From Halieaceae bacterium (GTDB lineage Bacteria; Pseudomonadota; Gammaproteobacteria; Pseudomonadales; Halieaceae): a stretch of 64,000 nucleotides of DNA. This document shows, one piece after another, positions 1 to 64,000 of the stretch. A program made the translations under genes and the position numbers. A model generated the notes under the pieces. It was not told the DNA's origin. It ran no database searches and saw nothing but the letters and a program-made list of their open reading frames with translations. The stretch spans positions 1 through 64,000 of the forward strand of contig JADGEN010000006.1 in NCBI GenBank assembly GCA_016744355.1, read 5' to 3'. Each line of letters opens with the position of its first letter. Position 1 is the first letter of the stretch.

Positions 1-1084
1 CCACGATTGCTGCTCGCAAATTACCCAAAAACAAGGCAAGCAGCAGCACGACGATGGCAATCGCCTGTATCAGTGCATTGGAAATAGTATTGATCGCCGT
101 GTCTATCAGTGTCGCTCTATCGTAGAACACGTTAATGACCGTACCGGCTGGCAGCGTAGGCTCGAGCTCCGCCAGCTTGCGTTTAACGCCAGCCACGACC
201 TGGCCTGTATTGCTATTCTTAAGCGCGATTATCAGCGCCTCGGTAGTTTCCTTGCCGTCCGCGGTCACCGCCCCGTAACGTGCCAAGTGACCAACTTCCA
301 CGTCCGCCACATCACTCAGCCGCAGCACGCGTGTACCCTCTACTTTCACTACAAGCTTCGCGAGTTCCTCAAGATTATTGATGCGCCCCTCGGTACGCAC
401 CACCAAAGTGTCATTACCCTGCTCCAGCCGCCCGGCTCCCAGGTTAAGATTGTTATCGCGTATTATCTGTTTCAAATCATCAACGCTGATACCCGCCTGA
501 GCCAGTCGTGCAGATAGTGGCGACACCTGGTAGGTTCGGGCAAATCCGCCCAACACATTCACATCCGCAACGCCCTCTACTGTGCGCAGGACGGGACGTA
601 TCTCCCAATCCAGCAGATGCCGCCGCTCTGCCAGCGACAGTTGAGGGTTCTCAATTGTAAACATGAACATCTCGCTCAGAGGCGTACTCATGGGCGCCAC
701 GCCACCGCTGATACCCTCGGGTAGGTCGTCGAGCACATTAGCCAGGCGCTCATTGACCTGCGCCCTGGCCCAATAAATATCCGTACCCTCGCGAAAATCC
801 AGCGTTATATCGGTGATTGCGTACTTGGTGGTGGAGCGCAACATCTCCTGATCGGGAATACCCAACAACTCGGTCTCGATCACACGCGTAACCTGCTGCT
901 CGACTTCTTCGGCGGTCATACCCGGCGCCTTGAGAATAACCTTTACCTGGGTCGGAGAAATGTCCGGGAAGGCGTCCACGGGCAATTCCATCCAGGCTCG
1001 TACACCCATTACCATCACAGCCAGTGTGAGAATGCCAACAAACAGGCGCTGGGTAAGCGAGAAACGTATAACTGCATCTAACAC
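1..1084 (-). CDS. RND efflux permease, CzcA/CusA heavy-metal type (N-terminal part, cut by window edge)
   Basis: This is the inner-membrane pump subunit of a tripartite RND exporter, using the proton gradient to expel metal ions or other toxic solutes. Reading leftward from GTG at 1084-1082, 361 codons stay open to the window edge. The product starts with TM1, then shows the porter-domain pattern of the family (PVDAFPDISPTQV, VTRVIETELLGIPDQ, DFREGTDIYWARAQVNERL), and ends inside TM2. The wording matches the HME (CzcA/CusA/SilA) branch better than AcrB. The GTG follows the stop of the adaptor gene with no intervening base (TAAGTG), so the two are translationally coupled. The TM4 motif that would help predict the substrate lies outside the window, so the metal cannot be named. 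Confidence 0.9.
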   Translation of the reverse strand, partial: MLDAVIRFSLTQRLFVGILTLAVMVMGVRAWMELPVDAFPDISPTQVKVILKAPGMTAEEVEQQVTRVIETELLGIPDQEMLRSTTKYAITDITLDFREGTDIYWARAQVNERLANVLDDLPEGISGGVAPMSTPLSEMFMFTIENPQLSLAERRHLLDWEIRPVLRTVEGVADVNVLGGFARTYQVSPLSARLAQAGISVDDLKQIIRDNNLNLGAGRLEQGNDTLVVRTEGRINNLEELAKLVVKVEGTRVLRLSDVADVEVGHLARYGAVTADGKETTEALIIALKNSNTGQVVAGVKRKLAELEPTLPAGTVINVFYDRATLIDTAINTISNALIQAIAIVVLLLALFLGNLRAAIV

Positions 1085-2125
1085 TTATTCGCCCCCCAAT
1101 CCCAGCAGCACACCCTGCACCGCGCTGACCGACGACACCAGCACCTCGCGCTGCCGTAGATCGATATCCGCCCGCAATAAATAGTTGTCGCCATCCGCTC
1201 CCAGCAGTCGAACCTCCACTGGTACCAGAGCGTCACCCTCGCGCAGCAGCAACTGGGTCTGGCGCTCCAACTGGAACACCGCAGTCATTGGAACACTATA
1301 AATGCCGGCCCCACCCAACAGAGGGGTTGCCAAGACTTGCTGGCCCAACATCAAGTCGCAGGTAGACATGAGCGGAACAGTCCAGGCCTGTACAAAGAAG
1401 CCATCGGTCATGGCACTGACCCGCTCAATTGGAAGCTCACAATCGGTGGTGGCAAGTGCCACTACCTCACCCTGAATTCTGTTCGGCAGGCGCGCCTCCA
1501 AACGAATGGCTCCATGTGGAATGAACAGAGCGATGTTTTCACCCTCTTCCACCCCGCCATACGCCGCGCTATAGTCGATCACCCCTGCCAGAGGTGCTTT
1601 CAATGTAAGCGCATCAGGGTCATCATCGCCCTCTACCACCAGCTCGAAAAAATGCCTCATATGCTCATATTCAAGTTGCAGGGTATAATACTTCTCGCTG
1701 ATTTCCAGCCACTTGGCCGCACTGATTGCCTTGCGCTCATACAGCTCTTTGTTACTGTCAAAGCGACGCTGCGCTCCAGCCAGGAGCACTTTACTGCTCT
1801 GGTAGCTCATCTCAAAATGATGCATTGCGGGACCACGTACAACCGCAACGGGCTGCCCTTCTTGCACAGACGCTCCAGGTTCCACCAGATACTCAATCTG
1901 CTGTACCCTGCCAGGGCTGGGCACAGAAAAGGCCTCACCTTTCCTGAACGCAACGGTAGCTGCCACCGGCTCAGTGGGATATGTAGCAACGGGGAGGGCA
2001 CTCTCGAAATTAAGGTCGAAAGCCCCTAGTAGATCCAGATCCACTGTCTGTGCCACGGTTGCTAAAGGCGTTGCAAGCAAGAGCAGGGACACTGCCAGCA
2101 ATTTCACTTTCACACGCTGATTCAT
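1085..2125 (-). CDS. RND efflux periplasmic adaptor (membrane fusion protein, CzcB/CusB-like)
   Basis: This 346-residue protein links the inner-membrane pump to the outer-membrane channel. It has a Sec signal peptide (about 1-25, ending near TVAQ). A split biotinyl-lipoyl-like domain is visible as SPGRVQQIEYLVEPGASVQ near 90-110 and TLKAPLAGVIDYSAAYGGV near 195-215, separated by a helical hairpin (about 125-190). Beta-barrel and membrane-proximal domains follow. It lies second in a tolC-like/adaptor/pump operon: its ATG overlaps the upstream stop by 4 bases (ATGA), and the pump start follows directly. No His-rich metal-binding N-terminal extension of the CusB/CzcB kind is visible, so metal specificity is not supported by this subunit. 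Confidence 0.85.
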   Translation of the reverse strand: MNQRVKVKLLAVSLLLLATPLATVAQTVDLDLLGAFDLNFESALPVATYPTEPVAATVAFRKGEAFSVPSPGRVQQIEYLVEPGASVQEGQPVAVVRGPAMHHFEMSYQSSKVLLAGAQRRFDSNKELYERKAISAAKWLEISEKYYTLQLEYEHMRHFFELVVEGDDDPDALTLKAPLAGVIDYSAAYGGVEEGENIALFIPHGAIRLEARLPNRIQGEVVALATTDCELPIERVSAMTDGFFVQAWTVPLMSTCDLMLGQQVLATPLLGGAGIYSVPMTAVFQLERQTQLLLREGDALVPVEVRLLGADGDNYLLRADIDLRQREVLVSSVSAVQGVLLGLGGE

Positions 2126-3333
2126 ATACTGATTCCGGCTGCCTGACGCAGCATTGCGTTATTCTGTTGAATAAGGGTTTGGTTGATAGCTACAGCGGCC
2201 CGGGTGTCGATCGCATCCATCATTCTGCGCAATACAATCTCCTGTGCAATTTCATTGCTGGCCTGTAACTGTTCTAACTGCTTGGAAATTCGCGAGGCAA
2301 GTTGCCCCGACTGCTCCAACAAGCGCTGCTTGTTGCTCAGTGTTTCATGTACGTTACGCAGCCGCTCCCAATTAGCACGCGATTCATTTAATATCTGATC
2401 TCTGGCCAGCAAATAAGCTCGTTGGTCGGAGCGCCACGCTGCGTTATCTGATTGGCGCGCAACATCCAGTCCGGACAGGGGAATTTCAATTCCGACACCA
2501 TACTGCTGTTCATCGTAATTGCCGGTTTGCAGGTTCTTTGCCGTCAGAGACAGGTTCCAGTCATCCGCCTGCGCACTGTTGGCCCGCAGCATTTGCCTGC
2601 GTTGCCGATGCTCTAGTTCCAGCATACGCAGCTGGGGTAGCAGGGCTGGCTGCAAGGCGGTTTCTACCGATCCAGTTTCACGTAGTTCGATCGGTAGCGT
2701 GGCCAAACCTGTGAGCTGTTTATAGCGCTGCAACCATTGACGGGTATCATGTAGGTAATCCTCCTGAGCTATATGCACGTCAAGCAGTTCAGTTTGCAAC
2801 AGTAAAAGTGGGTACTCAGACGCCGCTGACGCCGCAAACAAATCCTTCTGTCGCTGCTCCATTTCCAGTAACAACACCCGCTTGTCTGACGCATAGCGAC
2901 GCTTTGTATCTGCGAGCCGATAAGACCACACCGCTTCGCGTATCAATCCGGAATAATACAATCGACGCTGCGCCAGACCTACTTCGTCCTGCTCAGCCGA
3001 CAGTGTTTTCAGCTGGTCGTCAGCACTGCGACGGCGACCCGATTTGACGGGCATATTAAAACTAACTTCCGATTCATCCGTACCAAAGCGCTCACTGTTG
3101 CCCAGGTAGCTGAGACTTAAGCTGGGCAGGCCTGCCAGCCAGGAAGAAGCCTTGTAAGGCGGAGACGCTTCATGGGAGGCCGAACTCTGAGCTCGCTGCA
3201 TGGCAGCATCCAGGGCATCGACCATCGAGAGCTGGCTAATAGACTGCGCAGCCAATTGTGATGAGGCCAGTAGGCTGACCAGGCACAGAATGAAAGAGCT
3301 CAAGCCGGAGCTGGAATAAATTCTCATAAACAA
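2122..3333 (-). CDS. TolC-family outer-membrane efflux channel (CzcC-like)
   Basis: First gene of the efflux operon, 403 residues. It has a signal peptide (about 1-29, ending SQLAAQ) and long Gln/Leu/Ala/Arg-rich helices typical of TolC-family periplasmic barrels, for example RLRNVHETLSNKQRLLEQSG near 330-350. TolC-family proteins form the trimeric outer-membrane exit duct. At about 400 residues it matches CzcC/CusC-type channels. The mature N-terminus has no lipobox Cys. Upstream is the divergent promoter region shared with a LuxR-type regulator at 3461. The end overlaps the adaptor start by 4 bases. Confidence 0.8.
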   Translation of the reverse strand: MFMRIYSSSGLSSFILCLVSLLASSQLAAQSISQLSMVDALDAAMQRAQSSASHEASPPYKASSWLAGLPSLSLSYLGNSERFGTDESEVSFNMPVKSGRRRSADDQLKTLSAEQDEVGLAQRRLYYSGLIREAVWSYRLADTKRRYASDKRVLLLEMEQRQKDLFAASAASEYPLLLLQTELLDVHIAQEDYLHDTRQWLQRYKQLTGLATLPIELRETGSVETALQPALLPQLRMLELEHRQRRQMLRANSAQADDWNLSLTAKNLQTGNYDEQQYGVGIEIPLSGLDVARQSDNAAWRSDQRAYLLARDQILNESRANWERLRNVHETLSNKQRLLEQSGQLASRISKQLEQLQASNEIAQEIVLRRMMDAIDTRAAVAINQTLIQQNNAMLRQAAGISI

Positions 3334-3385
3334 CCGCAGGTGTATATTACAGGTTGCTCAGTATAACGTGAGGAACGTCAATTGC

Positions 3386-3429
3386 ATCGGACAAGTGTTC
3401 TTTCTGGCCCTATGGTACACTTGCCCGAT
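3386..3429. promoter_or_regulatory. Imperfect inverted repeat in the efflux/regulator divergent promoter region
   Basis: Arms ATCGGACAAGTGT (3386-3398) and ACACTTGCCCGAT (3417-3429) are reverse complements at 12 of 13 positions, separated by 18 bases. The element lies between the divergent efflux operon (start 3333) and the HTH regulator (start 3461). Position and symmetry suit an operator for a dimeric regulator, with the adjacent LuxR-type protein the obvious candidate (inference). An RNA hairpin in the leader of the regulator gene is the alternative. Confidence 0.45.
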
Positions 3430-3460
3430 ACGACTTAACTTATTGTTTTAATGGAATAAA

Positions 3461-3961
3461 ATGAAAGAGCCAATCATTACCCTGGTCCTCTGTTTAATCA
3501 TGCTGCTGAACATGGTCGATGTCATTACTGACATCAGCCTGGGTGTTCCCACATGGCATATCGTCGAGGAAAGCATGATTGTGCTAGCGGCCGGGCTCGC
3601 AGCAGGCTATCTGGTTATTGAAATGCGCAGCCGCTCTCGCCAGCTCGATCAGCTAACCCGGACTCTGTCCAAAGCCGACCAACAGATCGCCAATATCACG
3701 CAGGAAATGCGCAGCGCCCGCAAACAATACAGCGAAGTTATCCATCAGCAGTTTGATGCCTGGAAGTTAACGCTTAGTGAGCAGCAGGTGGCGATGCTGT
3801 TGCTGAAAGGCTTGAGCTTCAAAGAAATTGCAGCCGTGCGGGACACCCGCGAAAAAACCGTACGCCAACAAGCTTCAAACATTTATGGCAAATCTGGCGT
3901 AGATGGCCGTCACGCCTTTGCCGGTTGGTTTTTGGAAGACTTTCTGGTTGCGACTACATAA
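3461..3961 (+). CDS. Membrane-anchored LuxR-type helix-turn-helix protein
   Basis: 166 residues with an unusual order: two hydrophobic segments (about 5-21 and 37-53), a charged coiled coil (about 56-95), then a C-terminal GerE/LuxR HTH (about 103-155). The HTH begins LTLSEQQVAMLLLKGLSFKE and contains TREKTVRQQASNIYGKSGV, close to the family pattern LTxRExEVLxLLAxGxSNKEIA...VSxxTVKxHxxxIxxKLGV. There is no receiver or autoinducer domain. It could be a one-component regulator sensing the envelope, and its divergent position suggests it controls the efflux operon (inference). HTH proteins of this layout exist in marine Proteobacteria, but I know of no characterised role. Confidence 0.75.
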   Translation: MKEPIITLVLCLIMLLNMVDVITDISLGVPTWHIVEESMIVLAAGLAAGYLVIEMRSRSRQLDQLTRTLSKADQQIANITQEMRSARKQYSEVIHQQFDAWKLTLSEQQVAMLLLKGLSFKEIAAVRDTREKTVRQQASNIYGKSGVDGRHAFAGWFLEDFLVATT

Positions 3962-3981
3962 ACGGTCACACCACTGCGCAC

Positions 3982-5133
3982 TCACCGATAGGGCGCTATC
4001 ATTTGCGGATGAAAAAACTGCAGAATACTTTCCCGTTGAGCCATTGCATCTCGATAGCCGAGATCAATCAACTCCTTGCAAAATCCTTTTTCAAATAGCA
4101 AATAACTCGCCAGACTGGCGCCACCACCCCCCTCAGTCGCACCAATAGTACGCATCGCAATTCGCAGCGCCCAGGGCAAATTTTTAATATGCTTTACGGC
4201 TAGCTCATCAAATTCCACGCTGGGGTATATCACCAACAAATCGATATTCCGCAAGCCCCCTGGAGGTCTATGCGGGCTTTCATTGTCGGCAAACGCTACG
4301 AGGTTGTTCACTTTAGCCAGTGTTTCAATATCATGTTCCAGACTGTCGATAAAAGCACTATTAAAAATATGGCCTACCATCTGTGCCATGGAAGGGGAAT
4401 GCGTAACCTGCTCTCGATGAGGCACATGCTGAGCATTGCCACTTACCCCAATCACCAATACCCTATCTGCACCCATGCGAATGACAGGGCTAATCGGTGC
4501 AAGCTGGCGTAAAGCACCGTCACCAAAATACTCTCGACTGATTTTTTCGGCCGGTAGAACGGTAGGAATAGCAGAAGAACCCAGTATATGACTGACATTA
4601 AGCATCGCAGGCACACCAATACTGCGGCCATGACGCCACTTATCCATTCCCGCACGCCCCTGGAAAAAAGTAACATTCTCCCCAGAGGTATAGCCTGTTG
4701 CTGTTACTCCCACTGCGTCCAGATATCCCTTATCTATGCGCTTCTGAATATTTTTAAACGCAATAGTTTGGTCCAGCAGGTTCCGCAGTGGGTCATTGTT
4801 TAGCAATGACAGGGGACGACGACGACCCACCCCGCGATTAAACAGCGAGGCGAAAAGTCGGCCAGGGCCTTTGAGCAGGTCCCACGCCCCGGCCCGGTAT
4901 ACATCGTCAACGGAGATGGAACTCCAGATTTTCTCTACTTTTTTTACCGCCAGACGAAAGTTGTTTGCCGATGCAGCCAGCGCTACCGCATTCACTGCAC
5001 CGGCAGATGTTCCACTGATAATAGAGAAAGGATTATGCGCACTTTTTTCATGCAGATCGGAAATGGCCTTGAGCACACCAACCTGGTACGCCCCTCTGGC
5101 ACCGCCCCCTGAAAGAACCAATGCAGGTTTCAC
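3982..5133 (-). CDS. Patatin-like phospholipase (RssA/YlbK-like)
   Basis: A 383-residue serine lipid acyl hydrolase of the patatin family. The oxyanion loop [14 protein letters not shown] is at 8-21, the nucleophile elbow GTSAG at 41-45 (Ser43), and the dyad aspartate is in DGA at 205-207 (Asp205). Patatins cleave acyl chains from phospholipids or lysophospholipids. No signal peptide is visible, so it is probably cytosolic or membrane-associated. The start is GTG (5133-5131), directly abutting the stop of the TauD-like gene (TAAGTG), so the two are probably translationally coupled. The hydrophilic C-terminal region (about 300-383) is characteristic of longer bacterial patatins. The substrate cannot be read from sequence. 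Confidence 0.9.
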
Positions 5134-5979
5134 TTAGCCCGTTGCACCTATGGTGGTTCGATGCAATAAGCGGTCATACCCCTCATACCCACCAGTAGCG
5201 CGGTGTAACACCGAGCGGTTATCCCACATCACCAGCATATTGGCTTGCCAGGCATGCTCGTAAACGAATTCCTCGCGGGTTTGCCACTCATGCAGCTGCA
5301 AAAGTAAATCAAAGGCATCTTTATCATCCATGCCTTCGATACCGACAATATAGCCAACACAGCCGAAAATGCCTTCCTCCCCGGTCTCAGGGTGTTTTGC
5401 TATCAAGGGGTGCAGCTGGGTCTCCAATGCCTCGGTAGAAGGTTTGATCTCCATACTGCGATCGGTCGCCTGGTCTTCCTGACCGTACATACCCTCAGGT
5501 GAATAGGCGGCCCGGGCAGAGTGGACGGCATTCCTGCCCTCAAGTTTTGCCCTCAATTCGCCGGGCATATTGTGCAAAGCCTTATGCTGGTCGGCATACA
5601 TGGTGTTGCCACCCATTGGTGGGATGGTGATTCCAAACAGACAGGTTGCCGATGGCGGCGCCTTCTGGAAACTCCAGTCAGTGTGCCAATTCTCTGCAAA
5701 TAGAGGTGCTTGCTCATCTGAGCGGCGCTCTACTGCGATAATGTGCTTTCGCCCTTCAATAGGCGCAATAAAAGGGTCATCTCCAAAGGGCCCGAAATAG
5801 GATGAGTACCGCTCCAGATCGTCATCTGTCATCGCCTGATCGGGAAAAGACAATACGTGATGTTCCAGCCAGGCAGCCCTGATTGAAGCAACGGTTGCCT
5901 CGTCGATGGGGCCAGTTAGATCAACGTTTGTAACTTCTGCCCCACAGGCCTGCCCGGAGGGTGTAACGACTATGCTCAT
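5134..5979 (-). CDS. TauD/TfdA-family Fe(II)/2-oxoglutarate dioxygenase
   Basis: 281 residues, the usual length for TauD. The 2-His-1-carboxylate facial triad is complete: His99 and Asp101 in NWHTDWSF, and His259 in SVLHRATGG. Arg274 in LLHRTTIG occupies the 2-oxoglutarate carboxylate-binding position, 15 residues after His259 as in E. coli TauD. Members hydroxylate sulfonates, phenoxyacids, carnitine precursors and other small acids with loss of CO2 from 2-oxoglutarate. No sulfonate transporter is nearby, so taurine is not supported as substrate. It is followed without a gap by the patatin gene. Confidence 0.9.
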   Translation of the reverse strand: MSIVVTPSGQACGAEVTNVDLTGPIDEATVASIRAAWLEHHVLSFPDQAMTDDDLERYSSYFGPFGDDPFIAPIEGRKHIIAVERRSDEQAPLFAENWHTDWSFQKAPPSATCLFGITIPPMGGNTMYADQHKALHNMPGELRAKLEGRNAVHSARAAYSPEGMYGQEDQATDRSMEIKPSTEALETQLHPLIAKHPETGEEGIFGCVGYIVGIEGMDDKDAFDLLLQLHEWQTREEFVYEHAWQANMLVMWDNRSVLHRATGGYEGYDRLLHRTTIGATG

Positions 5980-6015
5980 TGTTATGCCTTTTCTATTGTC
6001 TAATAGTTCACGATG

Positions 6016-6771
6016 TCACCAGGGCATTGGTTTACCATCGAAATTAAAAAACTTGCCATCGTCAGTCTCGTCCAGCCCGGTAATCACTGTATACAAACCA
6101 GCGGCACTCTCGGCTGCGGTGATATTTCCCGCACCGTTATTCATATCGGTTTTAACGTATCCGGGATGCAACACGACAAAGATGGTTGCGTTGCCGCTCA
6201 TATCAACTGCCAGAGTTTTAGTGAAACTGTTAAGGGCAGCTTTGCTGGCTCGGTAGCCCATACAGCAGCCGAAGGTGTTGAGCTCCATACTGCCCATCAT
6301 GCTGCTGATGTTTGCCACTGTCTTGCGCTTCCCGGCCATAATATTGGGTAACAGGGCCTGGGTTACTCGCAAGGGACCCAGGGCGTTGACCTGGTATTCA
6401 GTGAGCAGCTTCTCAATATCAACATCCGCAAACTCTGCCGCCTCCCTGCTCACCATGCCCGCATTATTAATCAGGATATCAATTGGCTTGCCGCCGAGTT
6501 GCTGAGCAAGAGCAGATACACTTTCGGGATCGGTGACATCCAACGGCACTACGCTAACTGCCACGCGATGCAAAGCGGTGGCCGCTTCGGGCCGACGCGC
6601 CGTACCAATCACTGAGTAACCCGCTTCGCTGAATGTACTGGCCATAGCCAGCCCAATGCCACGATTGGCTCCGGTGATTAACACCGTACCGGCACTGTCA
6701 GTGCTCTGGGCCGTAGTAGTGGCGACCAGCAGCAGTAGTGCGGTCAAAAAATTGCTTATCAGCCTTTGCAT
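6016..6771 (-). CDS. Short-chain dehydrogenase/reductase with an N-terminal signal peptide
   Basis: 251 residues. The Rossmann motif TGANRGIG (33-40), NNAG (102-105), catalytic Ser (156/157) and YRASK (Tyr173, Lys177) identify a classical NAD(P)-dependent SDR. Residues 1-23 form a typical Sec signal (basic start, leucine core LTALLLLVATTTAQ), unusual because the nicotinamide cofactor is cytosolic. It may be a membrane anchor or an export signal. It precedes the dioxygenase/patatin pair on the same strand (36 bases), so a three-gene operon is likely. The Shine-Dalgarno sequence is weak, and no alternative start removes the hydrophobic segment while keeping the first beta strand complete. Substrate unknown. 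Confidence 0.85.
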   Translation of the reverse strand: MQRLISNFLTALLLLVATTTAQSTDSAGTVLITGANRGIGLAMASTFSEAGYSVIGTARRPEAATALHRVAVSVVPLDVTDPESVSALAQQLGGKPIDILINNAGMVSREAAEFADVDIEKLLTEYQVNALGPLRVTQALLPNIMAGKRKTVANISSMMGSMELNTFGCCMGYRASKAALNSFTKTLAVDMSGNATIFVVLHPGYVKTDMNNGAGNITAAESAAGLYTVITGLDETDDGKFFNFDGKPMPW

Positions 6772-6993
6772 ATTTGAGTACCTGGTAGTGCGGAGAGCTT
6801 GCTACCTCATCCGAGCTGGGCAGAGAATAATTGAGTGTAGACGATTACGCGCTGATGACCAATGGGTGGACCACCCGGTCTGGAGGTGACAATACTCTCC
6901 ATTTGCCGGCTACTGCTCATAGCCTTACAATAATCTAATCGGTATCGAGATGGTACGATAATCCCGCAGCCCGCTTTTACGGAAGGAACCAAC

Positions 6994-7212
6994 ATGGATA
7001 TTTTAGAAATTTCTGACAAGAAAAAAATGAGCCGGGAAGAAGCCGCTGACCTACTGCGCACAATCGCAGACTCTCTCGCCCGACAGAACGCCCTGAACTT
7101 AACCCGTGATGGCAAAAAGCTACACATTAAGGTGCCCAATGAGGTCACGATTGAAGTAGAAGTAGAGATTGAAAGCGACGAGTCCAGCCTGGAAATTGAA
7201 ATCAACTGGTAA
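6994..7212 (+). CDS. Amphi-Trp domain protein
   Basis: A 72-residue acidic protein with a basic helix (KKKMSREEAADLLRTIADSL, 9-28) followed by beta strands rich in alternating Glu/Val/Ile and ending EIEINW. This matches the small amphi-Trp family, whose function is unknown. A strong ribosome-binding site (GGAAGGAACC) precedes the ATG. It is 11 bases upstream of the YvlD-like membrane protein gene with AAGGAG between them, so they are co-transcribed. Confidence 0.75.
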   Translation: MDILEISDKKKMSREEAADLLRTIADSLARQNALNLTRDGKKLHIKVPNEVTIEVEVEIESDESSLEIEINW

Positions 7213-7223
7213 GGAGTTCAACT

Positions 7224-7598
7224 ATGCCCGGTTTTTGGGTACGTTTTTTCATAACTGCATGCGGCTTATTGATTGCGGCCAAAATGTTGGAAGGCGTTCA
7301 TCTGGGGGGTGCTGTATCGCTGTTATTTGCAGCTCTGGTGCTGTGTGCGGTGAATGCCATTGTCAGGCCGATTATGCTGTTGCTTACCCTGCCCATCACT
7401 GTGATAACGCTGGGGTTTTTCCTGTTGGTGCTCAATGGGGCTATGCTGGGGCTGGCCGCCCTGCTGGTACCCGGCTTCATTATCGATGGTTTTTGGACTG
7501 CCGTGTTTGGGGCCATCATTATTAGCTTAACGGGAATGGTAGCCAACTGGTTTATCGGCCCCAAGGGACGCGTTGAAATTATCGTAGTACGCCACTGA
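7224..7598 (+). CDS. YvlD-like (phage holin 4_2 family) integral membrane protein
   Basis: 124 residues with four hydrophobic segments (about 6-22, 28-45, 50-78, 86-108) and the conserved VNAIVRPIMLLLTLPITVITLGFFLLVLNG core (positions about 44-73) of the YvlD family, named phage_holin_4_2 in Pfam although most members are chromosomal and not phage lysis proteins. It probably lies in the cytoplasmic membrane; members are linked to envelope stress in Bacillus, but the function here is unknown. AAGGAG lies upstream of the ATG. No phage genes surround it. Confidence 0.8.
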   Translation: MPGFWVRFFITACGLLIAAKMLEGVHLGGAVSLLFAALVLCAVNAIVRPIMLLLTLPITVITLGFFLLVLNGAMLGLAALLVPGFIIDGFWTAVFGAIIISLTGMVANWFIGPKGRVEIIVVRH

Positions 7599-7691
7599 CA
7601 GTCCAAACCGCACTCAGTCGCGAGGCTTCATAGTCATCAGCTGGTAGCGTAACATGGCCCCGCTCGTCCGCGTCTTCGTAAGGAATTTTAC

Positions 7692-9548
7692 ATGTCCCAC
7701 CACATTTTACTCCTGCTAGTTGGCATCGGTTTGCTTTCGCTTGCCTCGCAGTGGCTGGCATGGCGGTTGCGAGTACCGGCTATCCTGTTTTTGTTATCTG
7801 CAGGGATGTTACTCGGCCCCGTAACCGGACTTCTGGACCCGGATGAACTCTTTGGCGACCTTCTGTTCCCCTTCATCTCTCTCTCCGTTGCCATCATCCT
7901 TTTCGAGGGCAGCCTAACCCTAAACCGAGAGGAGATACGGGGCCACGGCACGGTGGTACGACGCATGATCAGTTGGGGTGTACTCATCATCTGGATTCTG
8001 GCTGCCACTTTGGCACACTGGCTCGCCGGGATGGATTGGCCGCTGGCCTTTCTGTTTGGCGCCATCATGACCGTGACTGGCCCCACCGTAATCATGCCGA
8101 TGCTGCGCGCAGTGCGCCCCACCCGTGCGGTTGCCAACATCCTACGCTGGGAAGGCATCCTGGTTGACCCACTGGGTGCTATTCTCGCGGTACTCACATT
8201 TACCGTCATCATTGCCAGCCAAGTGACCACCAGCTGGTTCGAAGTATTCACTTTGCTTCTGCGTATGCTCGCCAGTGGACTGGTGGTAGGCGGTGTAGCT
8301 GGTCTGCTTTGGGGGCAGGCACTACGCCGCTACTGGATTCCGCAGTTCCTGCACAATGTTGCGACGCTCTTCGTGGTCTTTGCCGTCTATGCCATAGCCG
8401 ACACCATCGCTATGGAATCCGGCCTGCTGGCGGTAACCGTAATGGGTGCATGGCTGGCGAACACCAGCAGGCTGCATATTCGCGAACTGCTGGACTTCAA
8501 AGAGAGCCTGAGCATTCTTTTGATCTCAGGCTTATTCATCCTACTTGCGGCACGACTTGAATTCGAACAACTGCTAGCCCTGGGTCCTACTGCACTATTA
8601 GTAATGCTGGGTATACAGTTTGTCGCACGGCCCATTAAAGTCTTCCTCTGCACTATGGGCTCCAGCCTGCGTGTACAAGAGCGTGCAACACTCGCCTGGA
8701 TAGGCCCACGAGGCATCATCGCCGCTGCAATCAGCGCTGTATTTGCAGAACGTTTGGCAGCACAGAATGTGGCGGGGGCAGAGCTGCTGGTACCACTGAC
8801 ATTTGTAGTAATTCTGGGAACAGTATTTTTGGAGAGCCTCACCGCCCGTCCGCTGGCGCGCGCCCTGGGTGTTACCGAGCCCGAACCCGAAGGTGTGCTA
8901 ATCATGGGCGCCAATGCGTTTTCCACAGCGTTAGCCAAAGTCATAATGGACGCCGATTTCAACGTGGTCATTGCGCACAGCGACTGGGATAGCCTGCGCG
9001 CTGCGCGTATGTCGGGTATCCCCACCTACTACGGCAACCCCATGTCCGACCACGCCGAACGCACACTGGACCTGGCCGGCATAGGTAAACTGATGTCCAT
9101 GTCACGTAATGTTGAGTTCAACCGCCTCGCCTGTGCTTATTTCTCCCGCGATTTCGGCCGCAGAGAAGTATTCGCGCTACCAGTGAGTATCGAGGAGGGA
9201 GGAAGTAGCAGCAACGACAAACACGCTCCTTCTATGGAGATGGCTGGCCGCAGGCTATTTTCGGAAGATGTCAGTCTGTCAAAACTGCTTAGCTACATGA
9301 GTCGTGGTGCAGAAATCAGAACCACTCGTTTGACCGATAGCTTCAGTTTCGACGACTTCCTGGCGCAGGGGAATAGCGAACGTATTTTGTTGTTGGCCTG
9401 GAATGGTAAAGGAAAACTTGCTCCCTATTCTGCACGCTGGGGAAAACTTCTTGATGACGGCTGGACTATTGCCAGCCTGTCGCTCGAACGCAAGCCAACG
9501 CCGAAAGAGAAGGAAAAAGCGAAGGAAGAGTTAAAAGCGGCGCAGTAA
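7692..9548 (+). CDS. Cation:proton antiporter (CPA1/NhaP-type) with C-terminal TrkA-N-like domain
   Basis: 618 residues. The first ~390 hold about 12 membrane helices with the Na+/H+ exchanger core (LFEGSLTL, near residue 73; LRWEGILVDPLGAILAV near 155-171; WIGPRGIIAAA near 335). The C-terminal ~200 residues form a cytosolic nucleotide-binding region resembling RCK/TrkA-N (VLIMGANAFSTALAKVI, then a conserved Asp-rich stretch), expected to gate transport by nucleotide or redox state. It probably exchanges Na+ or K+ for H+ for pH and salt homeostasis. AAGGAA precedes the ATG. It is 93 bases downstream of the YvlD-like gene and may share its transcript. It converges with the symporter-fusion gene, with 5 bases between stops. 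Confidence 0.88.
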   Translation: MSHHILLLLVGIGLLSLASQWLAWRLRVPAILFLLSAGMLLGPVTGLLDPDELFGDLLFPFISLSVAIILFEGSLTLNREEIRGHGTVVRRMISWGVLIIWILAATLAHWLAGMDWPLAFLFGAIMTVTGPTVIMPMLRAVRPTRAVANILRWEGILVDPLGAILAVLTFTVIIASQVTTSWFEVFTLLLRMLASGLVVGGVAGLLWGQALRRYWIPQFLHNVATLFVVFAVYAIADTIAMESGLLAVTVMGAWLANTSRLHIRELLDFKESLSILLISGLFILLAARLEFEQLLALGPTALLVMLGIQFVARPIKVFLCTMGSSLRVQERATLAWIGPRGIIAAAISAVFAERLAAQNVAGAELLVPLTFVVILGTVFLESLTARPLARALGVTEPEPEGVLIMGANAFSTALAKVIMDADFNVVIAHSDWDSLRAARMSGIPTYYGNPMSDHAERTLDLAGIGKLMSMSRNVEFNRLACAYFSRDFGRREVFALPVSIEEGGSSSNDKHAPSMEMAGRRLFSEDVSLSKLLSYMSRGAEIRTTRLTDSFSFDDFLAQGNSERILLLAWNGKGKLAPYSARWGKLLDDGWTIASLSLERKPTPKEKEKAKEELKAAQ

Positions 9549-9553
9549 TAGAC

Positions 9554-11704
9554 TCAGTCTACCCAGTGCAATACGTCCCTGATGATGGACCAGCGCGGCG
9601 ACAGATCCACAGCACCTGCGCCATTAATCCAGTGATTAAATAATGAATTGACGGTTGAGTCTTTCTGCTTAAGCGTTATCCATTGAGACACATATCGATG
9701 CCACTGCGTGTCGTCCTGCGGCAGCGGATAACCGGTGGGTAATTTGATCGCAAGTGGCTGAGGCACCGCCACAGCATAGTCAGGGTAAATTAAAGTCCAG
9801 GCCGACCCGCCCTCGGCAGAATAAACAACGGCATCGATGTCTGCTCGCTCACCGCGCACAAAAGCCCGGGGCGAATTAATCGACTCGATATGGGCGTTGG
9901 GCACGTGGGAGGCTATCTGCCGCATAAAAGAGGGGTCTGACTGAACAACTCCCAAATGTAAATCAGGTAGTTCCTGTATCGATGCCAAAGAACTAAATTC
10001 GCTGCGTCTATGGTCCTGCACCAGAAAACTGATAGTCAAATCCATTGGCGATGCGCTGAAGTTCCACTTTTTCAGGCGACCGGGAGTTTGAACCAGACCG
10101 GACATCACAATGTCCAGCTGACCTGAGGCAAATAGAGTATTCATGCTGTCTCTTTCAATACGCACCAATTCCAGCTCTACGTCCAGATCATTGGCCAGAT
10201 GGTGCGCCATTTCTATATCCAGGCCGACCACTTCGCCAGCCTCATTGCGGAATGCAAACGGCAGGGAGTCCGGTAAATACCCCACACGCAATGTTCCCCG
10301 CTGCTCAATCACATTCAGTCGACCCAGCTGCTCAACATCTGGCTGTGTAGCGGGTAGAGAGTCGGTATACACTCGCGCTTCAACGGGTCTGTCCATCCAG
10401 CGCATCTCTATCAGCTGTTGGTCTCCGCTGTAACTGCCGCTCAATGCCTGAGCCAAATAAGTGCGTATAAGCAACATCGAGGTAACTACTATCACCAACG
10501 ACACGGCACCGGCGATCGCAAGTTTACGCCAGTTCACCCTAAACACACCTCGGCTAATAGCAATGGCCACAATAGCCAGCGAAAACAAGTGCACTGCTCC
10601 CAGCACAACGCGTATACGATCCGTGTATACCGTTGACATAACGAACAATTCCATCATGTCAGCGGGCAATTGCATTAGGTCGAGTAAAAACGGGATGCCG
10701 ATAATTGGCGCCACGAAACTGCTGAGAACCGCACTCGCTTGAAAAGTCAGGTGGTCAGACAAGTCGAACCCACGCCCCAGATACCAGGCACAAAACGGCA
10801 CGAACATCAGTATGGCGTAAGTACCCAGATTGGGGAAAGGGTATGCCAGTGGCAGCAGTATTTCCGCGCCGGCATCGGTGTCCTCGTCTTCAAGGTCGTA
10901 GCGTTTGAACAGTTCCTTCACGTTGTCGACCAATTGTGGCAGCACCACAATAATTTTCGCCGTGGCAAAAATTGTAATCAACGTATCTCTGGGAATGGAC
11001 ACCAGGTCGCTATAGCGAAATGGGGTAACCGAGGCCACCAACATTGGCAGCACCACAAATGCCAGCAATACCGCAACAACAGTGTAGGTAATGAGATAAG
11101 CCTGTAACCTGCTTATTTCATCAAACACAACGGTGCCCGCTACGCCGGCAGCAATGGCGAAAACACCTAGCGGCGTTATTTTAATGACGATTTTATTGAT
11201 ACGATTAAGCGCGTCTGCCAAAACGTCCAGACTTTTTAGCAGGCTCTCGTTGCCGCGCAGGCCACTAACACCAATACCCAGCAAAATACTAAACATTACC
11301 GCTGCCGGAACGACGTTATTGGCCAGTGAGTAAAAGGGATTTGCGGGTATATACAAGGCAACCAGGTCCAGTGCATGCCTTGATTGGATGAGACTGGCGC
11401 TGAAAAAGGAAGCTGACTGCCACTCGGGGAATGCCAAAGGTGCGGTTATTAACACAACCACTCCCAATAATAACAGGAACCCCAACACTGACATGGCGGC
11501 CAACAGCAGGCCTCGACTCTCTTTCCATGAAATGCGGCCGAGATTACCAATGAGTGAAACAACAATATAGGGGAGTACCGTCATCTGCAGCAGCGCAATA
11601 AAGATTTCACCGCCTACCGAAAACGGTGCAGCGATGTCACCTAGGAACAAACCCGTGAATACACCTGTTACCAATCCAAATAGAATTTGTAGCGTAAAAG
11701 ACAT
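9554..11704 (-). CDS. SDF (dicarboxylate/amino-acid:cation symporter) transporter fused to an SBP_bac_3 solute-binding domain
   Basis: 716 residues from ATG at 11704-11702. An upstream in-frame extension to 11845 is rejected because it lacks homology and would overlap hemH. Residues ~1-390 are a GltP/SDF-like membrane domain. An additional helix (about 397-414) follows, then a periplasmic solute-binding type 3 domain (about 465-716; RGTLRVGYLPDSLPFAFRN, then GLDIEMA). The extra helix would place the binding domain in the periplasm. The normal serine-rich HP1 loop and NMDGT motif of glutamate transporters appear degenerate (FATAKIIVVLPQL and NLGTYAI), so the substrate or coupling ion may differ. 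Both parts are in one uninterrupted frame. It likely imports an amino or organic acid; regulation of the transporter by its own binding domain is inference. Confidence 0.85.
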   Translation of the reverse strand: MSFTLQILFGLVTGVFTGLFLGDIAAPFSVGGEIFIALLQMTVLPYIVVSLIGNLGRISWKESRGLLLAAMSVLGFLLLLGVVVLITAPLAFPEWQSASFFSASLIQSRHALDLVALYIPANPFYSLANNVVPAAVMFSILLGIGVSGLRGNESLLKSLDVLADALNRINKIVIKITPLGVFAIAAGVAGTVVFDEISRLQAYLITYTVVAVLLAFVVLPMLVASVTPFRYSDLVSIPRDTLITIFATAKIIVVLPQLVDNVKELFKRYDLEDEDTDAGAEILLPLAYPFPNLGTYAILMFVPFCAWYLGRGFDLSDHLTFQASAVLSSFVAPIIGIPFLLDLMQLPADMMELFVMSTVYTDRIRVVLGAVHLFSLAIVAIAISRGVFRVNWRKLAIAGAVSLVIVVTSMLLIRTYLAQALSGSYSGDQQLIEMRWMDRPVEARVYTDSLPATQPDVEQLGRLNVIEQRGTLRVGYLPDSLPFAFRNEAGEVVGLDIEMAHHLANDLDVELELVRIERDSMNTLFASGQLDIVMSGLVQTPGRLKKWNFSASPMDLTISFLVQDHRRSEFSSLASIQELPDLHLGVVQSDPSFMRQIASHVPNAHIESINSPRAFVRGERADIDAVVYSAEGGSAWTLIYPDYAVAVPQPLAIKLPTGYPLPQDDTQWHRYVSQWITLKQKDSTVNSLFNHWINGAGAVDLSPRWSIIRDVLHWVD

Positions 11705-11806
11705 AGGTAGTTGAACGTCCTGTTGAAAAACCCGACATACTGGCAGAGCAGGCAGTATACATTTTTTCGCTTGGCATCGAGGTAAGGCAAACGTATATTG
11801 ACCCCC

Positions 11807-12886
11807 ATGAAGTATACCGGCAGCCAAAATTTCGACCATAGCCAAGCACCCCGGGTGGGTATTCTGCTCACAAATCTGGGCACGCCAAATGCGCCTGAAA
11901 CCAAACCACTTCGAAAATACCTGAAACAGTTTCTGTGGGACCCACGCGTGGTCGAAATACCTCGCTCAGCGTGGTGGCTTATTCTCAACGGCATCATTTT
12001 GCGCCTGCGCCCCAGCCGCTCCGCTGCTGCCTATCGCAAAGTCTGGACAGAGCGGGGTTCGCCCTTGATGTTTCACACTCAAGATCAGGCAGACGCAGTG
12101 CGTTCGGTCATGCAACAGCGCTACGGTGAAAGGGTAGTCGTTGATTTCGCCATGCGCTACGGTTCTCCTGATATTGCCAGCACCCTACAAAATATGCTGC
12201 AACAGGGTGTACGTAAACTGCTGGTGCTGCCGTTGTATCCTCAATATAGTGGAGCGACAACCGGCTCCACTTTTGACGCGCTGGCAGCAGACTTCACCCA
12301 GCGGCGATGGCTACCAGAAATGCGCTTCGTCGCCCAGTATCACGATCATCCCGCTTATATTGAAGCTGTTGCCGAAAGCATTCGGGTTTATAGAGAAAAA
12401 CACGGCAGCGCCGACAAACTGATATTTTCTTATCATGGAGAGCCCCAACGCTACCTCGACCAGGGCGACCCCTACCATTGCCAGTGCCACAAAACGACGC
12501 GCCTGGTAGTCGAGAAGCTCGGCTTGCAGGAATCGGACTACCTCACAACTTTTCAATCCCGCTTTGGCAAAGCCCAGTGGTTAAAGCCCTACACAGATGC
12601 CACCCTGAAGGCCTTGCCAAGTCAGGGCATAAAGTCGATTCAAGTGGTATGCCCGGGTTTTTCCGCCGATTGCCTTGAAACTATCGAGGAAATCGGTGAA
12701 GAAAATTACACCTACTTTAAACAGGCGGGGGGCGAGCACTTTGGCTACATACCCGCCCTGAATAGTGACCCCGCCCACATCTCGGCACTCACAGCCATTA
12801 TAGAACAGCAGATAACAGGGTGGCTCGATGTCGAGGACGAGGACTCTGGCAAGGCCCGGGCTATTGCAATGGGCGCGACGACCTAG
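11807..12886 (+). CDS. hemH: Ferrochelatase
   Basis: Inserts Fe2+ into protoporphyrin IX, the last step of heme synthesis. 359 residues from ATG 11807, a normal bacterial length. The family start VGILLTNLGTPNAPE, the catalytic-His motif FSYHGEPQRYLDQGDPY (His about 210) and the conserved acidic stretch CLETIEEIGEE are all present. Several cysteines (YHCQCHKTT, VVCPGFSADC) suggest a possible [2Fe-2S] cluster of the kind seen in some bacterial ferrochelatases, but this is not established. An in-frame TTG at 11798 is an alternative start. The gene is divergent from the symporter fusion. Confidence 0.96.
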   Translation: MKYTGSQNFDHSQAPRVGILLTNLGTPNAPETKPLRKYLKQFLWDPRVVEIPRSAWWLILNGIILRLRPSRSAAAYRKVWTERGSPLMFHTQDQADAVRSVMQQRYGERVVVDFAMRYGSPDIASTLQNMLQQGVRKLLVLPLYPQYSGATTGSTFDALAADFTQRRWLPEMRFVAQYHDHPAYIEAVAESIRVYREKHGSADKLIFSYHGEPQRYLDQGDPYHCQCHKTTRLVVEKLGLQESDYLTTFQSRFGKAQWLKPYTDATLKALPSQGIKSIQVVCPGFSADCLETIEEIGEENYTYFKQAGGEHFGYIPALNSDPAHISALTAIIEQQITGWLDVEDEDSGKARAIAMGATT

Positions 12887-12899
12887 CGCCATCAGCTTT

Positions 12900-13367
12900 T
12901 TAATTACACTGTGACATCGGCACTTCTACCCGCCGTTCACTGCCGTCCGCCAGTATCTCAATTCGGTGACAGCCAACCACCTCCCGATTACTACTGCTCT
13001 GTCGATATTGATTATCCGAATGATTTTGGTAGCATCGCTCTCCACTGTGAGTGTGATATAGACTGCTAGTCAATGCCGAACCGATAAGGGCGGCACCCAG
13101 ATAGGAAGGGTAATAGTAGCCCGGCGCATAGTAACGACGGTTATAAAAGCGATTGTGATGGCCTCTATAGTAATTTTTGTAGTGGTGTTTCCTGTGCTTG
13201 TAGTGGTGCTTCTTATGCTTGTGGTGGTGCTTTTTATGTTTATAGTGCTGTCCTCTATTGTCATCATACCCTCCCCCATGATCACCGCGGTCACCGCGAT
13301 CCGCCAGGGCTGCAGAGGTTCCTGTAAAGAGCAGGAACGCCAATCCGTAAGCTGTAAGTTTTTTCAT
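12900..13367 (-). CDS. Secreted His/Lys/Tyr-rich protein
   Basis: 155 residues from ATG 13367, chosen over an upstream ATG because GGGAGAAG precedes it and the signal peptide then starts cleanly (about 1-22, ending AALAD). The mature part has an Asp/Gly/Arg-rich stretch, then about 3.5 copies of a K-H-K/R-K-H-H-H/Y heptad (residues 43-67), a Tyr-rich region, and a conserved C-terminal region with two or three Cys (GERCYQNH, VVGCHRIEI, PMSQC). The His-rich segment suggests metal or polyanion binding in the periplasm (inference). It is divergent from the glycine-zipper/PepSY/two-component operon and shares its regulatory repeats, which suggests it belongs to that regulon. Confidence 0.75.
   Translation of the reverse strand: MKKLTAYGLAFLLFTGTSAALADRGDRGDHGGGYDDNRGQHYKHKKHHHKHKKHHYKHRKHHYKNYYRGHHNRFYNRRYYAPGYYYPSYLGAALIGSALTSSLYHTHSGERCYQNHSDNQYRQSSSNREVVGCHRIEILADGSERRVEVPMSQCN
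13167..13241 (-). repeat. 21-bp tandem repeats encoding the His/Lys heptads
   Basis: The coding stretch for residues 43-67 of the His-rich protein repeats with a 21-bp period (seven residues, pattern K-H-K/R-K-H-H-H/Y). Copies differ in codons, so the repeat is ageing rather than freshly duplicated. Such repeats can vary in copy number between strains. Confidence 0.7.
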
Positions 13368-13417
13368 GGTACTTCTCCCGTGGGTTGTTTTCACGGTTCC
13401 CAGATTACGAGACGGCA

Positions 13418-13475
13418 GCTGAACGAAAGCTGAACGCAGTAGTTTTAATCACGCAGCTGTTCAGCTTCCGTTCAG
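13418..13475. promoter_or_regulatory. Two opposed pairs of 11-bp-period direct repeats: probable OmpR/PhoP-type response-regulator site
   Basis: On the + strand GCTGAACG-AAA-GCTGAACG (13418-13436) is an exact 8-bp repeat with an 11-bp period. Facing it, GTTCAG-CTTCC-GTTCAG (13459-13475) is the same unit on the opposite strand (CTGAAC-GGAAG-CTGAAC), so the two 17-bp cores agree at 16 of 17 positions. Hexamers separated by 5 bases, one helical turn apart, are the standard site of OmpR/PhoP-family dimers. The element sits in the 158-bp gap between the divergent His-rich gene (13367) and the operon that encodes such a response regulator (13526 onward), so autoregulation plus control of the His-rich gene is the simplest reading. 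Confidence 0.75.
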
Positions 13476-13525
13476 ACTCGATGCGTTACTTTCAAGCTTG
13501 TAACAAGGCCCAAGGAGTAATCATC

Positions 13526-14050
13526 ATGAAAGTCTCGACAAAAACTATAGCCGCTTACAGTGCGCTGGCAGCAGGTCTGGCCAGCGCTCAGTCGCACACT
13601 TCAGTGGTTGAAGTTCCGGTTACAGCGGTAGAGCCCGTAGTGCGTATCATTACGCACAAAATTCCCCATGAATCCTGTTGGGACGAGCGGGTAAAAGTTG
13701 TGCGCGAGGGCGGCAATCATTCCGCAACGCCCGCCGTTCTGGGCGCAGTTATAGGCGGTGTAGTGGGAGGTTCTGTGGGTCATAACAGTCGCTACCAGCC
13801 AATAATAGCTGGTGCAGGTGCTCTACTGGGGTCTTCAATTGGAAACGATATAAGCCATCAGCGCAATGCGCAAAGCTACTATGTGACTGAACGGCGCTGC
13901 GAGGTAGACTATGAACTGCGGGATGAAGAGCAAATCGTTGGATATCGCGTCAGCTACCAATATGGGGATAGTATCTATCAGACCGAAACCCGAAATTCCC
14001 CGGGGGCGACGATACAGCTACAGGTGAATGTAAAACCGGTAGGTCAATAA
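13526..14050 (+). CDS. Glycine-zipper 2TM (17-kDa antigen-like) envelope protein
   Basis: 174 residues from ATG 13526 (AAGGAG upstream; the longer in-frame start at 13385 would run through the regulatory repeats). It has a signal-like N-terminus (about 1-22, ending LASAQS) without a lipobox. A glycine-zipper pair (about 70-110, AVLGAVIGGVVGGSVG and AGAGALLGSSIG) precedes a C-terminal domain with a conserved Cys (RRCEVDYELRDEEQIVGYRV). Proteins of this kind insert in or associate with the outer membrane and often rise under envelope stress. It is first in an operon with PepSY, response regulator and kinase genes. Confidence 0.8.
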   Translation: MKVSTKTIAAYSALAAGLASAQSHTSVVEVPVTAVEPVVRIITHKIPHESCWDERVKVVREGGNHSATPAVLGAVIGGVVGGSVGHNSRYQPIIAGAGALLGSSIGNDISHQRNAQSYYVTERRCEVDYELRDEEQIVGYRVSYQYGDSIYQTETRNSPGATIQLQVNVKPVGQ

Positions 14051-14062
14051 AAGAGATTTAAG

Positions 14063-14335
14063 ATGGCCCAACATTTCCAGACAAAAGCTTTATGTGCACT
14101 GCTGCTTGCCTGCACCCTGTGTCTGGCAGTACCCGAAGTACAGGCCAAAAAACCCAAGCAAACAAAACAACAGCCCCAACAAAACCAACATGCCCTGACG
14201 GTGGCACAAGCCGCGGAAAAAGCCAAGGCTAGACATGGCGGCACCGTTTTGAAGGTTACCCCAAAGGGCCAGGGTTTTAGGGTAAAGCTGCTGACAGATT
14301 CCGGTCGAGTTATGACAGTGATGGTCAAGGACTGA
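14063..14335 (+). CDS. Secreted PepSY-domain protein
   Basis: 90 residues: signal peptide (about 1-28, ending EVQA), a Lys/Gln-rich linker (KKPKQTKQQPQQNQ), then one PepSY-like domain (LTVAQAAEKAKARHGGTVLK... RVKLLTDSGRVMTVMVKD). PepSY proteins are small periplasmic modules often encoded beside PhoP/QseB-type two-component genes, and are thought to bind or inhibit peptides or proteases. Here it sits 12 bases after the glycine-zipper gene and 3 bases before the response regulator, so it is likely a signal or output component of that system (inference). Confidence 0.8.
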   Translation: MAQHFQTKALCALLLACTLCLAVPEVQAKKPKQTKQQPQQNQHALTVAQAAEKAKARHGGTVLKVTPKGQGFRVKLLTDSGRVMTVMVKD

Positions 14336-14338
14336 ATC

Positions 14339-15022
14339 ATGCGTATGCTCATCGTAGAAGACGAAGCACATTTGCGCCTGCAACTGGCCAGACATTTCAG
14401 TGAGCACGGTTGGGTTGTAGAGGAAGCCGCTGATGGTGCAGAAGCACTGTTTCTGGGCAATGAAAATCCCTACGACATCGCTCTTGTAGACCTGGGCCTA
14501 CCTAAGGTGTCTGGCATAGAGCTCATCAACAATTGGCGAGCGGCCGATCGCACATTCCCGGTATTGATATTAACCGCCAGAGGGGATTGGCAGGACAAGG
14601 TAGAGGGGCTCGAGGCCGGTGCCGATGACTATGTCACCAAACCGTTTCATCTGGAGGAAGTGCAGGCACGGGTTAACGCCCTGCAACGTCGAGCGGCAGG
14701 ACACGCTCAGGCCCTGGTTGATTACGGTGCAATCTGCATCGACTTTAGTGCCAAGTCGGTTCTTCGACAGGGCGAGCCCGTAAACCTCACCAGTTTCGAA
14801 TACAACACATTGGAATACCTTGTTCACCGTGCGGGTCAGGTGGTTTCAAAAACTGAATTGACAGAACACCTGTACGATCAGGACTTTGACCGGGACAGCA
14901 ACGTAATAGAGGTTTTTGTTGGTCGTTTGCGCAAGAAAATAGACCCCGAAAACACCTTAAAACCCATAGTTACCGTAAGAGGTGCGGGCTATAGATTCGC
15001 ACTCGAGAACGAGAAGCCGTGA
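14339..15022 (+). CDS. OmpR/PhoP-family response regulator
   Basis: 227 residues. The receiver domain has the acidic pair Glu7/Asp8, phospho-acceptor Asp51 (ALVDLGLP), Thr79 and Lys101 (YVTKPF). The C-terminal winged helix (about 125-222) contains LTSFEYNTLEYLVHRAGQVV and VFVGRLRKKI... VRGAGYRF. This is the PhoP/QseB-like group. The kinase gene overlaps its stop (GTG 15019 within GTGA), so the pair are translationally coupled. The 11-bp-period repeats at 13418-13475 are its likely binding site. Confidence 0.93.
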   Translation: MRMLIVEDEAHLRLQLARHFSEHGWVVEEAADGAEALFLGNENPYDIALVDLGLPKVSGIELINNWRAADRTFPVLILTARGDWQDKVEGLEAGADDYVTKPFHLEEVQARVNALQRRAAGHAQALVDYGAICIDFSAKSVLRQGEPVNLTSFEYNTLEYLVHRAGQVVSKTELTEHLYDQDFDRDSNVIEVFVGRLRKKIDPENTLKPIVTVRGAGYRFALENEKP

Positions 15023-16353
15023 GAGCAGCATTCAACTCGCTGGCCGCTCGACTGCTACTAGCCAGTGCACTGCTGTTGCCAATATTTCTCGGCGCCACAG
15101 GTTTCTATCTGGATCGCAGTTATCGTGTCAGTATCGAAGCTGCTCAGGCCGAGCGTATGCAGCTGTTAATTCTTACCTTGTTGGCCGAGGCCGAATTCGA
15201 CCAGGCACTGCAACTGCCCCTGCAATTGTTAGAGGCTCGCTTTAATCAGCCCGATTCTGGTCTCTACGCCCAAGTAACAGATAGCAATAAAAAGCTTCTG
15301 TGGTTCTCGCCTTCCGCCCTTACGCAAACCCCCGAAGACCTGTCTTTCGAACCACCGGACCTGCCCATAGGCGGCAAGTATTTTTCCCGTGGCCATAATC
15401 TGTTCCAGCAGTCCTATCAGGTGGCATGGCAGAGCGAAGAGCAAACGGAAGTTCCGCTTCTCTTTACCGTGCTGGAGACTGTAGCACCAGCAGACGCCCA
15501 GCTGACCACCTACCGCCGCCATCTGGTACTTTGGCTGAGCGGTTCTACGCTGCTACTGCTCGGGTGCCAGACGCTAATATTGTTGTGGAGCCTGCGCCCG
15601 CTGCACAAGTTAGCGCAGGATATATCGCGCATTGAATCAGGTGCTGTGGAAAAACTGGACAATTCCTACCCGCGGGAAGTGCAGGCGGTAACAGACAGCT
15701 TGAACACGCTGCTAGTGAGCGAGAAAAAGCGCCAGGAGCGAGTGCGCAATACGCTATCAGATCTCGCCCACAGTTTGAAAACCCCGCTGGCCGTTATTCG
15801 AAATGCAGATTCAACGGAACGAGATTATGGCCCATTGGTACGCGAGCAAACATCTCAAATGGAAGAAATAGTGGGCTACCAATTGCGCCGTGCCGCGGGG
15901 GGATCGCATAAGCTTTTGCAAGTGGTTGCGATTGAGTCCGTGGCAAAACGCTTACGCACAAGCTTGCTGAAAGTTTACGCTGACAAGGCTATGTCGATTG
16001 AACTAAACATCGAATCCGGCTGCGTATTTCGCGGCGATGAACGCGACTTAATGGAGCTGCTTGGCATATTGATGGACAACGCCTGTAAGTATGGCACACG
16101 AGAGGTGCGTGTATTGGCCACTGGGGGAAGTGAGCAGCCGTTACTAGTCACCGTTGAAGATGATGGCGAGGGCATCCCCCCTACCCTGCGTGAGGCAATT
16201 CTCAAGCGCGGCGTACGGGCAGATACCCAACAAAGCGGCCACGGCATTGGTCTGGCAGTAGCCGCAGACCTCACCGAAACTTATCTCGGTACGCTAGAGT
16301 TAAGCGAGAGTGCCCTGGGGGGCGCACTGCTGCGGATAATGCTACCCCGATAG
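15019..16353 (+). CDS. PhoQ-like sensor histidine kinase
   Basis: 444 residues, GTG start overlapping the regulator stop. TM1 (about 13-30) and TM2 (about 169-190) bracket a ~138-residue periplasmic sensor domain, followed by a HAMP region (191-240). The dimerisation helix carries His251 in DLAHSLKTPLAVI, the PhoQ-type H-box. The catalytic domain has the N box LMDNACKYG, G1 DDGEGIP and G2 GHGIGLAVA. It senses an envelope signal and phosphorylates the adjacent regulator. The signal is unknown; cationic peptides, divalent cations or low pH are known for relatives. Confidence 0.93.
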   Translation: MRAAFNSLAARLLLASALLLPIFLGATGFYLDRSYRVSIEAAQAERMQLLILTLLAEAEFDQALQLPLQLLEARFNQPDSGLYAQVTDSNKKLLWFSPSALTQTPEDLSFEPPDLPIGGKYFSRGHNLFQQSYQVAWQSEEQTEVPLLFTVLETVAPADAQLTTYRRHLVLWLSGSTLLLLGCQTLILLWSLRPLHKLAQDISRIESGAVEKLDNSYPREVQAVTDSLNTLLVSEKKRQERVRNTLSDLAHSLKTPLAVIRNADSTERDYGPLVREQTSQMEEIVGYQLRRAAGGSHKLLQVVAIESVAKRLRTSLLKVYADKAMSIELNIESGCVFRGDERDLMELLGILMDNACKYGTREVRVLATGGSEQPLLVTVEDDGEGIPPTLREAILKRGVRADTQQSGHGIGLAVAADLTETYLGTLELSESALGGALLRIMLPR

Positions 16354-16410
16354 AGGCTCTCTCTTATATAATCCCAAAATAATAAGCTAATAGATACAGG
16401 AACAACCTAT

Positions 16411-18045
16411 ATGACTATGCAACAAACCCCTCTACTGCTGTCTCGCATTCTCGGCCGCGGCGCGCAGCTCGACCCCAATGAAGAAGTCGTTACGCTGTTG
16501 CACGACGGTACCCATCGCCAGACTCTGAAGACTACCTGGGATCGCGCCAACCAGCTTGCGGGGGCACTCAGTGCACACGGTATTAAGGTGGGTGACCGTG
16601 TCGCCAGCTTTATGTGGAACAACTACAGACACCTGGAGTTGTATCAGGCCATTCCGTCCATGGGTGCAGTGTTGCACACACTCAATGTGAGGCTCAGCCC
16701 TACCGACCTCGAATACATTATTAATCATGCGCAGGATCGGGTTATTTTTATTGATGAAGATTTACTGCCGTTATTCGAGCCCCTGTTAGACAAAATTCCC
16801 TGTGTCGAATTACTGGTTATCTGTCGCAACGGCGAAGGCGGTGAGTCATCCCACCCTAACACCGTCGACTATGAAGCCTTTATCGACGGACAGGAAACAA
16901 ACTATGACTGGCCTGAGATAGACGAAAATTCGCCCATGGGGCTTTGCTATACCAGTGGCACCACGGGTAAGCCAAAAGGAGCTATGTACACGCACCGCTC
17001 AACCTACTTGCACACCATCACACAGGCTATGACTGACGCTATGAGTCTAACGGCACTAGATGCCCTTTGTGGCATTGTGCCCATGTTCCATGCAATGGGT
17101 TGGGGGCTGCCCTTCACGGCCTCCATGTTGGGCTGCAAACAGGTCATGCCACATCGATTTATGGTTCCACAAAAATTGCTTGATTTGATGGTAGAAGAGG
17201 AAGTCACCATCTCCGCGGGCGTACCTACAATTTGGCAGGGCATCAAAACCATTCTGGAAGAGAACCCGGGCAAATACGATACTTCCAAGTTTTCACGCCT
17301 GACCTGCGGTGGCTCGGCACCACCGGTATCATTAATACGCTGGTACTGGGATAACCTTGGCATTGAAATGGTTCAGGGCTGGGGAATGACAGAGACCAAC
17401 CCTCTTGCCACCCTTTCTCGCAAGGTGGCAAAACGCTCTCACATGAAAATCACCGAAGACCAGCAGTTTGAGAATATTGCCAAAGCAGGCTTGTTGATGC
17501 CCGGCCTGGAAGTAGAAATAGTGGACGAAAGCTGGCAACCACTGCCCCACGATGGCGAAGCTGTGGGAGAGCTGCTGATCCGGGGGCCCTGGATCTGCTC
17601 GGAATACTACAATGACCCGCAACCCGATAAGTTTCACGAGGGCTGGCTAGTCACAGGCGATATGGCAAAGATCGACGCTGAAGAATATTTGATTATTGCC
17701 GACCGTTCAAAAGACCTGATCAAAACAGGTGGCGAATGGATTTCTTCTGTTGATCTCGAAAATCATATCGTGGCGTTATCGGGCGTCACTCAGGCAGCCG
17801 TCGTTGCACAACCGCATCCCCGCTGGGATGAACGACCTGTCGCGCTTGTCATTCTCGCCGAAGAGACCCACATCTCCAATGAGCAAATCCTCGAACATTG
17901 CGCCAAAGTTTTTGCCAAGTGGCAGTTACCTGATGAAATTATTTTTGTTGAAGATATAGCGCTAACTTCAACCGGTAAAATTGACAAGAAGACCATACGT
18001 TCGCAACTGGAGGAGCAGGGTTACAAGCTGCCTGACCTTCGTTAA
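16411..18045 (+). CDS. Fatty-acid--CoA ligase (AMP-binding, long-chain acyl-CoA synthetase-like)
   Basis: 544 residues. It activates a carboxylic acid via acyl-AMP to the CoA thioester. The P-loop-like motif YTSGTTGKPKGA lies near 180-191, the adenylate motif GWGMTETNP near 327, WLVTGD near 412, DRSKDLIKTGGEWISS near 430, and the C-terminal catalytic Lys in TSTGKIDKK near 526. It most resembles medium/long-chain fatty-acyl-CoA ligases of the AlkK type, but chain length cannot be fixed from sequence. AGGAA lies upstream. It stands alone between the kinase and an OppA-like gene; its role is probably beta-oxidation entry. Confidence 0.92.
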   Translation: MTMQQTPLLLSRILGRGAQLDPNEEVVTLLHDGTHRQTLKTTWDRANQLAGALSAHGIKVGDRVASFMWNNYRHLELYQAIPSMGAVLHTLNVRLSPTDLEYIINHAQDRVIFIDEDLLPLFEPLLDKIPCVELLVICRNGEGGESSHPNTVDYEAFIDGQETNYDWPEIDENSPMGLCYTSGTTGKPKGAMYTHRSTYLHTITQAMTDAMSLTALDALCGIVPMFHAMGWGLPFTASMLGCKQVMPHRFMVPQKLLDLMVEEEVTISAGVPTIWQGIKTILEENPGKYDTSKFSRLTCGGSAPPVSLIRWYWDNLGIEMVQGWGMTETNPLATLSRKVAKRSHMKITEDQQFENIAKAGLLMPGLEVEIVDESWQPLPHDGEAVGELLIRGPWICSEYYNDPQPDKFHEGWLVTGDMAKIDAEEYLIIADRSKDLIKTGGEWISSVDLENHIVALSGVTQAAVVAQPHPRWDERPVALVILAEETHISNEQILEHCAKVFAKWQLPDEIIFVEDIALTSTGKIDKKTIRSQLEEQGYKLPDLR

Positions 18046-18131
18046 GCCTGCGACGGAATCAGCATTGGCATATATCCATAAGTCAGCTAGAGTTAGTTGA
18101 CAATAAGACCTATGCAGAGGCTGTGGAAATT

Positions 18132-19796
18132 ATGCAAGGTGCCAGTGTGGCCTGGATACAAACTGTCAGTGGTTTTTTTAGCCTGGTCCTGCTCGCCGCG
18201 CTTTCAGGCTGCATGCAGGGCGAATCCAATGTCGCAGCAGGCAATCGCGAAGGCGTACTGCATATTGGCAATGGTACGGAGCCACAATCTCTAGACCCAC
18301 ATGTAATGACGTCCGTCCAGGACGCGTTCATCGCCCGTACGCTGTTCGAGGGATTGGTAACGCAAAACCCCTACACACAGGCTATCGAGCCTGGAGTAGC
18401 GCAACGCTGGACCTTCAGTGAAGACCGCAAAACCATTACCTTCTATCTGCGCAAAAACGCGCGTTGGTCCAATGGTGAGCCGCTTGATGCGCGTGACTTC
18501 CTGTACTCATTTCGTCGCATGCTGTCGCCAGCCCTGGCTAATGAGGTGGCCTACCTGTTGTATCCCATCATCGGGGCCGAAGCTTTCAACCGCGGTCAAA
18601 ATACTAACGTTGAGAGCCTTGGTCTACGTGTTATTGATAACTACACATTCGAAATAAAGCTCAAAAACCCCACCCCCTACCTTCTCGAACTTCTCTCCGG
18701 CTATCAAGGTCACCCCGTTCCCCGAGCAACAGTTGAAGCCTTCGGCAAAATGACTGATCGCTACAGTGAATGGACCCGGGCGGGAAACCTCGTAGGAAAT
18801 GGCCCCTTCACACTCAAGCGTTGGCGCATGCAGAGAGAGGTCACTGTAGCCAAAAACCCCCACTACTGGGATGCAGACAAAATTGCTCTAAATAGTGTGG
18901 TATTTCACGCGATAGAAAGCCCCCTGCTTGAGGAGAAAATGTTCCGCGTGGGGCAACTGCACTACACCACCAGCGTGCCCCTGAGCAAAATCGAAGGATA
19001 CCGTGCGCAGCCCAATTCCCCCTACCAACAAAACCCCATGATGGGTACGTATTACTACATGTTTAACATAGACCGCCCCCCGGTGGATGACCTGCGCGTG
19101 CGCAAGGCGCTGGCCATGTCTGTCAATCGACAACAGATAATTGACAAAATTCTGGAGGGAACGGGCATTCCCAGCCCGGCGTTGGTACCTATGAACCTGG
19201 TACCCGGATATCAGCCACCAGACTTGCTGACCTATAATCCCGAAGCCGCAAGACGACTCCTGGCAGAGGCAGGCTACCCCAACGGCGAGGGTTGGCCGGG
19301 AGTAGAGCTAATGTTCAACACTAGCGAGGATCACCGTAAAGTCGCCGTCGCTGTACAGCAGATGTGGAAGAAAGAACTGAACATCCAGGTCACCCTGGTC
19401 AACCAGGAGTGGAAGGTTTACCTGGACACCATGACGTTAAAAAATTTCCAGTTGGGCAGAATGGGCTGGATTGCTGGAATTCTTGATCCCGCAATGTTTC
19501 TCGATGGATTTACCAGTGACAGTGGCACCAACCGCACAGGGTTCTCCAATAGGCGTTTCGACGAGCTGGTTTTAAAGCAGGCACCCGCCGCCGTTGATCC
19601 GGCTGAGCGCATGGCATTACTGCGCGAAGCGGAATCAATTTTTATCGAGGAAGTCCCGCTGATTCCCTTTTACACATACAACAGCAAGCATCTGGTTCAG
19701 CCCAGTGTGAAAGGTGCACCCGCCAATGTGGCCGACAGATTAAATTATACGTACATCAGTCTGGACCCTACTGCAGAAGTCTTTCGCTTTGAGTGA
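18132..19796 (+). CDS. Peptide/oligopeptide ABC-transporter substrate-binding lipoprotein (OppA-like)
   Basis: 554 residues from ATG 18132 (an in-frame GTG at 18123 is an alternative). Lipobox LAALSGC with Cys27. Then the SBP type 5 pattern: NGTEPQSLDPHVMTSVQDAFI, LRKNARWSNGEPLDARDFLYSF, and GNGPFTLKRW. It captures peptides or similar ligands in the periplasm for an Opp/Dpp ABC importer. No permease or ATPase genes follow, so it must use a transporter encoded elsewhere, or act as an orphan receptor. A poorly conserved small membrane protein gene follows after 41 bases. Confidence 0.9.
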   Translation: MQGASVAWIQTVSGFFSLVLLAALSGCMQGESNVAAGNREGVLHIGNGTEPQSLDPHVMTSVQDAFIARTLFEGLVTQNPYTQAIEPGVAQRWTFSEDRKTITFYLRKNARWSNGEPLDARDFLYSFRRMLSPALANEVAYLLYPIIGAEAFNRGQNTNVESLGLRVIDNYTFEIKLKNPTPYLLELLSGYQGHPVPRATVEAFGKMTDRYSEWTRAGNLVGNGPFTLKRWRMQREVTVAKNPHYWDADKIALNSVVFHAIESPLLEEKMFRVGQLHYTTSVPLSKIEGYRAQPNSPYQQNPMMGTYYYMFNIDRPPVDDLRVRKALAMSVNRQQIIDKILEGTGIPSPALVPMNLVPGYQPPDLLTYNPEAARRLLAEAGYPNGEGWPGVELMFNTSEDHRKVAVAVQQMWKKELNIQVTLVNQEWKVYLDTMTLKNFQLGRMGWIAGILDPAMFLDGFTSDSGTNRTGFSNRRFDELVLKQAPAAVDPAERMALLREAESIFIEEVPLIPFYTYNSKHLVQPSVKGAPANVADRLNYTYISLDPTAEVFRFE

Positions 19797-19837
19797 TAGA
19801 ACAGTACTTCGGACACTAGCCACAAAGAGGCCTAAGA

Positions 19838-20260
19838 ATGCTTGAACTCATAACTGAGTCAATAGCAGCACTGCAGAACGAGACCGCTCACTACCCACAA
19901 AGTGTTCAAGTATGGATGAAGCTGATGGGTATGTCTTTTATGGCAAGCCTCGTTTTCATCTACTCCAAACCAGGGGCGAGATGGATTCTTCTTGCGCTTA
20001 TATTGAACATTCTGGGCCTGATTATTGGAAAGATACTATTCCCCGACGCCAGCAGAACAGCTATTGGAACCATCGTCCATATTCTATTCTGGCCAGCGAT
20101 ACTTTGGGCTGTGTCGCGCACGTTCAAACAAATTTCCTTATCTCGCGAACAGAACACACTGTACGATTGGGTTTATATCGTCTGGCTGGCATGGGCGAGC
20201 CTGTTGTTGGCCATTTCTCTTTTCTTTGATTTCCGCACGCTAATTTCAATGTGGTATTAA
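19838..20260 (+). CDS. Four-helix integral membrane protein, function unknown
   Basis: 140 residues with hydrophobic segments at about 31-46, 48-68, 76-96 and 111-130 joined by short charged loops. No motif ties it to a known family. GAGG precedes the ATG. It lies between the OppA-like gene and the PRMT-fold-like methyltransferase gene on the same strand (41-base gaps on each side), so co-transcription is plausible. Function not recognised. Confidence 0.6.
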   Translation: MLELITESIAALQNETAHYPQSVQVWMKLMGMSFMASLVFIYSKPGARWILLALILNILGLIIGKILFPDASRTAIGTIVHILFWPAILWAVSRTFKQISLSREQNTLYDWVYIVWLAWASLLLAISLFFDFRTLISMWY

Positions 20261-20301
20261 ATGTGCTCTAGAATCTATTCGCTGCGCACACCGCTTTCAC
20301 A

Positions 20302-21348
20302 ATGAACATTGAATCCATCAGCGACACTATTCTTGATGAAAGCAGTTCGCCGCAACAGCGCCATGATGCACTAAACGCATTTACCACTGCCTGCAGTAAT
20401 TTCAGCGGCATACTGCCCGACCCAAGCTTTGATGCGTGGGCCGATGATTCGCTGCTGCCAAGCGGAGTCGCCATTAACCCCGAGGCAGCCGCGCACTGCG
20501 CACACGATTATCAACGCAGCGTGGTTTTTATACGAGGCGTATATGCGGCGATAAAGGCACTCAGATTACGCTTTGCCGACGCGCCACTAGAAATTTTGTA
20601 CGCAGGCTGCGGTCCCTTTGCGACACTGCTAATGCCCCTGCTCGGTAAGTTTTATCCAGACGAACTCAATATAACGCTACTGGACATTCACCAACGCTCG
20701 CTGGATAGCGCACAACTTGTGTTAGAAAAATTTGGGCTGGGTGATCACGGAGTTAGCACAGTTCAAGATGACGCCTGCGTCTATAAACACCCACAGAAGC
20801 TGCACCTGATAATCGCTGAAACCATGCAGAAATCTCTTGAGCAGGAACCCCAGTTTGCAGTAACCGCCAATCTGGCACCGCAGCTTATTGCTCAAGGTGT
20901 TTTCATTCCGCAGCGCATAGACGTAAGCTTGTCTTTGGCCGATCTCGAGAAAGAGAAAGTCTTTTACGACAATTGCGGCACGAGCAACCCAACGCTGCTG
21001 GAAAATAGCCCGGGGCGCTACCCCATTGCTACCCTGTGTTCCCTATCTCCTGACAACGCCGTCACTCAACGTCAGGCCGCGCAGTACAACCCACACTCCG
21101 ATAAGCTGGAACTGGAACCCAGGATTGTGGAGATTCCAGGGGTTGCTAATATTGAGCAGTTAAACGCAGCCCTGTTCACGCGTATTACAGTGTATGAAAG
21201 TTATAGCCTGGAGGATTACGAGGCCGAAATTACCCTGCCATTGCACTGCTATGAACTGGAACCTTTATGTGGCGGCGAGCGTTACATGACGAGCTATCAA
21301 CTGGGCGCTTACCCTAAGTTTAATTTTGAGTTACTGGGCAAAAAATAA
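20302..21348 (+). CDS. Class I SAM-dependent methyltransferase-like protein, PRMT-fold resemblance
   Basis: 348 residues. A helical N-terminal region (1-90) precedes a Rossmann methyltransferase core: motif I LYAGCGPFATLL (99-110), an acidic residue after beta 2 (LLDIH, Asp128), and a segment IIAETMQKSLEQEPQF (170-185). The last lies where arginine methyltransferases carry their double-Glu loop, and keeps two glutamates (Glu173, Glu180). GVFIPQRIDVSL then mirrors the PRMT strand that starts the beta barrel. A typical THW loop is not obvious, so methylation of arginine is not established. No clear Shine-Dalgarno site precedes the ATG. It could instead be a natural-product-type methyltransferase. 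Confidence 0.6.
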   Translation: MNIESISDTILDESSSPQQRHDALNAFTTACSNFSGILPDPSFDAWADDSLLPSGVAINPEAAAHCAHDYQRSVVFIRGVYAAIKALRLRFADAPLEILYAGCGPFATLLMPLLGKFYPDELNITLLDIHQRSLDSAQLVLEKFGLGDHGVSTVQDDACVYKHPQKLHLIIAETMQKSLEQEPQFAVTANLAPQLIAQGVFIPQRIDVSLSLADLEKEKVFYDNCGTSNPTLLENSPGRYPIATLCSLSPDNAVTQRQAAQYNPHSDKLELEPRIVEIPGVANIEQLNAALFTRITVYESYSLEDYEAEITLPLHCYELEPLCGGERYMTSYQLGAYPKFNFELLGKK

Positions 21349-21460
21349 CCCTGTGTAGGTATATTAAACGCGCGCCATGTGTAGACAAAACTATCACAAC
21401 CCACCTTGTCTGGCCCGGTAAAATTGGTTACCTTGTTATGAAAATTAAAGGAACTTAACC

Positions 21461-21853
21461 ATGAGCATTGATACCGTTGTAACTGATTCCGGCCAATACA
21501 TGTACGACAACTTTCACTTTTCTGAAGCGGTCAGGAGCAACGGATTTTTGCTTTGCTCCGGCGTCATAGGCGTAGGGGCTAAGGGCGAAGTACCTCAGGA
21601 CATCAAAGAGGAATTTCGCAACGCATGGAAAGGCATCGGGCGAATACTCGCAGAGTGTGATCTTGGCTACGCCGACATTGTGGAGTACACCAGCTATCAC
21701 GTGGGCCTACATGCCACTACGGATGACTTTATGTCCGTCAGAGATGAGTTCCTCTCCCAGCCCTGGCCAGCATGGACTGCCCTTGGAATAACCGAGCTCG
21801 CCATACCCGGTGCACATGTCGAAATTAGAGTGATCGCGAAATTAAATGGCTGA
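21461..21853 (+). CDS. RidA (YjgF/YER057c/UK114) family protein
   Basis: 130 residues, typical RidA length, AAAGGAAC upstream. RidA proteins are cytosolic trimers that hydrolyse reactive enamine/imine intermediates. The fold pattern is visible (VRSNGFLLCSGVIGVGAKGEV ahead of a helix, then GYADIVEYTSYHVG and VEIRVIAKL). The family arginine near the C-terminus that binds the carboxylate is in VEIRVIA. It is a divergent member, so a different activity is possible. It converges with the MarR-type gene. Confidence 0.85.
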   Translation: MSIDTVVTDSGQYMYDNFHFSEAVRSNGFLLCSGVIGVGAKGEVPQDIKEEFRNAWKGIGRILAECDLGYADIVEYTSYHVGLHATTDDFMSVRDEFLSQPWPAWTALGITELAIPGAHVEIRVIAKLNG

Positions 21854-21888
21854 CAATCCGCGCCCCCTGGCCGCGTCGAGTTCTATTT

Positions 21889-22446
21889 TTATCTATGGGT
21901 TGCTGCCACGCATGCCGCTTGATCATATATACCCGACAGCAGCGTCAATATAGTGGATAACTCTACGAGCTTTTCCTCGTCGGCCGAAATGGACCTGGTT
22001 AGCGGCAGTAGAAGCTCTCGACGGTATTTCGCATAGCGGTCGGTGGCGGCCACACCGGCTTCAGTGGTTGTATACACCACGCCTTTTTTTTGCCCTTTTT
22101 CGCCAACCTTTGCAATTAACCCGGCTTTGGTGAGTTTACGTATGCTGTACTGGATGTTTGACACGTCATCTCTATTCAACAGTCGCCCAACTTCGGAGAT
22201 GCTCTTGGGCCTGTCATGCATACGAATTACATTGAGAATTGAAAAGTCGATACCACTGAAAGACTGATCCGACGAACCCTGACAACTGGCTGTAAGGTCA
22301 TCCATCCAGCGAGTGAAGGCTGCAAAAATTCTGAAAATCGAAAACTCGAATTCAGATATAGCAATCTCATGGTCACTGGTAGACAGGTGCCAATGACGAT
22401 CTACACCAACTTCTTCCGCATTCGCAGCTTGCTCATTACTTTGCAT
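21889..22446 (-). CDS. MarR-type winged-helix transcriptional regulator
   Basis: 185 residues. The central part (about 70-155) forms a MarR-like winged helix: SFSGIDFSILNVIRMHDRPKS, VGRLLNRDDVSNIQYSIRKL (recognition helix) and the wing KVGEKGQKKGVVYTTTEAG. N-terminal and C-terminal helices provide the dimer interface. AAGAGAAC precedes the start. It is the last gene in a leftward series after the GMC oxidoreductase, 131 bases downstream, so it may regulate the neighbouring oxidation genes, but no operator is visible. Confidence 0.8.
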   Translation of the reverse strand: MQSNEQAANAEEVGVDRHWHLSTSDHEIAISEFEFSIFRIFAAFTRWMDDLTASCQGSSDQSFSGIDFSILNVIRMHDRPKSISEVGRLLNRDDVSNIQYSIRKLTKAGLIAKVGEKGQKKGVVYTTTEAGVAATDRYAKYRRELLLPLTRSISADEEKLVELSTILTLLSGIYDQAACVAATHR

Positions 22447-22577
22447 AATAAGTTGTTCTCTTGGGGGCTGAGTTATGGAAACGAATTATATTGGTTTCTA
22501 GCGGTAAAATCCTGACCCGTTTGATAACCATCGACATCGACAGGACCTACAGACTAATAATCATCGAAAATCAGCGC

Positions 22578-24182
22578 TTATTGACCAGGGCTTGAGTTGG
22601 ATGGCGTATCGTTACCGAGGATATGATCGGCAGTACGCATGGCGAGAGCATGAATTGTAAAGGTGGGGTTTACTGCACCACTGCTGGGGAAAAGTCCCGG
22701 CCCCGCAATAAACACATTATCCAATTCATGTAAGCGTCCATATTGGTTAGTAACTGAAGAAGCGGCATGTTCCCCCATTACCGTTCCGCCCATAATATGC
22801 ATCCCAATTCGCGGCCCTGCCCAAGGATCCGCCGCCCCTGCTGCTTTAAAAACAGCAAGCCCTTCGGCCACAGCAGCCTCAGCTAGAGCTGCGGTTGAGT
22901 CCTGGATATTATGCGTAGCCCGCGCCAGTGGAACACCATAATCATCTTTGTGCTCGCTCAGCTCTATGCGATTCTCCGCCAGGGCCAAGTCTTCTCCAAC
23001 AAACACCATATTGCCCATATGGGTCGCGGCCTTTCGCATAAAATCATCGAGCGCAGCGCCATATATATCAGGCCGCGTGTTCGCAATACCCAACAAGTCG
23101 TTGGGTTTCAGTGCATTGGCAATCAACCACTGGTAAGAGCCGAATGCTTTGCCCTTCTCCTTTTGGGAGTAGTGGTCATGATTTATTAGCTGCCCACCCG
23201 TGGCGCCTAAATGCGGCTGAGTCTCGTCGTTAAAAATTCCATAGATAGAGTTAGCCGGGTGGGTCATAAGGTACCGTCCCACCAGATCGTTCTTGTTAGA
23301 CAGACCCTGCGGATGTCGCTCACTAGCCGAGGCCAATAGAAGGCGGGCATTTTGTACCGCAAATGCAGCGAGTACGACGGTTGATGCGTGAACCCTGTGA
23401 CGGGCGCCATCTGCATCACAATACTCAACACCTGTGGCCGTGCGTCCGCTGGTATCATGCAAAACTTTAACAACCGTTGCCTCGTTGCGTATTTCCGCTC
23501 CCGCCTCCACAGCCCAAGTCAGATACGTTGCCAAGGGATTGGCCAGAGCACCTATTGGACAGCCCGCATCACACCAGCCGTCATAGAGGCAGGCTTTACG
23601 ACCCCGGTAGACTTCGCTGTTAATCGCTAGCGGAATGGGGGCGGTTGTCATGCCGCGCGCAACAAAACCCTTATCGATTAGTCGGCCCTGGGCAAATACA
23701 GGTAACGGCGCCATAGGGTACTTTTGCCCCGGGGGACGCCACTTCTCCGCCGTCGCATCACCGCTGATACCAACCTCAGCCTGAACTTTATCGTAATAGG
23801 GGCGTAAATCATCATACTCGATAGGCCAGTCGAGACCCTTTCCATAGTCTGATTTCAGTTTGAAGTCGTTTTCATGTAGCCGCGGCCACACGGCAAATTG
23901 ATGTAGTGCGCTGCCGCCGGAACCCCATCCCGCGTTAAAATTATGCCCTATGGGTAGGTTGCCGGCCTCTTCTACTGGAGCCCCCGACCACTTCAGGCGT
24001 CGCGCCCATATTTGCGAGCTAATCAGGTCAGACATTTGCCGCGCCGGACCAGACTCAAGTACCAGCACACGCTTTCCAGCTCGGGCCATCTGTGCTGCAA
24101 TCACACTGCCAGCGGCACCAGAGCCTACAACCAGTACGTCGAATACTTCTTCAGTACTAATACGCTGCATAGTTTCTACCAC
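22578..24182 (-). CDS. GMC-family FAD oxidoreductase (large subunit)
   Basis: 534 residues. FAD Rossmann motif VVGSGAAGSV at 18-27, ribose-binding VLVLESGP near 40, and C-terminal GMC signatures with catalytic His in IGMHIMGGTVMG and Asn in SGAVNPTFTIHALAMRTADHI. CDAGCPIGAL holds a cluster of cysteines typical of the gluconate/sorbosone-dehydrogenase-like branch. It oxidises alcohol groups of sugars, sterols or other alcohols, passing electrons to a partner. Its start overlaps the end of the gluconate-2-dehydrogenase subunit 3 gene by 7 bases, so the two form a complex like the membrane-bound GMC dehydrogenases. No cytochrome subunit is adjacent. A choline or fatty-alcohol oxidase role cannot be excluded. 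Confidence 0.9.
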   Translation of the reverse strand: MVETMQRISTEEVFDVLVVGSGAAGSVIAAQMARAGKRVLVLESGPARQMSDLISSQIWARRLKWSGAPVEEAGNLPIGHNFNAGWGSGGSALHQFAVWPRLHENDFKLKSDYGKGLDWPIEYDDLRPYYDKVQAEVGISGDATAEKWRPPGQKYPMAPLPVFAQGRLIDKGFVARGMTTAPIPLAINSEVYRGRKACLYDGWCDAGCPIGALANPLATYLTWAVEAGAEIRNEATVVKVLHDTSGRTATGVEYCDADGARHRVHASTVVLAAFAVQNARLLLASASERHPQGLSNKNDLVGRYLMTHPANSIYGIFNDETQPHLGATGGQLINHDHYSQKEKGKAFGSYQWLIANALKPNDLLGIANTRPDIYGAALDDFMRKAATHMGNMVFVGEDLALAENRIELSEHKDDYGVPLARATHNIQDSTAALAEAAVAEGLAVFKAAGAADPWAGPRIGMHIMGGTVMGEHAASSVTNQYGRLHELDNVFIAGPGLFPSSGAVNPTFTIHALAMRTADHILGNDTPSNSSPGQ

Positions 24183-24733
24183 GCCTGCGCGGGTTCGATA
24201 TGCGCCATGTATGGCATACCAATTTGATCGAAGCCTTGTTCGGTGCCATAAACAACATCACTGGCATCAGCTCGTAGAACGAAAAAGAAAAATGGCGCAG
24301 GTGGGCCGTCCCACTCAATGTCTGTATCGCCGTTCATTTCCACCAGCAAGGTTTGGGCCTGGTCAGCGCTGAGCGCTGGCCAGGGTAGAGAAAAACGAAG
24401 ACGAGCCAAGCGGCCTGCACTGTGCAAGCCACCTCGGTAAAAGCCGATAAAATCTGCAAAAGGCACGCCAAGATACTTGAGCATCAGCAGGCAATCCTCA
24501 GCAGCTGCGCCCAATTGCTTGTCGATGTAATGACTCACGCCTGCTTCGCGCGCGCCAGGAACAATAGCCTCAGCCAGCCCCTGTAGCGTAGCAACCTCTT
24601 CTTCGGTCAAAACCTGGTAGGGCAAGGCTGCAGCCTGCGCGCTTCGAGGTGACACGCGCAGTATTTCACCGCTGACAATGACAGATAAGGCTATTCCCGA
24701 TGACTTCAGAAACTTCCGTCTATCGTGTTGCAT
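24176..24733 (-). CDS. Gluconate 2-dehydrogenase subunit 3-family protein with Tat signal
   Basis: 185 residues. Twin-arginine signal DRRKFLKSSGIALS (4-17, RR-x-F-L-K) followed by a hydrophobic region and AQAA cleavage site near 35. The mature part matches the small gamma subunit of membrane GMC dehydrogenases (LTEEEVATLQGLAEAIVPG). It probably carries the folded flavoprotein partner through the Tat system, since the GMC protein has no signal of its own. AGGGGAC lies upstream. It begins the GMC operon 20 bases downstream of the TonB receptor gene, so all three may form one transcript. Confidence 0.88.
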   Translation of the reverse strand: MQHDRRKFLKSSGIALSVIVSGEILRVSPRSAQAAALPYQVLTEEEVATLQGLAEAIVPGAREAGVSHYIDKQLGAAAEDCLLMLKYLGVPFADFIGFYRGGLHSAGRLARLRFSLPWPALSADQAQTLLVEMNGDTDIEWDGPPAPFFFFVLRADASDVVYGTEQGFDQIGMPYMAHIEPAQAW

Positions 24734-24753
24734 TGTCCCCTGCCCTCTTTAAA

Positions 24754-27189
24754 TCAGAAATTGTATCGCATTCCTACACTGACGAAACGAGGTGCACGAT
24801 AGGACACTTCATTACAACCGCATAAGGTGGCCAGATCAAAGCCCTGGATACCCGCCCGCTCATCGGTAATGTTGCGCGCTGCCAATGTAGCCAGCCAGCG
24901 CTGATCATTACTTTCCCAACTGAGCATTGCATTGACCATCGTGTAACTATCGAACTTGTCAGCGTCGAAGTTGCGCAAGTTATAATAGAACTCATCGGAG
25001 TAACTCACGTCACCCTGCACCGCCATCTCGCCTCCCAGACCAGACCAACTATAACGAGCCATCGCAGTCGCCTGTAGTTCGGGCGCGTAGGTGGGTTTAA
25101 CATCTTTAGGCGGTAGTGGCGAACCACTGCGTAGAGGCACATCCAGTACTTTGGCATCAAAGTAAGCGGCATTGAAGATTAAGTCCAGACCCTCCATCGG
25201 TGAAGTCTGCAACTCCAATTCAGCACCCCAGGTCTCAGCATCGGCATTGATAACTACGCCGCCAACACCAACAAACATAAAGGCCTGATAATCCGTATAG
25301 TCATAATAGAACAATGAACCATTCAGGCGTGTGCTGCCATCTCCCAGCGTAGATTTAAAACCGCTTTCGTAGGATATGAGCACTTCTTCATCGTAGGGCA
25401 ATGCTGAATCGCCTCCCGAACCGAGATAGGACCCCAAAAGAGGTGCATTGTAACTACCCGCTTTCACACCGCGATTGATACCTGCGTACAGCAATAGATC
25501 ATCATTCGGACGGTAGTCAAGCTGCAGCTTTCCCGCCCAATGCGTGTCTGAAGATTCGTCCTGATAGAAAAAGGGTGAGCCTGCACCGAAGGGGCTGTCG
25601 AGGAATTCACCCTGATTCACCGTAGAGTTTCCCTCTGACAGGAAGACTCCTATGGCCACATCAAATTCCTTTTCCTCCTGGATCACGCGCACTCCGCCGG
25701 TTAATACAACCGTCTCGCTTAAGTCGTATTCAATCTGGCCGAACACGCTGTAAGAGTCTGTCTGCAGATCGGCCTGCACACCGATATCCAGCGATACTCC
25801 AAAACCGGCATCGATAATACTGTTAGCCGGAGCTTTGAGCCCGTTGTCAGATTTGTTGTCAATGGAGAGATAGTATAATCCCGTAACCCAGCGCATGCGC
25901 TCGCTCTCACCATTGAGTCGAAGTTCCTGACTAAAGGTATCCGCGTCGACAGCGGCATAATTGGCCAACTGGTTTACCGGGGCTGCATCCACATCAATAA
26001 AGAGTAGTTTTTCGAAAGATTTGTAGTCGGTGACCGACGTGAACTGCATGCTGTCACCCAGATCCCAATACACTCGGGTATTCAAGCCGCTACTTTCAGT
26101 GCTGCCCTGATCTTCAAATGCAAAGTCGCCGGAGAAGGTAAAGTCATCACCATCGGGGTCCTTGTAGCCAAAGAAATCGCCGCCGGGAACCAGTCGCCCG
26201 TCCAGACCGATACCCGCGCCTGGCGACAGGTCACTGCCATCAATGGCGTTGGCACCACCATCTCCGTCACCTGCAATAGTGAGGCGTGATTCATTCGCAG
26301 GCGTATCAATTACATTGACCAATTCACCGCCTTCAACAATACCAATAGTAGACTTGGACTGATAAGGGCCCGTGGCAACATCTGATTCTGCGTAGTTGCC
26401 CGAAACCGCTATTTCCAAAGTGTCACTAGGACGGAATGTAAGAGACAGTCTTCCGGCAATGGAGTCGTCATCGCCCAGATCCTGCCCTGCGTTACTGTCG
26501 GGCGGACCATTGAATATAGCTCCTTCCGGATAACGGTTTTCCAGATAGGGGTCCTGTTTGTTGTAACGAATGGCCAGACGCGCCGCAACCTTTTCAGTAA
26601 GAGGACCCGTTAATGCCGCCTCTACTGTGTAGCGATTTGCATCATTGGGGACATCATACTGGCCCGCTGTGACATCGACGTAGCCACCCACCTCTTCAAA
26701 ATCGGGTTTGTTGGAGATATAGCTCACCAGGCCGCCTGTGGCATTACGACCAAACAGTGTACCCTGTGGTCCTTTTAGAATTTCTACACGCTCGATGTCA
26801 AACACGGCGAATGTCTGGCCCTGCGCTACGGCTATATAACCTTCGTCCAGATAAACTGCGTTGGGCGCCTCAACAATATCGTTGAAATCATTCTGCGTAA
26901 CACCGCGAATTGAAAACTGCGTATTTTGTCCGGCCAGATTGCCACTGATGTGCACGCCAGGCGTGAACGTGGCTATATCGAAGCTATCCTGTACTCCCAT
27001 AGCATTCATCTGAGCCCCCGAGAAGGCGGTGATGGCGATGGGTACATCCTGTAAATTTTGCTCACGTTTCTGCGCGGTCACAACGGTTTCTTCCAGGATA
27101 CTCGCAGCGCTAGCTGTGTACATGGGAAGTACCGAAGTAAGAAGTGTGAGTGGTGCTACATAGCGTTTTCTGAATTTCCGAGTGCTCAT
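24754..27189 (-). CDS. TonB-dependent outer-membrane receptor
   Basis: 811 residues. Signal peptide (1-28, ending TASAASI), TonB-box-like ETVVTAQKR, plug domain with RGVTQNDFND and VEILKGPQGTLFGRNATGG, and a beta barrel ending in the aromatic SVGMRYNF (terminal Phe). It belongs to the large IroN/sphingomonad-like group that imports siderophores, vitamins, glycans or hydrophobic compounds. The neighbouring periplasmic GMC dehydrogenase suggests the imported solute, or a product of it, is an alcohol (inference). AGGAGAGG precedes the ATG. Confidence 0.95.
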   Translation of the reverse strand: MSTRKFRKRYVAPLTLLTSVLPMYTASAASILEETVVTAQKREQNLQDVPIAITAFSGAQMNAMGVQDSFDIATFTPGVHISGNLAGQNTQFSIRGVTQNDFNDIVEAPNAVYLDEGYIAVAQGQTFAVFDIERVEILKGPQGTLFGRNATGGLVSYISNKPDFEEVGGYVDVTAGQYDVPNDANRYTVEAALTGPLTEKVAARLAIRYNKQDPYLENRYPEGAIFNGPPDSNAGQDLGDDDSIAGRLSLTFRPSDTLEIAVSGNYAESDVATGPYQSKSTIGIVEGGELVNVIDTPANESRLTIAGDGDGGANAIDGSDLSPGAGIGLDGRLVPGGDFFGYKDPDGDDFTFSGDFAFEDQGSTESSGLNTRVYWDLGDSMQFTSVTDYKSFEKLLFIDVDAAPVNQLANYAAVDADTFSQELRLNGESERMRWVTGLYYLSIDNKSDNGLKAPANSIIDAGFGVSLDIGVQADLQTDSYSVFGQIEYDLSETVVLTGGVRVIQEEKEFDVAIGVFLSEGNSTVNQGEFLDSPFGAGSPFFYQDESSDTHWAGKLQLDYRPNDDLLLYAGINRGVKAGSYNAPLLGSYLGSGGDSALPYDEEVLISYESGFKSTLGDGSTRLNGSLFYYDYTDYQAFMFVGVGGVVINADAETWGAELELQTSPMEGLDLIFNAAYFDAKVLDVPLRSGSPLPPKDVKPTYAPELQATAMARYSWSGLGGEMAVQGDVSYSDEFYYNLRNFDADKFDSYTMVNAMLSWESNDQRWLATLAARNITDERAGIQGFDLATLCGCNEVSYRAPRFVSVGMRYNF

Positions 27190-27235
27190 ATGGCCTCTCC
27201 TGTTGCTCTTATTAGTAATGGCTTTAGGTGTAAAA

Positions 27236-28342
27236 CTACTTCAGTGGCTGGCGCAAACCTTTTTGCTCCAACCGCGGGATCACCTCATCCCTGAAGTAAG
27301 GGAACTCTTTAGCATAGTCAACGAATGATAAAGTCGTACCGGAAATACCCGCGGCACTCAACTTCTCCAATTGGTCGGCTATATGATCGGGGGTTCCTAC
27401 CAGCGGAAACCCTCCGTGTCCTGCTGCAAAACGGTTACGGAATTTGGACAGGGCCTCGGGCGTAAAGGATTGCGCATGCATACCCTGCAACTTCATCAAA
27501 TAATCCACGGCCTCCCAGTCAGCGTTCTGCTCAGCATAATAATCCAGGTATTCGTCCGCCTCTTTTTGTGTGGGTCTGCACACTACCGCGCTGAATGTAA
27601 ATACGCCCAAGTCGCTTCCCGCAGCGGCGGCCTGGTTGCGAATATCAGTCGAAGTCTCCTTGGCTTGTTCGAAGTCGAAAACAGGGGTAAACAGGAAATC
27701 GGCGTTTCGAACCGCGAATTTACGCCCTTCGACAGATGCAGCCGCATTCAGTACAGGCACATGTGACTGCACAGGACGAGGGTTACCGTACACACCGGTG
27801 CCCTGAAAGTATTCGCCGTTCCAGTCGAAGGCACTCTCCTCTTTCCACAGCTTCTGCACATAATCAAACCACTCCTGGGCTCGGGCGTAGCGCTCCGCAT
27901 GCCCCTCGGGTAACTCCACACCAAATGCGTCATACTCTGGCTTATTCCAACCCGCCACCACATTCAATCCAATGCGCCCGCCGCCGAGATGGTCGATAGT
28001 GGCTAGCTGTTTGGCAGTAACAATAGGGTGGTTGAAGGCCGTGTGGACCGTGGCGAAGATCTGTATGTTTTTACTGTGAGCCGTCATACCCGCGGCCCAG
28101 GCTACAGTCTCAAGTACGCCGCCGTGAAAATCTGTATCTCCGCCGTAGCCTATCCACCGGGCGATGGGAAGCATAAACTCAAGTCCAGCATCGTCGCACA
28201 AGCGCACCAGCTCTAAATTATTCTCCCAGTTGTTTTTCCAGCGCTCTTCAACTTTGGTAACAGCCATTCCGCCAGAACAGTTGGCAGAGAAAATACCCAG
28301 CTTGAGTTTATTATCGTTAAACATGGGGCTTGTTGATTGCAT
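27236..28342 (-). CDS. LLM-class flavin-dependent monooxygenase (SfnG/RutA-like)
   Basis: 368 residues from ATG 28342 (AGAGGTGAC upstream; a longer form from 28399 lacks a good site). It is a luciferase-like TIM-barrel enzyme using FMNH2 and O2. The fingerprint GIFSANCSGGMAVTKVEERW resembles SfnG (NVSGGLVVSKIEQR) and RutA. Further motifs are ATIDHLGGGRIGLNVVAGW and HAERYARAQEWFDYVQKLW. Relatives cleave dimethylsulfone, alkanesulfonates, uracil or nitrilotriacetate. No reductase partner is adjacent. The gene is divergent from the MaoC gene and shares an intergenic region carrying an FNR-type site. Confidence 0.9.
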   Translation of the reverse strand: MQSTSPMFNDNKLKLGIFSANCSGGMAVTKVEERWKNNWENNLELVRLCDDAGLEFMLPIARWIGYGGDTDFHGGVLETVAWAAGMTAHSKNIQIFATVHTAFNHPIVTAKQLATIDHLGGGRIGLNVVAGWNKPEYDAFGVELPEGHAERYARAQEWFDYVQKLWKEESAFDWNGEYFQGTGVYGNPRPVQSHVPVLNAAASVEGRKFAVRNADFLFTPVFDFEQAKETSTDIRNQAAAAGSDLGVFTFSAVVCRPTQKEADEYLDYYAEQNADWEAVDYLMKLQGMHAQSFTPEALSKFRNRFAAGHGGFPLVGTPDHIADQLEKLSAAGISGTTLSFVDYAKEFPYFRDEVIPRLEQKGLRQPLK

Positions 28343-28457
28343 TGATGTCACCTCTAGATTTACCGTTTTTGCTATGCTCGCATAGAAGCGAAATAACATT
28401 TATTATTGAATTTAAATATTACTTTAAATGTAAAATTAATTTTTATCAAGAAAATAA

Positions 28458-28471
28458 TTGATATAGATCAA
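28458..28471. promoter_or_regulatory. Perfect FNR/ANR-type box
   Basis: TTGAT-ATAG-ATCAA is an exact match to the FNR/ANR consensus TTGAT-N4-ATCAA. It lies in the AT-rich gap between the divergent LLM monooxygenase (start 28342) and MaoC (start 28525), its centre 60 bases before the MaoC ATG. At this spacing it could activate transcription of the MaoC gene if its promoter starts ~20-40 bases from the ATG, or repress the LLM gene. No promoter position is proven. It suggests oxygen-responsive control. Confidence 0.65.
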
Positions 28472-28524
28472 TGGGCCTGATCTAGAGCGCAGCCTGAAAG
28501 CCAACGAAAGAGGATACGACGATA

Positions 28525-28971
28525 ATGAAAACCTTTGAAGATTTTAACAGCGGAGACGTGATAGACCTTCGCTCTTATGAGGTGACAGAAGGCGAGATGA
28601 TCGAGTTCGCCAAGCGCTATGACCCGCAAACCTTCCACACTGACCCCAAGGGCGCACAGGACTCTCCCTTCGGTGGTTTGATTGCCAGCGGCTGGCTGAC
28701 CGGAGCGATTTTTATGCGCATGCAGTGCGATAGCTATATGAGTGATTCCAGCTGCGTGGGGTCTCCCGGTATCGATGAAATGCGCTGGCTTCATCCAGTG
28801 CGCCCCGGCGACACGCTACGTGGTACCAACGAGATACTGAAGACTGCACCATCGCGTTCCAAACCTGATCGTGGAACGGTTTACAGTAAAGTAGAAATTT
28901 TAAATCAGGATGAAATCGTTGTTATGACTCTGCTCACACGCGCTATCTATCTGTGTAGGCTGCCAATTTAA
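28525..28971 (+). CDS. MaoC-like hot-dog hydratase
   Basis: 148 residues. The catalytic pair is in the hydratase-2 motif at 31-41: RYDPQTFHTDP, Asp33 and His38. The hot-dog core follows (FGGLIASGWLTGAIFMRM). Members are (R)-specific enoyl-CoA hydratases or broader acyl-CoA dehydratases of beta-oxidation and catabolic pathways. AGAGGA precedes the ATG. It is divergent from the LLM monooxygenase gene and is followed directly by the repeated element at 28972. Substrate unknown. Confidence 0.9.
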   Translation: MKTFEDFNSGDVIDLRSYEVTEGEMIEFAKRYDPQTFHTDPKGAQDSPFGGLIASGWLTGAIFMRMQCDSYMSDSSCVGSPGIDEMRWLHPVRPGDTLRGTNEILKTAPSRSKPDRGTVYSKVEILNQDEIVVMTLLTRAIYLCRLPI

Positions 28972-29010
28972 TTGATAGATTTTAAGTAAATTAGCCATAG
29001 GGCATTTGCT
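28972..29010 (+). repeat. ~40-bp element repeated upstream of the PRMT-like gene (copy 1)
   Basis: It begins directly after the MaoC stop codon and matches 36368-36407 at 34 of 40 aligned columns, with one single-base gap: a 12-base identical start (TTGATAGATTTT), AAGTA, and a closing TTAGC-ATAGGG--TTTGCT pattern. The 297-base gap to the TonB receptor at 29269 holds no further gene that I can identify. TTGATA and (T/C)ATAGG lie 18-19 bases apart in both copies, so it could be a promoter or an operator-carrying promoter rather than a mobile repeat. Confidence 0.6.
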
Positions 29011-29268
29011 ATAAATCTATAGAAGAGAAAAACACAAACGACTACGTGACATGGGTTGTCGCTACCGCCAAGACAAGAGATACTTACTTGTGCCCAGCAG
29101 AAGCTCGACGCACCCTTTATTTTCTAGATTGAAAATGATCCCAGACCTGTGATTTTGAGCCCTCGGCAGCCAGAGCAAAGCCTCCTGCAAGCATCGGTCG
29201 ACCAATATCTCGAGGACGTTAAGCCTGCTCCAACATGATTCGAATCAAATCACTCAGGAAAAGCTAAT

Positions 29269-31569
29269 ATGAAAACCACGCTAAACCCACTTGTTCTCGC
29301 TATTGCAGCGAGCATCCCAACGCAAGCACTCGCGCAAGACGAATCAAGCCGTGTTCTGGAGGAGGTGATAGTCACTGCCCAGAAACGCAGCGAGAGCCTT
29401 CAGGATGTGCCCATCTCCATCGCGGTAATGAGCCAGGAGGCGATCGAAAAAACCGGTGTAAGACAGATGCGAGAGCTTGTAGAGTTTGTACCCAACGTCA
29501 CTATGTCTTCGGGAAATGACAACAGCTCCGCCGTACGTATTCGTGGCGTGGGTGCATCAACCCGCAATATCGGTTTCGACACGAGAGTGGGCATGTATGT
29601 CGACGGCATCTACCTAGGACAATCTCCTGCTCAAAACGTCGATATTCTCGACCTTGAGCGCGTGGAAATTTCGCGCGGACCACAAGGTACCCTTTATGGG
29701 AAAAACACGGTGGCCGGTGCGATCAATATGATTACCAACAAGCCGGATCAAGAGTTTATGACCGAGCTACGGGGCGAGTATGGGAACCTGGATTCCTACC
29801 GGGTGTCGGCAATCGTTAACCTGCCAATCAACGAGCGCTGGTCGAGCAGATTTTCCGTCAGCGACAACCATCGCGATGGCTATGTGGACAACATTACAAC
29901 CGGCACCGAGCACAATGAACGCGATGGCACTTCACTGCGTGGCCAGCTTCGTTACAGCGGGGAAAATTTCGACTTGAATATCGCTGGCGACTACCTGGAA
30001 TCTGAGCGCACCTCCTTTTTCGGCGAGGCCGTAACTGATTGGTCTGGCTCGGTATCTCCAGACCCCCTGGCGCCCCGTGAACTTGAGATTTCCAACAATG
30101 TTGACAACTACGAGGAGCGTACAATCTGGGGATTATCTGCCACCGCCGATATCGACCTGAACAGTGATTATGCCCTGCGTTCAATCACCGCCTATCGCGA
30201 CACTGACTCGCGCCGAATACAGGACTCGGACCACTCTGCCACCGACCTCCTTAGTGTCGACTACCCCGATGAGTACGAACAATGGAGCCAGGAGTTGCAA
30301 CTGCTGTCCCCCGGCGACGATCGCCTGGCCTACGTACTCGGGCTCTATTACTACAACGAGGCAAGTACCACCAATCGCGCACCGGTCGTGGGAACACAGC
30401 TCGATGTACTACTGACTGCTATAGGTAATCCACTGGCACCCTTCGGGCCGGAATTCGCCGGCGCATCAGTGGGCACCTTTGGCGATGTCGATACAGAAAG
30501 CTGGGCGGCCTACATTAATGGAACCTACGACATCACTGACAATCTTGTGCTCGGTTTTGGTGCCCGCTACACCTGGGAGGAAAAGTCCATTGATTACGCC
30601 ATTGTTGGTGACGTGGTCGATCTCGGATTTGCCCAAATACCAGGCGCGGCGATATTTGGCGTGGCCATAGGGCCTGTAGTTGATGGCCAGACCGTGGCTC
30701 CCTACAAAGACTCCAACGACTATACCGACTTTTCTCCCACCGTCAGCCTCACCTACTCTTTCAACGAGAGCCTGAATCTATACGTCAAGTACTCTTCTGC
30801 TTTCAAAAGCGGTGGCTACAATGCCGATTTCGTTCCTCAGGAGGTATATGACAATGGCATTGACTTTGATAAGGAAACGGTAGATGCCTACGAACTTGGC
30901 CTCAAGGGTTCACTGTTGGACGAAAGCCTTCGTTTCAGCCTTATAGCCTTTCAAATGGACTTTGAGGACTATCAGCTCAACCAGTTTGTCGATTTGGGCA
31001 ACAACCTCTCTGCCATCACAATTCGCAATGCGGCGGAAGTGCAGTCCAGAGGACTTGAACTGGAGGCCACCTGGTTACCAACAACAAGTTTAATGTTACA
31101 GGGCAGCGTGGGTACCAGCGACGCAACATTTGAAAGTTTCCCGGGTGGCGGTAGCGCTCGCAATCCCGACGGCCTGGGTGCAGACCTATCCGGCAATACC
31201 TTGCCAGAGGCACCGGAGCTTACCGCCGCCCTGGCCGGTCAGCACAACTTTCCACTTCCCAATATAGACGCTGAGCTGGTGACTCGCGTCGACTGGACCT
31301 ACACCGATGAATACTACACCAGCGAAGACAATGTGAAGTTTTCTACCCCCGGCGGCAGTATTCCCTTTGGTATAGTGGACAGTTACTCTATTTTAAATGC
31401 ACGTATTGGGATCGAAGCTGCGGGACATTGGTCCGTTTATTTATGGGGGCGCAACCTGCTGGACGAAGAATACTCCTCTGGCAACGGTTCTGACTTCTTC
31501 GGCACCATCGTTGATTTCCCCTCAGATCCAAGAACCTACGGTGTCGAAGTGTCCTACATCTTTGACTGA
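29269..31569 (+). CDS. TonB-dependent outer-membrane receptor
   Basis: 766 residues. Signal peptide (1-22, PTQALAQ), TonB box EEVIVTAQKRSE, plug with RIRGVGASTRN and VEISRGPQGTLYGKNTVAGAINM, and a barrel ending GVEVSYIFD. The final residue is Asp after the usual aromatic Phe. It is a distant relative of the receptor at 24754 and is also in the broad IroN/hydroxamate-type group. AGGA lies upstream. It is followed 56 bases later by secreted RidA and esterase genes, which suggests that all three act on one imported or secreted substrate. Confidence 0.95.
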   Translation: MKTTLNPLVLAIAASIPTQALAQDESSRVLEEVIVTAQKRSESLQDVPISIAVMSQEAIEKTGVRQMRELVEFVPNVTMSSGNDNSSAVRIRGVGASTRNIGFDTRVGMYVDGIYLGQSPAQNVDILDLERVEISRGPQGTLYGKNTVAGAINMITNKPDQEFMTELRGEYGNLDSYRVSAIVNLPINERWSSRFSVSDNHRDGYVDNITTGTEHNERDGTSLRGQLRYSGENFDLNIAGDYLESERTSFFGEAVTDWSGSVSPDPLAPRELEISNNVDNYEERTIWGLSATADIDLNSDYALRSITAYRDTDSRRIQDSDHSATDLLSVDYPDEYEQWSQELQLLSPGDDRLAYVLGLYYYNEASTTNRAPVVGTQLDVLLTAIGNPLAPFGPEFAGASVGTFGDVDTESWAAYINGTYDITDNLVLGFGARYTWEEKSIDYAIVGDVVDLGFAQIPGAAIFGVAIGPVVDGQTVAPYKDSNDYTDFSPTVSLTYSFNESLNLYVKYSSAFKSGGYNADFVPQEVYDNGIDFDKETVDAYELGLKGSLLDESLRFSLIAFQMDFEDYQLNQFVDLGNNLSAITIRNAAEVQSRGLELEATWLPTTSLMLQGSVGTSDATFESFPGGGSARNPDGLGADLSGNTLPEAPELTAALAGQHNFPLPNIDAELVTRVDWTYTDEYYTSEDNVKFSTPGGSIPFGIVDSYSILNARIGIEAAGHWSVYLWGRNLLDEEYSSGNGSDFFGTIVDFPSDPRTYGVEVSYIFD

Positions 31570-31625
31570 TCTCGATAATAGGGGCACCCCGCTGGGATGT
31601 CCCTAACTCCCATAGAAGGTATCTC

Positions 31626-32069
31626 ATGTTGAATCGTATATTTCTTCACTTTATGTTCATATGTGCCGCACTCCCGGCTATAGCGGACGAAGTAACATTT
31701 CTCAATGCTGGCGACACTCTGTCGGCTGAGCTGCCTTTTTCAGAGGCAGTGCAGGTCGGCAATATGGTGTTTTTGTCGGGTCAAATCGGCGTAAAACCAG
31801 GCACACTCACTCTGGTGGATGGCGGTATTCGCGAAGAAACCCGGCAGGTAATGGACAACATCGAGGCCGTACTTATCAAAAATGGCCTGTCGCTGCGCGA
31901 CGTCGTGAAGTGCACTGTAATGCTGGCGGATATGGATGACTGGCCAACGTTTAATGATGTCTATCGCAGCTATTTCCAACCGCCCTACCCGGCCCGCAGT
32001 GCCTTTGGGGCCAACGGCCTGGGCTTGGGCGCCCGCACTGAGGTGGAATGCTGGGCGGTTAAACCATGA
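31626..32069 (+). CDS. RidA-family protein with a signal peptide
   Basis: 147 residues: Sec signal (about 1-20, ending PAIAD), then a RidA domain (SEAVQVGNMVFLSGQIGVKPGT, LRDVVKCTVMLADMDDWPTFNDVY, with a carboxylate-binding Arg in PYPARSAFGANGL). Most RidA proteins are cytosolic deaminases of enamines; a periplasmic or secreted form is unusual. The next gene starts inside its stop codon (ATGA), so the two are translated together. It is not a copy of the cytosolic RidA at 21461. Confidence 0.85.
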   Translation: MLNRIFLHFMFICAALPAIADEVTFLNAGDTLSAELPFSEAVQVGNMVFLSGQIGVKPGTLTLVDGGIREETRQVMDNIEAVLIKNGLSLRDVVKCTVMLADMDDWPTFNDVYRSYFQPPYPARSAFGANGLGLGARTEVECWAVKP

Positions 32070-33151
32070 AAACTGCGCTGCATTTTTTGACTATCGGCTG
32101 GGTTATTCTATTCGCAAGTGCAACCGGGGCGTCGGAGTGGGAGACCATCCGACCGCAGGGCGACACTCTATGTGCCACTGGTACGCCCTACGAATTTCAT
32201 GCGCGCAAGGCCTCGCCCGATAAGGTTATGATTTTTTTTAACGGCGGCGGAGCCTGCTGGAACGGCCGTGATTGCGATCCGATAAATAATGTTCCGGGAA
32301 AGTCAGTCAACTACCGCGTAGAGGCCTCCCCCCAGTGGGGTAACGACCCCAGGAACTACAACGGCGCATTCGCCCTCGACGACCCCCGCAACCCCTTTGC
32401 TGACTGGTCACAGGTATTCGTTAGCTACTGCACCGGAGACGTCCACCTGGGTACCAGCGATACCGATTACACGCGTGAAGATGGCTCCATCCTGACCATT
32501 CACCATCGAGGGCGTGTTAACGCCCAGGCGGCGCTGGATTATCTGTACCAGCAATTCCCGGACGCAAGCAGGTTGTTTGTTTCCGGTGGCAGTGCTGGTG
32601 CCATTGCATCACCTTTTTATGCAGCCGAAATCGCGCAGCACTACCCGCAAGCAGCCATTGTACAGTTTGGCGGAGGGGCCGGTGGCTACCATCTGCCGCC
32701 ACCGACCGAACTTTGGCAGCGCTGGGGCCTGTTCAATAATCTCCCTGGCTGGTTCGACACGACGCGTTTTACACAGAACTCGACCCGGTTGACAGATCTC
32801 TATCGCGCGGCAGCTACAGCGGCGCCCCAAATCCGCTTTCACCTTTATGACACGGCATACGACCACGTGCAGGAAACATTTCACGCCAAACTGGGCCAGC
32901 CCGTTGAATTATATCCGGGCTTGCAGGCAAATCTCGCAGCGCTGCAAAAGACGCTGCCCTATATGCGCAGCTACGTGGCAGCGGGTGAATTTCACACCCT
33001 CTTACGATTCCCTCAGCTGTATAGCGTATCCACTGAGGGTATCGATGCCCGGGACTGGGTGAATGCCGCAGCTTCTGGCACAGCCCTGGAAAACGTCAGC
33101 TGCAACCCGACCACAAGCTGTGCGACAGAATCACTAATCACTAAAGATTAG
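32066..33151 (+). CDS. Secreted pectin acetylesterase/Notum-family serine hydrolase
   Basis: 361 residues. Signal peptide (about 1-21, ending TGAS). Oxyanion region FFNGGGACWNGRDC (58-70), catalytic Ser176 in SGGSAGA (173-179), and C-terminal catalytic His310 in GEFHTLL. The pattern matches the PAE/Notum family, which hydrolyses acetyl or acyl esters of pectin or other substrates; bacterial members are often uncharacterised. Cysteines at about 36, 64, 70 and 122 and in the C-terminal tail (CNPTTSC) suggest disulphides. Downstream of a secreted RidA and TonB receptor. The natural substrate cannot be fixed from sequence. Confidence 0.85.
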   Translation: MKTALHFLTIGWVILFASATGASEWETIRPQGDTLCATGTPYEFHARKASPDKVMIFFNGGGACWNGRDCDPINNVPGKSVNYRVEASPQWGNDPRNYNGAFALDDPRNPFADWSQVFVSYCTGDVHLGTSDTDYTREDGSILTIHHRGRVNAQAALDYLYQQFPDASRLFVSGGSAGAIASPFYAAEIAQHYPQAAIVQFGGGAGGYHLPPPTELWQRWGLFNNLPGWFDTTRFTQNSTRLTDLYRAAATAAPQIRFHLYDTAYDHVQETFHAKLGQPVELYPGLQANLAALQKTLPYMRSYVAAGEFHTLLRFPQLYSVSTEGIDARDWVNAAASGTALENVSCNPTTSCATESLITKD

Positions 33152-33221
33152 CGCAAATTGCCCCATCCTGATTAATTCGTGAGCAGTTTTTGCATGTGCG
33201 AGCGCTGACCCCAAAGCGACC

Positions 33222-34148
33222 TCACGCGAAGGAGGAGGATTCGTTACTCTCCTGAATTCTCGCAACCAGAAAATCCACAGCGGCTTTTATTTTTGGCACG
33301 AGATAACGCTGCTTTTGGTACAGCAGGTAAACAGCCATATCGGCGTTTTGAGTAACACGTAAAACCGGGTCAAAAACCAGCTTTTGCAACTCGCCACTCT
33401 CAAGATACGTCGCAATAGCCCATCTCGGTGACATTAATATACCCTGACCAGCAGCGGCTTTTTCAGCCAACCAGCGACCATTATTCGAGATGGCCACTGC
33501 TGGTGCTGACACATCGTGCCATTGGCCATTCAATTCACACAACCAGGGAGATGGACCAATGGGTGTGCGAAAATATAGGCCCTTATGCTGCTGCAGTTCC
33601 AGAACACTGCCCGGAGTTCCCATCGCGGCCAGATAACCGGGAGCGGCAACGGGAATAAACTCATTGTCCATCAGCCTTATGGCCAGCACCCGTTCGTTGG
33701 GTGCATAGCCGCCTCTGATGGCAATGTCCACTTCATCTCGCCCCAAGGTCGACAACTCGTCACTCAAGCTCACATCCAGAATAATCTCCGGGTATAGCTC
33801 GCTAAATTCCGTCAACAGAGGCAGCAATATACGTTCGCCAAAACCCACCATAGAACTGATGCGCAATTGCCCCATAGGTTTCGCCTGATAACTGCGCACG
33901 GTTTCATCGCTGTGCTCTAGACGGGAGAGAATTTCCTGAATCTCGCTGTAATAGATTTGCCCTACTTCGGTCAGCTTTACCATCCGTGTTGAACGTTTTA
34001 GTAAAGTGGCACCCAAGCTTTTCTCCAGGTCGGCAACTCTGCGCGACAGGGATGAGGGCGGCACGTCAAACGTCCTGGCAGCCTTGGTAAAGCTGCCGGT
34101 CTCGGCCACCTTGCTGAAATAACGTATCGCTCGCAGCTGATCCATCAT
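33222..34148 (-). CDS. LysR-type transcriptional regulator
   Basis: 308 residues; wHTH at about 5-65 (GSFTKAARTFDVPPSSLSRR, then LEKSLGATLLKRSTR), and effector-binding domain (about 90-300, LRISSMVGFGERILLPLL). It is of the CrgA/QuiR-like branch. Two adjacent ATG codons follow AAGGACGCG. It is divergent from the NADP-dependent reductase at 34277, with an AT-rich dyad between them, the usual arrangement for a LysR protein and its target. Effector unknown. Confidence 0.93.
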   Translation of the reverse strand: MMDQLRAIRYFSKVAETGSFTKAARTFDVPPSSLSRRVADLEKSLGATLLKRSTRMVKLTEVGQIYYSEIQEILSRLEHSDETVRSYQAKPMGQLRISSMVGFGERILLPLLTEFSELYPEIILDVSLSDELSTLGRDEVDIAIRGGYAPNERVLAIRLMDNEFIPVAAPGYLAAMGTPGSVLELQQHKGLYFRTPIGPSPWLCELNGQWHDVSAPAVAISNNGRWLAEKAAAGQGILMSPRWAIATYLESGELQKLVFDPVLRVTQNADMAVYLLYQKQRYLVPKIKAAVDFLVARIQESNESSSFA

Positions 34149-34205
34149 CGCGTCCTTATTATTGTCTTTATGGCAATAAACAAAGCCATATTAACCCATA
34201 TATCT

Positions 34206-34230
34206 CGTATTAAAATACACTAATAATACG
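34206..34230. promoter_or_regulatory. LysR-box-like dyad (ATTA-N11-TAAT)
   Basis: CGTATTA (34206-34212) and TAATACG (34224-34230) are exact reverse complements separated by 11 bases, so the T-N11-A core used by LysR regulators is present. Centre at 34218, 59 bases before the reductase ATG. Its location between the divergent regulator and target supports it as the LysR binding site. The region is AT-rich, so chance dyads are common. Confidence 0.5.
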
Positions 34231-34276
34231 CCTGGCTTTAAGAACCTAAACATCAAACCCAACATGGAGTTAACTT

Positions 34277-35275
34277 ATGAACACCTATACCGCCGTTAAC
34301 CTGATAGCCCGCCCCGCACCCGGACCTATCAGTTCCGACATATTTGAAGTTGTCCAAAACGAGATCCCCAGCGCTGGCCCCGGCCAAATTCTGGTAAAGC
34401 AAACTCATATGTCACTGGACCCGGCCATGCTGGGTTGGATGAGCCCCGACCCCGAAAGCTATATCCCGCCCGTGGCTTTAGGCGAAATCATGCGCTCATC
34501 AGGTGTGGGTGAAGTCATCGAAAGCAACCACCCTGACTTTGCTGTAGGTGATCGTGTTATGGGTATGATGGGCTGGACTGAATATGTCGTCAGTTCTGGC
34601 GCAGGATTGAACAAGGTGCAACCCGGCCCCGATGCCGAGACGGTACTCTCCATTTTCGCACTGCCGGGACTGACGGCTACTCAGGGCTTGTTCGGTTTTG
34701 GCGACCCCAAATCAGGCGAGACTATTGTAGTGAGTGGTGCGGCCGGCTCTGTGGGCTCGATTGTAGGTCAATTGGCTAAAGCCGAAGGCCTCAACGTGAT
34801 AGGCGTCGCCGGCGATGATGAAAAGTGCGACTGGATTGTTAACGAGTTGGGCTTTGATGGCGCGATTAACTACAAGACCGATGACATTGCAGCCAAGCTG
34901 GCCGAGTTGGCGCCAGGGGGTATTGATGTCTACTTTGAGAATACTGGTGGCCCAATCCAGCAACATGTATTTGACCGCATGAATGCCCACGGCCGTATTG
35001 TAGTGTGCGGAATGATTGCTGACTACGGTAAAGAAGTACCCGGCGCAGGCCCCAACTGGATTCCCCTTATCAAGAAGCGCATCACCATCCACGGTTTCGC
35101 CATGCCGGATCATTTTGGCCAGGTACAGGAGCTACTGGGTAAACTGACGCCGTATGTTATGCAGGGAAAAATCAAATACCGCGCCCATGTACTGGAAGGA
35201 CTGGAGTCGGCCATTGACGGCCTGAATCTTTTTTTCACAGGTGATAACAAGGGTAAGTTAATCGTTAAGCTGTAG
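34277..35275 (+). CDS. MDR-family NADP-dependent oxidoreductase (CurA/leukotriene-B4-dehydrogenase-like)
   Basis: 332 residues. N-terminal GroES-like domain (LARPAPGPI to about residue 125), then a Rossmann domain with SGAAGSVGSIVGQLAKAEG near 153-171. The family motif NLIARPAPGPISSDIFEVV is typical of CurA/YncB relatives that reduce double bonds of alpha,beta-unsaturated ketones or curcumin-like compounds. Ends with FFTGDNKGKLIVKL. AGGAGTTAAC-type site before the ATG. It is probably induced by the divergent LysR protein. The true substrate is not known. Confidence 0.92.
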   Translation: MNTYTAVNLIARPAPGPISSDIFEVVQNEIPSAGPGQILVKQTHMSLDPAMLGWMSPDPESYIPPVALGEIMRSSGVGEVIESNHPDFAVGDRVMGMMGWTEYVVSSGAGLNKVQPGPDAETVLSIFALPGLTATQGLFGFGDPKSGETIVVSGAAGSVGSIVGQLAKAEGLNVIGVAGDDEKCDWIVNELGFDGAINYKTDDIAAKLAELAPGGIDVYFENTGGPIQQHVFDRMNAHGRIVVCGMIADYGKEVPGAGPNWIPLIKKRITIHGFAMPDHFGQVQELLGKLTPYVMQGKIKYRAHVLEGLESAIDGLNLFFTGDNKGKLIVKL

Positions 35276-35297
35276 CCTATTGAAGATATAAGGCCGA

Positions 35298-35344
35298 GCC
35301 CGCTCAATTAGCGGGCGAAAAAAAGGCGGGATAACCCGCCTTTT
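35298..35344. terminator. Bidirectional rho-independent terminator with an accessory hairpin
   Basis: GGCGGG-ATAA-CCCGCC (35325-35340) is flanked by A4 before and T4 after on the + strand, and by T8 on the - strand. It ends the reductase gene rightward and the barrel-protein gene leftward. A second hairpin, GCCCGCT-caatt-AGCGGGC (35298-35316), has no T run on the + strand and may reinforce leftward termination. Confidence 0.85.
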
Positions 35345-35360
35345 CCGGTTCACTGCAGTT

Positions 35361-36173
35361 TTAGAAACGACCAGTCAGGCCAATGTTCCAAACTTCATTG
35401 TCATCGCCTTCTTCCGGAGTACTTACTGTATAGCCTGCATTAAGTGCAATGTGACTATTGAAAAAGTATTCCGCTTTTACGCCATATATCCCGGCTTCGG
35501 TGTAGTCGTCGTCCGAGGTTACATAGCCCAATACGCCACCAACACTAAAATTGTCATTGATGTAGTAGTTCAGGTCACCCGTTATACCGTAAGCATCGTC
35601 ACCAGACTCTACATCGGCATAAGTCAAATCAAGATCAAGGCCAAACTTGTTATTGAACAATTGCTTGTAGCCAACTGACCAGAAATCTTCTTCAGAATCC
35701 AGGTCGTCTACCTCGGAGTGCGCGTAGCCCAGAGTAATAGAAGACGCACCGGTGAGATAGTAGCCTATACCCACACCAAATGCTTCGGCGTCTGAATTAT
35801 CAATCTCTGTGGCAGCATAGTCCGCCTCCAGAATAAAGCCTGAGTCTGTAATGTAGCGGCCGCCCAGAGCCCATACGTCACCGTCTTCATCAAACTTGGG
35901 GCTAAAATCGGTACCGTCTATTTCCAGAGTAGTTCTACCCCAGCCAGCGTGAACACTGGAAGCCTGATCAAGGAACGCGGCTTCCGCTTTGGGCCCATTG
36001 CTATCATCTACAGGAGCCAGGTAAAAAGTACCTCCCAGCGTGTACGTTGTCAGGTCGATATTTTTTGAAATCTCGTCACTCACATAACCGGCTGTACCCT
36101 GTACACGATATTCGTCGGCAACAGCTGTTGTTGAAATAGCGGCAATTGCCGCGACAAGTAGTATTTTTTTCAT
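35361..36173 (-). CDS. Outer-membrane beta-barrel protein, Asp/Tyr-rich
   Basis: 270 residues from ATG 36173 (AAGGG upstream). Signal peptide (1-19, ISTTAVAD), then many alternating short strands (YRVQGTAGYVS, FILEADYAATEID, SITLGYAHSEVDD, FGLDLDLTYADVE) and a C-terminal aromatic ending IGLTGRF. No porin eyelet or OmpA domain is recognised. It is a small monomeric or trimeric channel-like protein, probably anchored in the outer membrane. Expression is monocistronic by its terminator and upstream gap. Confidence 0.75.
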   Translation of the reverse strand: MKKILLVAAIAAISTTAVADEYRVQGTAGYVSDEISKNIDLTTYTLGGTFYLAPVDDSNGPKAEAAFLDQASSVHAGWGRTTLEIDGTDFSPKFDEDGDVWALGGRYITDSGFILEADYAATEIDNSDAEAFGVGIGYYLTGASSITLGYAHSEVDDLDSEEDFWSVGYKQLFNNKFGLDLDLTYADVESGDDAYGITGDLNYYINDNFSVGGVLGYVTSDDDYTEAGIYGVKAEYFFNSHIALNAGYTVSTPEEGDDNEVWNIGLTGRF

Positions 36174-36481
36174 TGATGAACCCTTAATAGTTAAATGCAA
36201 ACCTTGGCCTCAACCAAGGCCGCGCATAATACGTAAATTTAGAGTGAAACCAAGTGAATAAGTCGCAGGAAAAAATTTGAATCTTTTCGAAAGCCTAGGC
36301 CTTAGAGAATACAATTGGGAGCGCAAATACCTCATAAAGTTGTAGTCTCTGTCGTCAGATCTAATGTTTGATAGATTTTCAAGTACTTTAGCTATAGGGT
36401 GTTTGCTCTGCGAAAATCACAGAAAGCACATAATTAAAGTCTGCAGTTCCAGACACCATCGACAATACTGAGATAAGAAGA
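36174..36481. other. Intergenic region (308 bases) between barrel protein and PRMT-like gene
   Basis: No credible gene is present. It must hold divergent promoters for the barrel gene (leftward) and the methyltransferase gene (rightward). It contains the repeated element at 36368-36407. The remainder is AT-rich with no further clear dyad that I could identify. Confidence 0.6.
36368..36407 (+). repeat. ~40-bp element shared with 28972-29010 (copy 2)
   Basis: Matches copy 1 at 34 of 40 aligned columns. It ends 74 bases before the PRMT-like start codon. TTGATA (36368-36373) and TATAGG (36393-36398) could be -35 and -10 hexamers 19 bases apart. The corresponding pair in copy 1 is TTGATA and CATAGG, 18 bases apart. 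Conserved downstream GGGT/CG/ATTTGCT suggests a regulator site at the start of transcription (inference). Confidence 0.6.
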
Positions 36482-37468
36482 ATGAGCAACGACAAAGATC
36501 ACTCTCCCTACCGCATGTCCTATCGCGACGTGGCAATGCACAAAGTAATGTTACAGGATGTCGTGCGTACCGATGCCTATGAGAAGTCGATCAACGAAGT
36601 GGTGAATCCGCTGCAGACCGTACTGGATTTTGGATGCGGGACAGGCGTCCTATCTATGTTTGCCTCGCGGGCAGGCGCTAAAAAAGTTATTGCGGTTGAC
36701 CGCTCTCCCTTTATCAAAACGGCGAGTGAGATCGCGGAAAAAAACGGTTTCGACAATATCGAGTTTTACCACGACGATCACCAGTCGCTGCAACTGGAAG
36801 AGAAAGTAGACGTTATCGTTTCAGAGTGGATGGGGCACTGCTTGTTTTATGAGGCCATGCTCGAGCCTTTACTAGCAGTACGAGATCGGTACTTGGCCGA
36901 GGACGGCATCATGATTCCCGCACAGGTGAGCCTGCATGCGGGCCTGGTCTACGATGAAGATTTGCTGGACGATTTATCGTTTCTGCGAGACCGACCTTAC
37001 GATTTAAATTTTTCACCAATAGCGGATACGCCCTTCCAGCAAACCGACCTGGTAACGCTGGACCCCGAAAGTCTGCTGCCTGACACGGCTCACCTGGGCT
37101 CTCTCAATATGCACACTATTACTAAAGCTGACAAACCCAGATTGTTTTCTGGAGTCATTAAGCCCAGTGAGAAAACCGAGATTTACGCCCTTTGTGCCTG
37201 GTTTAGCTCGCAACTGAGTCAAGGCGTGGAATTTGGCACCGGGCCAAATGATATGCCCACGCACTGGGACCAAATTCTTTTCCCTCTACCCGAGCCCTTT
37301 GCGGTTGACCCCTCGCGAGAACTGAGTATCGCGATATCCCCCTTGACCGAACAGGTCGGTAAGGAGCAGTGCTGGTCCTGGTCCATCACCGACGGCGACA
37401 AAACCATCAGCGTGAATGAGCAACAGCTGCGAACAGTGGAGCCTGAAGTGCCACAGGGCAAGTTGTAG
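36482..37468 (+). CDS. Protein arginine methyltransferase (PRMT)-like SAM methyltransferase
   Basis: 328 residues carrying every main PRMT hallmark. PYRMSYRDVAMHKVMLQDVV (9-28) matches the N-terminal YFxxY/HxxMLxD helix region of PRMT1; motif I VLDFGCGTGVLSMF (47-60); acidic VDRS (72-75); double-Glu loop SEWMGHCLFYEAM (114-126, Glu115 and Glu124); THW loop PTHWDQILFP (258-267); and the barrel in the C-terminal half. Eukaryotic PRMTs transfer methyl groups to arginine side chains. Bacterial PRMTs are uncommon and their targets unknown. No neighbour indicates a substrate. It stands alone in its transcription unit. Confidence 0.85.
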   Translation: MSNDKDHSPYRMSYRDVAMHKVMLQDVVRTDAYEKSINEVVNPLQTVLDFGCGTGVLSMFASRAGAKKVIAVDRSPFIKTASEIAEKNGFDNIEFYHDDHQSLQLEEKVDVIVSEWMGHCLFYEAMLEPLLAVRDRYLAEDGIMIPAQVSLHAGLVYDEDLLDDLSFLRDRPYDLNFSPIADTPFQQTDLVTLDPESLLPDTAHLGSLNMHTITKADKPRLFSGVIKPSEKTEIYALCAWFSSQLSQGVEFGTGPNDMPTHWDQILFPLPEPFAVDPSRELSIAISPLTEQVGKEQCWSWSITDGDKTISVNEQQLRTVEPEVPQGKL

Positions 37469-37570
37469 GCAAGCAATTAACTGCAAGGACGCTATTTCGT
37501 TCGACTTCCTGAGACAATCGCACTAAAGCAAGTAGATTAATCAACAAAGTCATCGTGAAAATGTGGGTAG

Positions 37571-37587
37571 TGCTTCATTGTGAAGCA
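37571..37587. promoter_or_regulatory. Perfect 17-base palindrome upstream of the retropepsin operon
   Basis: TGCTTCA-TTG-TGAAGCA has fully matching 7-base arms and a 3-base centre, located 82 bases before the 37669 start. No T run follows, so it is not a terminator. It could be an operator or mRNA hairpin. No regulator gene is adjacent. Confidence 0.35.
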
Positions 37588-37668
37588 GGCCCCGGCGCTA
37601 GTATCATTAAACAGCACTTAATTTCGAGCTGAATTAGATCGCAAGCGCAACGTGGATTCCTCTGTAGT

Positions 37669-38319
37669 ATGAAAAATTTCAGTTTCCCCATCCTAGCAAT
37701 AGCTCTTTTTGTTCTGTCAGGCTGCCAGACAGGCCCCTTTGCGAAATCTCAAACAACGCCGCTATGCCCGGTAATCGAGGCGCCAGCATGCCCAGTGTGC
37801 AAAGTACAAAGCTGCCCTCAGCCGGAACCGACAGTACCACCCCAGGCTGAGAAAAAAGACAACAGCGTGCCCGAACCCAGGCTACAAACAATCGGCGAGC
37901 GGGAATGGGCTCTGGTTGAGCCCAGCGACCTCGTCCTGGAGGCGCGCATTGATACCGGCGCTGAGACCTCCTCCATCCATGCAGAAAACATTCAGCTAAT
38001 TGAGAAGGACGGCAAAAGATGGGTTCGCTTCAACCTTTCGAACCCGCAAACCGGCGCCGCCATTCCTCTTGAAAGACGTCTGCACCGCCGTATCCTCGTC
38101 AAACAAAAAACCGGCAGTAGAAGTGACAGGCGTTACGTGGTGCGAATGTGGCTCACTCTGGGAGAAAGCAGGGTCTGGGTTGACGTCAGCCTCTCCGATC
38201 GCGACGACTTTGAACTACCCTTATTGATAGGTCGTAACATGTTGATGGACAACTTTTCCGTGGATGTCAGCGCGCATCACACCCTGGCCAAGCCAGCGTT
38301 ACAAGCAGAAGAGCAGTAA
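37669..38319 (+). CDS. Lipoprotein retropepsin-like aspartic protease (RimK-associated/DUF785 'zinc protease' family)
   Basis: 216 residues. Lipobox LSGC with Cys19, then a Cys/Pro-rich linker (four C-P motifs between 33 and 50). The catalytic motif IDTGAETSSIHA (94-105) is the retropepsin-like active site with Asp95. The family was first annotated as an ATP-dependent zinc protease and is found beside ATP-grasp ligases. Here it is first in an operon with an inactive-transglutaminase-7TM protein and an ATP-grasp ligase (2-base gap, then 4-base overlap). It is anchored in the periplasm. Linked systems in pseudomonads have been tied to osmotic stress, from memory and unverified. Confidence 0.85.
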   Translation: MKNFSFPILAIALFVLSGCQTGPFAKSQTTPLCPVIEAPACPVCKVQSCPQPEPTVPPQAEKKDNSVPEPRLQTIGEREWALVEPSDLVLEARIDTGAETSSIHAENIQLIEKDGKRWVRFNLSNPQTGAAIPLERRLHRRILVKQKTGSRSDRRYVVRMWLTLGESRVWVDVSLSDRDDFELPLLIGRNMLMDNFSVDVSAHHTLAKPALQAEEQ

Positions 38320-38321
38320 GC

Positions 38322-39839
38322 GTGGTTGCCTCAAAAACACAAATTGGAATCATCGCCGGCCTGCTGATTTCGTTCGGCCTTGGACTGACAATTTATAAGT
38401 CCATAACGCTTGGGCTTCCGCTTATTCCACAACAGTACCGGGATGTCTGGACAATTGAAGCTAAAGCCAGCTTTTCCCCCACGGATAGCCCCGTTGAAGT
38501 AACACTCACCCTGCCCGAAGACCACAACGGGTGGGTTACCCTTAATGAAAACTATTCCTCGTCCGGGTTTGGCTTCACTATCCTAGAAAACGATCTCGGC
38601 AGTCATGCACGATGGACCAAACAGACTGTGAAAGAACCCACTACGGTCTACTACAAAGCAGAAGTCTACGAACAAGCTAGCGATTATACTCCTGTGGTCT
38701 TCGCAACTACCCTGTCGAGAACGACACCGCAGCAGGAAAAAACCTTTAACTATCTTGTAGATAGCCTGCGTAAAAAATCTACCGACGATGAAGGCTTTGT
38801 CACGCTGCTACTACAAGAATTTTTGGCAGCCAGTAATAGCCAGGAAGTTCAGTTTATTCTCAGCAGTACGCATGAAAGCAAGATCAAAGCTATCCTGCAG
38901 TTACTTACTTTTGCCAATATTCCGGCACACCCCATCAAAGGCATCCAGCTAGAAGATGGCCGCAGACGGCAAACGCTCAACGAACTGCTAGAGGTTTACA
39001 CCGGAAAGGAGTGGGTCATTTTTAACCCGGATGATGGATCCTCTGGACTTCCCGATGACTATTATATTTGGAAACGCGGCGACAACGCCGTGCTCACAGT
39101 AATCGGCGGAGAAAAGTCCAGCCTGGAATTTGCATTGGTAAAAAACAACCTGCCCCTGCGAACCGTAATAAGCATGGAGCAACGATCCAACAAATATGCC
39201 CTGCTGGACTTTTCCATCTACTCCCTACCCGTTGAGCAACAGGGGATTTTCAAGGGCCTGTTACTGATTCCGATCGCAGCACTGGTGGTCGTCTTTATGC
39301 GCATAGGCGTGGGAGTTTCGACCTCGGGTACTTTTATGCCTATTTTGTTAGCGCTGGCTTTGATGCAAACCACCTTGCTGGTGGGATTGGCCATGTTTGC
39401 GTTGGTAGTGGGGGTGGGCCTGTGGATACGATCCTATCTGAGTCATATGAATTTACTGTTGGTCGCCAGGGTTGCCTCCGTGGTGATCGTAGTGATCCTG
39501 TTAATGGCTGTAGTCGCGGTCATAAGCTATAAACTGGGCATCGATCAGGCTCTCACCGTGACATTCTTCCCCACTATTATTCTGGCATGGACAATAGAAC
39601 GTATGTCTATCTTGTGGGAGGAAGAAGGCGGCCATGAGGTGTTAATCCAGGGCAGCGGCAGCCTGGTTGTCGCTGTGCTCGCCTACCTCGTTATGTCCAA
39701 TCGTTATGTGGAACACTTGACCTTTAACTTTCCCGAACTGCTTATCGCACTGCTGGGCGTGATTTTGTTAATGGGCAAATACACAGGCTATCGCCTCTCC
39801 GAACTGTATCGATTCAGGGAGATGAAGAAACAATTATGA
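38322..39839 (+). CDS. Inactive transglutaminase domain fused to 7 transmembrane helices
   Basis: 505 residues, GTG start 2 bases after the previous stop. An N-terminal TM helix (about 8-28), a periplasmic region (about 40-300) with a transglutaminase-like fold containing KEWVIFNPDDGSSG, then six or seven hydrophobic helices (about 305-495). The domain family is known by its layout; the Cys/His/Asp triad is not present, hence 'inactive'. It may recruit or sense peptides and pass a signal to the ATP-grasp partner. The product ends inside the start codon of the next gene (ATGA). Confidence 0.85.
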   Translation: MVASKTQIGIIAGLLISFGLGLTIYKSITLGLPLIPQQYRDVWTIEAKASFSPTDSPVEVTLTLPEDHNGWVTLNENYSSSGFGFTILENDLGSHARWTKQTVKEPTTVYYKAEVYEQASDYTPVVFATTLSRTTPQQEKTFNYLVDSLRKKSTDDEGFVTLLLQEFLAASNSQEVQFILSSTHESKIKAILQLLTFANIPAHPIKGIQLEDGRRRQTLNELLEVYTGKEWVIFNPDDGSSGLPDDYYIWKRGDNAVLTVIGGEKSSLEFALVKNNLPLRTVISMEQRSNKYALLDFSIYSLPVEQQGIFKGLLLIPIAALVVVFMRIGVGVSTSGTFMPILLALALMQTTLLVGLAMFALVVGVGLWIRSYLSHMNLLLVARVASVVIVVILLMAVVAVISYKLGIDQALTVTFFPTIILAWTIERMSILWEEEGGHEVLIQGSGSLVVAVLAYLVMSNRYVEHLTFNFPELLIALLGVILLMGKYTGYRLSELYRFREMKKQL

Positions 39840-40798
39840 TCAGCCTCATCTCACCAAAATCCCTGCGCTCACTGGGTATCGTTGGAATGAACCGGCGCAA
39901 CATCAGCTTTATTGGCAAACACAATAAGCGCAGCAAATATCGCCTGGTTGATGACAAACTGCTTACCAAGAAAATTGCGCTGGAAAAAGGTGGCATCCCG
40001 GTTCCGGAGCTTTATGGGGTTGTTGAATACCTGTTTCAAATTAACGACTTTCTGAAAGAAATTCAGCAGCGTGAAAGCTTTGTGATCAAACCGGTACAGG
40101 GCAGTGGCGGCAAGGGAATTCTGGTGGTCACTGGCCGTGACGGAGAGGCCTTTATCAAATCCAGCGGAACAAGAATCTACAACAGCGATATACGCCACCA
40201 CATTACGAATACCCTGGCTGGCCTTTATAGTCTGGGAGGGCGCAACGACCGGGCCATGGTTGAGGGCTTGATAGACTTCGATCCATTACTAAAACAGTAC
40301 AGCCATGAAGGGGTCCCTGACATTCGCGTCATCGTGTTTAAGGGTGTGCCACTAATGGCTATGATGCGCTGCGCCACCCACAAATCAGATGGTAAAGCCA
40401 ACCTGCACCAGGGCGCCGTTGGTGTTGGACTAGACATAGCTACCGGACACTGCGTATCCGCAGTGCAAAATAGTGTTCTGGTTACGGAGCACCCGGACAC
40501 GGGAGCGGTTTTCAGTAAACTGCGCGTTCCCCACTGGGACCGAGTTATTGAACTCGCTGCCAGCTGCACTGCATTGACCGGGCTTGGCTACATAGGCGCA
40601 GACGTTGTACTCGACAGAAAGTCAGGCCCAATGTTATTGGAGCTGAACGCACGGCCCGGACTGGCCATACAGGTAGCCAACCAAGCCGGCTTAATACATC
40701 GAATGGATATTGCGCAGGAGATTATCGAGACTACCGATGATCCGGTGCTACGTATTCAACTCGCAAAATCACACTTCACTTCGACAAGCGCAATATGA
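39836..40798 (+). CDS. ATP-grasp alpha-L-glutamate ligase-like protein
   Basis: 320 residues. ATP-grasp motifs: FVIKPVQGSGGKGILVV (phosphate-binding loop, near 81-97) and the Mg-binding MLLELNARPGLAIQVANQAG near 265-284. These sugar-transfer/alpha-L-glutamate ligase-like proteins form amide or peptide bonds using ATP. They are consistently found with the retropepsin and 7TM partner genes. The substrate is unproven; a periplasmic or envelope glycan/peptide modification is plausible. It starts by a 4-base overlap with the 7TM gene. Confidence 0.9.
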   Translation: MISLISPKSLRSLGIVGMNRRNISFIGKHNKRSKYRLVDDKLLTKKIALEKGGIPVPELYGVVEYLFQINDFLKEIQQRESFVIKPVQGSGGKGILVVTGRDGEAFIKSSGTRIYNSDIRHHITNTLAGLYSLGGRNDRAMVEGLIDFDPLLKQYSHEGVPDIRVIVFKGVPLMAMMRCATHKSDGKANLHQGAVGVGLDIATGHCVSAVQNSVLVTEHPDTGAVFSKLRVPHWDRVIELAASCTALTGLGYIGADVVLDRKSGPMLLELNARPGLAIQVANQAGLIHRMDIAQEIIETTDDPVLRIQLAKSHFTSTSAI

Positions 40799-40818
40799 AG
40801 TCAAAGATTCACAATAGC

Positions 40819-43800
40819 TCAGTTTCCTGAGCTCAATTCGGGCGTTCGCTTGCGATACTTCGACAGCCACCCTCTTACCTGAGTGGGAAACGCCAGCATG
40901 GCCGGCGTCGCAACCAGCGTTAACACGGTAGCAAAAGACAAACCAAACACGATGGCCTGGGATAGCGGCGCCCACATCAGTGCCATCTCACCATCAACTA
41001 CAACGCTGCGGGATAACAGATCTACGGAGAAACCACAGGCCAACGGTAACAAGCCACAGACCGTAGTGACTGTGGTCAATAGCACCGGGCGTAAGCGCTG
41101 CGCAGTTGCCCTGACTATCACCGATCGTATATCGAGCCCGGGATTCGTGAGTCGCACATGGTTAAACGTATCGATTAAAATAATATTGTTGTTAACCACA
41201 ATTCCGGCCAGCGCCAATACACCCACTCCAGTAAGTAGCGTACTAAAAGGTTTACCCAAAATCAGCAAACCCAACAGCACGCCCGCAGTCGACATAATCA
41301 CCGCCAAAAGTATCAAGGAGCTTTGATAGAAGCTATTGAACTGGGTTACCAGCAGGATGAACATCAGCGCCAAGGCCAACAGAAATGCCACACCTACAAA
41401 CGCCATGGAATCGGCCTGCTCCTCATTAGCTCCGCGAAAACGTATTTTTAGAGCGGGATCAAAATCCTGTTTTTGTAACCAGCCCTCAATCTGCGCAACC
41501 ATGGTATCTGCCAATACGCCATCAACCACATTGGCACGAATCAGTTCGACGGGAAACCCGTCGATACGCTTGAAAGTATCTACACCGGGAGCGGGCTGCA
41601 TTTTTGCAAAGTTTTTCAGGGGAACCATACCCTGATTGGAGCTGATGCGCAGTTCATCCAGAGCGCGGATACCGCGTTCATTACGGGGGAAACGCACCCT
41701 GATATCCACGGAGTCGTCAGCACCATCGGGCCTATACTCCCCCACTTTCACACCATTGGTCACCAACTGCACCGCAATACCCGCAGAGGAAACATCGGCA
41801 CCGTAAATTGCCGCTTGCGCCCTATCAACTTCGATACGCCACTCGATAGATGGCAAGACAGCCGTGTCATCGATATCCAGTAGTTCGGGCAGCGTATCCA
41901 GATGAGCGCGAACGCGCGCCATAGCCGGCTCAAGCAAGCCACGCTCGCGCGAAGTAAATTCGATTTGTATGGGCTTACCGACAGGCGGCCCCGGCTCCTG
42001 GGGCAACACTTCTACGTGTATACCGACCAGGTGATCAGTGCGCTTGCGAATTTTCTGGATAATGGCATTACCCTTCATGCTGCGCTCAGACTCAGGATAG
42101 AGCTCCAGAAATATCGAGCCGATACGATCTGAACTACTGCGTGAGCCGCCTCCACCGCCACCACCGGGTAATATTGTGCGGCTATTGACAAAGCGAATGC
42201 CGGATATCTGAAGAATTTCACGCTCCACCTCAAGTACCAGTTCGTCCACTTCACTAGCAGAAAAATTTCCTCGACCCAGCACAGACACCTGAAGGAACTG
42301 GGGATCAGCATCGGAAAAAAATATCATGCCAACACCAAACTTTCCATAAGCCCAGAAAATGCAGCACAAGAGACTGAATATAATCGCCAGCGTCATAAAA
42401 GGTCGATGACACACCTGCACCAGGAAACGAGCAAATTTGCCGGTTAAGGTCTGCAACTGAGTAGGATCGCCAGTTTCCAGCAGGTGCATTGCCTCTGCCG
42501 TTTTACTGCTATGTGCTGATGGCCGCCCGAAGAGAGTACCCAGTACCGGCCCAAACAACAGTGCGTACATCAGCGACCCGACCAGAACCGTGAACACCGT
42601 CACCGGAAGATAACCCATAAACTGACCGGGTATTCCAGGCCAGAACACCATGGGCAAAAAAGCCGCGAGGGTTGTGGCAGTCGAAGCCGTCACCGGCCAG
42701 AACATGCGCTTCACCGCCTCTGCATAGGCGGACTTATGGTCCATGCCATCACCCATCATCCTGTCGGCATATTCTGTAACAACGATACCGCCGTCAATCA
42801 ACATGCCAAGCCCCAGTAACATGCCGAACATCACCATCATATTGAAGGTGTAACCCAACATATAAATGATGATGACTGAAAACAACAGCGAGACAGGTAT
42901 GCCCAACCCCACAACCACACCGCTACGAAAGCCCATGGCAGCGACAACCAACACCATTACCAGCGCCAGGGCTGTAAGGATATTACCTTCAAGCTCTCGA
43001 ACCTGAAGTGCAGCAAACTCGGCCTGGTTTTGCGAAACCTCAACCTCTATGCCAGCCGGAAGTTTCTTACGCTCCGCATCCACCATCAATAAAACTTGCT
43101 CAACACTGTCGATAATGTTCGCGTCTGAGCGCTTTGTCACTTCAATAGAAATTGCTGTGCGCCCGTTATAGCGAGCGTAGCTGGTACGATCCTTGAAGGT
43201 TCTGCGCACGGTCGCCACATCTCGCAGCGTAACGATTTTATCTCCCGAGCTACGGATAGGCAGATCCAGCACATCTTCACTTTCCTCAACGACGGCCGGA
43301 ACCTTTACCGAGAAGCGCCCCTTACCCGTATCGATACTTCCCGCGGCAATCAGGCGATTGTTACGCGTCAGCGTGCTGAACAGTTCCTCACTGGAGATGC
43401 GATAGGCATTGAGTGCATCGGGGTCGATAATGACCTCGAGTAATTCCTCACGTTGACCTCGCATATTCGCTGCCAATATCGAAGGAATCGATTCAATATC
43501 ATCTCGAAGTTTTAGTGCAGCCTGATAAACGCTACGTTCACTGGCGTTTTCTCCCATGAAGTTGATTTGAACAATGGGGAAATCGTCTACAGAAATTTCT
43601 TCTACAAAAGGCTCCTCCGCCGTACTTGGCATCTCCGCCTTGGCTCTATTGACCGCCTCGCGTACATCGTTCAATGCCTTATCATGATTTTGTGACACAT
43701 CAAATTCGACAAAAAATGAAGCCATGCCTTCAGATGCGGTAGAATCCAGCTCCACCACCCCCTCCAGTTTTCTCAGCTCAATTTCCATTGGCTGAACCAG

Positions 43801-43989
43801 AAGCCGCTCTGCATCCTCTGGCGAAATGCCTTCATGCACGACACCGACATAAAAATAGGGCAGCTCAATATGAGGGTCATTCGCAATAGGTAACACGCTA
43901 CGCGCAATCAGGCCACCCACAACCAGTACTGCCAATAATGACATCGTGGTACGCGTGCGACTGATCGCCGATTCAATAAATGTGGTCAC
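40819..43989 (-). CDS. RND efflux permease (HAE1/AcrB-like)
   Basis: 1056 residues, usual length, with RND repeats and 12 TM helices. N-terminal FIESAISRTRTTMSLLAVLVVGG, PHIELPYFYVGVVHEGISPED and MEIELRKLEGV. The TM4 region reads LGLGMLIDGGIVVTEYADRM. AcrB has two adjacent aspartates here; only one remains, replaced by Gly at the second position, so proton coupling may differ. A poly-glycine loop (seven Gly in ILPGGGGGGGS) lies in the second porter region. It follows its adaptor gene by a 4-base overlap. No TolC-like gene is adjacent, so it probably uses a channel encoded elsewhere. Substrate unknown. Confidence 0.93.
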   Translation of the reverse strand: MTTFIESAISRTRTTMSLLAVLVVGGLIARSVLPIANDPHIELPYFYVGVVHEGISPEDAERLLVQPMEIELRKLEGVVELDSTASEGMASFFVEFDVSQNHDKALNDVREAVNRAKAEMPSTAEEPFVEEISVDDFPIVQINFMGENASERSVYQAALKLRDDIESIPSILAANMRGQREELLEVIIDPDALNAYRISSEELFSTLTRNNRLIAAGSIDTGKGRFSVKVPAVVEESEDVLDLPIRSSGDKIVTLRDVATVRRTFKDRTSYARYNGRTAISIEVTKRSDANIIDSVEQVLLMVDAERKKLPAGIEVEVSQNQAEFAALQVRELEGNILTALALVMVLVVAAMGFRSGVVVGLGIPVSLLFSVIIIYMLGYTFNMMVMFGMLLGLGMLIDGGIVVTEYADRMMGDGMDHKSAYAEAVKRMFWPVTASTATTLAAFLPMVFWPGIPGQFMGYLPVTVFTVLVGSLMYALLFGPVLGTLFGRPSAHSSKTAEAMHLLETGDPTQLQTLTGKFARFLVQVCHRPFMTLAIIFSLLCCIFWAYGKFGVGMIFFSDADPQFLQVSVLGRGNFSASEVDELVLEVEREILQISGIRFVNSRTILPGGGGGGGSRSSSDRIGSIFLELYPESERSMKGNAIIQKIRKRTDHLVGIHVEVLPQEPGPPVGKPIQIEFTSRERGLLEPAMARVRAHLDTLPELLDIDDTAVLPSIEWRIEVDRAQAAIYGADVSSAGIAVQLVTNGVKVGEYRPDGADDSVDIRVRFPRNERGIRALDELRISSNQGMVPLKNFAKMQPAPGVDTFKRIDGFPVELIRANVVDGVLADTMVAQIEGWLQKQDFDPALKIRFRGANEEQADSMAFVGVAFLLALALMFILLVTQFNSFYQSSLILLAVIMSTAGVLLGLLILGKPFSTLLTGVGVLALAGIVVNNNIILIDTFNHVRLTNPGLDIRSVIVRATAQRLRPVLLTTVTTVCGLLPLACGFSVDLLSRSVVVDGEMALMWAPLSQAIVFGLSFATVLTLVATPAMLAFPTQVRGWLSKYRKRTPELSSGN

Positions 43990-45098
43990 GGTAGAACTAC
44001 CTGGTCGCCGGATTCATCAGCATAGACTGGCTCGACCAAGTCGCCACCAGACACAAATTCCTGCCCCACAGTAATCAGACGGGTGGTATCGGGGAGTCCA
44101 GTAACCCAAACCCCCTCTACCCCGTCTTCTATAATTTTCACCGTCTGAAATACTACTCTGTCCGCCGAATCAAGAATCCGTACACCTATCTCCCCGGCAT
44201 CGCCAAGAGTAAACAGCGCCGGCGATATTTGGTGTGCATCCACCACACCCAAACCGATGCGCACGTTCACCGTTAAACCGGAACGGATGCTGTAGTCGCC
44301 ATTTTCTACAGTGATCTCTACCGGGTAAGTACGCGTGACCGGATCACTCTGTTTCCCCACAAAAGTAACCACTCCCTCCAACTCTCGGCCCACACTGGTA
44401 CGCCCAAACACCTGATTGCCCGGAACCAAATTTTCTACTTCTGATTCGGTGACGTTCGCACTGATCAACATAGGGTCAAGCTCTATGAGAGTGACACAGG
44501 AGGCACCCGCAACTGCGTAGTCTCCAGCGTTCATTTGCAGGTCTTCTACAACGCCTGCGAAGGGAGCAGTAATCTTTGTTCGCTGCAGGTTCAGTATCTG
44601 GCGATGCAACTGCGCGCGCGCTGCTTCCAGGCGCGCTTCGGCACCTGCGATGCCAATGTCGGACAGCAGCCCCTGCTTCTTGAGTTTTAGGCTGCCTTGA
44701 TATTCGATTTGCGCGTCTGCTACTGCCGCGTTTGCCTCGGCTACCGCTACTTCTCGGTCATCGACCGCTACTTCACACAGCAGATCTCCCTGCTCGACCT
44801 GCATACCCCTCTCAACGGGCCGGGAAATTATTGTCCCCGCGATCTCCGCTTTTACTTCCACCACGCGCTTACTCTCGGTTCTGCCTCGCAGAATAAGAAA
44901 ACGCGTGCGCTCTTCGGACCTAATATCCGTTACACGCACACGCTTCAATTCCACTTCGCTAGTCGTAGTGGTTTGCGACTCCAGGGCAGCAAGCGTCGCA
45001 TGCTCCTGCGGCGTGGAATCGTTACTAAAAATACCCGAGCCAAGCCAAAGCAATAAAACAACGACTACAATCGAAGCGGAGATGAGATTCTTGGACAT
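43986..45098 (-). CDS. RND efflux periplasmic adaptor
   Basis: 370 residues. N-terminal hydrophobic segment (about 5-23) anchors it in the inner membrane. A lipoyl-like half (KAEIAGTIISRPVERGMQVEQG near 83-104), coiled hairpin (near 118-160), second half (ITAPFAGVVEDLQMNAGDYA near 171-190) and barrel domain follow. It joins the pump at 40819 to an outer-membrane channel. Its gene precedes the pump with a 4-base overlap, and is divergent from a small barrel protein gene at 45330. Confidence 0.9.
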   Translation of the reverse strand: MSKNLISASIVVVVLLLWLGSGIFSNDSTPQEHATLAALESQTTTTSEVELKRVRVTDIRSEERTRFLILRGRTESKRVVEVKAEIAGTIISRPVERGMQVEQGDLLCEVAVDDREVAVAEANAAVADAQIEYQGSLKLKKQGLLSDIGIAGAEARLEAARAQLHRQILNLQRTKITAPFAGVVEDLQMNAGDYAVAGASCVTLIELDPMLISANVTESEVENLVPGNQVFGRTSVGRELEGVVTFVGKQSDPVTRTYPVEITVENGDYSIRSGLTVNVRIGLGVVDAHQISPALFTLGDAGEIGVRILDSADRVVFQTVKIIEDGVEGVWVTGLPDTTRLITVGQEFVSGGDLVEPVYADESGDQVVLP

Positions 45099-45329
45099 AT
45101 GCGAATTCCGGCAAGGTGGATTAAAGCGGGCGCATTATATAAGCAAGATTGAAACCAAACTATGGTTAATGTAGCGCATTATTTGGGATCTACACGCTTT
45201 CAACGGCCACCGTGCTTTGCGGGCCACATTCGCATAGCGTTTTCTCGGTGATTTTTTCACGGTGAATTAGCAATCGTTGTTGTGTACCCTCGCCCCCATC
45301 GCATCCATTTAAACTATTCGGGCAAAACA

Positions 45330-45854
45330 ATGAAAACCAATATTCAGGCAATACTGAGCATCGGCTTGGCAACAATTTTCGCACTCTCGGCTTCCACTTC
45401 AAATGCGGATGGCTTTTACGTAGGCGCTGGTGCTTACAAGGCCGACATGGATATTGAAGATTTCGACGATGATTACGTACCGGCCGGGTTTGTTGGCTAT
45501 CAGTTCCTCGATACCAATTTTTTGATGCTTTCTGCCGAACTTGGCTACTATAACCTTGGCAAAATAGACAAAAATAACTACAAAGTCGACGCGTCTGCCT
45601 TCACTCTGGCAGGCGTCGCCTACTTACCCATAGGCCCTTTCTTCGAAGTTTACGCAAAGGCCGGAGTGGCATCGGTCAGTATTGACGTGAAGGCCTTTGG
45701 AGAAAAAGATGATCTCGATGGTGAGGAAGCCTTTGGCGGCGTGGGCTTCGCCTTTGACATTTTGGACACTATCGATATTTATGCGGAATACCTGCTATTC
45801 GACACTGAGATAGACTCTCAAATGATAGGCGTCGGCATTCGTCTGGATTTTTAA
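45330..45854 (+). CDS. Small outer-membrane beta-barrel protein (OmpA-like/OMP_b-brl)
   Basis: 174 residues from ATG 45330; an upstream in-frame start at 45282 is not supported by a signal. Signal peptide (about 1-27, SASTSNADG). Eight strand-like stretches (FYVGAGAYKADMD, LMLSAELGYYNLG, PFFEVYAKAGVASVSID, DIYAEYLLFDTEI) with a terminal aromatic IRLDF, as in small 8-stranded OmpX/OmpA-like barrels. No obvious Shine-Dalgarno sequence. Function unknown. Confidence 0.75.
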   Translation: MKTNIQAILSIGLATIFALSASTSNADGFYVGAGAYKADMDIEDFDDDYVPAGFVGYQFLDTNFLMLSAELGYYNLGKIDKNNYKVDASAFTLAGVAYLPIGPFFEVYAKAGVASVSIDVKAFGEKDDLDGEEAFGGVGFAFDILDTIDIYAEYLLFDTEIDSQMIGVGIRLDF

Positions 45855-45878
45855 CAGCAGCCGCTTTAGGCGTATTGA

Positions 45879-47090
45879 TCATTTAGCCTGGGCGAGGCTA
45901 AAGCTCGCCATAATCTCACGATTCTTTTGCTCCCGTTGCTCGATACGGTCAATGTTCTCCTGAGAGCAACCCAACTCCTTAAGAATTTCTGCGGAGTGTT
46001 GACCCAGCTGGGCTGCATGCAGCCCTGGCAATGACCCCTGCCCTTCAAACTGGAACGGCGTGTTGGCGACGCGCATGCTACCAGCCACCGGGTGCTCAAC
46101 CTGGCAAAGTGCCTGCTGCTCGGCTATTTGTGGATCGTTGAGCATTTCGTCCAGGGAATTGACTCGGGCTACCGGTACATCATGCGCATCAAGCTCAGCA
46201 CACAGAGCCTCCGTCGACCAATCTGTCAGGGCGTCCTCCGCAAGTTTCTGCAGGGTCTGCATATTGGCCAATCTTGCAGGCAGAGAACTAAAGCGCTCAT
46301 CCAAATGTAGTTGCACGCCAAGCAGCTCACAGAACTTTTCAAAGGCCTCTGACGTCACTAAAATTACGGCTGCAAAACCATCTGCTGTTTTGAAAACTTG
46401 AAACCAATCTGCCAAAGGCCCCCCACCCTGAACATCTTCGCCCTCAAAGGTATGAGACCACATAACGTCGGGCCACTGAAAATACAATGCCGAAGACAGC
46501 ATTGATATAGACAAACGTTGACCTTTACCCGTCTTTGCGCGCGACAGTAAAGCCGCTGTAATTGCCTGAGCCGTGGTGTAGCCGGTAACCTTGTCGAAAA
46601 CAACCGTACGAATATTAGCTGGTCTGTCTCTGTTTTGTTGCGATGAAGCGCCTGTGGTGGCCTGAATCAAGGGATCGTAAACGCGTCGATGCTGATAGGG
46701 ACCTGATTCGCCATAACCCGAAATAGAAGCGTATACCAAAGCGGGATTCAGCAGCTTCAGCGCCTCGTAATCTATACCCAGTTTTTCGACTATGCCCGGC
46801 CGGTAATTCTCGATAAGAACATCGGCCGTTGGCACTAACTGCAGGAATATTTCCATATCGGCGGCATCTTTCAAATCAAGTACCAGTGACCGTTTATTGC
46901 GGTTCAGCGTGGCATACATCGCTGACATACCGTTGCGTATATCCCCCATATGTCGTGCGAGATCTCCGATCATAGGGGGTTCAATTTTAACAATGTCCGC
47001 GCCCTGATCTCCCAGGATCATGCCTGCTACAGGCCCCGACACGGTAGAAGTGAGTTCTATAATTTTGTAGCCGTGCAATGGGCCTGACAT
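45879..47090 (-). CDS. CaiB/BaiF family III CoA transferase
   Basis: 403 residues. N-terminal HGYKIIELTSTVSGPVAGMILGDQGADIVKIEPP, the family core (position about 5-40), with a conserved Asp in the NRNKRSLVLDLKDAADMEIF region (near 62-81) and the active-site Asp in family III enzymes expected near 160 (VFDKVTGY). It moves CoA between carboxylic acids, as for formyl-CoA, carnitine, bile acid or methylacyl-CoA racemase relatives. AGGAG upstream. It is upstream of nothing on its strand except purU beyond 72 bases; co-transcription from purU is possible. Confidence 0.9.
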   Translation of the reverse strand: MSGPLHGYKIIELTSTVSGPVAGMILGDQGADIVKIEPPMIGDLARHMGDIRNGMSAMYATLNRNKRSLVLDLKDAADMEIFLQLVPTADVLIENYRPGIVEKLGIDYEALKLLNPALVYASISGYGESGPYQHRRVYDPLIQATTGASSQQNRDRPANIRTVVFDKVTGYTTAQAITAALLSRAKTGKGQRLSISMLSSALYFQWPDVMWSHTFEGEDVQGGGPLADWFQVFKTADGFAAVILVTSEAFEKFCELLGVQLHLDERFSSLPARLANMQTLQKLAEDALTDWSTEALCAELDAHDVPVARVNSLDEMLNDPQIAEQQALCQVEHPVAGSMRVANTPFQFEGQGSLPGLHAAQLGQHSAEILKELGCSQENIDRIEQREQKNREIMASFSLAQAK

Positions 47091-47162
47091 AGTAGTGCTC
47101 CTATTTGTAGATTAGATTTTTGCTACGCTATCCACTGAGATAGCGCTCAGCAGGCTATGTAA

Positions 47163-48050
47163 TCATGCATTAAAGACCACCGTTTTATTGCCCCGTATAA
47201 TGACGCGGTCTTCGAGGTGATAACGTAGACCGCGGGCAAGTACCGACTTTTCTACATCTCGGCCCAATCGCACCAAGTCGTCCTTGTCACAGGAATGATT
47301 CACCCTGATCACATCCTGTTCAATAATTGGCCCCTCATCCAGCTCACTTGTCACATAGTGGCAGGTAGCGCCAATCAGTTTAACGCCCCTGTCGTAGGCC
47401 AGTTGATAAGGATTGGCCCCTACAAATGAGGGCAAAAAACTGTGATGGATATTGATAAGACGTCCGGCATATTCCTGACAAAGCTGAGGCGGAACAATTT
47501 GCATGTAACGCGCCAGCACAATTACATCCGCCTGGTACCGTTCCACCAGGTCACTCATACTGGCAAAAGCTTCTTCTTTATCCTCTTTGGGTACGGGCAC
47601 ATAGTGAAAGGGAATTCCGTGCCACTCCACCATTCGACGCATATTTTCGTGATTGGATATAACACAGGAAATTTCGCACCATAATTCATCGCTCTGCCAG
47701 CGGTAAAAAATATCCGCCAGACAATGCGTGGCATGACTGGCCATAACGACCACACGGCGCTTCTCGCGGTTGTCTCGCACATGCCACTCCATGCTGTACT
47801 GCTCAGCTAAGTGTGAAAAATCCGCACGAAACTCTTCCAAAGTGCCGTCCATAGATTCAGCCGCAATAACATTGCGCATGAAGAACCAACCCTGCTGCAG
47901 GTCAGTGTGGTTATTAGACTCCACCAGAGAGCCACTGCGCTGCGCGACAAACTGGGATACTGCAGCGACCAGCCCCACCTGATCCGGGCATGAAATAACA
48001 AGAGTATAGGTAGAAGCATTTTTCATAATCGATTCTTTGTTAACAGACAT
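47163..48050 (-). CDS. purU: Formyltetrahydrofolate deformylase
   Basis: 295 residues. Hydrolyses 10-formyl-THF to THF and formate, maintaining one-carbon pools (formate for purT). N-terminal ACT domain (TYTLVISCPDQVGLVAAVSQ, about 14-95), then a formyltransferase-like domain: ISNHENM, INIHHSFLPSFVGANPY with catalytic His, and GATCHYVTSELDEGPIIEQD with catalytic Asp. An internal ATG at 48026, 8 codons in, is an equally possible start. 72 bases upstream of the CoA transferase on the same strand. Confidence 0.95.
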   Translation of the reverse strand: MSVNKESIMKNASTYTLVISCPDQVGLVAAVSQFVAQRSGSLVESNNHTDLQQGWFFMRNVIAAESMDGTLEEFRADFSHLAEQYSMEWHVRDNREKRRVVVMASHATHCLADIFYRWQSDELWCEISCVISNHENMRRMVEWHGIPFHYVPVPKEDKEEAFASMSDLVERYQADVIVLARYMQIVPPQLCQEYAGRLINIHHSFLPSFVGANPYQLAYDRGVKLIGATCHYVTSELDEGPIIEQDVIRVNHSCDKDDLVRLGRDVEKSVLARGLRYHLEDRVIIRGNKTVVFNA

Positions 48051-48479
48051 AAACGGTCATCTTACTCGGTATAAAACCCAAAGTAGACCACATAGCCTCC
48101 TCTCTACCTTCCTAACCTATACTGGCAAACTCCATGCACGAACTACAGCAGTCTCGTACAAGCCTGCAAAAAGTTAAAGCACGCGCTTTCCTGCGCGGCT
48201 CTACCTCCTGAGTTACCTCTTAACACTTCGTAACTGGGTGTTTATTTATTACTCAATTCTGGTACAATCGCGCCGCTTATTGAGCAGGCTGGAGCACCCA
48301 TTTCGTTTTCCACAATACGTAAATGGCGACCCCAGACCTTTTAGATATGGCATCTCATTGTTTTTTATAGATATTTTAATAATGAGCATACGACTTCAGC
48401 CACTGAAGCCAGCCGATATATCGCTCTGGTGCATGAGTAAATCAGCACAAGCCGGTAACTTACACAGTTCACCATCAAC
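48051..48479. other. Intergenic region (429 bases) upstream of the tRNA
   Basis: No protein gene is supported. An extended -10 (TGGTACAAT, TACAAT at 48263-48268) is followed by a GC-rich discriminator (CGCGCCGC), as in stable-RNA promoters, but has no good -35. If real, the leader before the tRNA would be about 205 bases, and may be processed. No hairpin with a U run was seen between. Confidence 0.35.
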
Positions 48480-48556
48480 GCGCCCGTAGCTCAGCTGGAT
48501 AGAGTAACTGGCTTCGAACCAGTTGGTCGGGAGTTCGAATCTCTCCGGGCGCGCCA
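48480..48556 (+). tRNA. tRNA-Arg (anticodon UCG)
   Basis: 77 bases including encoded CCA. Acceptor stem GCGCCCG pairs fully with CGGGCGC, discriminator G. D arm GCTCAGCTGGATAGAG, anticodon arm ACTGG-CTTCGAA-CCAGT with loop C-U-UCG-A-A, so the anticodon is UCG (reads CGA). T arm GGGAG-TTCGAAT-CTCTC has a G-T pair in the stem. It is isolated; no other tRNA is within the window. Confidence 0.97.
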
Positions 48557-48596
48557 ACTTAACCCAAAACCATAGGACAGACACAGGACATACTAA

Positions 48597-49139
48597 ATGC
48601 TAACTGCAAAAAATCTCGAAAGAATGATCGCGCTTGAAGATAGACTCAGAGAAGAATACCAAACTCAAATTGACGCCAAAACAGCCGAACTTGAGACCTG
48701 CACTCAACAAAAAGAAGAGCAAACTGCCACTATTGCCAAACAATTGGAGCAGATAAAAAGCCTCTCAGCGGAATCCTCTTCAGCCAAAAAGCTTGAGCAG
48801 CAGAACCGTGAATTACACCAACGCTGTGAAAACCTGAAAGAAGAAATGGCTACGCAAAAGCAGCGATTGAAGAGCCTACAAAAAGATCTCGCCGAAGAGC
48901 GCACTGAGATCAAAGCACTGAAGCAGTTTGATCCTGCCAAAATGAAGAAAAATCTGGATGCCACTAAAAAGAAGCTCGCTGAGAAAACAACCGCTACTGA
49001 TTTGCTACAGAAGTCCCTGAACAAATCCAGAAGCGAGAATGTTGAGCTGGAAAGCAAAGTAAAAGAGCTGGAAACTAAGCTTGCAGAGTTGGAAACAACC
49101 GAAACTGAAGAAGAAGCGCTGGAAGAAGCGGCCGCTTAA
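48597..49139 (+). CDS. Coiled-coil protein, function unknown
   Basis: 180 residues, almost entirely a charged coiled coil (Glu/Lys/Leu/Gln heptads from about 5 to 165), ending in an acidic tail (EEEALEEAAA). There is no signal peptide or known catalytic motif. AGGAC precedes the ATG. It starts 40 bases after the tRNA, and read-through transcription from the tRNA promoter is possible. A similar layout occurs in structural or nucleoid-associated proteins, but no assignment is justified. Confidence 0.7.
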   Translation: MLTAKNLERMIALEDRLREEYQTQIDAKTAELETCTQQKEEQTATIAKQLEQIKSLSAESSSAKKLEQQNRELHQRCENLKEEMATQKQRLKSLQKDLAEERTEIKALKQFDPAKMKKNLDATKKKLAEKTTATDLLQKSLNKSRSENVELESKVKELETKLAELETTETEEEALEEAAA

Positions 49140-49171
49140 GTCCTCGCACAACTCTTTAACTGGAAACCGCT

Positions 49172-49567
49172 ATGGCAGTCATCCGCTGGATACTAGGCAC
49201 ACTGATTCTGACACTCAACTGGCTGTTCACACCTCGTGGTGTGAAGCGCAGTGCTGATGCGCAGATCGCTATGGATGAGCAAACCGCTAAGTTGGCGCTG
49301 TATCACTACAGAGCCTGCCCATTTTGCGTAAAAGTTCGAAGAGCCATGAAGCGGCAGTCGCTGAATATAGCTACTCGCGATGTAAAACGCAGCGAAGCCG
49401 CAAAAGAGCAGCTCTTGTCCGGGGGCGGAAACCTGAAAGTGCCATGTCTGCGAATTGAAAACGAACAGGGCGGCGTTGAGTGGATGTATGAATCAGCTGA
49501 CATTATAAATTACCTAAACAGCAGATTTGCCGCAGAACAACCCGCCGCTGTTACAGCTTCATCATAA
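49172..49567 (+). CDS. Membrane-anchored glutaredoxin-like protein
   Basis: 131 residues. An N-terminal hydrophobic stretch (about 5-20) is followed by a glutaredoxin/thioredoxin fold (about 40-120): LALYHYRACPFCVKVRRAM with the dithiol CPFC (48-51 approx.), cis-Pro in NLKVPCLRIE, and YESADIINYLNSRF. Probably a thiol-disulphide oxidoreductase facing the cytosol from the membrane. The S4-domain gene starts 5 bases after its stop; the coiled-coil gene is 32 bases upstream. Confidence 0.85.
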   Translation: MAVIRWILGTLILTLNWLFTPRGVKRSADAQIAMDEQTAKLALYHYRACPFCVKVRRAMKRQSLNIATRDVKRSEAAKEQLLSGGGNLKVPCLRIENEQGGVEWMYESADIINYLNSRFAAEQPAAVTASS

Positions 49568-49571
49568 AACC

Positions 49572-49784
49572 GTGAGAGTCGTAGACATTACACGGGAACC
49601 AGTGGAACTCTACAAGATCCTGAAATTTGAAGGCCTGGTGACTACCGGCGGTGAAGCTAAACTGCTCATTGCGGACGGCCAAGTAAACGTCAACGGTGAA
49701 ATTGAAACCCGACGACGCAAGAAAATGATGGATGGCGACGAGATTGAATTTCGCGGGGAGACATTTCAGCTTCGGTTGGTATGA
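49572..49784 (+). CDS. S4-domain RNA-binding protein (YbcJ-like)
   Basis: 70 residues from GTG 49572. A single S4 domain is visible: ITREPVELYKILKFEGLVTT, GGEAKLLIADGQVNVNGEIE and TRRRKKMMDGDEIEF. The same fold is in ribosomal S4, Hsp15 and YbcJ, and binds structured RNA. No good Shine-Dalgarno site is present, so translation may be coupled to the glutaredoxin-like gene, whose stop is 5 bases upstream. The longer frame from 49527 is rejected because its leading part overlaps that gene. Confidence 0.85.
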   Translation: MRVVDITREPVELYKILKFEGLVTTGGEAKLLIADGQVNVNGEIETRRRKKMMDGDEIEFRGETFQLRLV

Positions 49785-49906
49785 CCCCCTACTGCCTGTT
49801 CTTCCCACACAAGCCATAACATGGCGCTCTCGCAATTACCCCAAGCTCTGCTAATTTACCCCTGGATAATTCGTTCCAAGCTTCCGGGGGAACATCACAT
49901 GGCGGC

Positions 49907-50047
49907 AAGCAACCGCATCGCCCCTTCACACCAAACGTGGAGTTCGGCAAGTGCATACCCTTCTTCGCCGAAACCTCAGGCTGCGCCATTTGTATAGCCG
50001 TATGCCCCTGGTCACGACCTGGCGTGGGTGAAAACCTGGCACGATAG
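49907..50047 (+). pseudogene. Degraded C-terminal fragment of a 4Fe-4S (reductive-dehalogenase-like) protein
   Basis: In the + frame from 49907 to the TAG at 50045-50047 the translation includes PNVEFGKCIPFFAETSGC and AICIAVCPWSRPGVG, the Cys-x2-Cys-x3-Cys-Pro ferredoxin pattern with an upstream Cys typical of reductive-dehalogenase-like and QueG-related proteins. No start codon, ribosome site or homologous upstream domain precedes it; the reading frame upstream is not recognisable. The fragment of about 45 codons thus looks like the remaining tail of a deleted gene. The rest of the 353-base gap (49785-50137) holds only the metY promoter and no other gene. Confidence 0.65.
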
Positions 50048-50137
50048 TAGCTACTCGTTGTTGTTATCTGTCGTAGATTTGATAATCTGCTGGATCAATA
50101 TGGACCTTGCCTTTATTTACACAATATGGAGTTATCA

Positions 50138-51412
50138 ATGAAACCGGAAACAATTGCCCTGCACGCAGGCTACGCTGGAGACCCGACTAGCCATGCCGCT
50201 ACCACTCCCATCTACCAAACCACCTCATTTACATTTGACGATACACAACATGGTGCCGATCTTTTTAATCTCGCGGTACCAGGCAACATCTACACCCGTA
50301 TTGGCAACCCCACAAATGCCGTGCTCGAGCAACGACTGGCTGAGCTTGAAGGTGGCGTAGGCGCACTTACCGTAGCTTCTGGCATGGCAGCGATTCGCTA
50401 TGCTATCGAAGCCATTGCTGAAGTGGGCTGCAACATTGTAAGCACCTCGCAGCTCTACGGCGGAACTTATAATCTGTTCGCCCACACCTTTCCTCGCCAG
50501 GGGCTGGAAACTCGCTTTGCCCAAGCCGATGACTTCGAACGTGTCGCTTCACTTATTGACGAAAACACCCGGGCGCTGTTCTGCGAATCAATCGGAAACC
50601 CGGCGGGCAACATTGTAGACATAGAGCGATGGGCACAAATTGCCCACGATGCAGGCGTTCCCCTGATTGTCGACAACACAGTGGCAACCCCCCTGCTATG
50701 CCGTGCCTTCGACCTCGGTGCCGACATAGTGGTGCACTCCCTGACAAAATATATCGGCGGCCACGGCACGACTATTGGCGGCGCAATCGTCGACTCTGGT
50801 AAATTTGATTGGGCCGCTCATCCTGAGCGCTTTTCAGTAATGAGCACACCCGACCCCTCCTATCACGGTGTGGTTTATACCGAAGCTATGGGCGAAGCTG
50901 CGTACATCACTCGCTGTCGCGTAGTGCCATTGCGCAACACCGGCGCCGCGCTGTCACCGCACAGCGCCTTCATGATTATGCAGGGGCTGGAAACTCTGGC
51001 GTTACGTATGGAGCGCCACTGTGAAAACGCGCTTACTGTAGCCGAATACTTGTCCAAGCACCCACAGGTGAGCTGGGTGAACTACGCCGCCCTGCCCGAC
51101 AGTCCACACCGCGAAAACTGCGAGCGCATTTGCGGTGGAAAGGCTGCGGGTATTGTCAGCTTTGGCATTAACGGAGGCATTGAGGCAGGCGGAAAATTTA
51201 TCGATGCGCTTCAGCTAATTTTGCGTCTGGTTAATATTGGTGATGCCAAGTCTCTGGCCTGTCACCCGGCCAGCACCACTCACAGACAGCTAAATGCTGA
51301 GGAATTGGCATCCGCTGGAGTACCGGAAGAGATGGTGCGTATTTCGGTGGGCATTGAACATATCGATGACATCATTGCCGATATCGATCAGGCGCTTGCA
51401 GCCAGCGCCTGA
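50138..51412 (+). CDS. metY: O-acetylhomoserine sulfhydrylase/aminocarboxypropyltransferase (MetY)
   Basis: 424 residues from ATG 50138, chosen over ATG 50126 because GGAG lies at a suitable distance from it. PLP enzyme of the Cys/Met metabolism family: PIYQTTSFTFDD near 28, YTRIGNPT near 57, SGMAAIRYAI near 82, and PLP Lys204 in HSLTKYIGGHG. It forms homocysteine from O-acetylhomoserine and sulfide. Its length (~430) matches MetY rather than MetB (~390). A hairpin terminator follows at 51424. The gene has its own promoter region. Confidence 0.95.
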   Translation: MKPETIALHAGYAGDPTSHAATTPIYQTTSFTFDDTQHGADLFNLAVPGNIYTRIGNPTNAVLEQRLAELEGGVGALTVASGMAAIRYAIEAIAEVGCNIVSTSQLYGGTYNLFAHTFPRQGLETRFAQADDFERVASLIDENTRALFCESIGNPAGNIVDIERWAQIAHDAGVPLIVDNTVATPLLCRAFDLGADIVVHSLTKYIGGHGTTIGGAIVDSGKFDWAAHPERFSVMSTPDPSYHGVVYTEAMGEAAYITRCRVVPLRNTGAALSPHSAFMIMQGLETLALRMERHCENALTVAEYLSKHPQVSWVNYAALPDSPHRENCERICGGKAAGIVSFGINGGIEAGGKFIDALQLILRLVNIGDAKSLACHPASTTHRQLNAEELASAGVPEEMVRISVGIEHIDDIIADIDQALAASA

Positions 51413-51423
51413 AACACGACTAA

Positions 51424-51452
51424 GCCAGAGTCCTCTGCATAGAGGCTCTGGC
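51424..51452 (+). terminator. Putative terminator hairpin after metY
   Basis: GCCAGAG-(T)-CCTCT-GCAT-AGAGG-CTCTGGC makes a 12-bp stem with one bulge between the metY stop and the convergent phosphotransferase gene. There is no strong T run on the + side, so termination may be weak or bidirectional. Confidence 0.6.
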
Positions 51453-51473
51453 ACCTCCATTTGCTAGAAAGTA

Positions 51474-52520
51474 TTAACTGGCCTCGCATTTTTTCAGCTG
51501 CCGCTCCACAAATGGCAAACTGAAATTATCTATCCTACCCATACCAGCTTTTTCCATGGCTGCGAATTTTGTGTCCAGAATAATTGCAAAACGCACCACC
51601 GAAAACAGATCGTAGTAGTCGGTGTGCTCAATAGGTAACCCCGTTAGTGCATGCCATTGCGAATATATTTCATCCAGCGACGGTAGACCGCCCAATCTCT
51701 CCACGCCTAAACCCACGCTATTGATATAATCGATCCAGTACCACCAGCTTACATCCTGAACAGGGTCACCGATGCCGGCCATCTCCCAATCGATTACGGC
51801 GTTTGGCGTGAGATCCTGCCAGATAATGTTACCGACTCGCGAGTCTCCCCAGCATAATCTTCGAACCCCAGCTTTCGGTGCATTTTCATTGATGTAATCA
51901 ACCGCGCGGGCAAGCGTAGGCTCCATTGTGGCGCGCAAGTCTTCAGTGATCAGCTGATTAAATTTATCCAGCTCATGTTGCACAGGTGAGGCGTTCTTAT
52001 CCGATGTGGGGATACCACTGACGTCATAGTCAGCCAAATTGATCTGGTGTATTTTTGCCAGAGTATTCAGCCCGTTGCTCCACATAAGCGCACGCTGCTC
52101 ATCACTCAACTCTGTCACCCAACTGCCAAACGCAAAAGGTGGATTGTCTGTAGGAATCTGTCCATCGACAAACCCCATAATATAAAAGTCACTGCCGGTC
52201 AGGCTGGCATCATGTTCAAAGCCCAACAGCGGTGGAACCGGAATACCATTCTCCCCTGCCATCTGCATCAGATTGTATTGCATGGGCAAATCATGGTCGG
52301 TAAACACCTGACTCTCGCGGGGTTTCATACGACAGATAAAGCCCAGAGTTTCGCCGTTGTTTTCCGCCCTAAGAATCAAGCTAACGCTACTTTCACCGCT
52401 CGCTTCCGGGAAACTCAACTCACTCAGTATCAGTTGCTGTGCATTGGGAATTTTGTCTCTGAGCCAACCCTCAAGATTGGCGCGAATGACTTCCAGGTCA
52501 CCCAAATCATGCTTAGCCAT
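51474..52520 (-). CDS. APH/ACAD10-like phosphotransferase
   Basis: 348 residues from ATG 52520, one base after the previous stop. Brenner-like motif LCWGDSRVGNIIWQ (His replaced by Trp, common in the ACAD10-like group) and DFG-like VIDWEMAGIGDPVQDVSWW. The family includes aminoglycoside phosphotransferases and domains linked to acyl-CoA dehydrogenases; the natural substrate here is probably a hydroxylated acid or acyl-CoA, not an antibiotic. It pairs with the gene upstream (52522), which shares the strand and a 1-base gap. Confidence 0.85.
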   Translation of the reverse strand: MAKHDLGDLEVIRANLEGWLRDKIPNAQQLILSELSFPEASGESSVSLILRAENNGETLGFICRMKPRESQVFTDHDLPMQYNLMQMAGENGIPVPPLLGFEHDASLTGSDFYIMGFVDGQIPTDNPPFAFGSWVTELSDEQRALMWSNGLNTLAKIHQINLADYDVSGIPTSDKNASPVQHELDKFNQLITEDLRATMEPTLARAVDYINENAPKAGVRRLCWGDSRVGNIIWQDLTPNAVIDWEMAGIGDPVQDVSWWYWIDYINSVGLGVERLGGLPSLDEIYSQWHALTGLPIEHTDYYDLFSVVRFAIILDTKFAAMEKAGMGRIDNFSLPFVERQLKKCEAS

Positions 52521-52521
52521 A

Positions 52522-53658
52522 CTATTGTGCGCCGTCAAAGAAGTCAGTGAAGCCGGAACGGTCGTGCCGGCCGATAACAATCGACTCCAAAGTACCGACT
52601 CCCTGAAAAACCTCGCCTCCCCGATTCAGCGTGGCATTTACAACCTGGTGTGTGTGGATAAACTGATAGTCCAATTCATCTACTTCATCGAGATTCCATT
52701 CCTCCCTGCCTGTTTCCAACTCACCCTTCCAATAGGCATGACCCCACTCAAAGTGGTTGTAACCAATTCCCAGCATATAAAAACGCTGACCCGCCTCCAC
52801 AGTGTAGTCGTAAGACAATCCCTGTTTATCTCTAAACTGCATCTTTGCACTAGCTGCACGACGGGTGCCTTTCAGCCAATGCATGTCATGTTGAATTTCA
52901 GTCATCTCGATTATGCCCGGATCTTCGCCAGACGGGATATCATCAGGGTTATCGTGCAGCGGTACCAAATCAGCACTCACCTGCGTTGCCTTACCATCCC
53001 TGTCTTCGAACGTGCCCATCTGTGTACTGAAACTGCCGAAGTTAATCGGGTTCCACACCCAATACACACCGGGCTCATTATTCATTAAACCCGGTGCACC
53101 GCCTGCGGGCTCTCCAACCGGGCGCACACCCCAGGATTTATCCCGCGTGCCAATTGCCCTACTAACTTCATAGCGATTGCCGTCGATGCTGAAATAGCCA
53201 TGCCAATAGCCCATCTGCGTAAAGCGAGTATTGTGCATAATGAGATGCCCATCGTCATGCATGACATTGGCTGGCTCCTGGTGAGGCACACTGGCTGCAG
53301 TGAAAAGCAGATCGCACTCAATGTCGTGCTCATTGGCAGCGAGCGTCACTCTCACTTGCCGCATAGGTTCTACTATCTCCACCGACAAGGGCCCAACCTC
53401 AGTCTCTCTGCGCTCCTTTGGGGCGCGACGGGAAGCGTGAAAGGCGTATTGCTTGTTGCCAATAGCGACACTAAAGTGGCCATCCATCACCCGACGGTTG
53501 GGGTACAGCCCGAAACCGATTTCGAAAATCCACTCTCCCTGAGCTTCCTCTATGCCATTAAACCAATAGCGGTCATAGAAATTTCGATCGCTCTGTGAAG
53601 GCTCCGCTATCGGTAATGCGGTCTGGTGAATGCAATAGTCGTCAAAGCTGGTAATCAT
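52522..53658 (-). CDS. DUF7064/7065-type lipocalin-like protein
   Basis: 378 residues, no signal peptide. Rich in Trp, Tyr, Gly and Asp with alternating strand-like stretches (GEWIFEIGFGLYPNRRVMDG, MGYWHGYFSIDGNRYE), resembling the CrtC/AttH-like double-lipocalin fold. Such proteins are encoded next to APH-type phosphotransferases in many actinobacteria and proteobacteria, here with 1 base between stop and start. Function not recognised; binding or modifying a small hydrophobic substrate is plausible. Confidence 0.65.
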   Translation of the reverse strand: MITSFDDYCIHQTALPIAEPSQSDRNFYDRYWFNGIEEAQGEWIFEIGFGLYPNRRVMDGHFSVAIGNKQYAFHASRRAPKERRETEVGPLSVEIVEPMRQVRVTLAANEHDIECDLLFTAASVPHQEPANVMHDDGHLIMHNTRFTQMGYWHGYFSIDGNRYEVSRAIGTRDKSWGVRPVGEPAGGAPGLMNNEPGVYWVWNPINFGSFSTQMGTFEDRDGKATQVSADLVPLHDNPDDIPSGEDPGIIEMTEIQHDMHWLKGTRRAASAKMQFRDKQGLSYDYTVEAGQRFYMLGIGYNHFEWGHAYWKGELETGREEWNLDEVDELDYQFIHTHQVVNATLNRGGEVFQGVGTLESIVIGRHDRSGFTDFFDGAQ

Positions 53659-53903
53659 AGTAGGGCCTCTGCGTGATCGTAGCGGGGTCGGCTAACACCT
53701 GCTAGTGACCTTATCGAATTTAATCGAAATTCAGCAACCGTTTTTCACACAGAAGTTACCCTGGTCTAATTTGTCGCCCCGTATGCCGGGTTTTACTCTC
53801 TCAGCGGAGCGGCCACGCGTGTTCGCTCAGTAAAATATTCCTTGTATCCCCGAGAAAGGTTTTACTACACTGAAGAAGAGTCAAACTTCAGGACTATAAT
53901 AAT

Positions 53904-54098
53904 ATGAAGAATCTTCTCGAAACTCTGATGCCCTGGGGCCCCGTTTTTTTTGGCCTGTTATTATTTGCACCAATGCTGGCGGCAGTCTTAGACACTGTCT
54001 CATTTTCTGCAGCTATGGGCATTCCCTCTCTGTATTTGACTCTGCCTCTGGGCGCCATCTGGGGTCTGGTAGCGAAGCAGCGGGGGCAATGGTTATGA
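53904..54098 (+). CDS. Small two-helix membrane protein
   Basis: 64 residues with hydrophobic stretches at about 9-29 and 37-56 and a basic end (KQRGQWL). CAGGAC lies ~10 bases before the ATG. It overlaps the desaturase start by 4 bases (ATGA), so it is probably a translation partner. No family is recognised, but small membrane subunits occur beside redox membrane enzymes. Confidence 0.6.
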   Translation: MKNLLETLMPWGPVFFGLLLFAPMLAAVLDTVSFSAAMGIPSLYLTLPLGAIWGLVAKQRGQWL

Positions 54099-54928
54099 GC
54101 ATGACAGAAGAGCGTGCCATTGCACAAAAGTACATAGGAGGCTTCCCATGGCTGATGGTGATATGGGGGCTGGGTGGATTTTTCCTATGGCTGGCGCTCT
54201 GGCCTCTCGCGGCAGCTGGACACATTCCTCTATGGTTAGGCTGCGTTATCGCATCTATTACCATGAGCGCTTGCTACCTACCTACCCACGAAGCGCAACA
54301 CGGCAATATAGGACGGCCTAACACATCGCTGCGCTGGTTGAATGAGCTTGTTGGGCACGTGTCAGTTTTGCCCTTGCTCATTCCTTACCGTCTACACCGC
54401 GCCATTCATCTCAAACATCATGCATACACCAATGATGATGAGCGTGACCCTGACATCTATATGCGGGCCGATACTATCTGGGGCGCGGCGAAAAATGCCT
54501 GGCTCAGTAAGCAACCCGGCCACGCGGGCGGCCTGACTGACAATGTACTGGAAGACAACGACACAAAAGAACGCCTGATGCTGGAGGCAATACTTGTAAC
54601 CCGCCTGGGCTGGCTGATAATGGCGGTGCTGGCATGGAGTGGCTTTGCCCTGGAAGTGCTAGCATTGTGGTGGATTCCACGCCAAATAGCGGGCATTTAC
54701 ACCCCAATAACCTTGTCTTGGGCGCCGCATCACCCCATGCGGGAAAACGGTCGCTATCGGGACACCAGGGGCTGGAAGTCACCCATTGGCACTATCTTGT
54801 CATCCGGTATGGAATACCATCTGGTGCATCATTTATTTCCCTCGATACCACTGAACAAAACCCCCGCCGCTTACCATGAACTCAAGCCGTTACTCGAAGC
54901 CGAAGGGGTTTCGCTAGGGGGGTTGTAA
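54095..54928 (+). CDS. Membrane fatty-acid desaturase/hydroxylase family protein
   Basis: 277 residues (from ATG 54095; ATG 54089 is two codons earlier). Two or more membrane helices and the three His clusters for a di-iron centre: HEAQH (65-69), HRAIHLKHH (101-109, including the HxxxHH core), and EYHLVHHLFP near 245-254. Such enzymes insert a double bond or hydroxyl in fatty acids, sterols or carotenoids. An SCD-like substrate cannot be fixed. The upstream small membrane gene may supply a partner. Confidence 0.88.
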   Translation: MSMTEERAIAQKYIGGFPWLMVIWGLGGFFLWLALWPLAAAGHIPLWLGCVIASITMSACYLPTHEAQHGNIGRPNTSLRWLNELVGHVSVLPLLIPYRLHRAIHLKHHAYTNDDERDPDIYMRADTIWGAAKNAWLSKQPGHAGGLTDNVLEDNDTKERLMLEAILVTRLGWLIMAVLAWSGFALEVLALWWIPRQIAGIYTPITLSWAPHHPMRENGRYRDTRGWKSPIGTILSSGMEYHLVHHLFPSIPLNKTPAAYHELKPLLEAEGVSLGGL

Positions 54929-54947
54929 CACAAGCCCCTAAGGCCTA

Positions 54948-56126
54948 TCAGCTCTCTTCCACTTCGAAAGTAAGCCCGGCGTTTGCCTTTAGACGTTCTA
55001 TCAGCTGACTTCCCATGGCTGCAGCAGGCGTCCATATTCCGCCACTCGCAAGGCCGGGGTTTTGCAACAGACACACGGCGCTCTCGGCAATCATTTTCGA
55101 AGTAGAGCCATAACCGGGGTCCTTGTCGCCTGTCACGCCAACGCTAACAGAGCCACCTGAGTCATTGGAACCCAAAAACAGTACATCGTAATTACCCGTT
55201 TCGCGCTGTTCCTTTGTCGGCCCTTCGCCGGGCTGAGTTGGATCGCTCGCCATCGATTTATCTTCTGCCACCGCTTTCGCTATGGCTTCACCCTGCTCAC
55301 CCGGACCGGTTAGTAACATTTCGTCGTAGACAAAGTTGTCACCATAAGAATGCCCCAGCAGGAAATTGGAACGGTGGATATTCTTGGTATTGATGGTGGC
55401 CATGACAAAGGGTGCAGACCAACTACCCAAATCCTCTTCATATATTGGCGCCAGGCCGGAAGGCTGTTCTGGCCCGGAAAAATCAGCGGTTAAGGCGAAG
55501 GGGTTCATCAATACCTGAATCATCTTGGGATCTTTTGCAGCGGCTGCCATGGTGGCTTTAAAGCTCGCGAGCGTACCACCGGAAAAGGTGCCATTCATTG
55601 CGCGCACTCGGCCTTTCACTCGAGTGGCCACTGCGCCCAGCTTTTCCTTCGCCGCTTGCTGTAAGAAATAGACACCCAAATCAAATGGTATCGAATCAAA
55701 GCCACAGGAGAACACGATACGCGCTCCGCTGGCCTTGGCTGCATCCTGGTGGGCGGCAATCATGTCATGCATCCAGGCGGGTTCACCGCACAGATCAACG
55801 TAGTCAGTGCCCGCTTCCGCACAAGCTCGCACCAAATCAGAGCCGTAAAGCTGATAAGGGCCCACAGTTGTTAACACCACAGCTGCACGGCGCACCATTG
55901 CGTCAATCGAATCAGGATTACTGGCATCTGCGACAAGCTGCGGGACATCCTCAGAAATGCCCATCTCGTCTCGTACTTCATTTAACTTACTCTGACTGCG
56001 TCCAGCCATGGCCCACCTCACATCGCCATTAACGCCATATTGTTTGTTCAAATATTCGCAGACCAAACGACCCGTGTAGCCCGTTGCGCCGTAAACGATG
56101 ATGCCAAACTCGCGTGTATCAGACAT
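54948..56126 (-). CDS. Saccharopine-dehydrogenase-like NAD(P)-binding protein (trans-acting enoyl-reductase type)
   Basis: 392 residues. N-terminal Rossmann GATGYTGRLVCEYL (14-27), then SRSQSKL and a long C-terminal domain. It is related to the trans-acting enoyl reductase of mycobacterial lipid synthesis and to saccharopine dehydrogenase domains; the activity is probably an NADPH-dependent reduction of an acyl or terpenoid intermediate. AAGGG before the ATG. It is followed (leftward) by nothing on its strand except the convergent desaturase. Confidence 0.85.
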   Translation of the reverse strand: MSDTREFGIIVYGATGYTGRLVCEYLNKQYGVNGDVRWAMAGRSQSKLNEVRDEMGISEDVPQLVADASNPDSIDAMVRRAAVVLTTVGPYQLYGSDLVRACAEAGTDYVDLCGEPAWMHDMIAAHQDAAKASGARIVFSCGFDSIPFDLGVYFLQQAAKEKLGAVATRVKGRVRAMNGTFSGGTLASFKATMAAAAKDPKMIQVLMNPFALTADFSGPEQPSGLAPIYEEDLGSWSAPFVMATINTKNIHRSNFLLGHSYGDNFVYDEMLLTGPGEQGEAIAKAVAEDKSMASDPTQPGEGPTKEQRETGNYDVLFLGSNDSGGSVSVGVTGDKDPGYGSTSKMIAESAVCLLQNPGLASGGIWTPAAAMGSQLIERLKANAGLTFEVEES

Positions 56127-56186
56127 GGTTTTTCCCTTTTTATAAATTTTGTGTTGTGATTGATAAACTGAAGCCGAGTGTAGCCA

Positions 56187-57074
56187 TCAGCTGAAACTAG
56201 CGACTTCCTGATTTACAACATCGACTAGCAGTGGGCTGGATTCTGCACGTTCAAATGCGGCGTCGATATCTGCAGAGCGCTTCTGTACCCAGGCGCGATA
56301 ATTTGGATGTGTAAAAATGTAAAGCTCCCCCGCCCTCAGCGCCTCGACCACCCGATTACCCACCAATAAGGGATCCAGGCCAGCGTCGATTACCTGCTCC
56401 ATGTGATCAGCAATGGCAGAACCCTCTTCGCTCTGTTGCTGTGAACTGCCATCACTTTCATAGTGAGCATGCTTGTTGCGATGAGATAAATGTATGCGTG
56501 TTTTTACAAAGCCCGGGCATAGTACTGAAACCTGGATATTGTGAGGCTTTAGTTCCGCACTCCAGCTCTCCGACATGCCAACCACTGCCATCTTGGTGGC
56601 TGTGTAGGGTCCGCCGAAGGGGATACCACCCATACCTGCCATGGAGCCGACATTGACTAACCAACCGCCCTCACCGTGCTGTTTCATAAGTGGAACCATA
56701 ATTTGAGTGCCAAACACTACACCCATCAAATTGACATCCAGCACCCACTGCCAACCCTTGGGGTTCATGACATCAACCTCGCCGGGGGTGCCACTTACAC
56801 CCGCGTTATTGACCAGCATATGGACTTTTCCAAAACGTTGCAGGGCCTGTTGCGCCAAACTTTGCCACTGCCCTATGTCAGTAACGTCCATGGTGACTGC
56901 CAGAACATCTACGCCTTCGGCAAGCAGAGTTTGCTCCGCCTGCTGTAACTGCTGCGCGTCTATGTCACCCAGAACAATGTTCATGCCCTGCTGACCAAGC
57001 ACCCGGGCTATACCAAACCCAATACCTTCCGCGCCGCCACTAATGACCGCGGTTTTTCCTGCAAATTCACTCAT
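56187..57074 (-). CDS. Short-chain dehydrogenase/reductase
   Basis: 295 residues. TGxxxGIG form SGGAEGIGFGIA (11-22), NNAG near 89-92, catalytic Ser in VGSMAGMGG and YTATK (Tyr158/Lys162 approx.). It reduces or oxidises a hydroxyl/ketone with NAD(P). A C-terminal extension (about 230-295) is longer than minimal SDRs. Part of a leftward series with the saccharopine-dehydrogenase-like gene (60 bases). Substrate unknown. Confidence 0.9.
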   Translation of the reverse strand: MSEFAGKTAVISGGAEGIGFGIARVLGQQGMNIVLGDIDAQQLQQAEQTLLAEGVDVLAVTMDVTDIGQWQSLAQQALQRFGKVHMLVNNAGVSGTPGEVDVMNPKGWQWVLDVNLMGVVFGTQIMVPLMKQHGEGGWLVNVGSMAGMGGIPFGGPYTATKMAVVGMSESWSAELKPHNIQVSVLCPGFVKTRIHLSHRNKHAHYESDGSSQQQSEEGSAIADHMEQVIDAGLDPLLVGNRVVEALRAGELYIFTHPNYRAWVQKRSADIDAAFERAESSPLLVDVVNQEVASFS

Positions 57075-57167
57075 TATTGTAGCTCATCAAATTATCGGGG
57101 AGTTATACTCGCAAGCATTAATCGCCCCTGTATAGAGAACAGCCAACCCCGCTGCAAATCGCCGACA

Positions 57168-58037
57168 TCACGCCCCTGAATCTGACTCAACGCTGTGCAG
57201 AAAGTCATTAATTACACGACGGATGCGGGCGGGTTTTTCTGCCCATATGGAATGACTGGCGCCTTTGATTTCAGCAAAAGTGCAGCCTGATATTTTATTG
57301 GCATACTTTACGCCAGTATCTGGCGTCGCCTCATCATACTCACCACAAATAATCATGCAAGGAATTTTGATTTGGGAAAGCTCGCTCACCTTGTCGTAAG
57401 ACTTGAGGGTACCTGTAGGCTCGAATTCGCTGGGACCCCACATATACTCATACACGCGATTGCCATTAGGGTTTTCTCGGGCGAACATCTCGTCCAATTT
57501 TTTCTTGCTGCGAATCACATGTGCAAGGTAATACACCTTCATTGCCTGCTTATAAACCTGCGCATCGGTAGCGCCAATTTCATGGCAAGTGTTTATTATG
57601 TGACGGGTGTCTGCTGGCAGTGCCTTAATAAGGCGCTGGGCGTCCGCTTTCCAATCCTGTGAACTAAATAGAGGCGACTGAAAGACCAGCGATTTAACCC
57701 CCTTCCCACGGCGACGCAAGTAATATTCCAATGCCAAAGTGGTACCCCAGGACCCGCCCATCAAGTGGAATTCATCCAGACCCCAAGCGTCAATAAGCAA
57801 ACTCAATTCTGTTACAAAGGTGTTGATGGTCCAATGCTTCTTGTCGGTTGCAGAACTCCTGCCGCCGCCAACCTGGGTATAACAGTAAACCTGGCGATCC
57901 TGCGCCAATTGAAACACTTCACTATCGGGTTTGTGCGTGCCACCAGGACCGCCGTGCAGCCAGATGATCGGTGTTTTCTGATTTCGGCCCTTTCTGGTGT
58001 AATGGGTCTTACCGAGTTTATGTTCGACGAATGCCAT
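57168..58037 (-). CDS. Proline-iminopeptidase-type alpha/beta hydrolase
   Basis: 289 residues. HGGPGG oxyanion motif (29-34), nucleophile elbow GGSWGT (Ser near 95), Asp in CGEYDEATP near 233 and His in GASHSIW near 261. The family includes proline iminopeptidases and related amidases or esterases. AGGAG upstream. The NTF2-like gene lies 14 bases upstream on the same strand, so both are likely translated from one mRNA. Confidence 0.88.
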   Translation of the reverse strand: MAFVEHKLGKTHYTRKGRNQKTPIIWLHGGPGGTHKPDSEVFQLAQDRQVYCYTQVGGGRSSATDKKHWTINTFVTELSLLIDAWGLDEFHLMGGSWGTTLALEYYLRRRGKGVKSLVFQSPLFSSQDWKADAQRLIKALPADTRHIINTCHEIGATDAQVYKQAMKVYYLAHVIRSKKKLDEMFARENPNGNRVYEYMWGPSEFEPTGTLKSYDKVSELSQIKIPCMIICGEYDEATPDTGVKYANKISGCTFAEIKGASHSIWAEKPARIRRVINDFLHSVESDSGA

Positions 58038-58051
58038 AAACTGCTCCTGTT

Positions 58052-58489
58052 TTAAGTTGGCGGAAACTGTTGATGCTGCGTCATATCACCGATCAATCGA
58101 GGTAACATCTTGCGCCGGGTAAAGTGCCATTTACCCGCTGTCTTCAAAAATTCATCTTCATAACAGCCGGCTATAATCGGCTGTAAAGGGAGTTCGTTGG
58201 TGGCCTGGAAAACCGTAAAATAAGATCTACAACGGGCTTGTTCTCCGTCGACAGTCACCATCGCATTACTCGTAACATGATGGGTTCTCGGCGTGCCATC
58301 AGGATACAGTTTCACAAACTGTCGGTACAAGGTTGCGATAGCATCGGCGCTATTACCCTGCACCTTTCCATCAGGCCCCAAAAGCTCGCCATGCTCGAAC
58401 AGGCGCGACATACCACTTATGTCGCCAAGGTCGAGGCGTTCAGCATAGAGGTAAAGCAGGTTTTCAATCTCGCGTTCGTCAGTGGCCAT
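58052..58489 (-). CDS. SnoaL/NTF2-like protein (bile-acid 7-dehydratase type)
   Basis: 145 residues. Cone-shaped fold pattern: NLLYLYAERLDLGDISGMSRLF near 11-32, then RTHHVTSNAMVTVDGEQARCRSYFTVF near 83-109 and YEDEFLKTAGKWHFTRRKM. Related proteins are dehydratases, isomerases or binding proteins for ring compounds. GAGG precedes the ATG. It is first in a two-gene operon with the alpha/beta hydrolase. Substrate unknown. Confidence 0.8.
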   Translation of the reverse strand: MATDEREIENLLYLYAERLDLGDISGMSRLFEHGELLGPDGKVQGNSADAIATLYRQFVKLYPDGTPRTHHVTSNAMVTVDGEQARCRSYFTVFQATNELPLQPIIAGCYEDEFLKTAGKWHFTRRKMLPRLIGDMTQHQQFPPT

Positions 58490-58684
58490 GATTCTGCCTC
58501 ATGTGTAGTTTTTTTATACTCACATAGCCTGCTTTACAAAGATACCGTTTTGCCGCGCCAGGGAACACGCGACAACGCCGCCCTGATGCACTTGCGACCC
58601 ACCTTTGGATTACCTTTGAAAAAGAGGTACATTAACGGCGCTGGAACAAATAGAGGTTTCAGCTCAGCCCAAGGAAAGACCACA

Positions 58685-59137
58685 ATGATAGCCGCCCTCA
58701 GAGCTCTGTTCGAACCCATGCCACGGGAAACTGAACAATCGCGCACCCATCGCTTACATCTGGTGGCAGCTGCACTGCTGATAGAAACCGCACGTGCAGA
58801 CTTTTGCCATACCGAAGCCGAACAGCACGAACTTGAAAAACTACTTAGCAGCGAGCTACATCTGGATACGCAACAGATAAAAAAACTGGTACTGGAAGCA
58901 CAGTCCGAAGTCGACAAAGCCACGTCTCTGTACGAGTTTACTCGCGAGATAAATGACAATTACAACGCAGAGCAAAAGACCCAGCTCATTGAAGCGATGT
59001 GGAAAGTAGCCTACGCCGATGGCAACCTGGGTAAGTATGAAGAGCACCTTATTCGTCAGGTGGCAGAACTCACCTATGTGGGTCATGACAACTACATTCG
59101 TACTAAAATGAATGCACAGAAAATACAGTTACCCTGA
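58685..59137 (+). CDS. TerB-like tellurite-resistance family protein
   Basis: 150 residues from ATG 58685 (AAGGAAAG upstream; an in-frame upstream start at 58238 crosses the SnoaL gene and has no homology). All-helical TerB pattern: HLVAAALLIETARADFCHTE (26-45), SLYEFTREINDNYN, LIEAMWKVAYADGNLGKYEEHLI. The family is chromosomal and often unrelated to tellurite. Acidic residues in ADGxLGKYE match a Ca-like motif of TerB. No other ter genes are nearby. Function unknown. Confidence 0.8.
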   Translation: MIAALRALFEPMPRETEQSRTHRLHLVAAALLIETARADFCHTEAEQHELEKLLSSELHLDTQQIKKLVLEAQSEVDKATSLYEFTREINDNYNAEQKTQLIEAMWKVAYADGNLGKYEEHLIRQVAELTYVGHDNYIRTKMNAQKIQLP

Positions 59138-59216
59138 TACAAATTCTAGCCTACAATGTCTGACCCGATAGCCTACACATCGGCGCTATCTTTAATCGCA
59201 AGCAAGGAGAATAACT

Positions 59217-59597
59217 ATGTTCAGTCACATAATGGTCGGTGCCAACGACGTCGATAAAGCGAAGGTCTTTTATGACGCCGTTCTCGGTGCACTGGGCCAC
59301 GAGCCCGGAGTAATCGACGACAAAGGCCGTTGCTTTTACTTCACCAGCGCCGGTATATTTTCTATGAGCAAGCCTATCGATGGCCAAGCCGCCAGTGCCG
59401 GAAACGGCAGCACCGTTGGTTTTGCAGCAGCAAACCCAGCAGAAGCGGATGCCTGGCATGCCGCGGGCTTAGCCAATGGCGGCACCACTTGCGAAGAGCC
59501 TCCTGGAGCACGTGAAGGCGCGGCAGGGAAATTGTACCTGGCCTATTTACGCGACCCCTCAGGTAACAAAATTTGTGCGCTGCATCAGTTAGGATAG
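59217..59597 (+). CDS. VOC (glyoxalase/bleomycin-resistance) family protein
   Basis: 126 residues with AAGGAG before the ATG. One VOC repeat pair: SHIMVGANDVDKAKVFYDAV (3-22) carrying the metal His, then HAAGLANGGTTCEEPPGARE near 81-100 and YLAYLRDPSGNKICALH at the end with Glu replaced by Cys. Its metal site is therefore possibly altered. Members include lyases and dioxygenases. Substrate unknown. Confidence 0.85.
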   Translation: MFSHIMVGANDVDKAKVFYDAVLGALGHEPGVIDDKGRCFYFTSAGIFSMSKPIDGQAASAGNGSTVGFAAANPAEADAWHAAGLANGGTTCEEPPGAREGAAGKLYLAYLRDPSGNKICALHQLG

Positions 59598-59633
59598 ACG
59601 CTCAGTAAACCAGGCAACCTGATCGGTTTGCAC

Positions 59634-59685
59634 TGCCCTCGGCTACGCTCCCTCAACAACCAATGAGGCGAATATAGCCGAGGCA
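59634..59685. other. Two-tier hairpin/inverted repeat between VOC and sulfotransferase genes
   Basis: CCTCGGCTA (59637-59645) pairs perfectly with TAGCCGAGG (59675-59683), extended by TGC/GCA outside a one-base bulge. Inside the loop CCTCA (59651-59655) pairs with TGAGG (59664-59668). No U run follows, so it is not a standard terminator. It lies 36 bases after the VOC stop and 43 before the sulfotransferase start, so it may be a processing or regulatory structure. Confidence 0.45.
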
Positions 59686-59727
59686 GATATGACTCACCAA
59701 TCAGGCATGCAGCTTGGGGATCAATAA

Positions 59728-60654
59728 ATGACAGCTACAACTATCGAAGGCCGCGCAGTATCAGGACGGGCGACAAATCTGGAAGCGTTTCGGGCCATTA
59801 TGGCACCGCTGATCACACCCGAGGGTATTGCCCACGGAATGGGCATGACCCTTCTGCCTACAGACACCGTAATTTCTCCTTTCGGTAAAAGCGGCACTAC
59901 CTGGCTACAACAAATGTGTCATACCCTGCGCACACGCGGTGATATGGACTTCGACGACATTAGCGCAGTGGCTCCCTGGATCGAAGTCTCGACCGACCTC
60001 GGGATTGATTTAAACTCAATCCAGAAGGCAGAGCCCCGATTATTCAAAAGCCATCTGGATGCCGATAAAGTGCCGGCGGGCGGGCGCTACATTAACGCCT
60101 GTCGCGATCCCAGGGATGCGCTCTACTCCATGTACAAATTTATGGAGGGCTGGTTTCTCGAACCCGGAGCTGTGTCACTGAACGAGTTTGCGCGCGGCAC
60201 ATTTATCGCTGCTGCAACCGACGACACTCGCGGAAATTACTGGTCACACCTAAAGTCATGGTGGTTACGGCGAAATGACCCGGACGTTCTTTTCATGGCG
60301 TTTGAGCACATGAAGGGCGATCTACCCGGCACAATTTCGAGAGTGGCCGCGTTCATGCATATTGAACTCGACGATGAGTTGTTTGCCATTACACAAGAAC
60401 ACGCGTCATTGGCTTTTATGAAAGAGCACGGCGATCACTTTGACGATAGGCTAATGCGCGATCGCAGCATCGCAGTGGCTGGTTTGTCCCCCGATATCGA
60501 TTCCTCAAAGGTTCGCAGCGGCCAAATTGGCGAGTCACGGCAGCAACTTAGCGCAGAAATAACAGAAGAGCTCGATGAAATTTGGACGGAAAAAATCACA
60601 GGAGAGCTGGGTTTTACCGACTACGCGTCAATGATTGCAGCTCTGGAGTCCTAG
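59728..60654 (+). CDS. Sulfotransferase domain protein
   Basis: 308 residues. The 5'-phosphosulfate loop is PFGKSGTTWLQ (51-61) of PAPS-dependent sulfotransferases. Later elements include YINACRDPRDALYSMYKF near 122-139, with the Arg/Ser of the 3'-phosphate site. It transfers sulfate to alcohols or amines of small molecules. GGGGA precedes the ATG. Substrate unknown; marine bacteria often sulfate steroid-like or lipid substrates. Confidence 0.88.
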   Translation: MTATTIEGRAVSGRATNLEAFRAIMAPLITPEGIAHGMGMTLLPTDTVISPFGKSGTTWLQQMCHTLRTRGDMDFDDISAVAPWIEVSTDLGIDLNSIQKAEPRLFKSHLDADKVPAGGRYINACRDPRDALYSMYKFMEGWFLEPGAVSLNEFARGTFIAAATDDTRGNYWSHLKSWWLRRNDPDVLFMAFEHMKGDLPGTISRVAAFMHIELDDELFAITQEHASLAFMKEHGDHFDDRLMRDRSIAVAGLSPDIDSSKVRSGQIGESRQQLSAEITEELDEIWTEKITGELGFTDYASMIAALES

Positions 60655-60711
60655 TGTTATCAAGCGAGCCACGACTCATTCAATGTGAGGTGGGCCGGAT
60701 CCACAGTCCAA

Positions 60712-61368
60712 ATGTGCGGTAGATTTCACAACCACGTTAAAGACATGCACAACTGGGTCGACATACTGCGTGATTGGCCGCAAGGTGCCGAGCTCGGTTA
60801 CAACATCTCTCCCACTGCCATGGTGCCCGTTGTCACCAACACAGGAACAATCACTGCCAGATGGGGTCTGGTGCCCGAGTGGGAAAAGACATTCACAACC
60901 AAATACCCAACACACAATGCCAGGCTGGAAACTGTCAGCGAAAAACCCAGCTTTCGTTCCGCCTGGAAAAATTCCCGCACCGCTCTGGTACCCGTGGCGG
61001 GCTTTTATGAATGGCGTAAGGAAGGCAGTATAAAACAGCCCTACTTTATCCATAAACCAGAAGACCTATTGGTTTTTGCCGGGTTGTGGGAGCAGTGGGG
61101 TGACAAGGTTTCTTTCACCATTTTGACAACACCGGCTCAAGGTAAGATTGCCAAACTTCACCATCGAATGCCCGTGATGCTAAACCAGAATGATGCCAGA
61201 AGCTGGCTAGAGGAGGGTATTGGGCAGGAAGATAAATTGCAGCCATCTGCCATTTTCGAGTCGCTAGTCAATCACCCTGTAAGCACACAGGTCAACTCCT
61301 CGAAAGCACAGGGAGCGGAGCTCGCCCTGAGAACGACCTCCAACACGGACAAAGACAGGTTGCTTTAA
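60712..61368 (+). CDS. SOS-response-associated peptidase (HMCES/YedK family)
   Basis: 218 residues from ATG 60712, placed so that Cys2 follows the removed Met (MCGRF); a longer frame from 60685 is rejected. Active-site residues Cys2, Asn69 (HNARLET), Glu100 (GFYEW) and His150 (HHRMPV) correspond to YedK Cys2, Asn75, Glu105 and His160. It crosslinks to abasic sites in single-stranded DNA and protects them. There is no recognisable SOS box. Weak ribosome site. Confidence 0.92.
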   Translation: MCGRFHNHVKDMHNWVDILRDWPQGAELGYNISPTAMVPVVTNTGTITARWGLVPEWEKTFTTKYPTHNARLETVSEKPSFRSAWKNSRTALVPVAGFYEWRKEGSIKQPYFIHKPEDLLVFAGLWEQWGDKVSFTILTTPAQGKIAKLHHRMPVMLNQNDARSWLEEGIGQEDKLQPSAIFESLVNHPVSTQVNSSKAQGAELALRTTSNTDKDRLL

Positions 61369-61453
61369 GCCGTCTCTTCCCGCATATTCATGCTCGTTAG
61401 GCAGAATCCTGCTGAAGCTTTATCGAATAAATAGACCAAATAGGGGAATCGAC

Positions 61454-61936
61454 ATGAAAACTCAATCAAAAATTGGAATAGCCCTGGCATGCGTTTTAGT
61501 AGCCAGCCTGGGAGCCTGTAGCAAGGAAGACGTAGACAACGCAAAAAAGTCAGCGGAAGCTGCAGCAGATAGCGTAACGGAAACCGCCAACAACACGATG
61601 GATGCAGCTGGTGATATGGCGAGTGATGCTGCGGACGCAACAAATGAAGCCATGGCAAGCGCGGGAGACATGGCATCGGATGCTGCGGATGCTACAAGTG
61701 AAGCCATGGAGAGCGCAGGAGACATGGCATCAGATGCTGCAGATGCTACAGGCAAAGCCATGAGCGATGCCGCAGACAGCGCAGGACAAATGGCTGACGA
61801 TGCGATGGATAGCACAAAAGAAATGGCCAGCGACGCCAGCGATGCGGTCACCAAAAGTGCAAACGATGCTATGGACTCTGCAGGTAGTGCCGCAGATGAT
61901 GCCAGTGCCAAAATGGACAAAGCACTCAACAAATAG
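61454..61936 (+). CDS. Ala/Asp/Met-rich repeat lipoprotein
   Basis: 160 residues. Lipobox SLGAC with Cys22. Then an Ala/Ser/Asp-rich helix built on three 18-residue repeats of GDMASDAADATxEAMxSA (53-106), followed by related degenerate copies to the end. The low complexity and amphipathic character resemble LEA-like/YtxH stress proteins that associate with the envelope. AGGGGAA precedes the ATG. A hairpin at 61949 ends the transcript. Function unknown. Confidence 0.75.
   Translation: MKTQSKIGIALACVLVASLGACSKEDVDNAKKSAEAAADSVTETANNTMDAAGDMASDAADATNEAMASAGDMASDAADATSEAMESAGDMASDAADATGKAMSDAADSAGQMADDAMDSTKEMASDASDAVTKSANDAMDSAGSAADDASAKMDKALNK
61610..61771 (+). repeat. Three 54-bp tandem repeats in the lipoprotein gene
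   Basis: Period 54 bases (18 codons), units at 61610, 61664 and 61718. The DNA of units 2 and 3 is nearly identical near ATGGCATC(G/A)GATGCTGC, while unit 1 has more silent changes. Copy number could differ between strains by slipped replication. Confidence 0.8.
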
Positions 61937-61948
61937 ACAGAGACTTAA

Positions 61949-61980
61949 TATCGGCCCCACCTGTGAAGGTGGAGCCGATA
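61949..61980. terminator. Probable bidirectional terminator hairpin
   Basis: TATCGGC-C-CCACCT-GTGA-AGGTGG-A-GCCGATA has a 13-bp stem with one mismatch and a four-base loop, placed between the lipoprotein stop and the convergent DUF4332 stop. There is no clear U run, so efficiency is uncertain. Confidence 0.6.
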
Positions 61981-61990
61981 ATCATCTTGT

Positions 61991-62395
61991 TTAGTGCGTT
62001 ACCAATTTTGGCAGTTCTTTAGCCTGTGCGACCCAGCCTTCAACCTGCGACTCCGTAGGCACTTTTCTCACCAGATTTTTCTCTTCGTTTACTTCGGCCA
62101 TCTTTGCAGCAAGATTGGCAGCATTTCGTTGCGCCAGCTCGGGAACCGTATCTACGCCAGCACACTCCAGAAGGTCGGCATACTGAGTGCTCACCCCCTT
62201 AATCCTGGACAAGTCTGCCCGGTTAACCCAATTTAGAATCAGTTTTTCGCTAATACCAGTGCTGGCAGCGATTTCTTTTCGACCCTTTTTAGCACAACAC
62301 GTAGACAGCAATGAATCCTGGGAGGTCAAACCTGCCTCCTCCAACTTACCTGCGTAAGTGGCGCCAATGCCTTCTATATCTGATAACTTAGCCAT
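61991..62395 (-). CDS. DUF4332 (helix-hairpin-helix-like) protein
   Basis: 134 residues. Two HhH-like repeats are visible: LSDIEGIGATYAGKLEEAGL (4-23) and ADLSRIKGVSTQYADLLECA near 60-79, with a Cys-Cys pair and KKGRKEIAASTGI between them. DUF4332 proteins are small cytosolic proteins of unknown role, thought to bind nucleic acid by their HhH motifs. AAGGGAA precedes the ATG. It is downstream of the YidB-like gene on the same strand (48 bases). Confidence 0.8.
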   Translation of the reverse strand: MAKLSDIEGIGATYAGKLEEAGLTSQDSLLSTCCAKKGRKEIAASTGISEKLILNWVNRADLSRIKGVSTQYADLLECAGVDTVPELAQRNAANLAAKMAEVNEEKNLVRKVPTESQVEGWVAQAKELPKLVTH

Positions 62396-62443
62396 AATTA
62401 TTCCCTTGTAAGATTTTCTGATAGTACTCTTAAAGCCCTGAAA

Positions 62444-62860
62444 TTAGGACAAAAACGATTTCGCCGCGCCCAGCAAACCTTCTGCGCCACCCAGAGAGTC
62501 AAGAAGGCTACCACCCGAACTCGACTTGTCCATTAACTGTGGCAGCACATCTGACAAAGCAGACGTAGCATTGGAGGGATCGACACCAAGCTTTGCCGCA
62601 AAGTCCGCGACCGCAGAGTTGCCAAAAAGGGCTGTAATGCTATCTGCGGAAATACCAGCATTGCCACCGTCGCCCAGCCAGGAGCCGATCACAGACGACA
62701 ATTCACCGCTACTGGCCATTTTGGCTGCCAAGGCTCCCAGATCAAGATCACCCCCACTACCACCGAGCAAACCTGACAGTGCCGCTGACGCCTGCTCTGT
62801 GTCGGCGGATCCTCCCAGCGAATTGGTCAGAAGTTCCGTACCCATTTTCATCAAATCCAT
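62444..62860 (-). CDS. YidB/DUF937-like protein
   Basis: 138 residues, rich in Gly, Ser, Ala, Leu and Asp with a helical pattern (EQASAALSGLLGGSGGDLDL, DSITALFGNSAVADFAAKLG, LSDVLPQLMDK). This matches the YidB/DUF937 family, whose role is unknown. No signal peptide. CAGGTGA precedes the ATG. Probably co-transcribed with the DUF4332 gene. Confidence 0.7.
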   Translation of the reverse strand: MDLMKMGTELLTNSLGGSADTEQASAALSGLLGGSGGDLDLGALAAKMASSGELSSVIGSWLGDGGNAGISADSITALFGNSAVADFAAKLGVDPSNATSALSDVLPQLMDKSSSGGSLLDSLGGAEGLLGAAKSFLS

Positions 62861-63039
62861 AAATCACCTGCAATCTCATTTTAGACAATAAGTATAGGAC
62901 ACATCATTCAGGGCTACCACCCAAGGTAGGCATGCCAAACGCTCAACATATAAAAATTGCTGACGCTATACCTCCACTACCATACAATCATAGCGTACTA
63001 GATTTATCATCCCCTGAGGTTCGCACAGGAACATATTTT

Positions 63040-63561
63040 CTACAACAGCCCAACAGCTACTCTCAGCTCCGCCTCAATTTCCTGATTAGTTAACGCGTTA
63101 GCGCTCACATCAAAGTTTTCATAAAAATTCGGTACAGAAACACTGCCTTTCAAATTGGCAGAGAAATATGGCGCAGAGGCTGCAGCTGCAGCCAGTACGG
63201 TGGCCGCACCACCTGACCCGGGTGACGTAGCCAGAATCAACATTGGCTTGCCCTGGTACACCTTGCTGTCTATGCGCGACAGCCAGTCAAACAGATTCTT
63301 GAAGGCAGCGGTGTATGAACCATTATGCTCCGCGTAAGACACAATAATCGCATCAGAGCTACCAATTTTCTCAAAGAACTCCAATGCCAGTGCTGGCTGA
63401 CCCAGCTCTTTCTCACGATCAATGCTGTATATAGGTAACTCGTAATCGTGGATATTCAGTAATTCAACCGTGGCGCCATCTACCAAGCCCGCAGCATACG
63501 CAGCTAAAGTACCGTTGATCGATTCCCGACTGTTGCTCGCACCAAATGCTAGAACTTTCAT
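63040..63561 (-). CDS. NADPH-dependent FMN reductase-family protein
   Basis: 173 residues from ATG 63561 (AAGGAG upstream; a longer start at 63612 is weaker). Flavodoxin-like fold: LAFGASNSRESINGTLAAYA (phosphate loop, about 3-22), SYAEHNGSYTAAFKNLFDWL near 96-115, and LATSPGSGGA near 129. Members reduce FMN, quinones, azo compounds or chromate. It precedes the VOC gene (stop at 63616, 54 bases) on the same strand in the leftward direction. Confidence 0.88.
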   Translation of the reverse strand: MKVLAFGASNSRESINGTLAAYAAGLVDGATVELLNIHDYELPIYSIDREKELGQPALALEFFEKIGSSDAIIVSYAEHNGSYTAAFKNLFDWLSRIDSKVYQGKPMLILATSPGSGGAATVLAAAAASAPYFSANLKGSVSVPNFYENFDVSANALTNQEIEAELRVAVGLL

Positions 63562-63615
63562 CTGTGTTAACTCCTTAATAATTTCGCTATTAAATTGTGT
63601 GAACATGCCCAAGTA

Positions 63616-64000
63616 CTACTGGCCGGAAAGGTTTCTCTCTACAGGCAGGTCGCTCAGGTACTCAACAAACTCCACCTCAAAACCATCGGGGTCCATAAAG
63701 TAAATATTTTTTCGGTGAGCATCCTCTGCTCCACTTTTGGCGATGGGAAAACCCGCATCGGCCAAACGCGAGATAAGCGCATCAAGATTGCTGGTAACAA
63801 AAGCAAAGTGTGCCAGCCCAAGCTGATGACCATTCAGGTCCCGATTCTCTCCCTCACCATTGTCCCCAAATACCAGATACTGATAGTCATCGCCAAAGTG
63901 CACCCAGTTGCGCGGCTTGCCAGACCATTCACCCTTACCCTCTTCACGCACCCACCAGTGAGGGAAAGCAGCGCGATAAAATTTCAACGATTGCTCTATG
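63616..64000 (-). CDS. VOC-family protein (N-terminus cut by the window edge)
   Basis: At least 128 codons, leftward, with the frame open to the window end. The first visible residues read IEQSLKFYRAAFPHWWVREE, the conserved start of the second strand/helix in VOC domains, so the true start lies outside; the TTG at about 63987 is not likely the start. Metal ligands are plausible in GLAHFAFVTSNLDAL and the C-terminal DPDGFEVEFVEYL (Glu). Possibly a glyoxalase, dioxygenase or resistance protein; not more specific. It is upstream of the FMN reductase gene. Confidence 0.8.
   Translation of the reverse strand, partial: IEQSLKFYRAAFPHWWVREEGKGEWSGKPRNWVHFGDDYQYLVFGDNGEGENRDLNGHQLGLAHFAFVTSNLDALISRLADAGFPIAKSGAEDAHRKNIYFMDPDGFEVEFVEYLSDLPVERNLSGQ

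Follow-up and report, generated by a model that had tools for sequence, protein, structure and literature searches.

A type I-like member of the protein arginine methyltransferase family in a Halieaceae bacterium

Protein arginine methyltransferases (PRMTs) are usually described as eukaryotic. What, then, is a gene with PRMT motifs in a Halieaceae bacterium, where might it come from and on what might its product act? The gene (P0001) lies in a stretch of 64,000 nucleotides, here called the window. It is a single open reading frame on the forward strand (36482..37468) that starts with ATG and encodes 328 residues, and a purine-rich stretch ahead of the ATG, GAGATAAGAAGA (36470..36481, +), may serve as a ribosome-binding site, judging from its letters. 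The sequence-only reading of this DNA had claimed a near-complete PRMT signature in eukaryotic order, had called such bacterial enzymes rare and without an obvious partner here, and had proposed profile searches, structure prediction and a tree as checks.

Sequence, active site and predicted fold

A phmmer search of PDB sequences with the 328-residue protein returned 76 chains at E<=0.001. PRMTs are the best of these, headed by Naegleria PRMT1 (E 7.8e-42), the chain 9vkf, which is listed as PRMT1 and nearly identical to yeast Hmt1 1g6q (E 1.4e-41), yeast Hmt1 itself (E 1.9e-41) and PRMT3 (E 1.6e-40), and the alignments to the best PRMT chains cover residues 5-281. Pfam methyltransferase models score above their cut-offs over the SAM-binding Rossmann core with motif I, and the PRMT_C model (PF22528) reaches 54.3 bits, twice its cut-off of 27, over the beta-barrel and oligomerisation region at residues 150-286 (36929..37339, +). 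The profile search thus places PRMT_C above cut-off and PRMT1 and PRMT3 at the top of the PDB sequence matches.

The motifs follow one another as they do in PRMT1, so that the claimed eukaryotic order is borne out over 36482-37468 (+) by alignment, and their presence is beyond chance given the E-value of the top match; the claimed signature holds except that the YFxxY motif keeps its last Tyr only. Residues were compared in a MAFFT alignment with PRMT1 in its 353-aa numbering, anchored on 1orh. The N-terminal helix at residues 14-25 (36521..36556, +), the equivalent of PRMT1 helix X, conserves Y14, H20 and M23 and is followed by D26 and R29, the five aligning with PRMT1 Y39, H45, M48, D51 and R54. 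In the YFxxY motif the kept Tyr is Y14, the Y35 equivalent varies and the F36 equivalent is an invariant Arg11. SAM motif I, VLDFGCGTGVL (residues 47-57; 36620..36652, +), brings D49-x-G51-C-G53-T-G55 onto PRMT1 G78/G80/G82. The double-Glu loop, SEWMGHCLFYEAM (residues 114-126; 36821..36859, +), reads S114-E115-W-M-G-H-C-L-F-Y-E124-A-M126 and aligns with PRMT1 E144/E153/M155, and the THW loop, THWDQ (residues 260-264; 37259..37273, +), places T260-H261-W262 onto PRMT1 H293/W294, with H261, at the place of the catalytic His, corresponding to H293 and D26 being the paired Asp close to the N-terminal helix. Altogether, PRMT1 Y39, H45, M48, D51, R54, G78, G80, G82, E144, W145, M146, G147, Y152, E153, M155, H293, W294 and Q296 are kept. 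Of these, E144, E153, M48, M155, H293, D51 and R54 are established functional residues in PRMT enzymology.

The departures from PRMT1 are few. E100 is replaced by Asp, a change also seen in the enzymes of yeast and Naegleria and in rat PRMT3, the Glu at position 129 is variable in the close clade of the protein (Q/D/E/H), Y148 has become His and K295 Asp, turning THWKQ into THWDQ. Across 13 close-clade sequences E115, E124, R29, D26, H261, M23 and M126 are invariant, and so is the T260-H261-W262 triad in the close clade. The SEWMGxxLxYExM loop of type I enzymes is present together with the Met pair M23/M126 (PRMT1 M48 and M155), both Mets being invariant; since YFxxY is incomplete, we call the protein type I-like rather than filing it as type I. 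At its C-terminus stands a GKL tail (37457..37465, +) whose Gly-Lys is invariant across the clade and for which model confidence is low.

The predicted fold agrees. AlphaFold2, given an alignment of 25 bacterial sequences and no templates, yielded a model with pLDDT 89.5 and pTM 0.86, for which the best 50 Foldseek matches in the PDB are all PRMTs, the best being PRMT3 4hsg (E 3.6e-33, TM 0.81/0.89). VIA-align superposes residues 16-314 of the model on PRMT1 1or8 with Z 33.5 over 298 residues at 2.1 A; the proposed structure prediction thereby recovers the PRMT1 fold, and since the superposition extends over 298 residues, barrel and dimerisation arm are present. Helices occupy residues 159-186 of the model in the place of the arm, and the helical insertion in the barrel at this position probably extends over about residues 159-191 (36956..37054, +), as judged from the model secondary structure and the PRMT1 alignment. 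It had also been asked whether the two glutamates face a substrate pocket. Indirectly this appears to be so, since E115 and E124 align with PRMT1 E144 and E153 and the model superposes on PRMT1 over its entire fold. The idea of a bacterial PRMT with eukaryotic architecture is thus upheld by the sequence, by the profile matches, by the model and by the conserved residues, and on sequence and model we conclude that the protein is a genuine member of the PRMT family, best described as type I-like.

Distribution and origin

How widespread is this gene? We scanned one genome per species from 84,980 species with six 8-residue patterns and found 11 loci of the clade, with close relatives 69-82% identical and confined to gammaproteobacteria. 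The hosts include Glaciecola, HTCC2143, Haliea, Pseudohalioglobus and one Hahellaceae MAG, and the isolates that carry the same gene are Glaciecola pallidula, HTCC2143 and Pseudohalioglobus lutimaris. Within the family of the window genome the clade is found in 5 of 140 genomes, and the window genome itself has one PRMT_C gene. Below the clade there is a gap in identity, the next bacterial homologues being about 30% identical. No relatives were found in phages or E. coli, and plasmids and viral contigs yielded divergent relatives only, at less than about 40% identity; among the latter, the 289 kb viral contig IMGVR_UViG_3300025502_001322 carries two different divergent PRMT-like genes, and others lie on further viral contigs (L071-L078). 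The claim of rarity therefore stands for the clade, with its 11 loci and its 5 family genomes, but not for bacterial PRMT-like proteins at large, the more divergent of which are not rare. Full-text searches of the open-licence literature found no papers on such bacterial PRMTs. Where dS is measurable, dN/dS is 0.07-0.10, indicating purifying selection; dS is saturated in most pairs that involve the window gene. Purifying selection and the presence of the same gene in other assemblies, isolates among them, indicate a real and constrained bacterial gene.

The tree was sampled with ten or so eukaryotic chains and with bacteria from the Pseudomonadota. Eukaryotic rows were PDB chain segments of human and Naegleria PRMT1, Hmt1, PRMT3, CARM1, PRMT6, PRMT9 and mouse and T. 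brucei PRMT7; the human PRMT1 and CARM1 query letters are identical to the PDB chains over the whole query. In a second tree mouse and zebrafish PRMT2, also as PDB chain letters, were added and mouse PRMT7 was left out. IQ-TREE was run on 44 and on 48 rows. The window clade is supported at 100/100 and joins the eukaryotic PRMT1/2/3/4/6 group at 97/88 (44 rows) and 98/95 (48 rows), the eukaryotic type I group standing by itself at 96/98 and 100/99, and eukaryotic PRMT7/9 group with bacterial TPR-PRMT-type proteins at 100/100. In AU tests a single origin for every eukaryotic PRMT in one clade is rejected (p 0.001 and 0.0003). Placing the window clade with PRMT1/3 (p 0.16 and 0.06) or with the other bacterial non-TPR PRMTs (p 0.16 and 0.12) is not rejected. 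The proposed tree thus sets the window clade as sister to, and outside, the eukaryotic PRMT1/2/3/4/6 group in the best trees. That no other bacterial clade stands nearer than this one to the eukaryotic PRMT1-type enzymes is our best reading of these trees, but not a settled one, given a sampling of ten or so eukaryotic chains and Pseudomonadota.

Two histories may be considered for this topology. It is possible that bacteria had PRMT1-type enzymes earlier than eukaryotes or alongside them and that PRMT7/9 came from a separate bacterial TPR-PRMT lineage; if the window clade is the bacterial sister of PRMT1/2/3/4/6 while PRMT7/9 stem from TPR-PRMTs, eukaryotes would have acquired PRMTs at least twice from bacteria. 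The tree does suggest different bacterial relatives for the two types of eukaryotic enzyme, and we put this history forward tentatively, as one that we would not expect to prevail. It is also possible, if still on the unlikely side, that a eukaryotic PRMT1-type gene was transferred into a marine gammaproteobacterium and then spread, an alternative that concerns origin and is weighed apart from those on function. The patchy distribution would fit such a transfer, as would the 69-82% identity among unrelated genera, the long stem of the clade (1.2 changes per site) beneath a shallow crown, the AU values for nesting with PRMT1/3 and the SEWMG...YExM motif, which elsewhere in this analysis was seen only in eukaryotic type I enzymes. 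However, in the best trees the clade branches outside every eukaryotic type I enzyme in the sample, the group of these enzymes being well supported (96/98; 100/99), and identity to any eukaryotic PRMT is about 35% at best. Since eukaryotic sampling was small, with at most 8 type I rows, a donor outside the sample is possible.

Genomic surroundings, candidate substrates and a second PRMT-fold protein

Upstream of the gene lies a porin-like gene (35361-36200, -), and downstream a cassette of a retropepsin-like peptidase, an RloB-like inactive transglutaminase/7TM protein and a RimK-related ATP-grasp ligase (37669-40798, +). An all-against-all comparison of the open reading frames around 12 relatives and in the window found no gene common beyond close relatives, and since neighbours differ among relatives, the PRMT gene is an orphan in many contexts. 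The cassette was considered as a partner and set aside: in the PRMT-carrying genomes G905 and G924 the ligase and the PRMT are on separate contigs, and genomes that lack the PRMT have the ligase too, which makes the cassette an incidental neighbour. Two leads on the substrate come from relatives. In L001 the start of the gene for VF530, a DNA-binding protein whose tail bears R/G (1197-1744, +), overlaps the stop of the PRMT gene (TAATG), which suggests translational coupling and a possible operon in that genome alone. VF530 was likewise rejected as a partner; long-tailed VF530 proteins also occur where the PRMT is missing, and the only VF530 of the window genome is short-tailed.

A further lead is an RhlE-like DEAD-box helicase of the window genome (L134) with a short RG-rich C-terminal tail, RGGGGRNNGGNRGNNSRGRGRAG... 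The RG-tailed subfamily to which it belongs (L134, L172-L200) occurs in 30 of 140 family genomes overall and in each of the five among them that carry the PRMT, a co-occurrence with p 3e-4 when counted per genome and 0.04 per genus, uncorrected and with several partners tried. The helicase gene lies 0.2 and 3.1 kb upstream of the PRMT gene in two Haliea MAGs and 22-24 kb away in two more carriers; in the window genome it is on a different contig (C9). The helicase type occurs without the PRMT in 25 family genomes, and it is lacking in Glaciecola and HTCC2143, which carry the PRMT but stand outside the family. One genome with the helicase and without the PRMT (G907) has no comparable surroundings, so that no empty PRMT site can be read there. 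A search of the window genome for RGG-repeat DNA patterns gave none, or no more than chance would. The RG-tailed RhlE helicase is thus the best candidate substrate, a weakly supported one that we would sooner doubt than adopt.

The statement that there is no histone or obvious partner nearby is accurate as to histones and the immediate neighbours, but about 15 kb upstream lies a second PRMT-fold protein, which is invisible by sequence and so could not have been noticed in that reading. This protein, P0004 (20302..21348, +), has 348 residues, shares no operon with the first gene and was recognised through predicted fold and profile comparison. Searches gave no match in Pfam or NCBIfam and no convincing one among PDB sequences, while its profile matches the PRMT alignment with probability 93.7, the invariant E173 and E182 of its conserved E-x8-E loop (AETMQKSLEQEP) aligning with E115 and E124. 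Its AlphaFold model (pLDDT 81.8, pTM 0.86) has PRMTs as all top 50 matches in the PDB, PRMT5 and PRMT7 being the best (Z 17.9). As far as the model tells, the window encodes in P0004 at the very least another PRMT-fold protein, one that might or might not have arginine as its target. Orthologues are present in 18 of 140 family genomes, including four of the five PRMT carriers and 14 genomes without a PRMT of the window clade, and the gene was not found in the carrier G924. Neighbourhood comparison with the window showed a gene 62% identical to P0004 in G923, two genes further on from the PRMT; one homologue is L217 (140-1222, -). It is possible that P0004 is a companion of the first PRMT. That a PRMT-fold protein goes unrecognised by sequence libraries suggests that bacterial PRMT-like enzymes are under-annotated.

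Proposed function and relation to known enzymes

We propose that the window protein is probably a type I-like protein arginine N-methyltransferase, SAM-dependent and of class I, that stands alone and forms homodimers, a proposal built on homology, predicted fold, the conserved catalytic set and purifying selection. SAM would bind at the GxGxG motif and the N-terminal helix would order over the cofactor. The substrate arginine would sit between E115 and E124, and these two, with R29, D26 and H261, would hold its guanidino group and activate it to attack the methyl group, while M23 and M126, as in PRMT1, may favour monomethyl- and then asymmetric dimethylarginine. Given the dimerisation arm in the barrel, the protein should dimerise, and the arm would make the dimer head-to-tail. 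We infer that the protein methylates arginine, that its substrate is a protein rather than a small molecule and that its product is ADMA.

Other functions can be envisaged. Bacterial arginine methyltransferases include SznE, which methylates the guanidino group of arginine in the streptozotocin pathway and a homologue of which, at 31% identity, led to the saskemycin cluster (PMC12637814), and a related bacterial PRMT-like domain sits inside an annotated NRPS gene on a Nostoc plasmid. The substrate might thus be free arginine, an arginine-containing small molecule or a biosynthetic peptide rather than folded proteins. We consider this unlikely, as no biosynthetic-looking or conserved neighbourhood exists among the relatives and both tree and fold bring the protein nearest to the eukaryotic type I enzymes, which modify proteins. 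Less probable still is that the protein has no catalytic activity and serves another PRMT-fold protein as scaffold or prozyme. P0004, with its homologue two genes from the PRMT in G923, would be at hand for such a complex, and trypanosome PRMT1 is an enzyme-prozyme complex according to the title of PDB entry 6dnz; however, every catalytic residue is invariant across the clade, unlike what is expected of a dead subunit, and P0004 was not found in G924 and occurs in the 14 genomes without this PRMT. That the protein is simply PrmA, the enzyme that methylates protein L11 of the 50S ribosomal subunit, or some other generic methyltransferase can practically be dismissed: the PrmA profile does match (E 5e-13) and several distant plasmid relatives are annotated as PrmA, but the match is limited to the SAM-binding half (residues 45-114), the NCBIfam PrmA score is 47.5 bits against a cut-off of 188, and PRMT barrel, arm, double-E loop and THW loop are all present. 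A protein arginine methyltransferase therefore remains our preferred reading. Glaciecola, Pseudohalioglobus and HTCC2143 are cultured marine bacteria, and since they carry this compact PRMT homologue with its catalytic residues complete, it becomes directly testable whether bacteria place ADMA on proteins, and on which, and where eukaryotic PRMTs came from.

How does the window protein compare with known systems? SznE shares bacterial methylation of the arginine guanidino group but differs in having a small-molecule substrate within a biosynthetic cluster, a likeness drawn from its description only. Bacterial TPR-PRMT-type proteins (L046, L047 and others) and eukaryotic PRMT7/PRMT9 belong to the same family and have the SAM motif, but carry an ETFDxxxxGE loop and form a mutual group (100/100) away from the window clade. 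The bacterial PRMT-domain proteins L046, L047, L056, L028 and others resemble PRMT9/PRMT7, and L046 has an N-terminal TPR array in Pfam. Bacterial proteins with a SETLGN..EEN loop (L016, L018, L023-L027, L045) are PRMT-family members that have two loop glutamates and THW but are about 22-26% identical to the window protein, differ in loop motif and fall in a separate clade (100/99). Bacterial PRMTs that end in SEC-C (L021, L022, L043) likewise have the Glu pair and THW, and L022 has PRMT_C, but their loop is SETLG, they carry a C-terminal SEC-C zinc motif and they too form a separate clade; in L022 Pfam finds PF02810 (SEC-C), and its best PDB match is PRMT6. The window's own family also has a PRMT-like subfamily (L017, L164-L167, L169, L171) with a degenerate loop, SVFTGNxLxxEDLLP, in which the first Glu is lost, and with a conserved C-terminal extension. 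The closest parallel is with eukaryotic type I PRMT1, Hmt1 and PRMT3, with which the window protein shares the order and spacing of the motifs, the entire fold (about 298 residues superposed at 2 A, Z about 33), the SEWMGxxLxYExM loop, the THW loop, the equivalents of D51, R54, H293, M48 and M155, and the barrel arm. It differs from them in its bacterial host, in an identity of about 32-35%, in a partial YFxxY, in THWDQ for THWKQ and His for Y148, and in having no extra domain.
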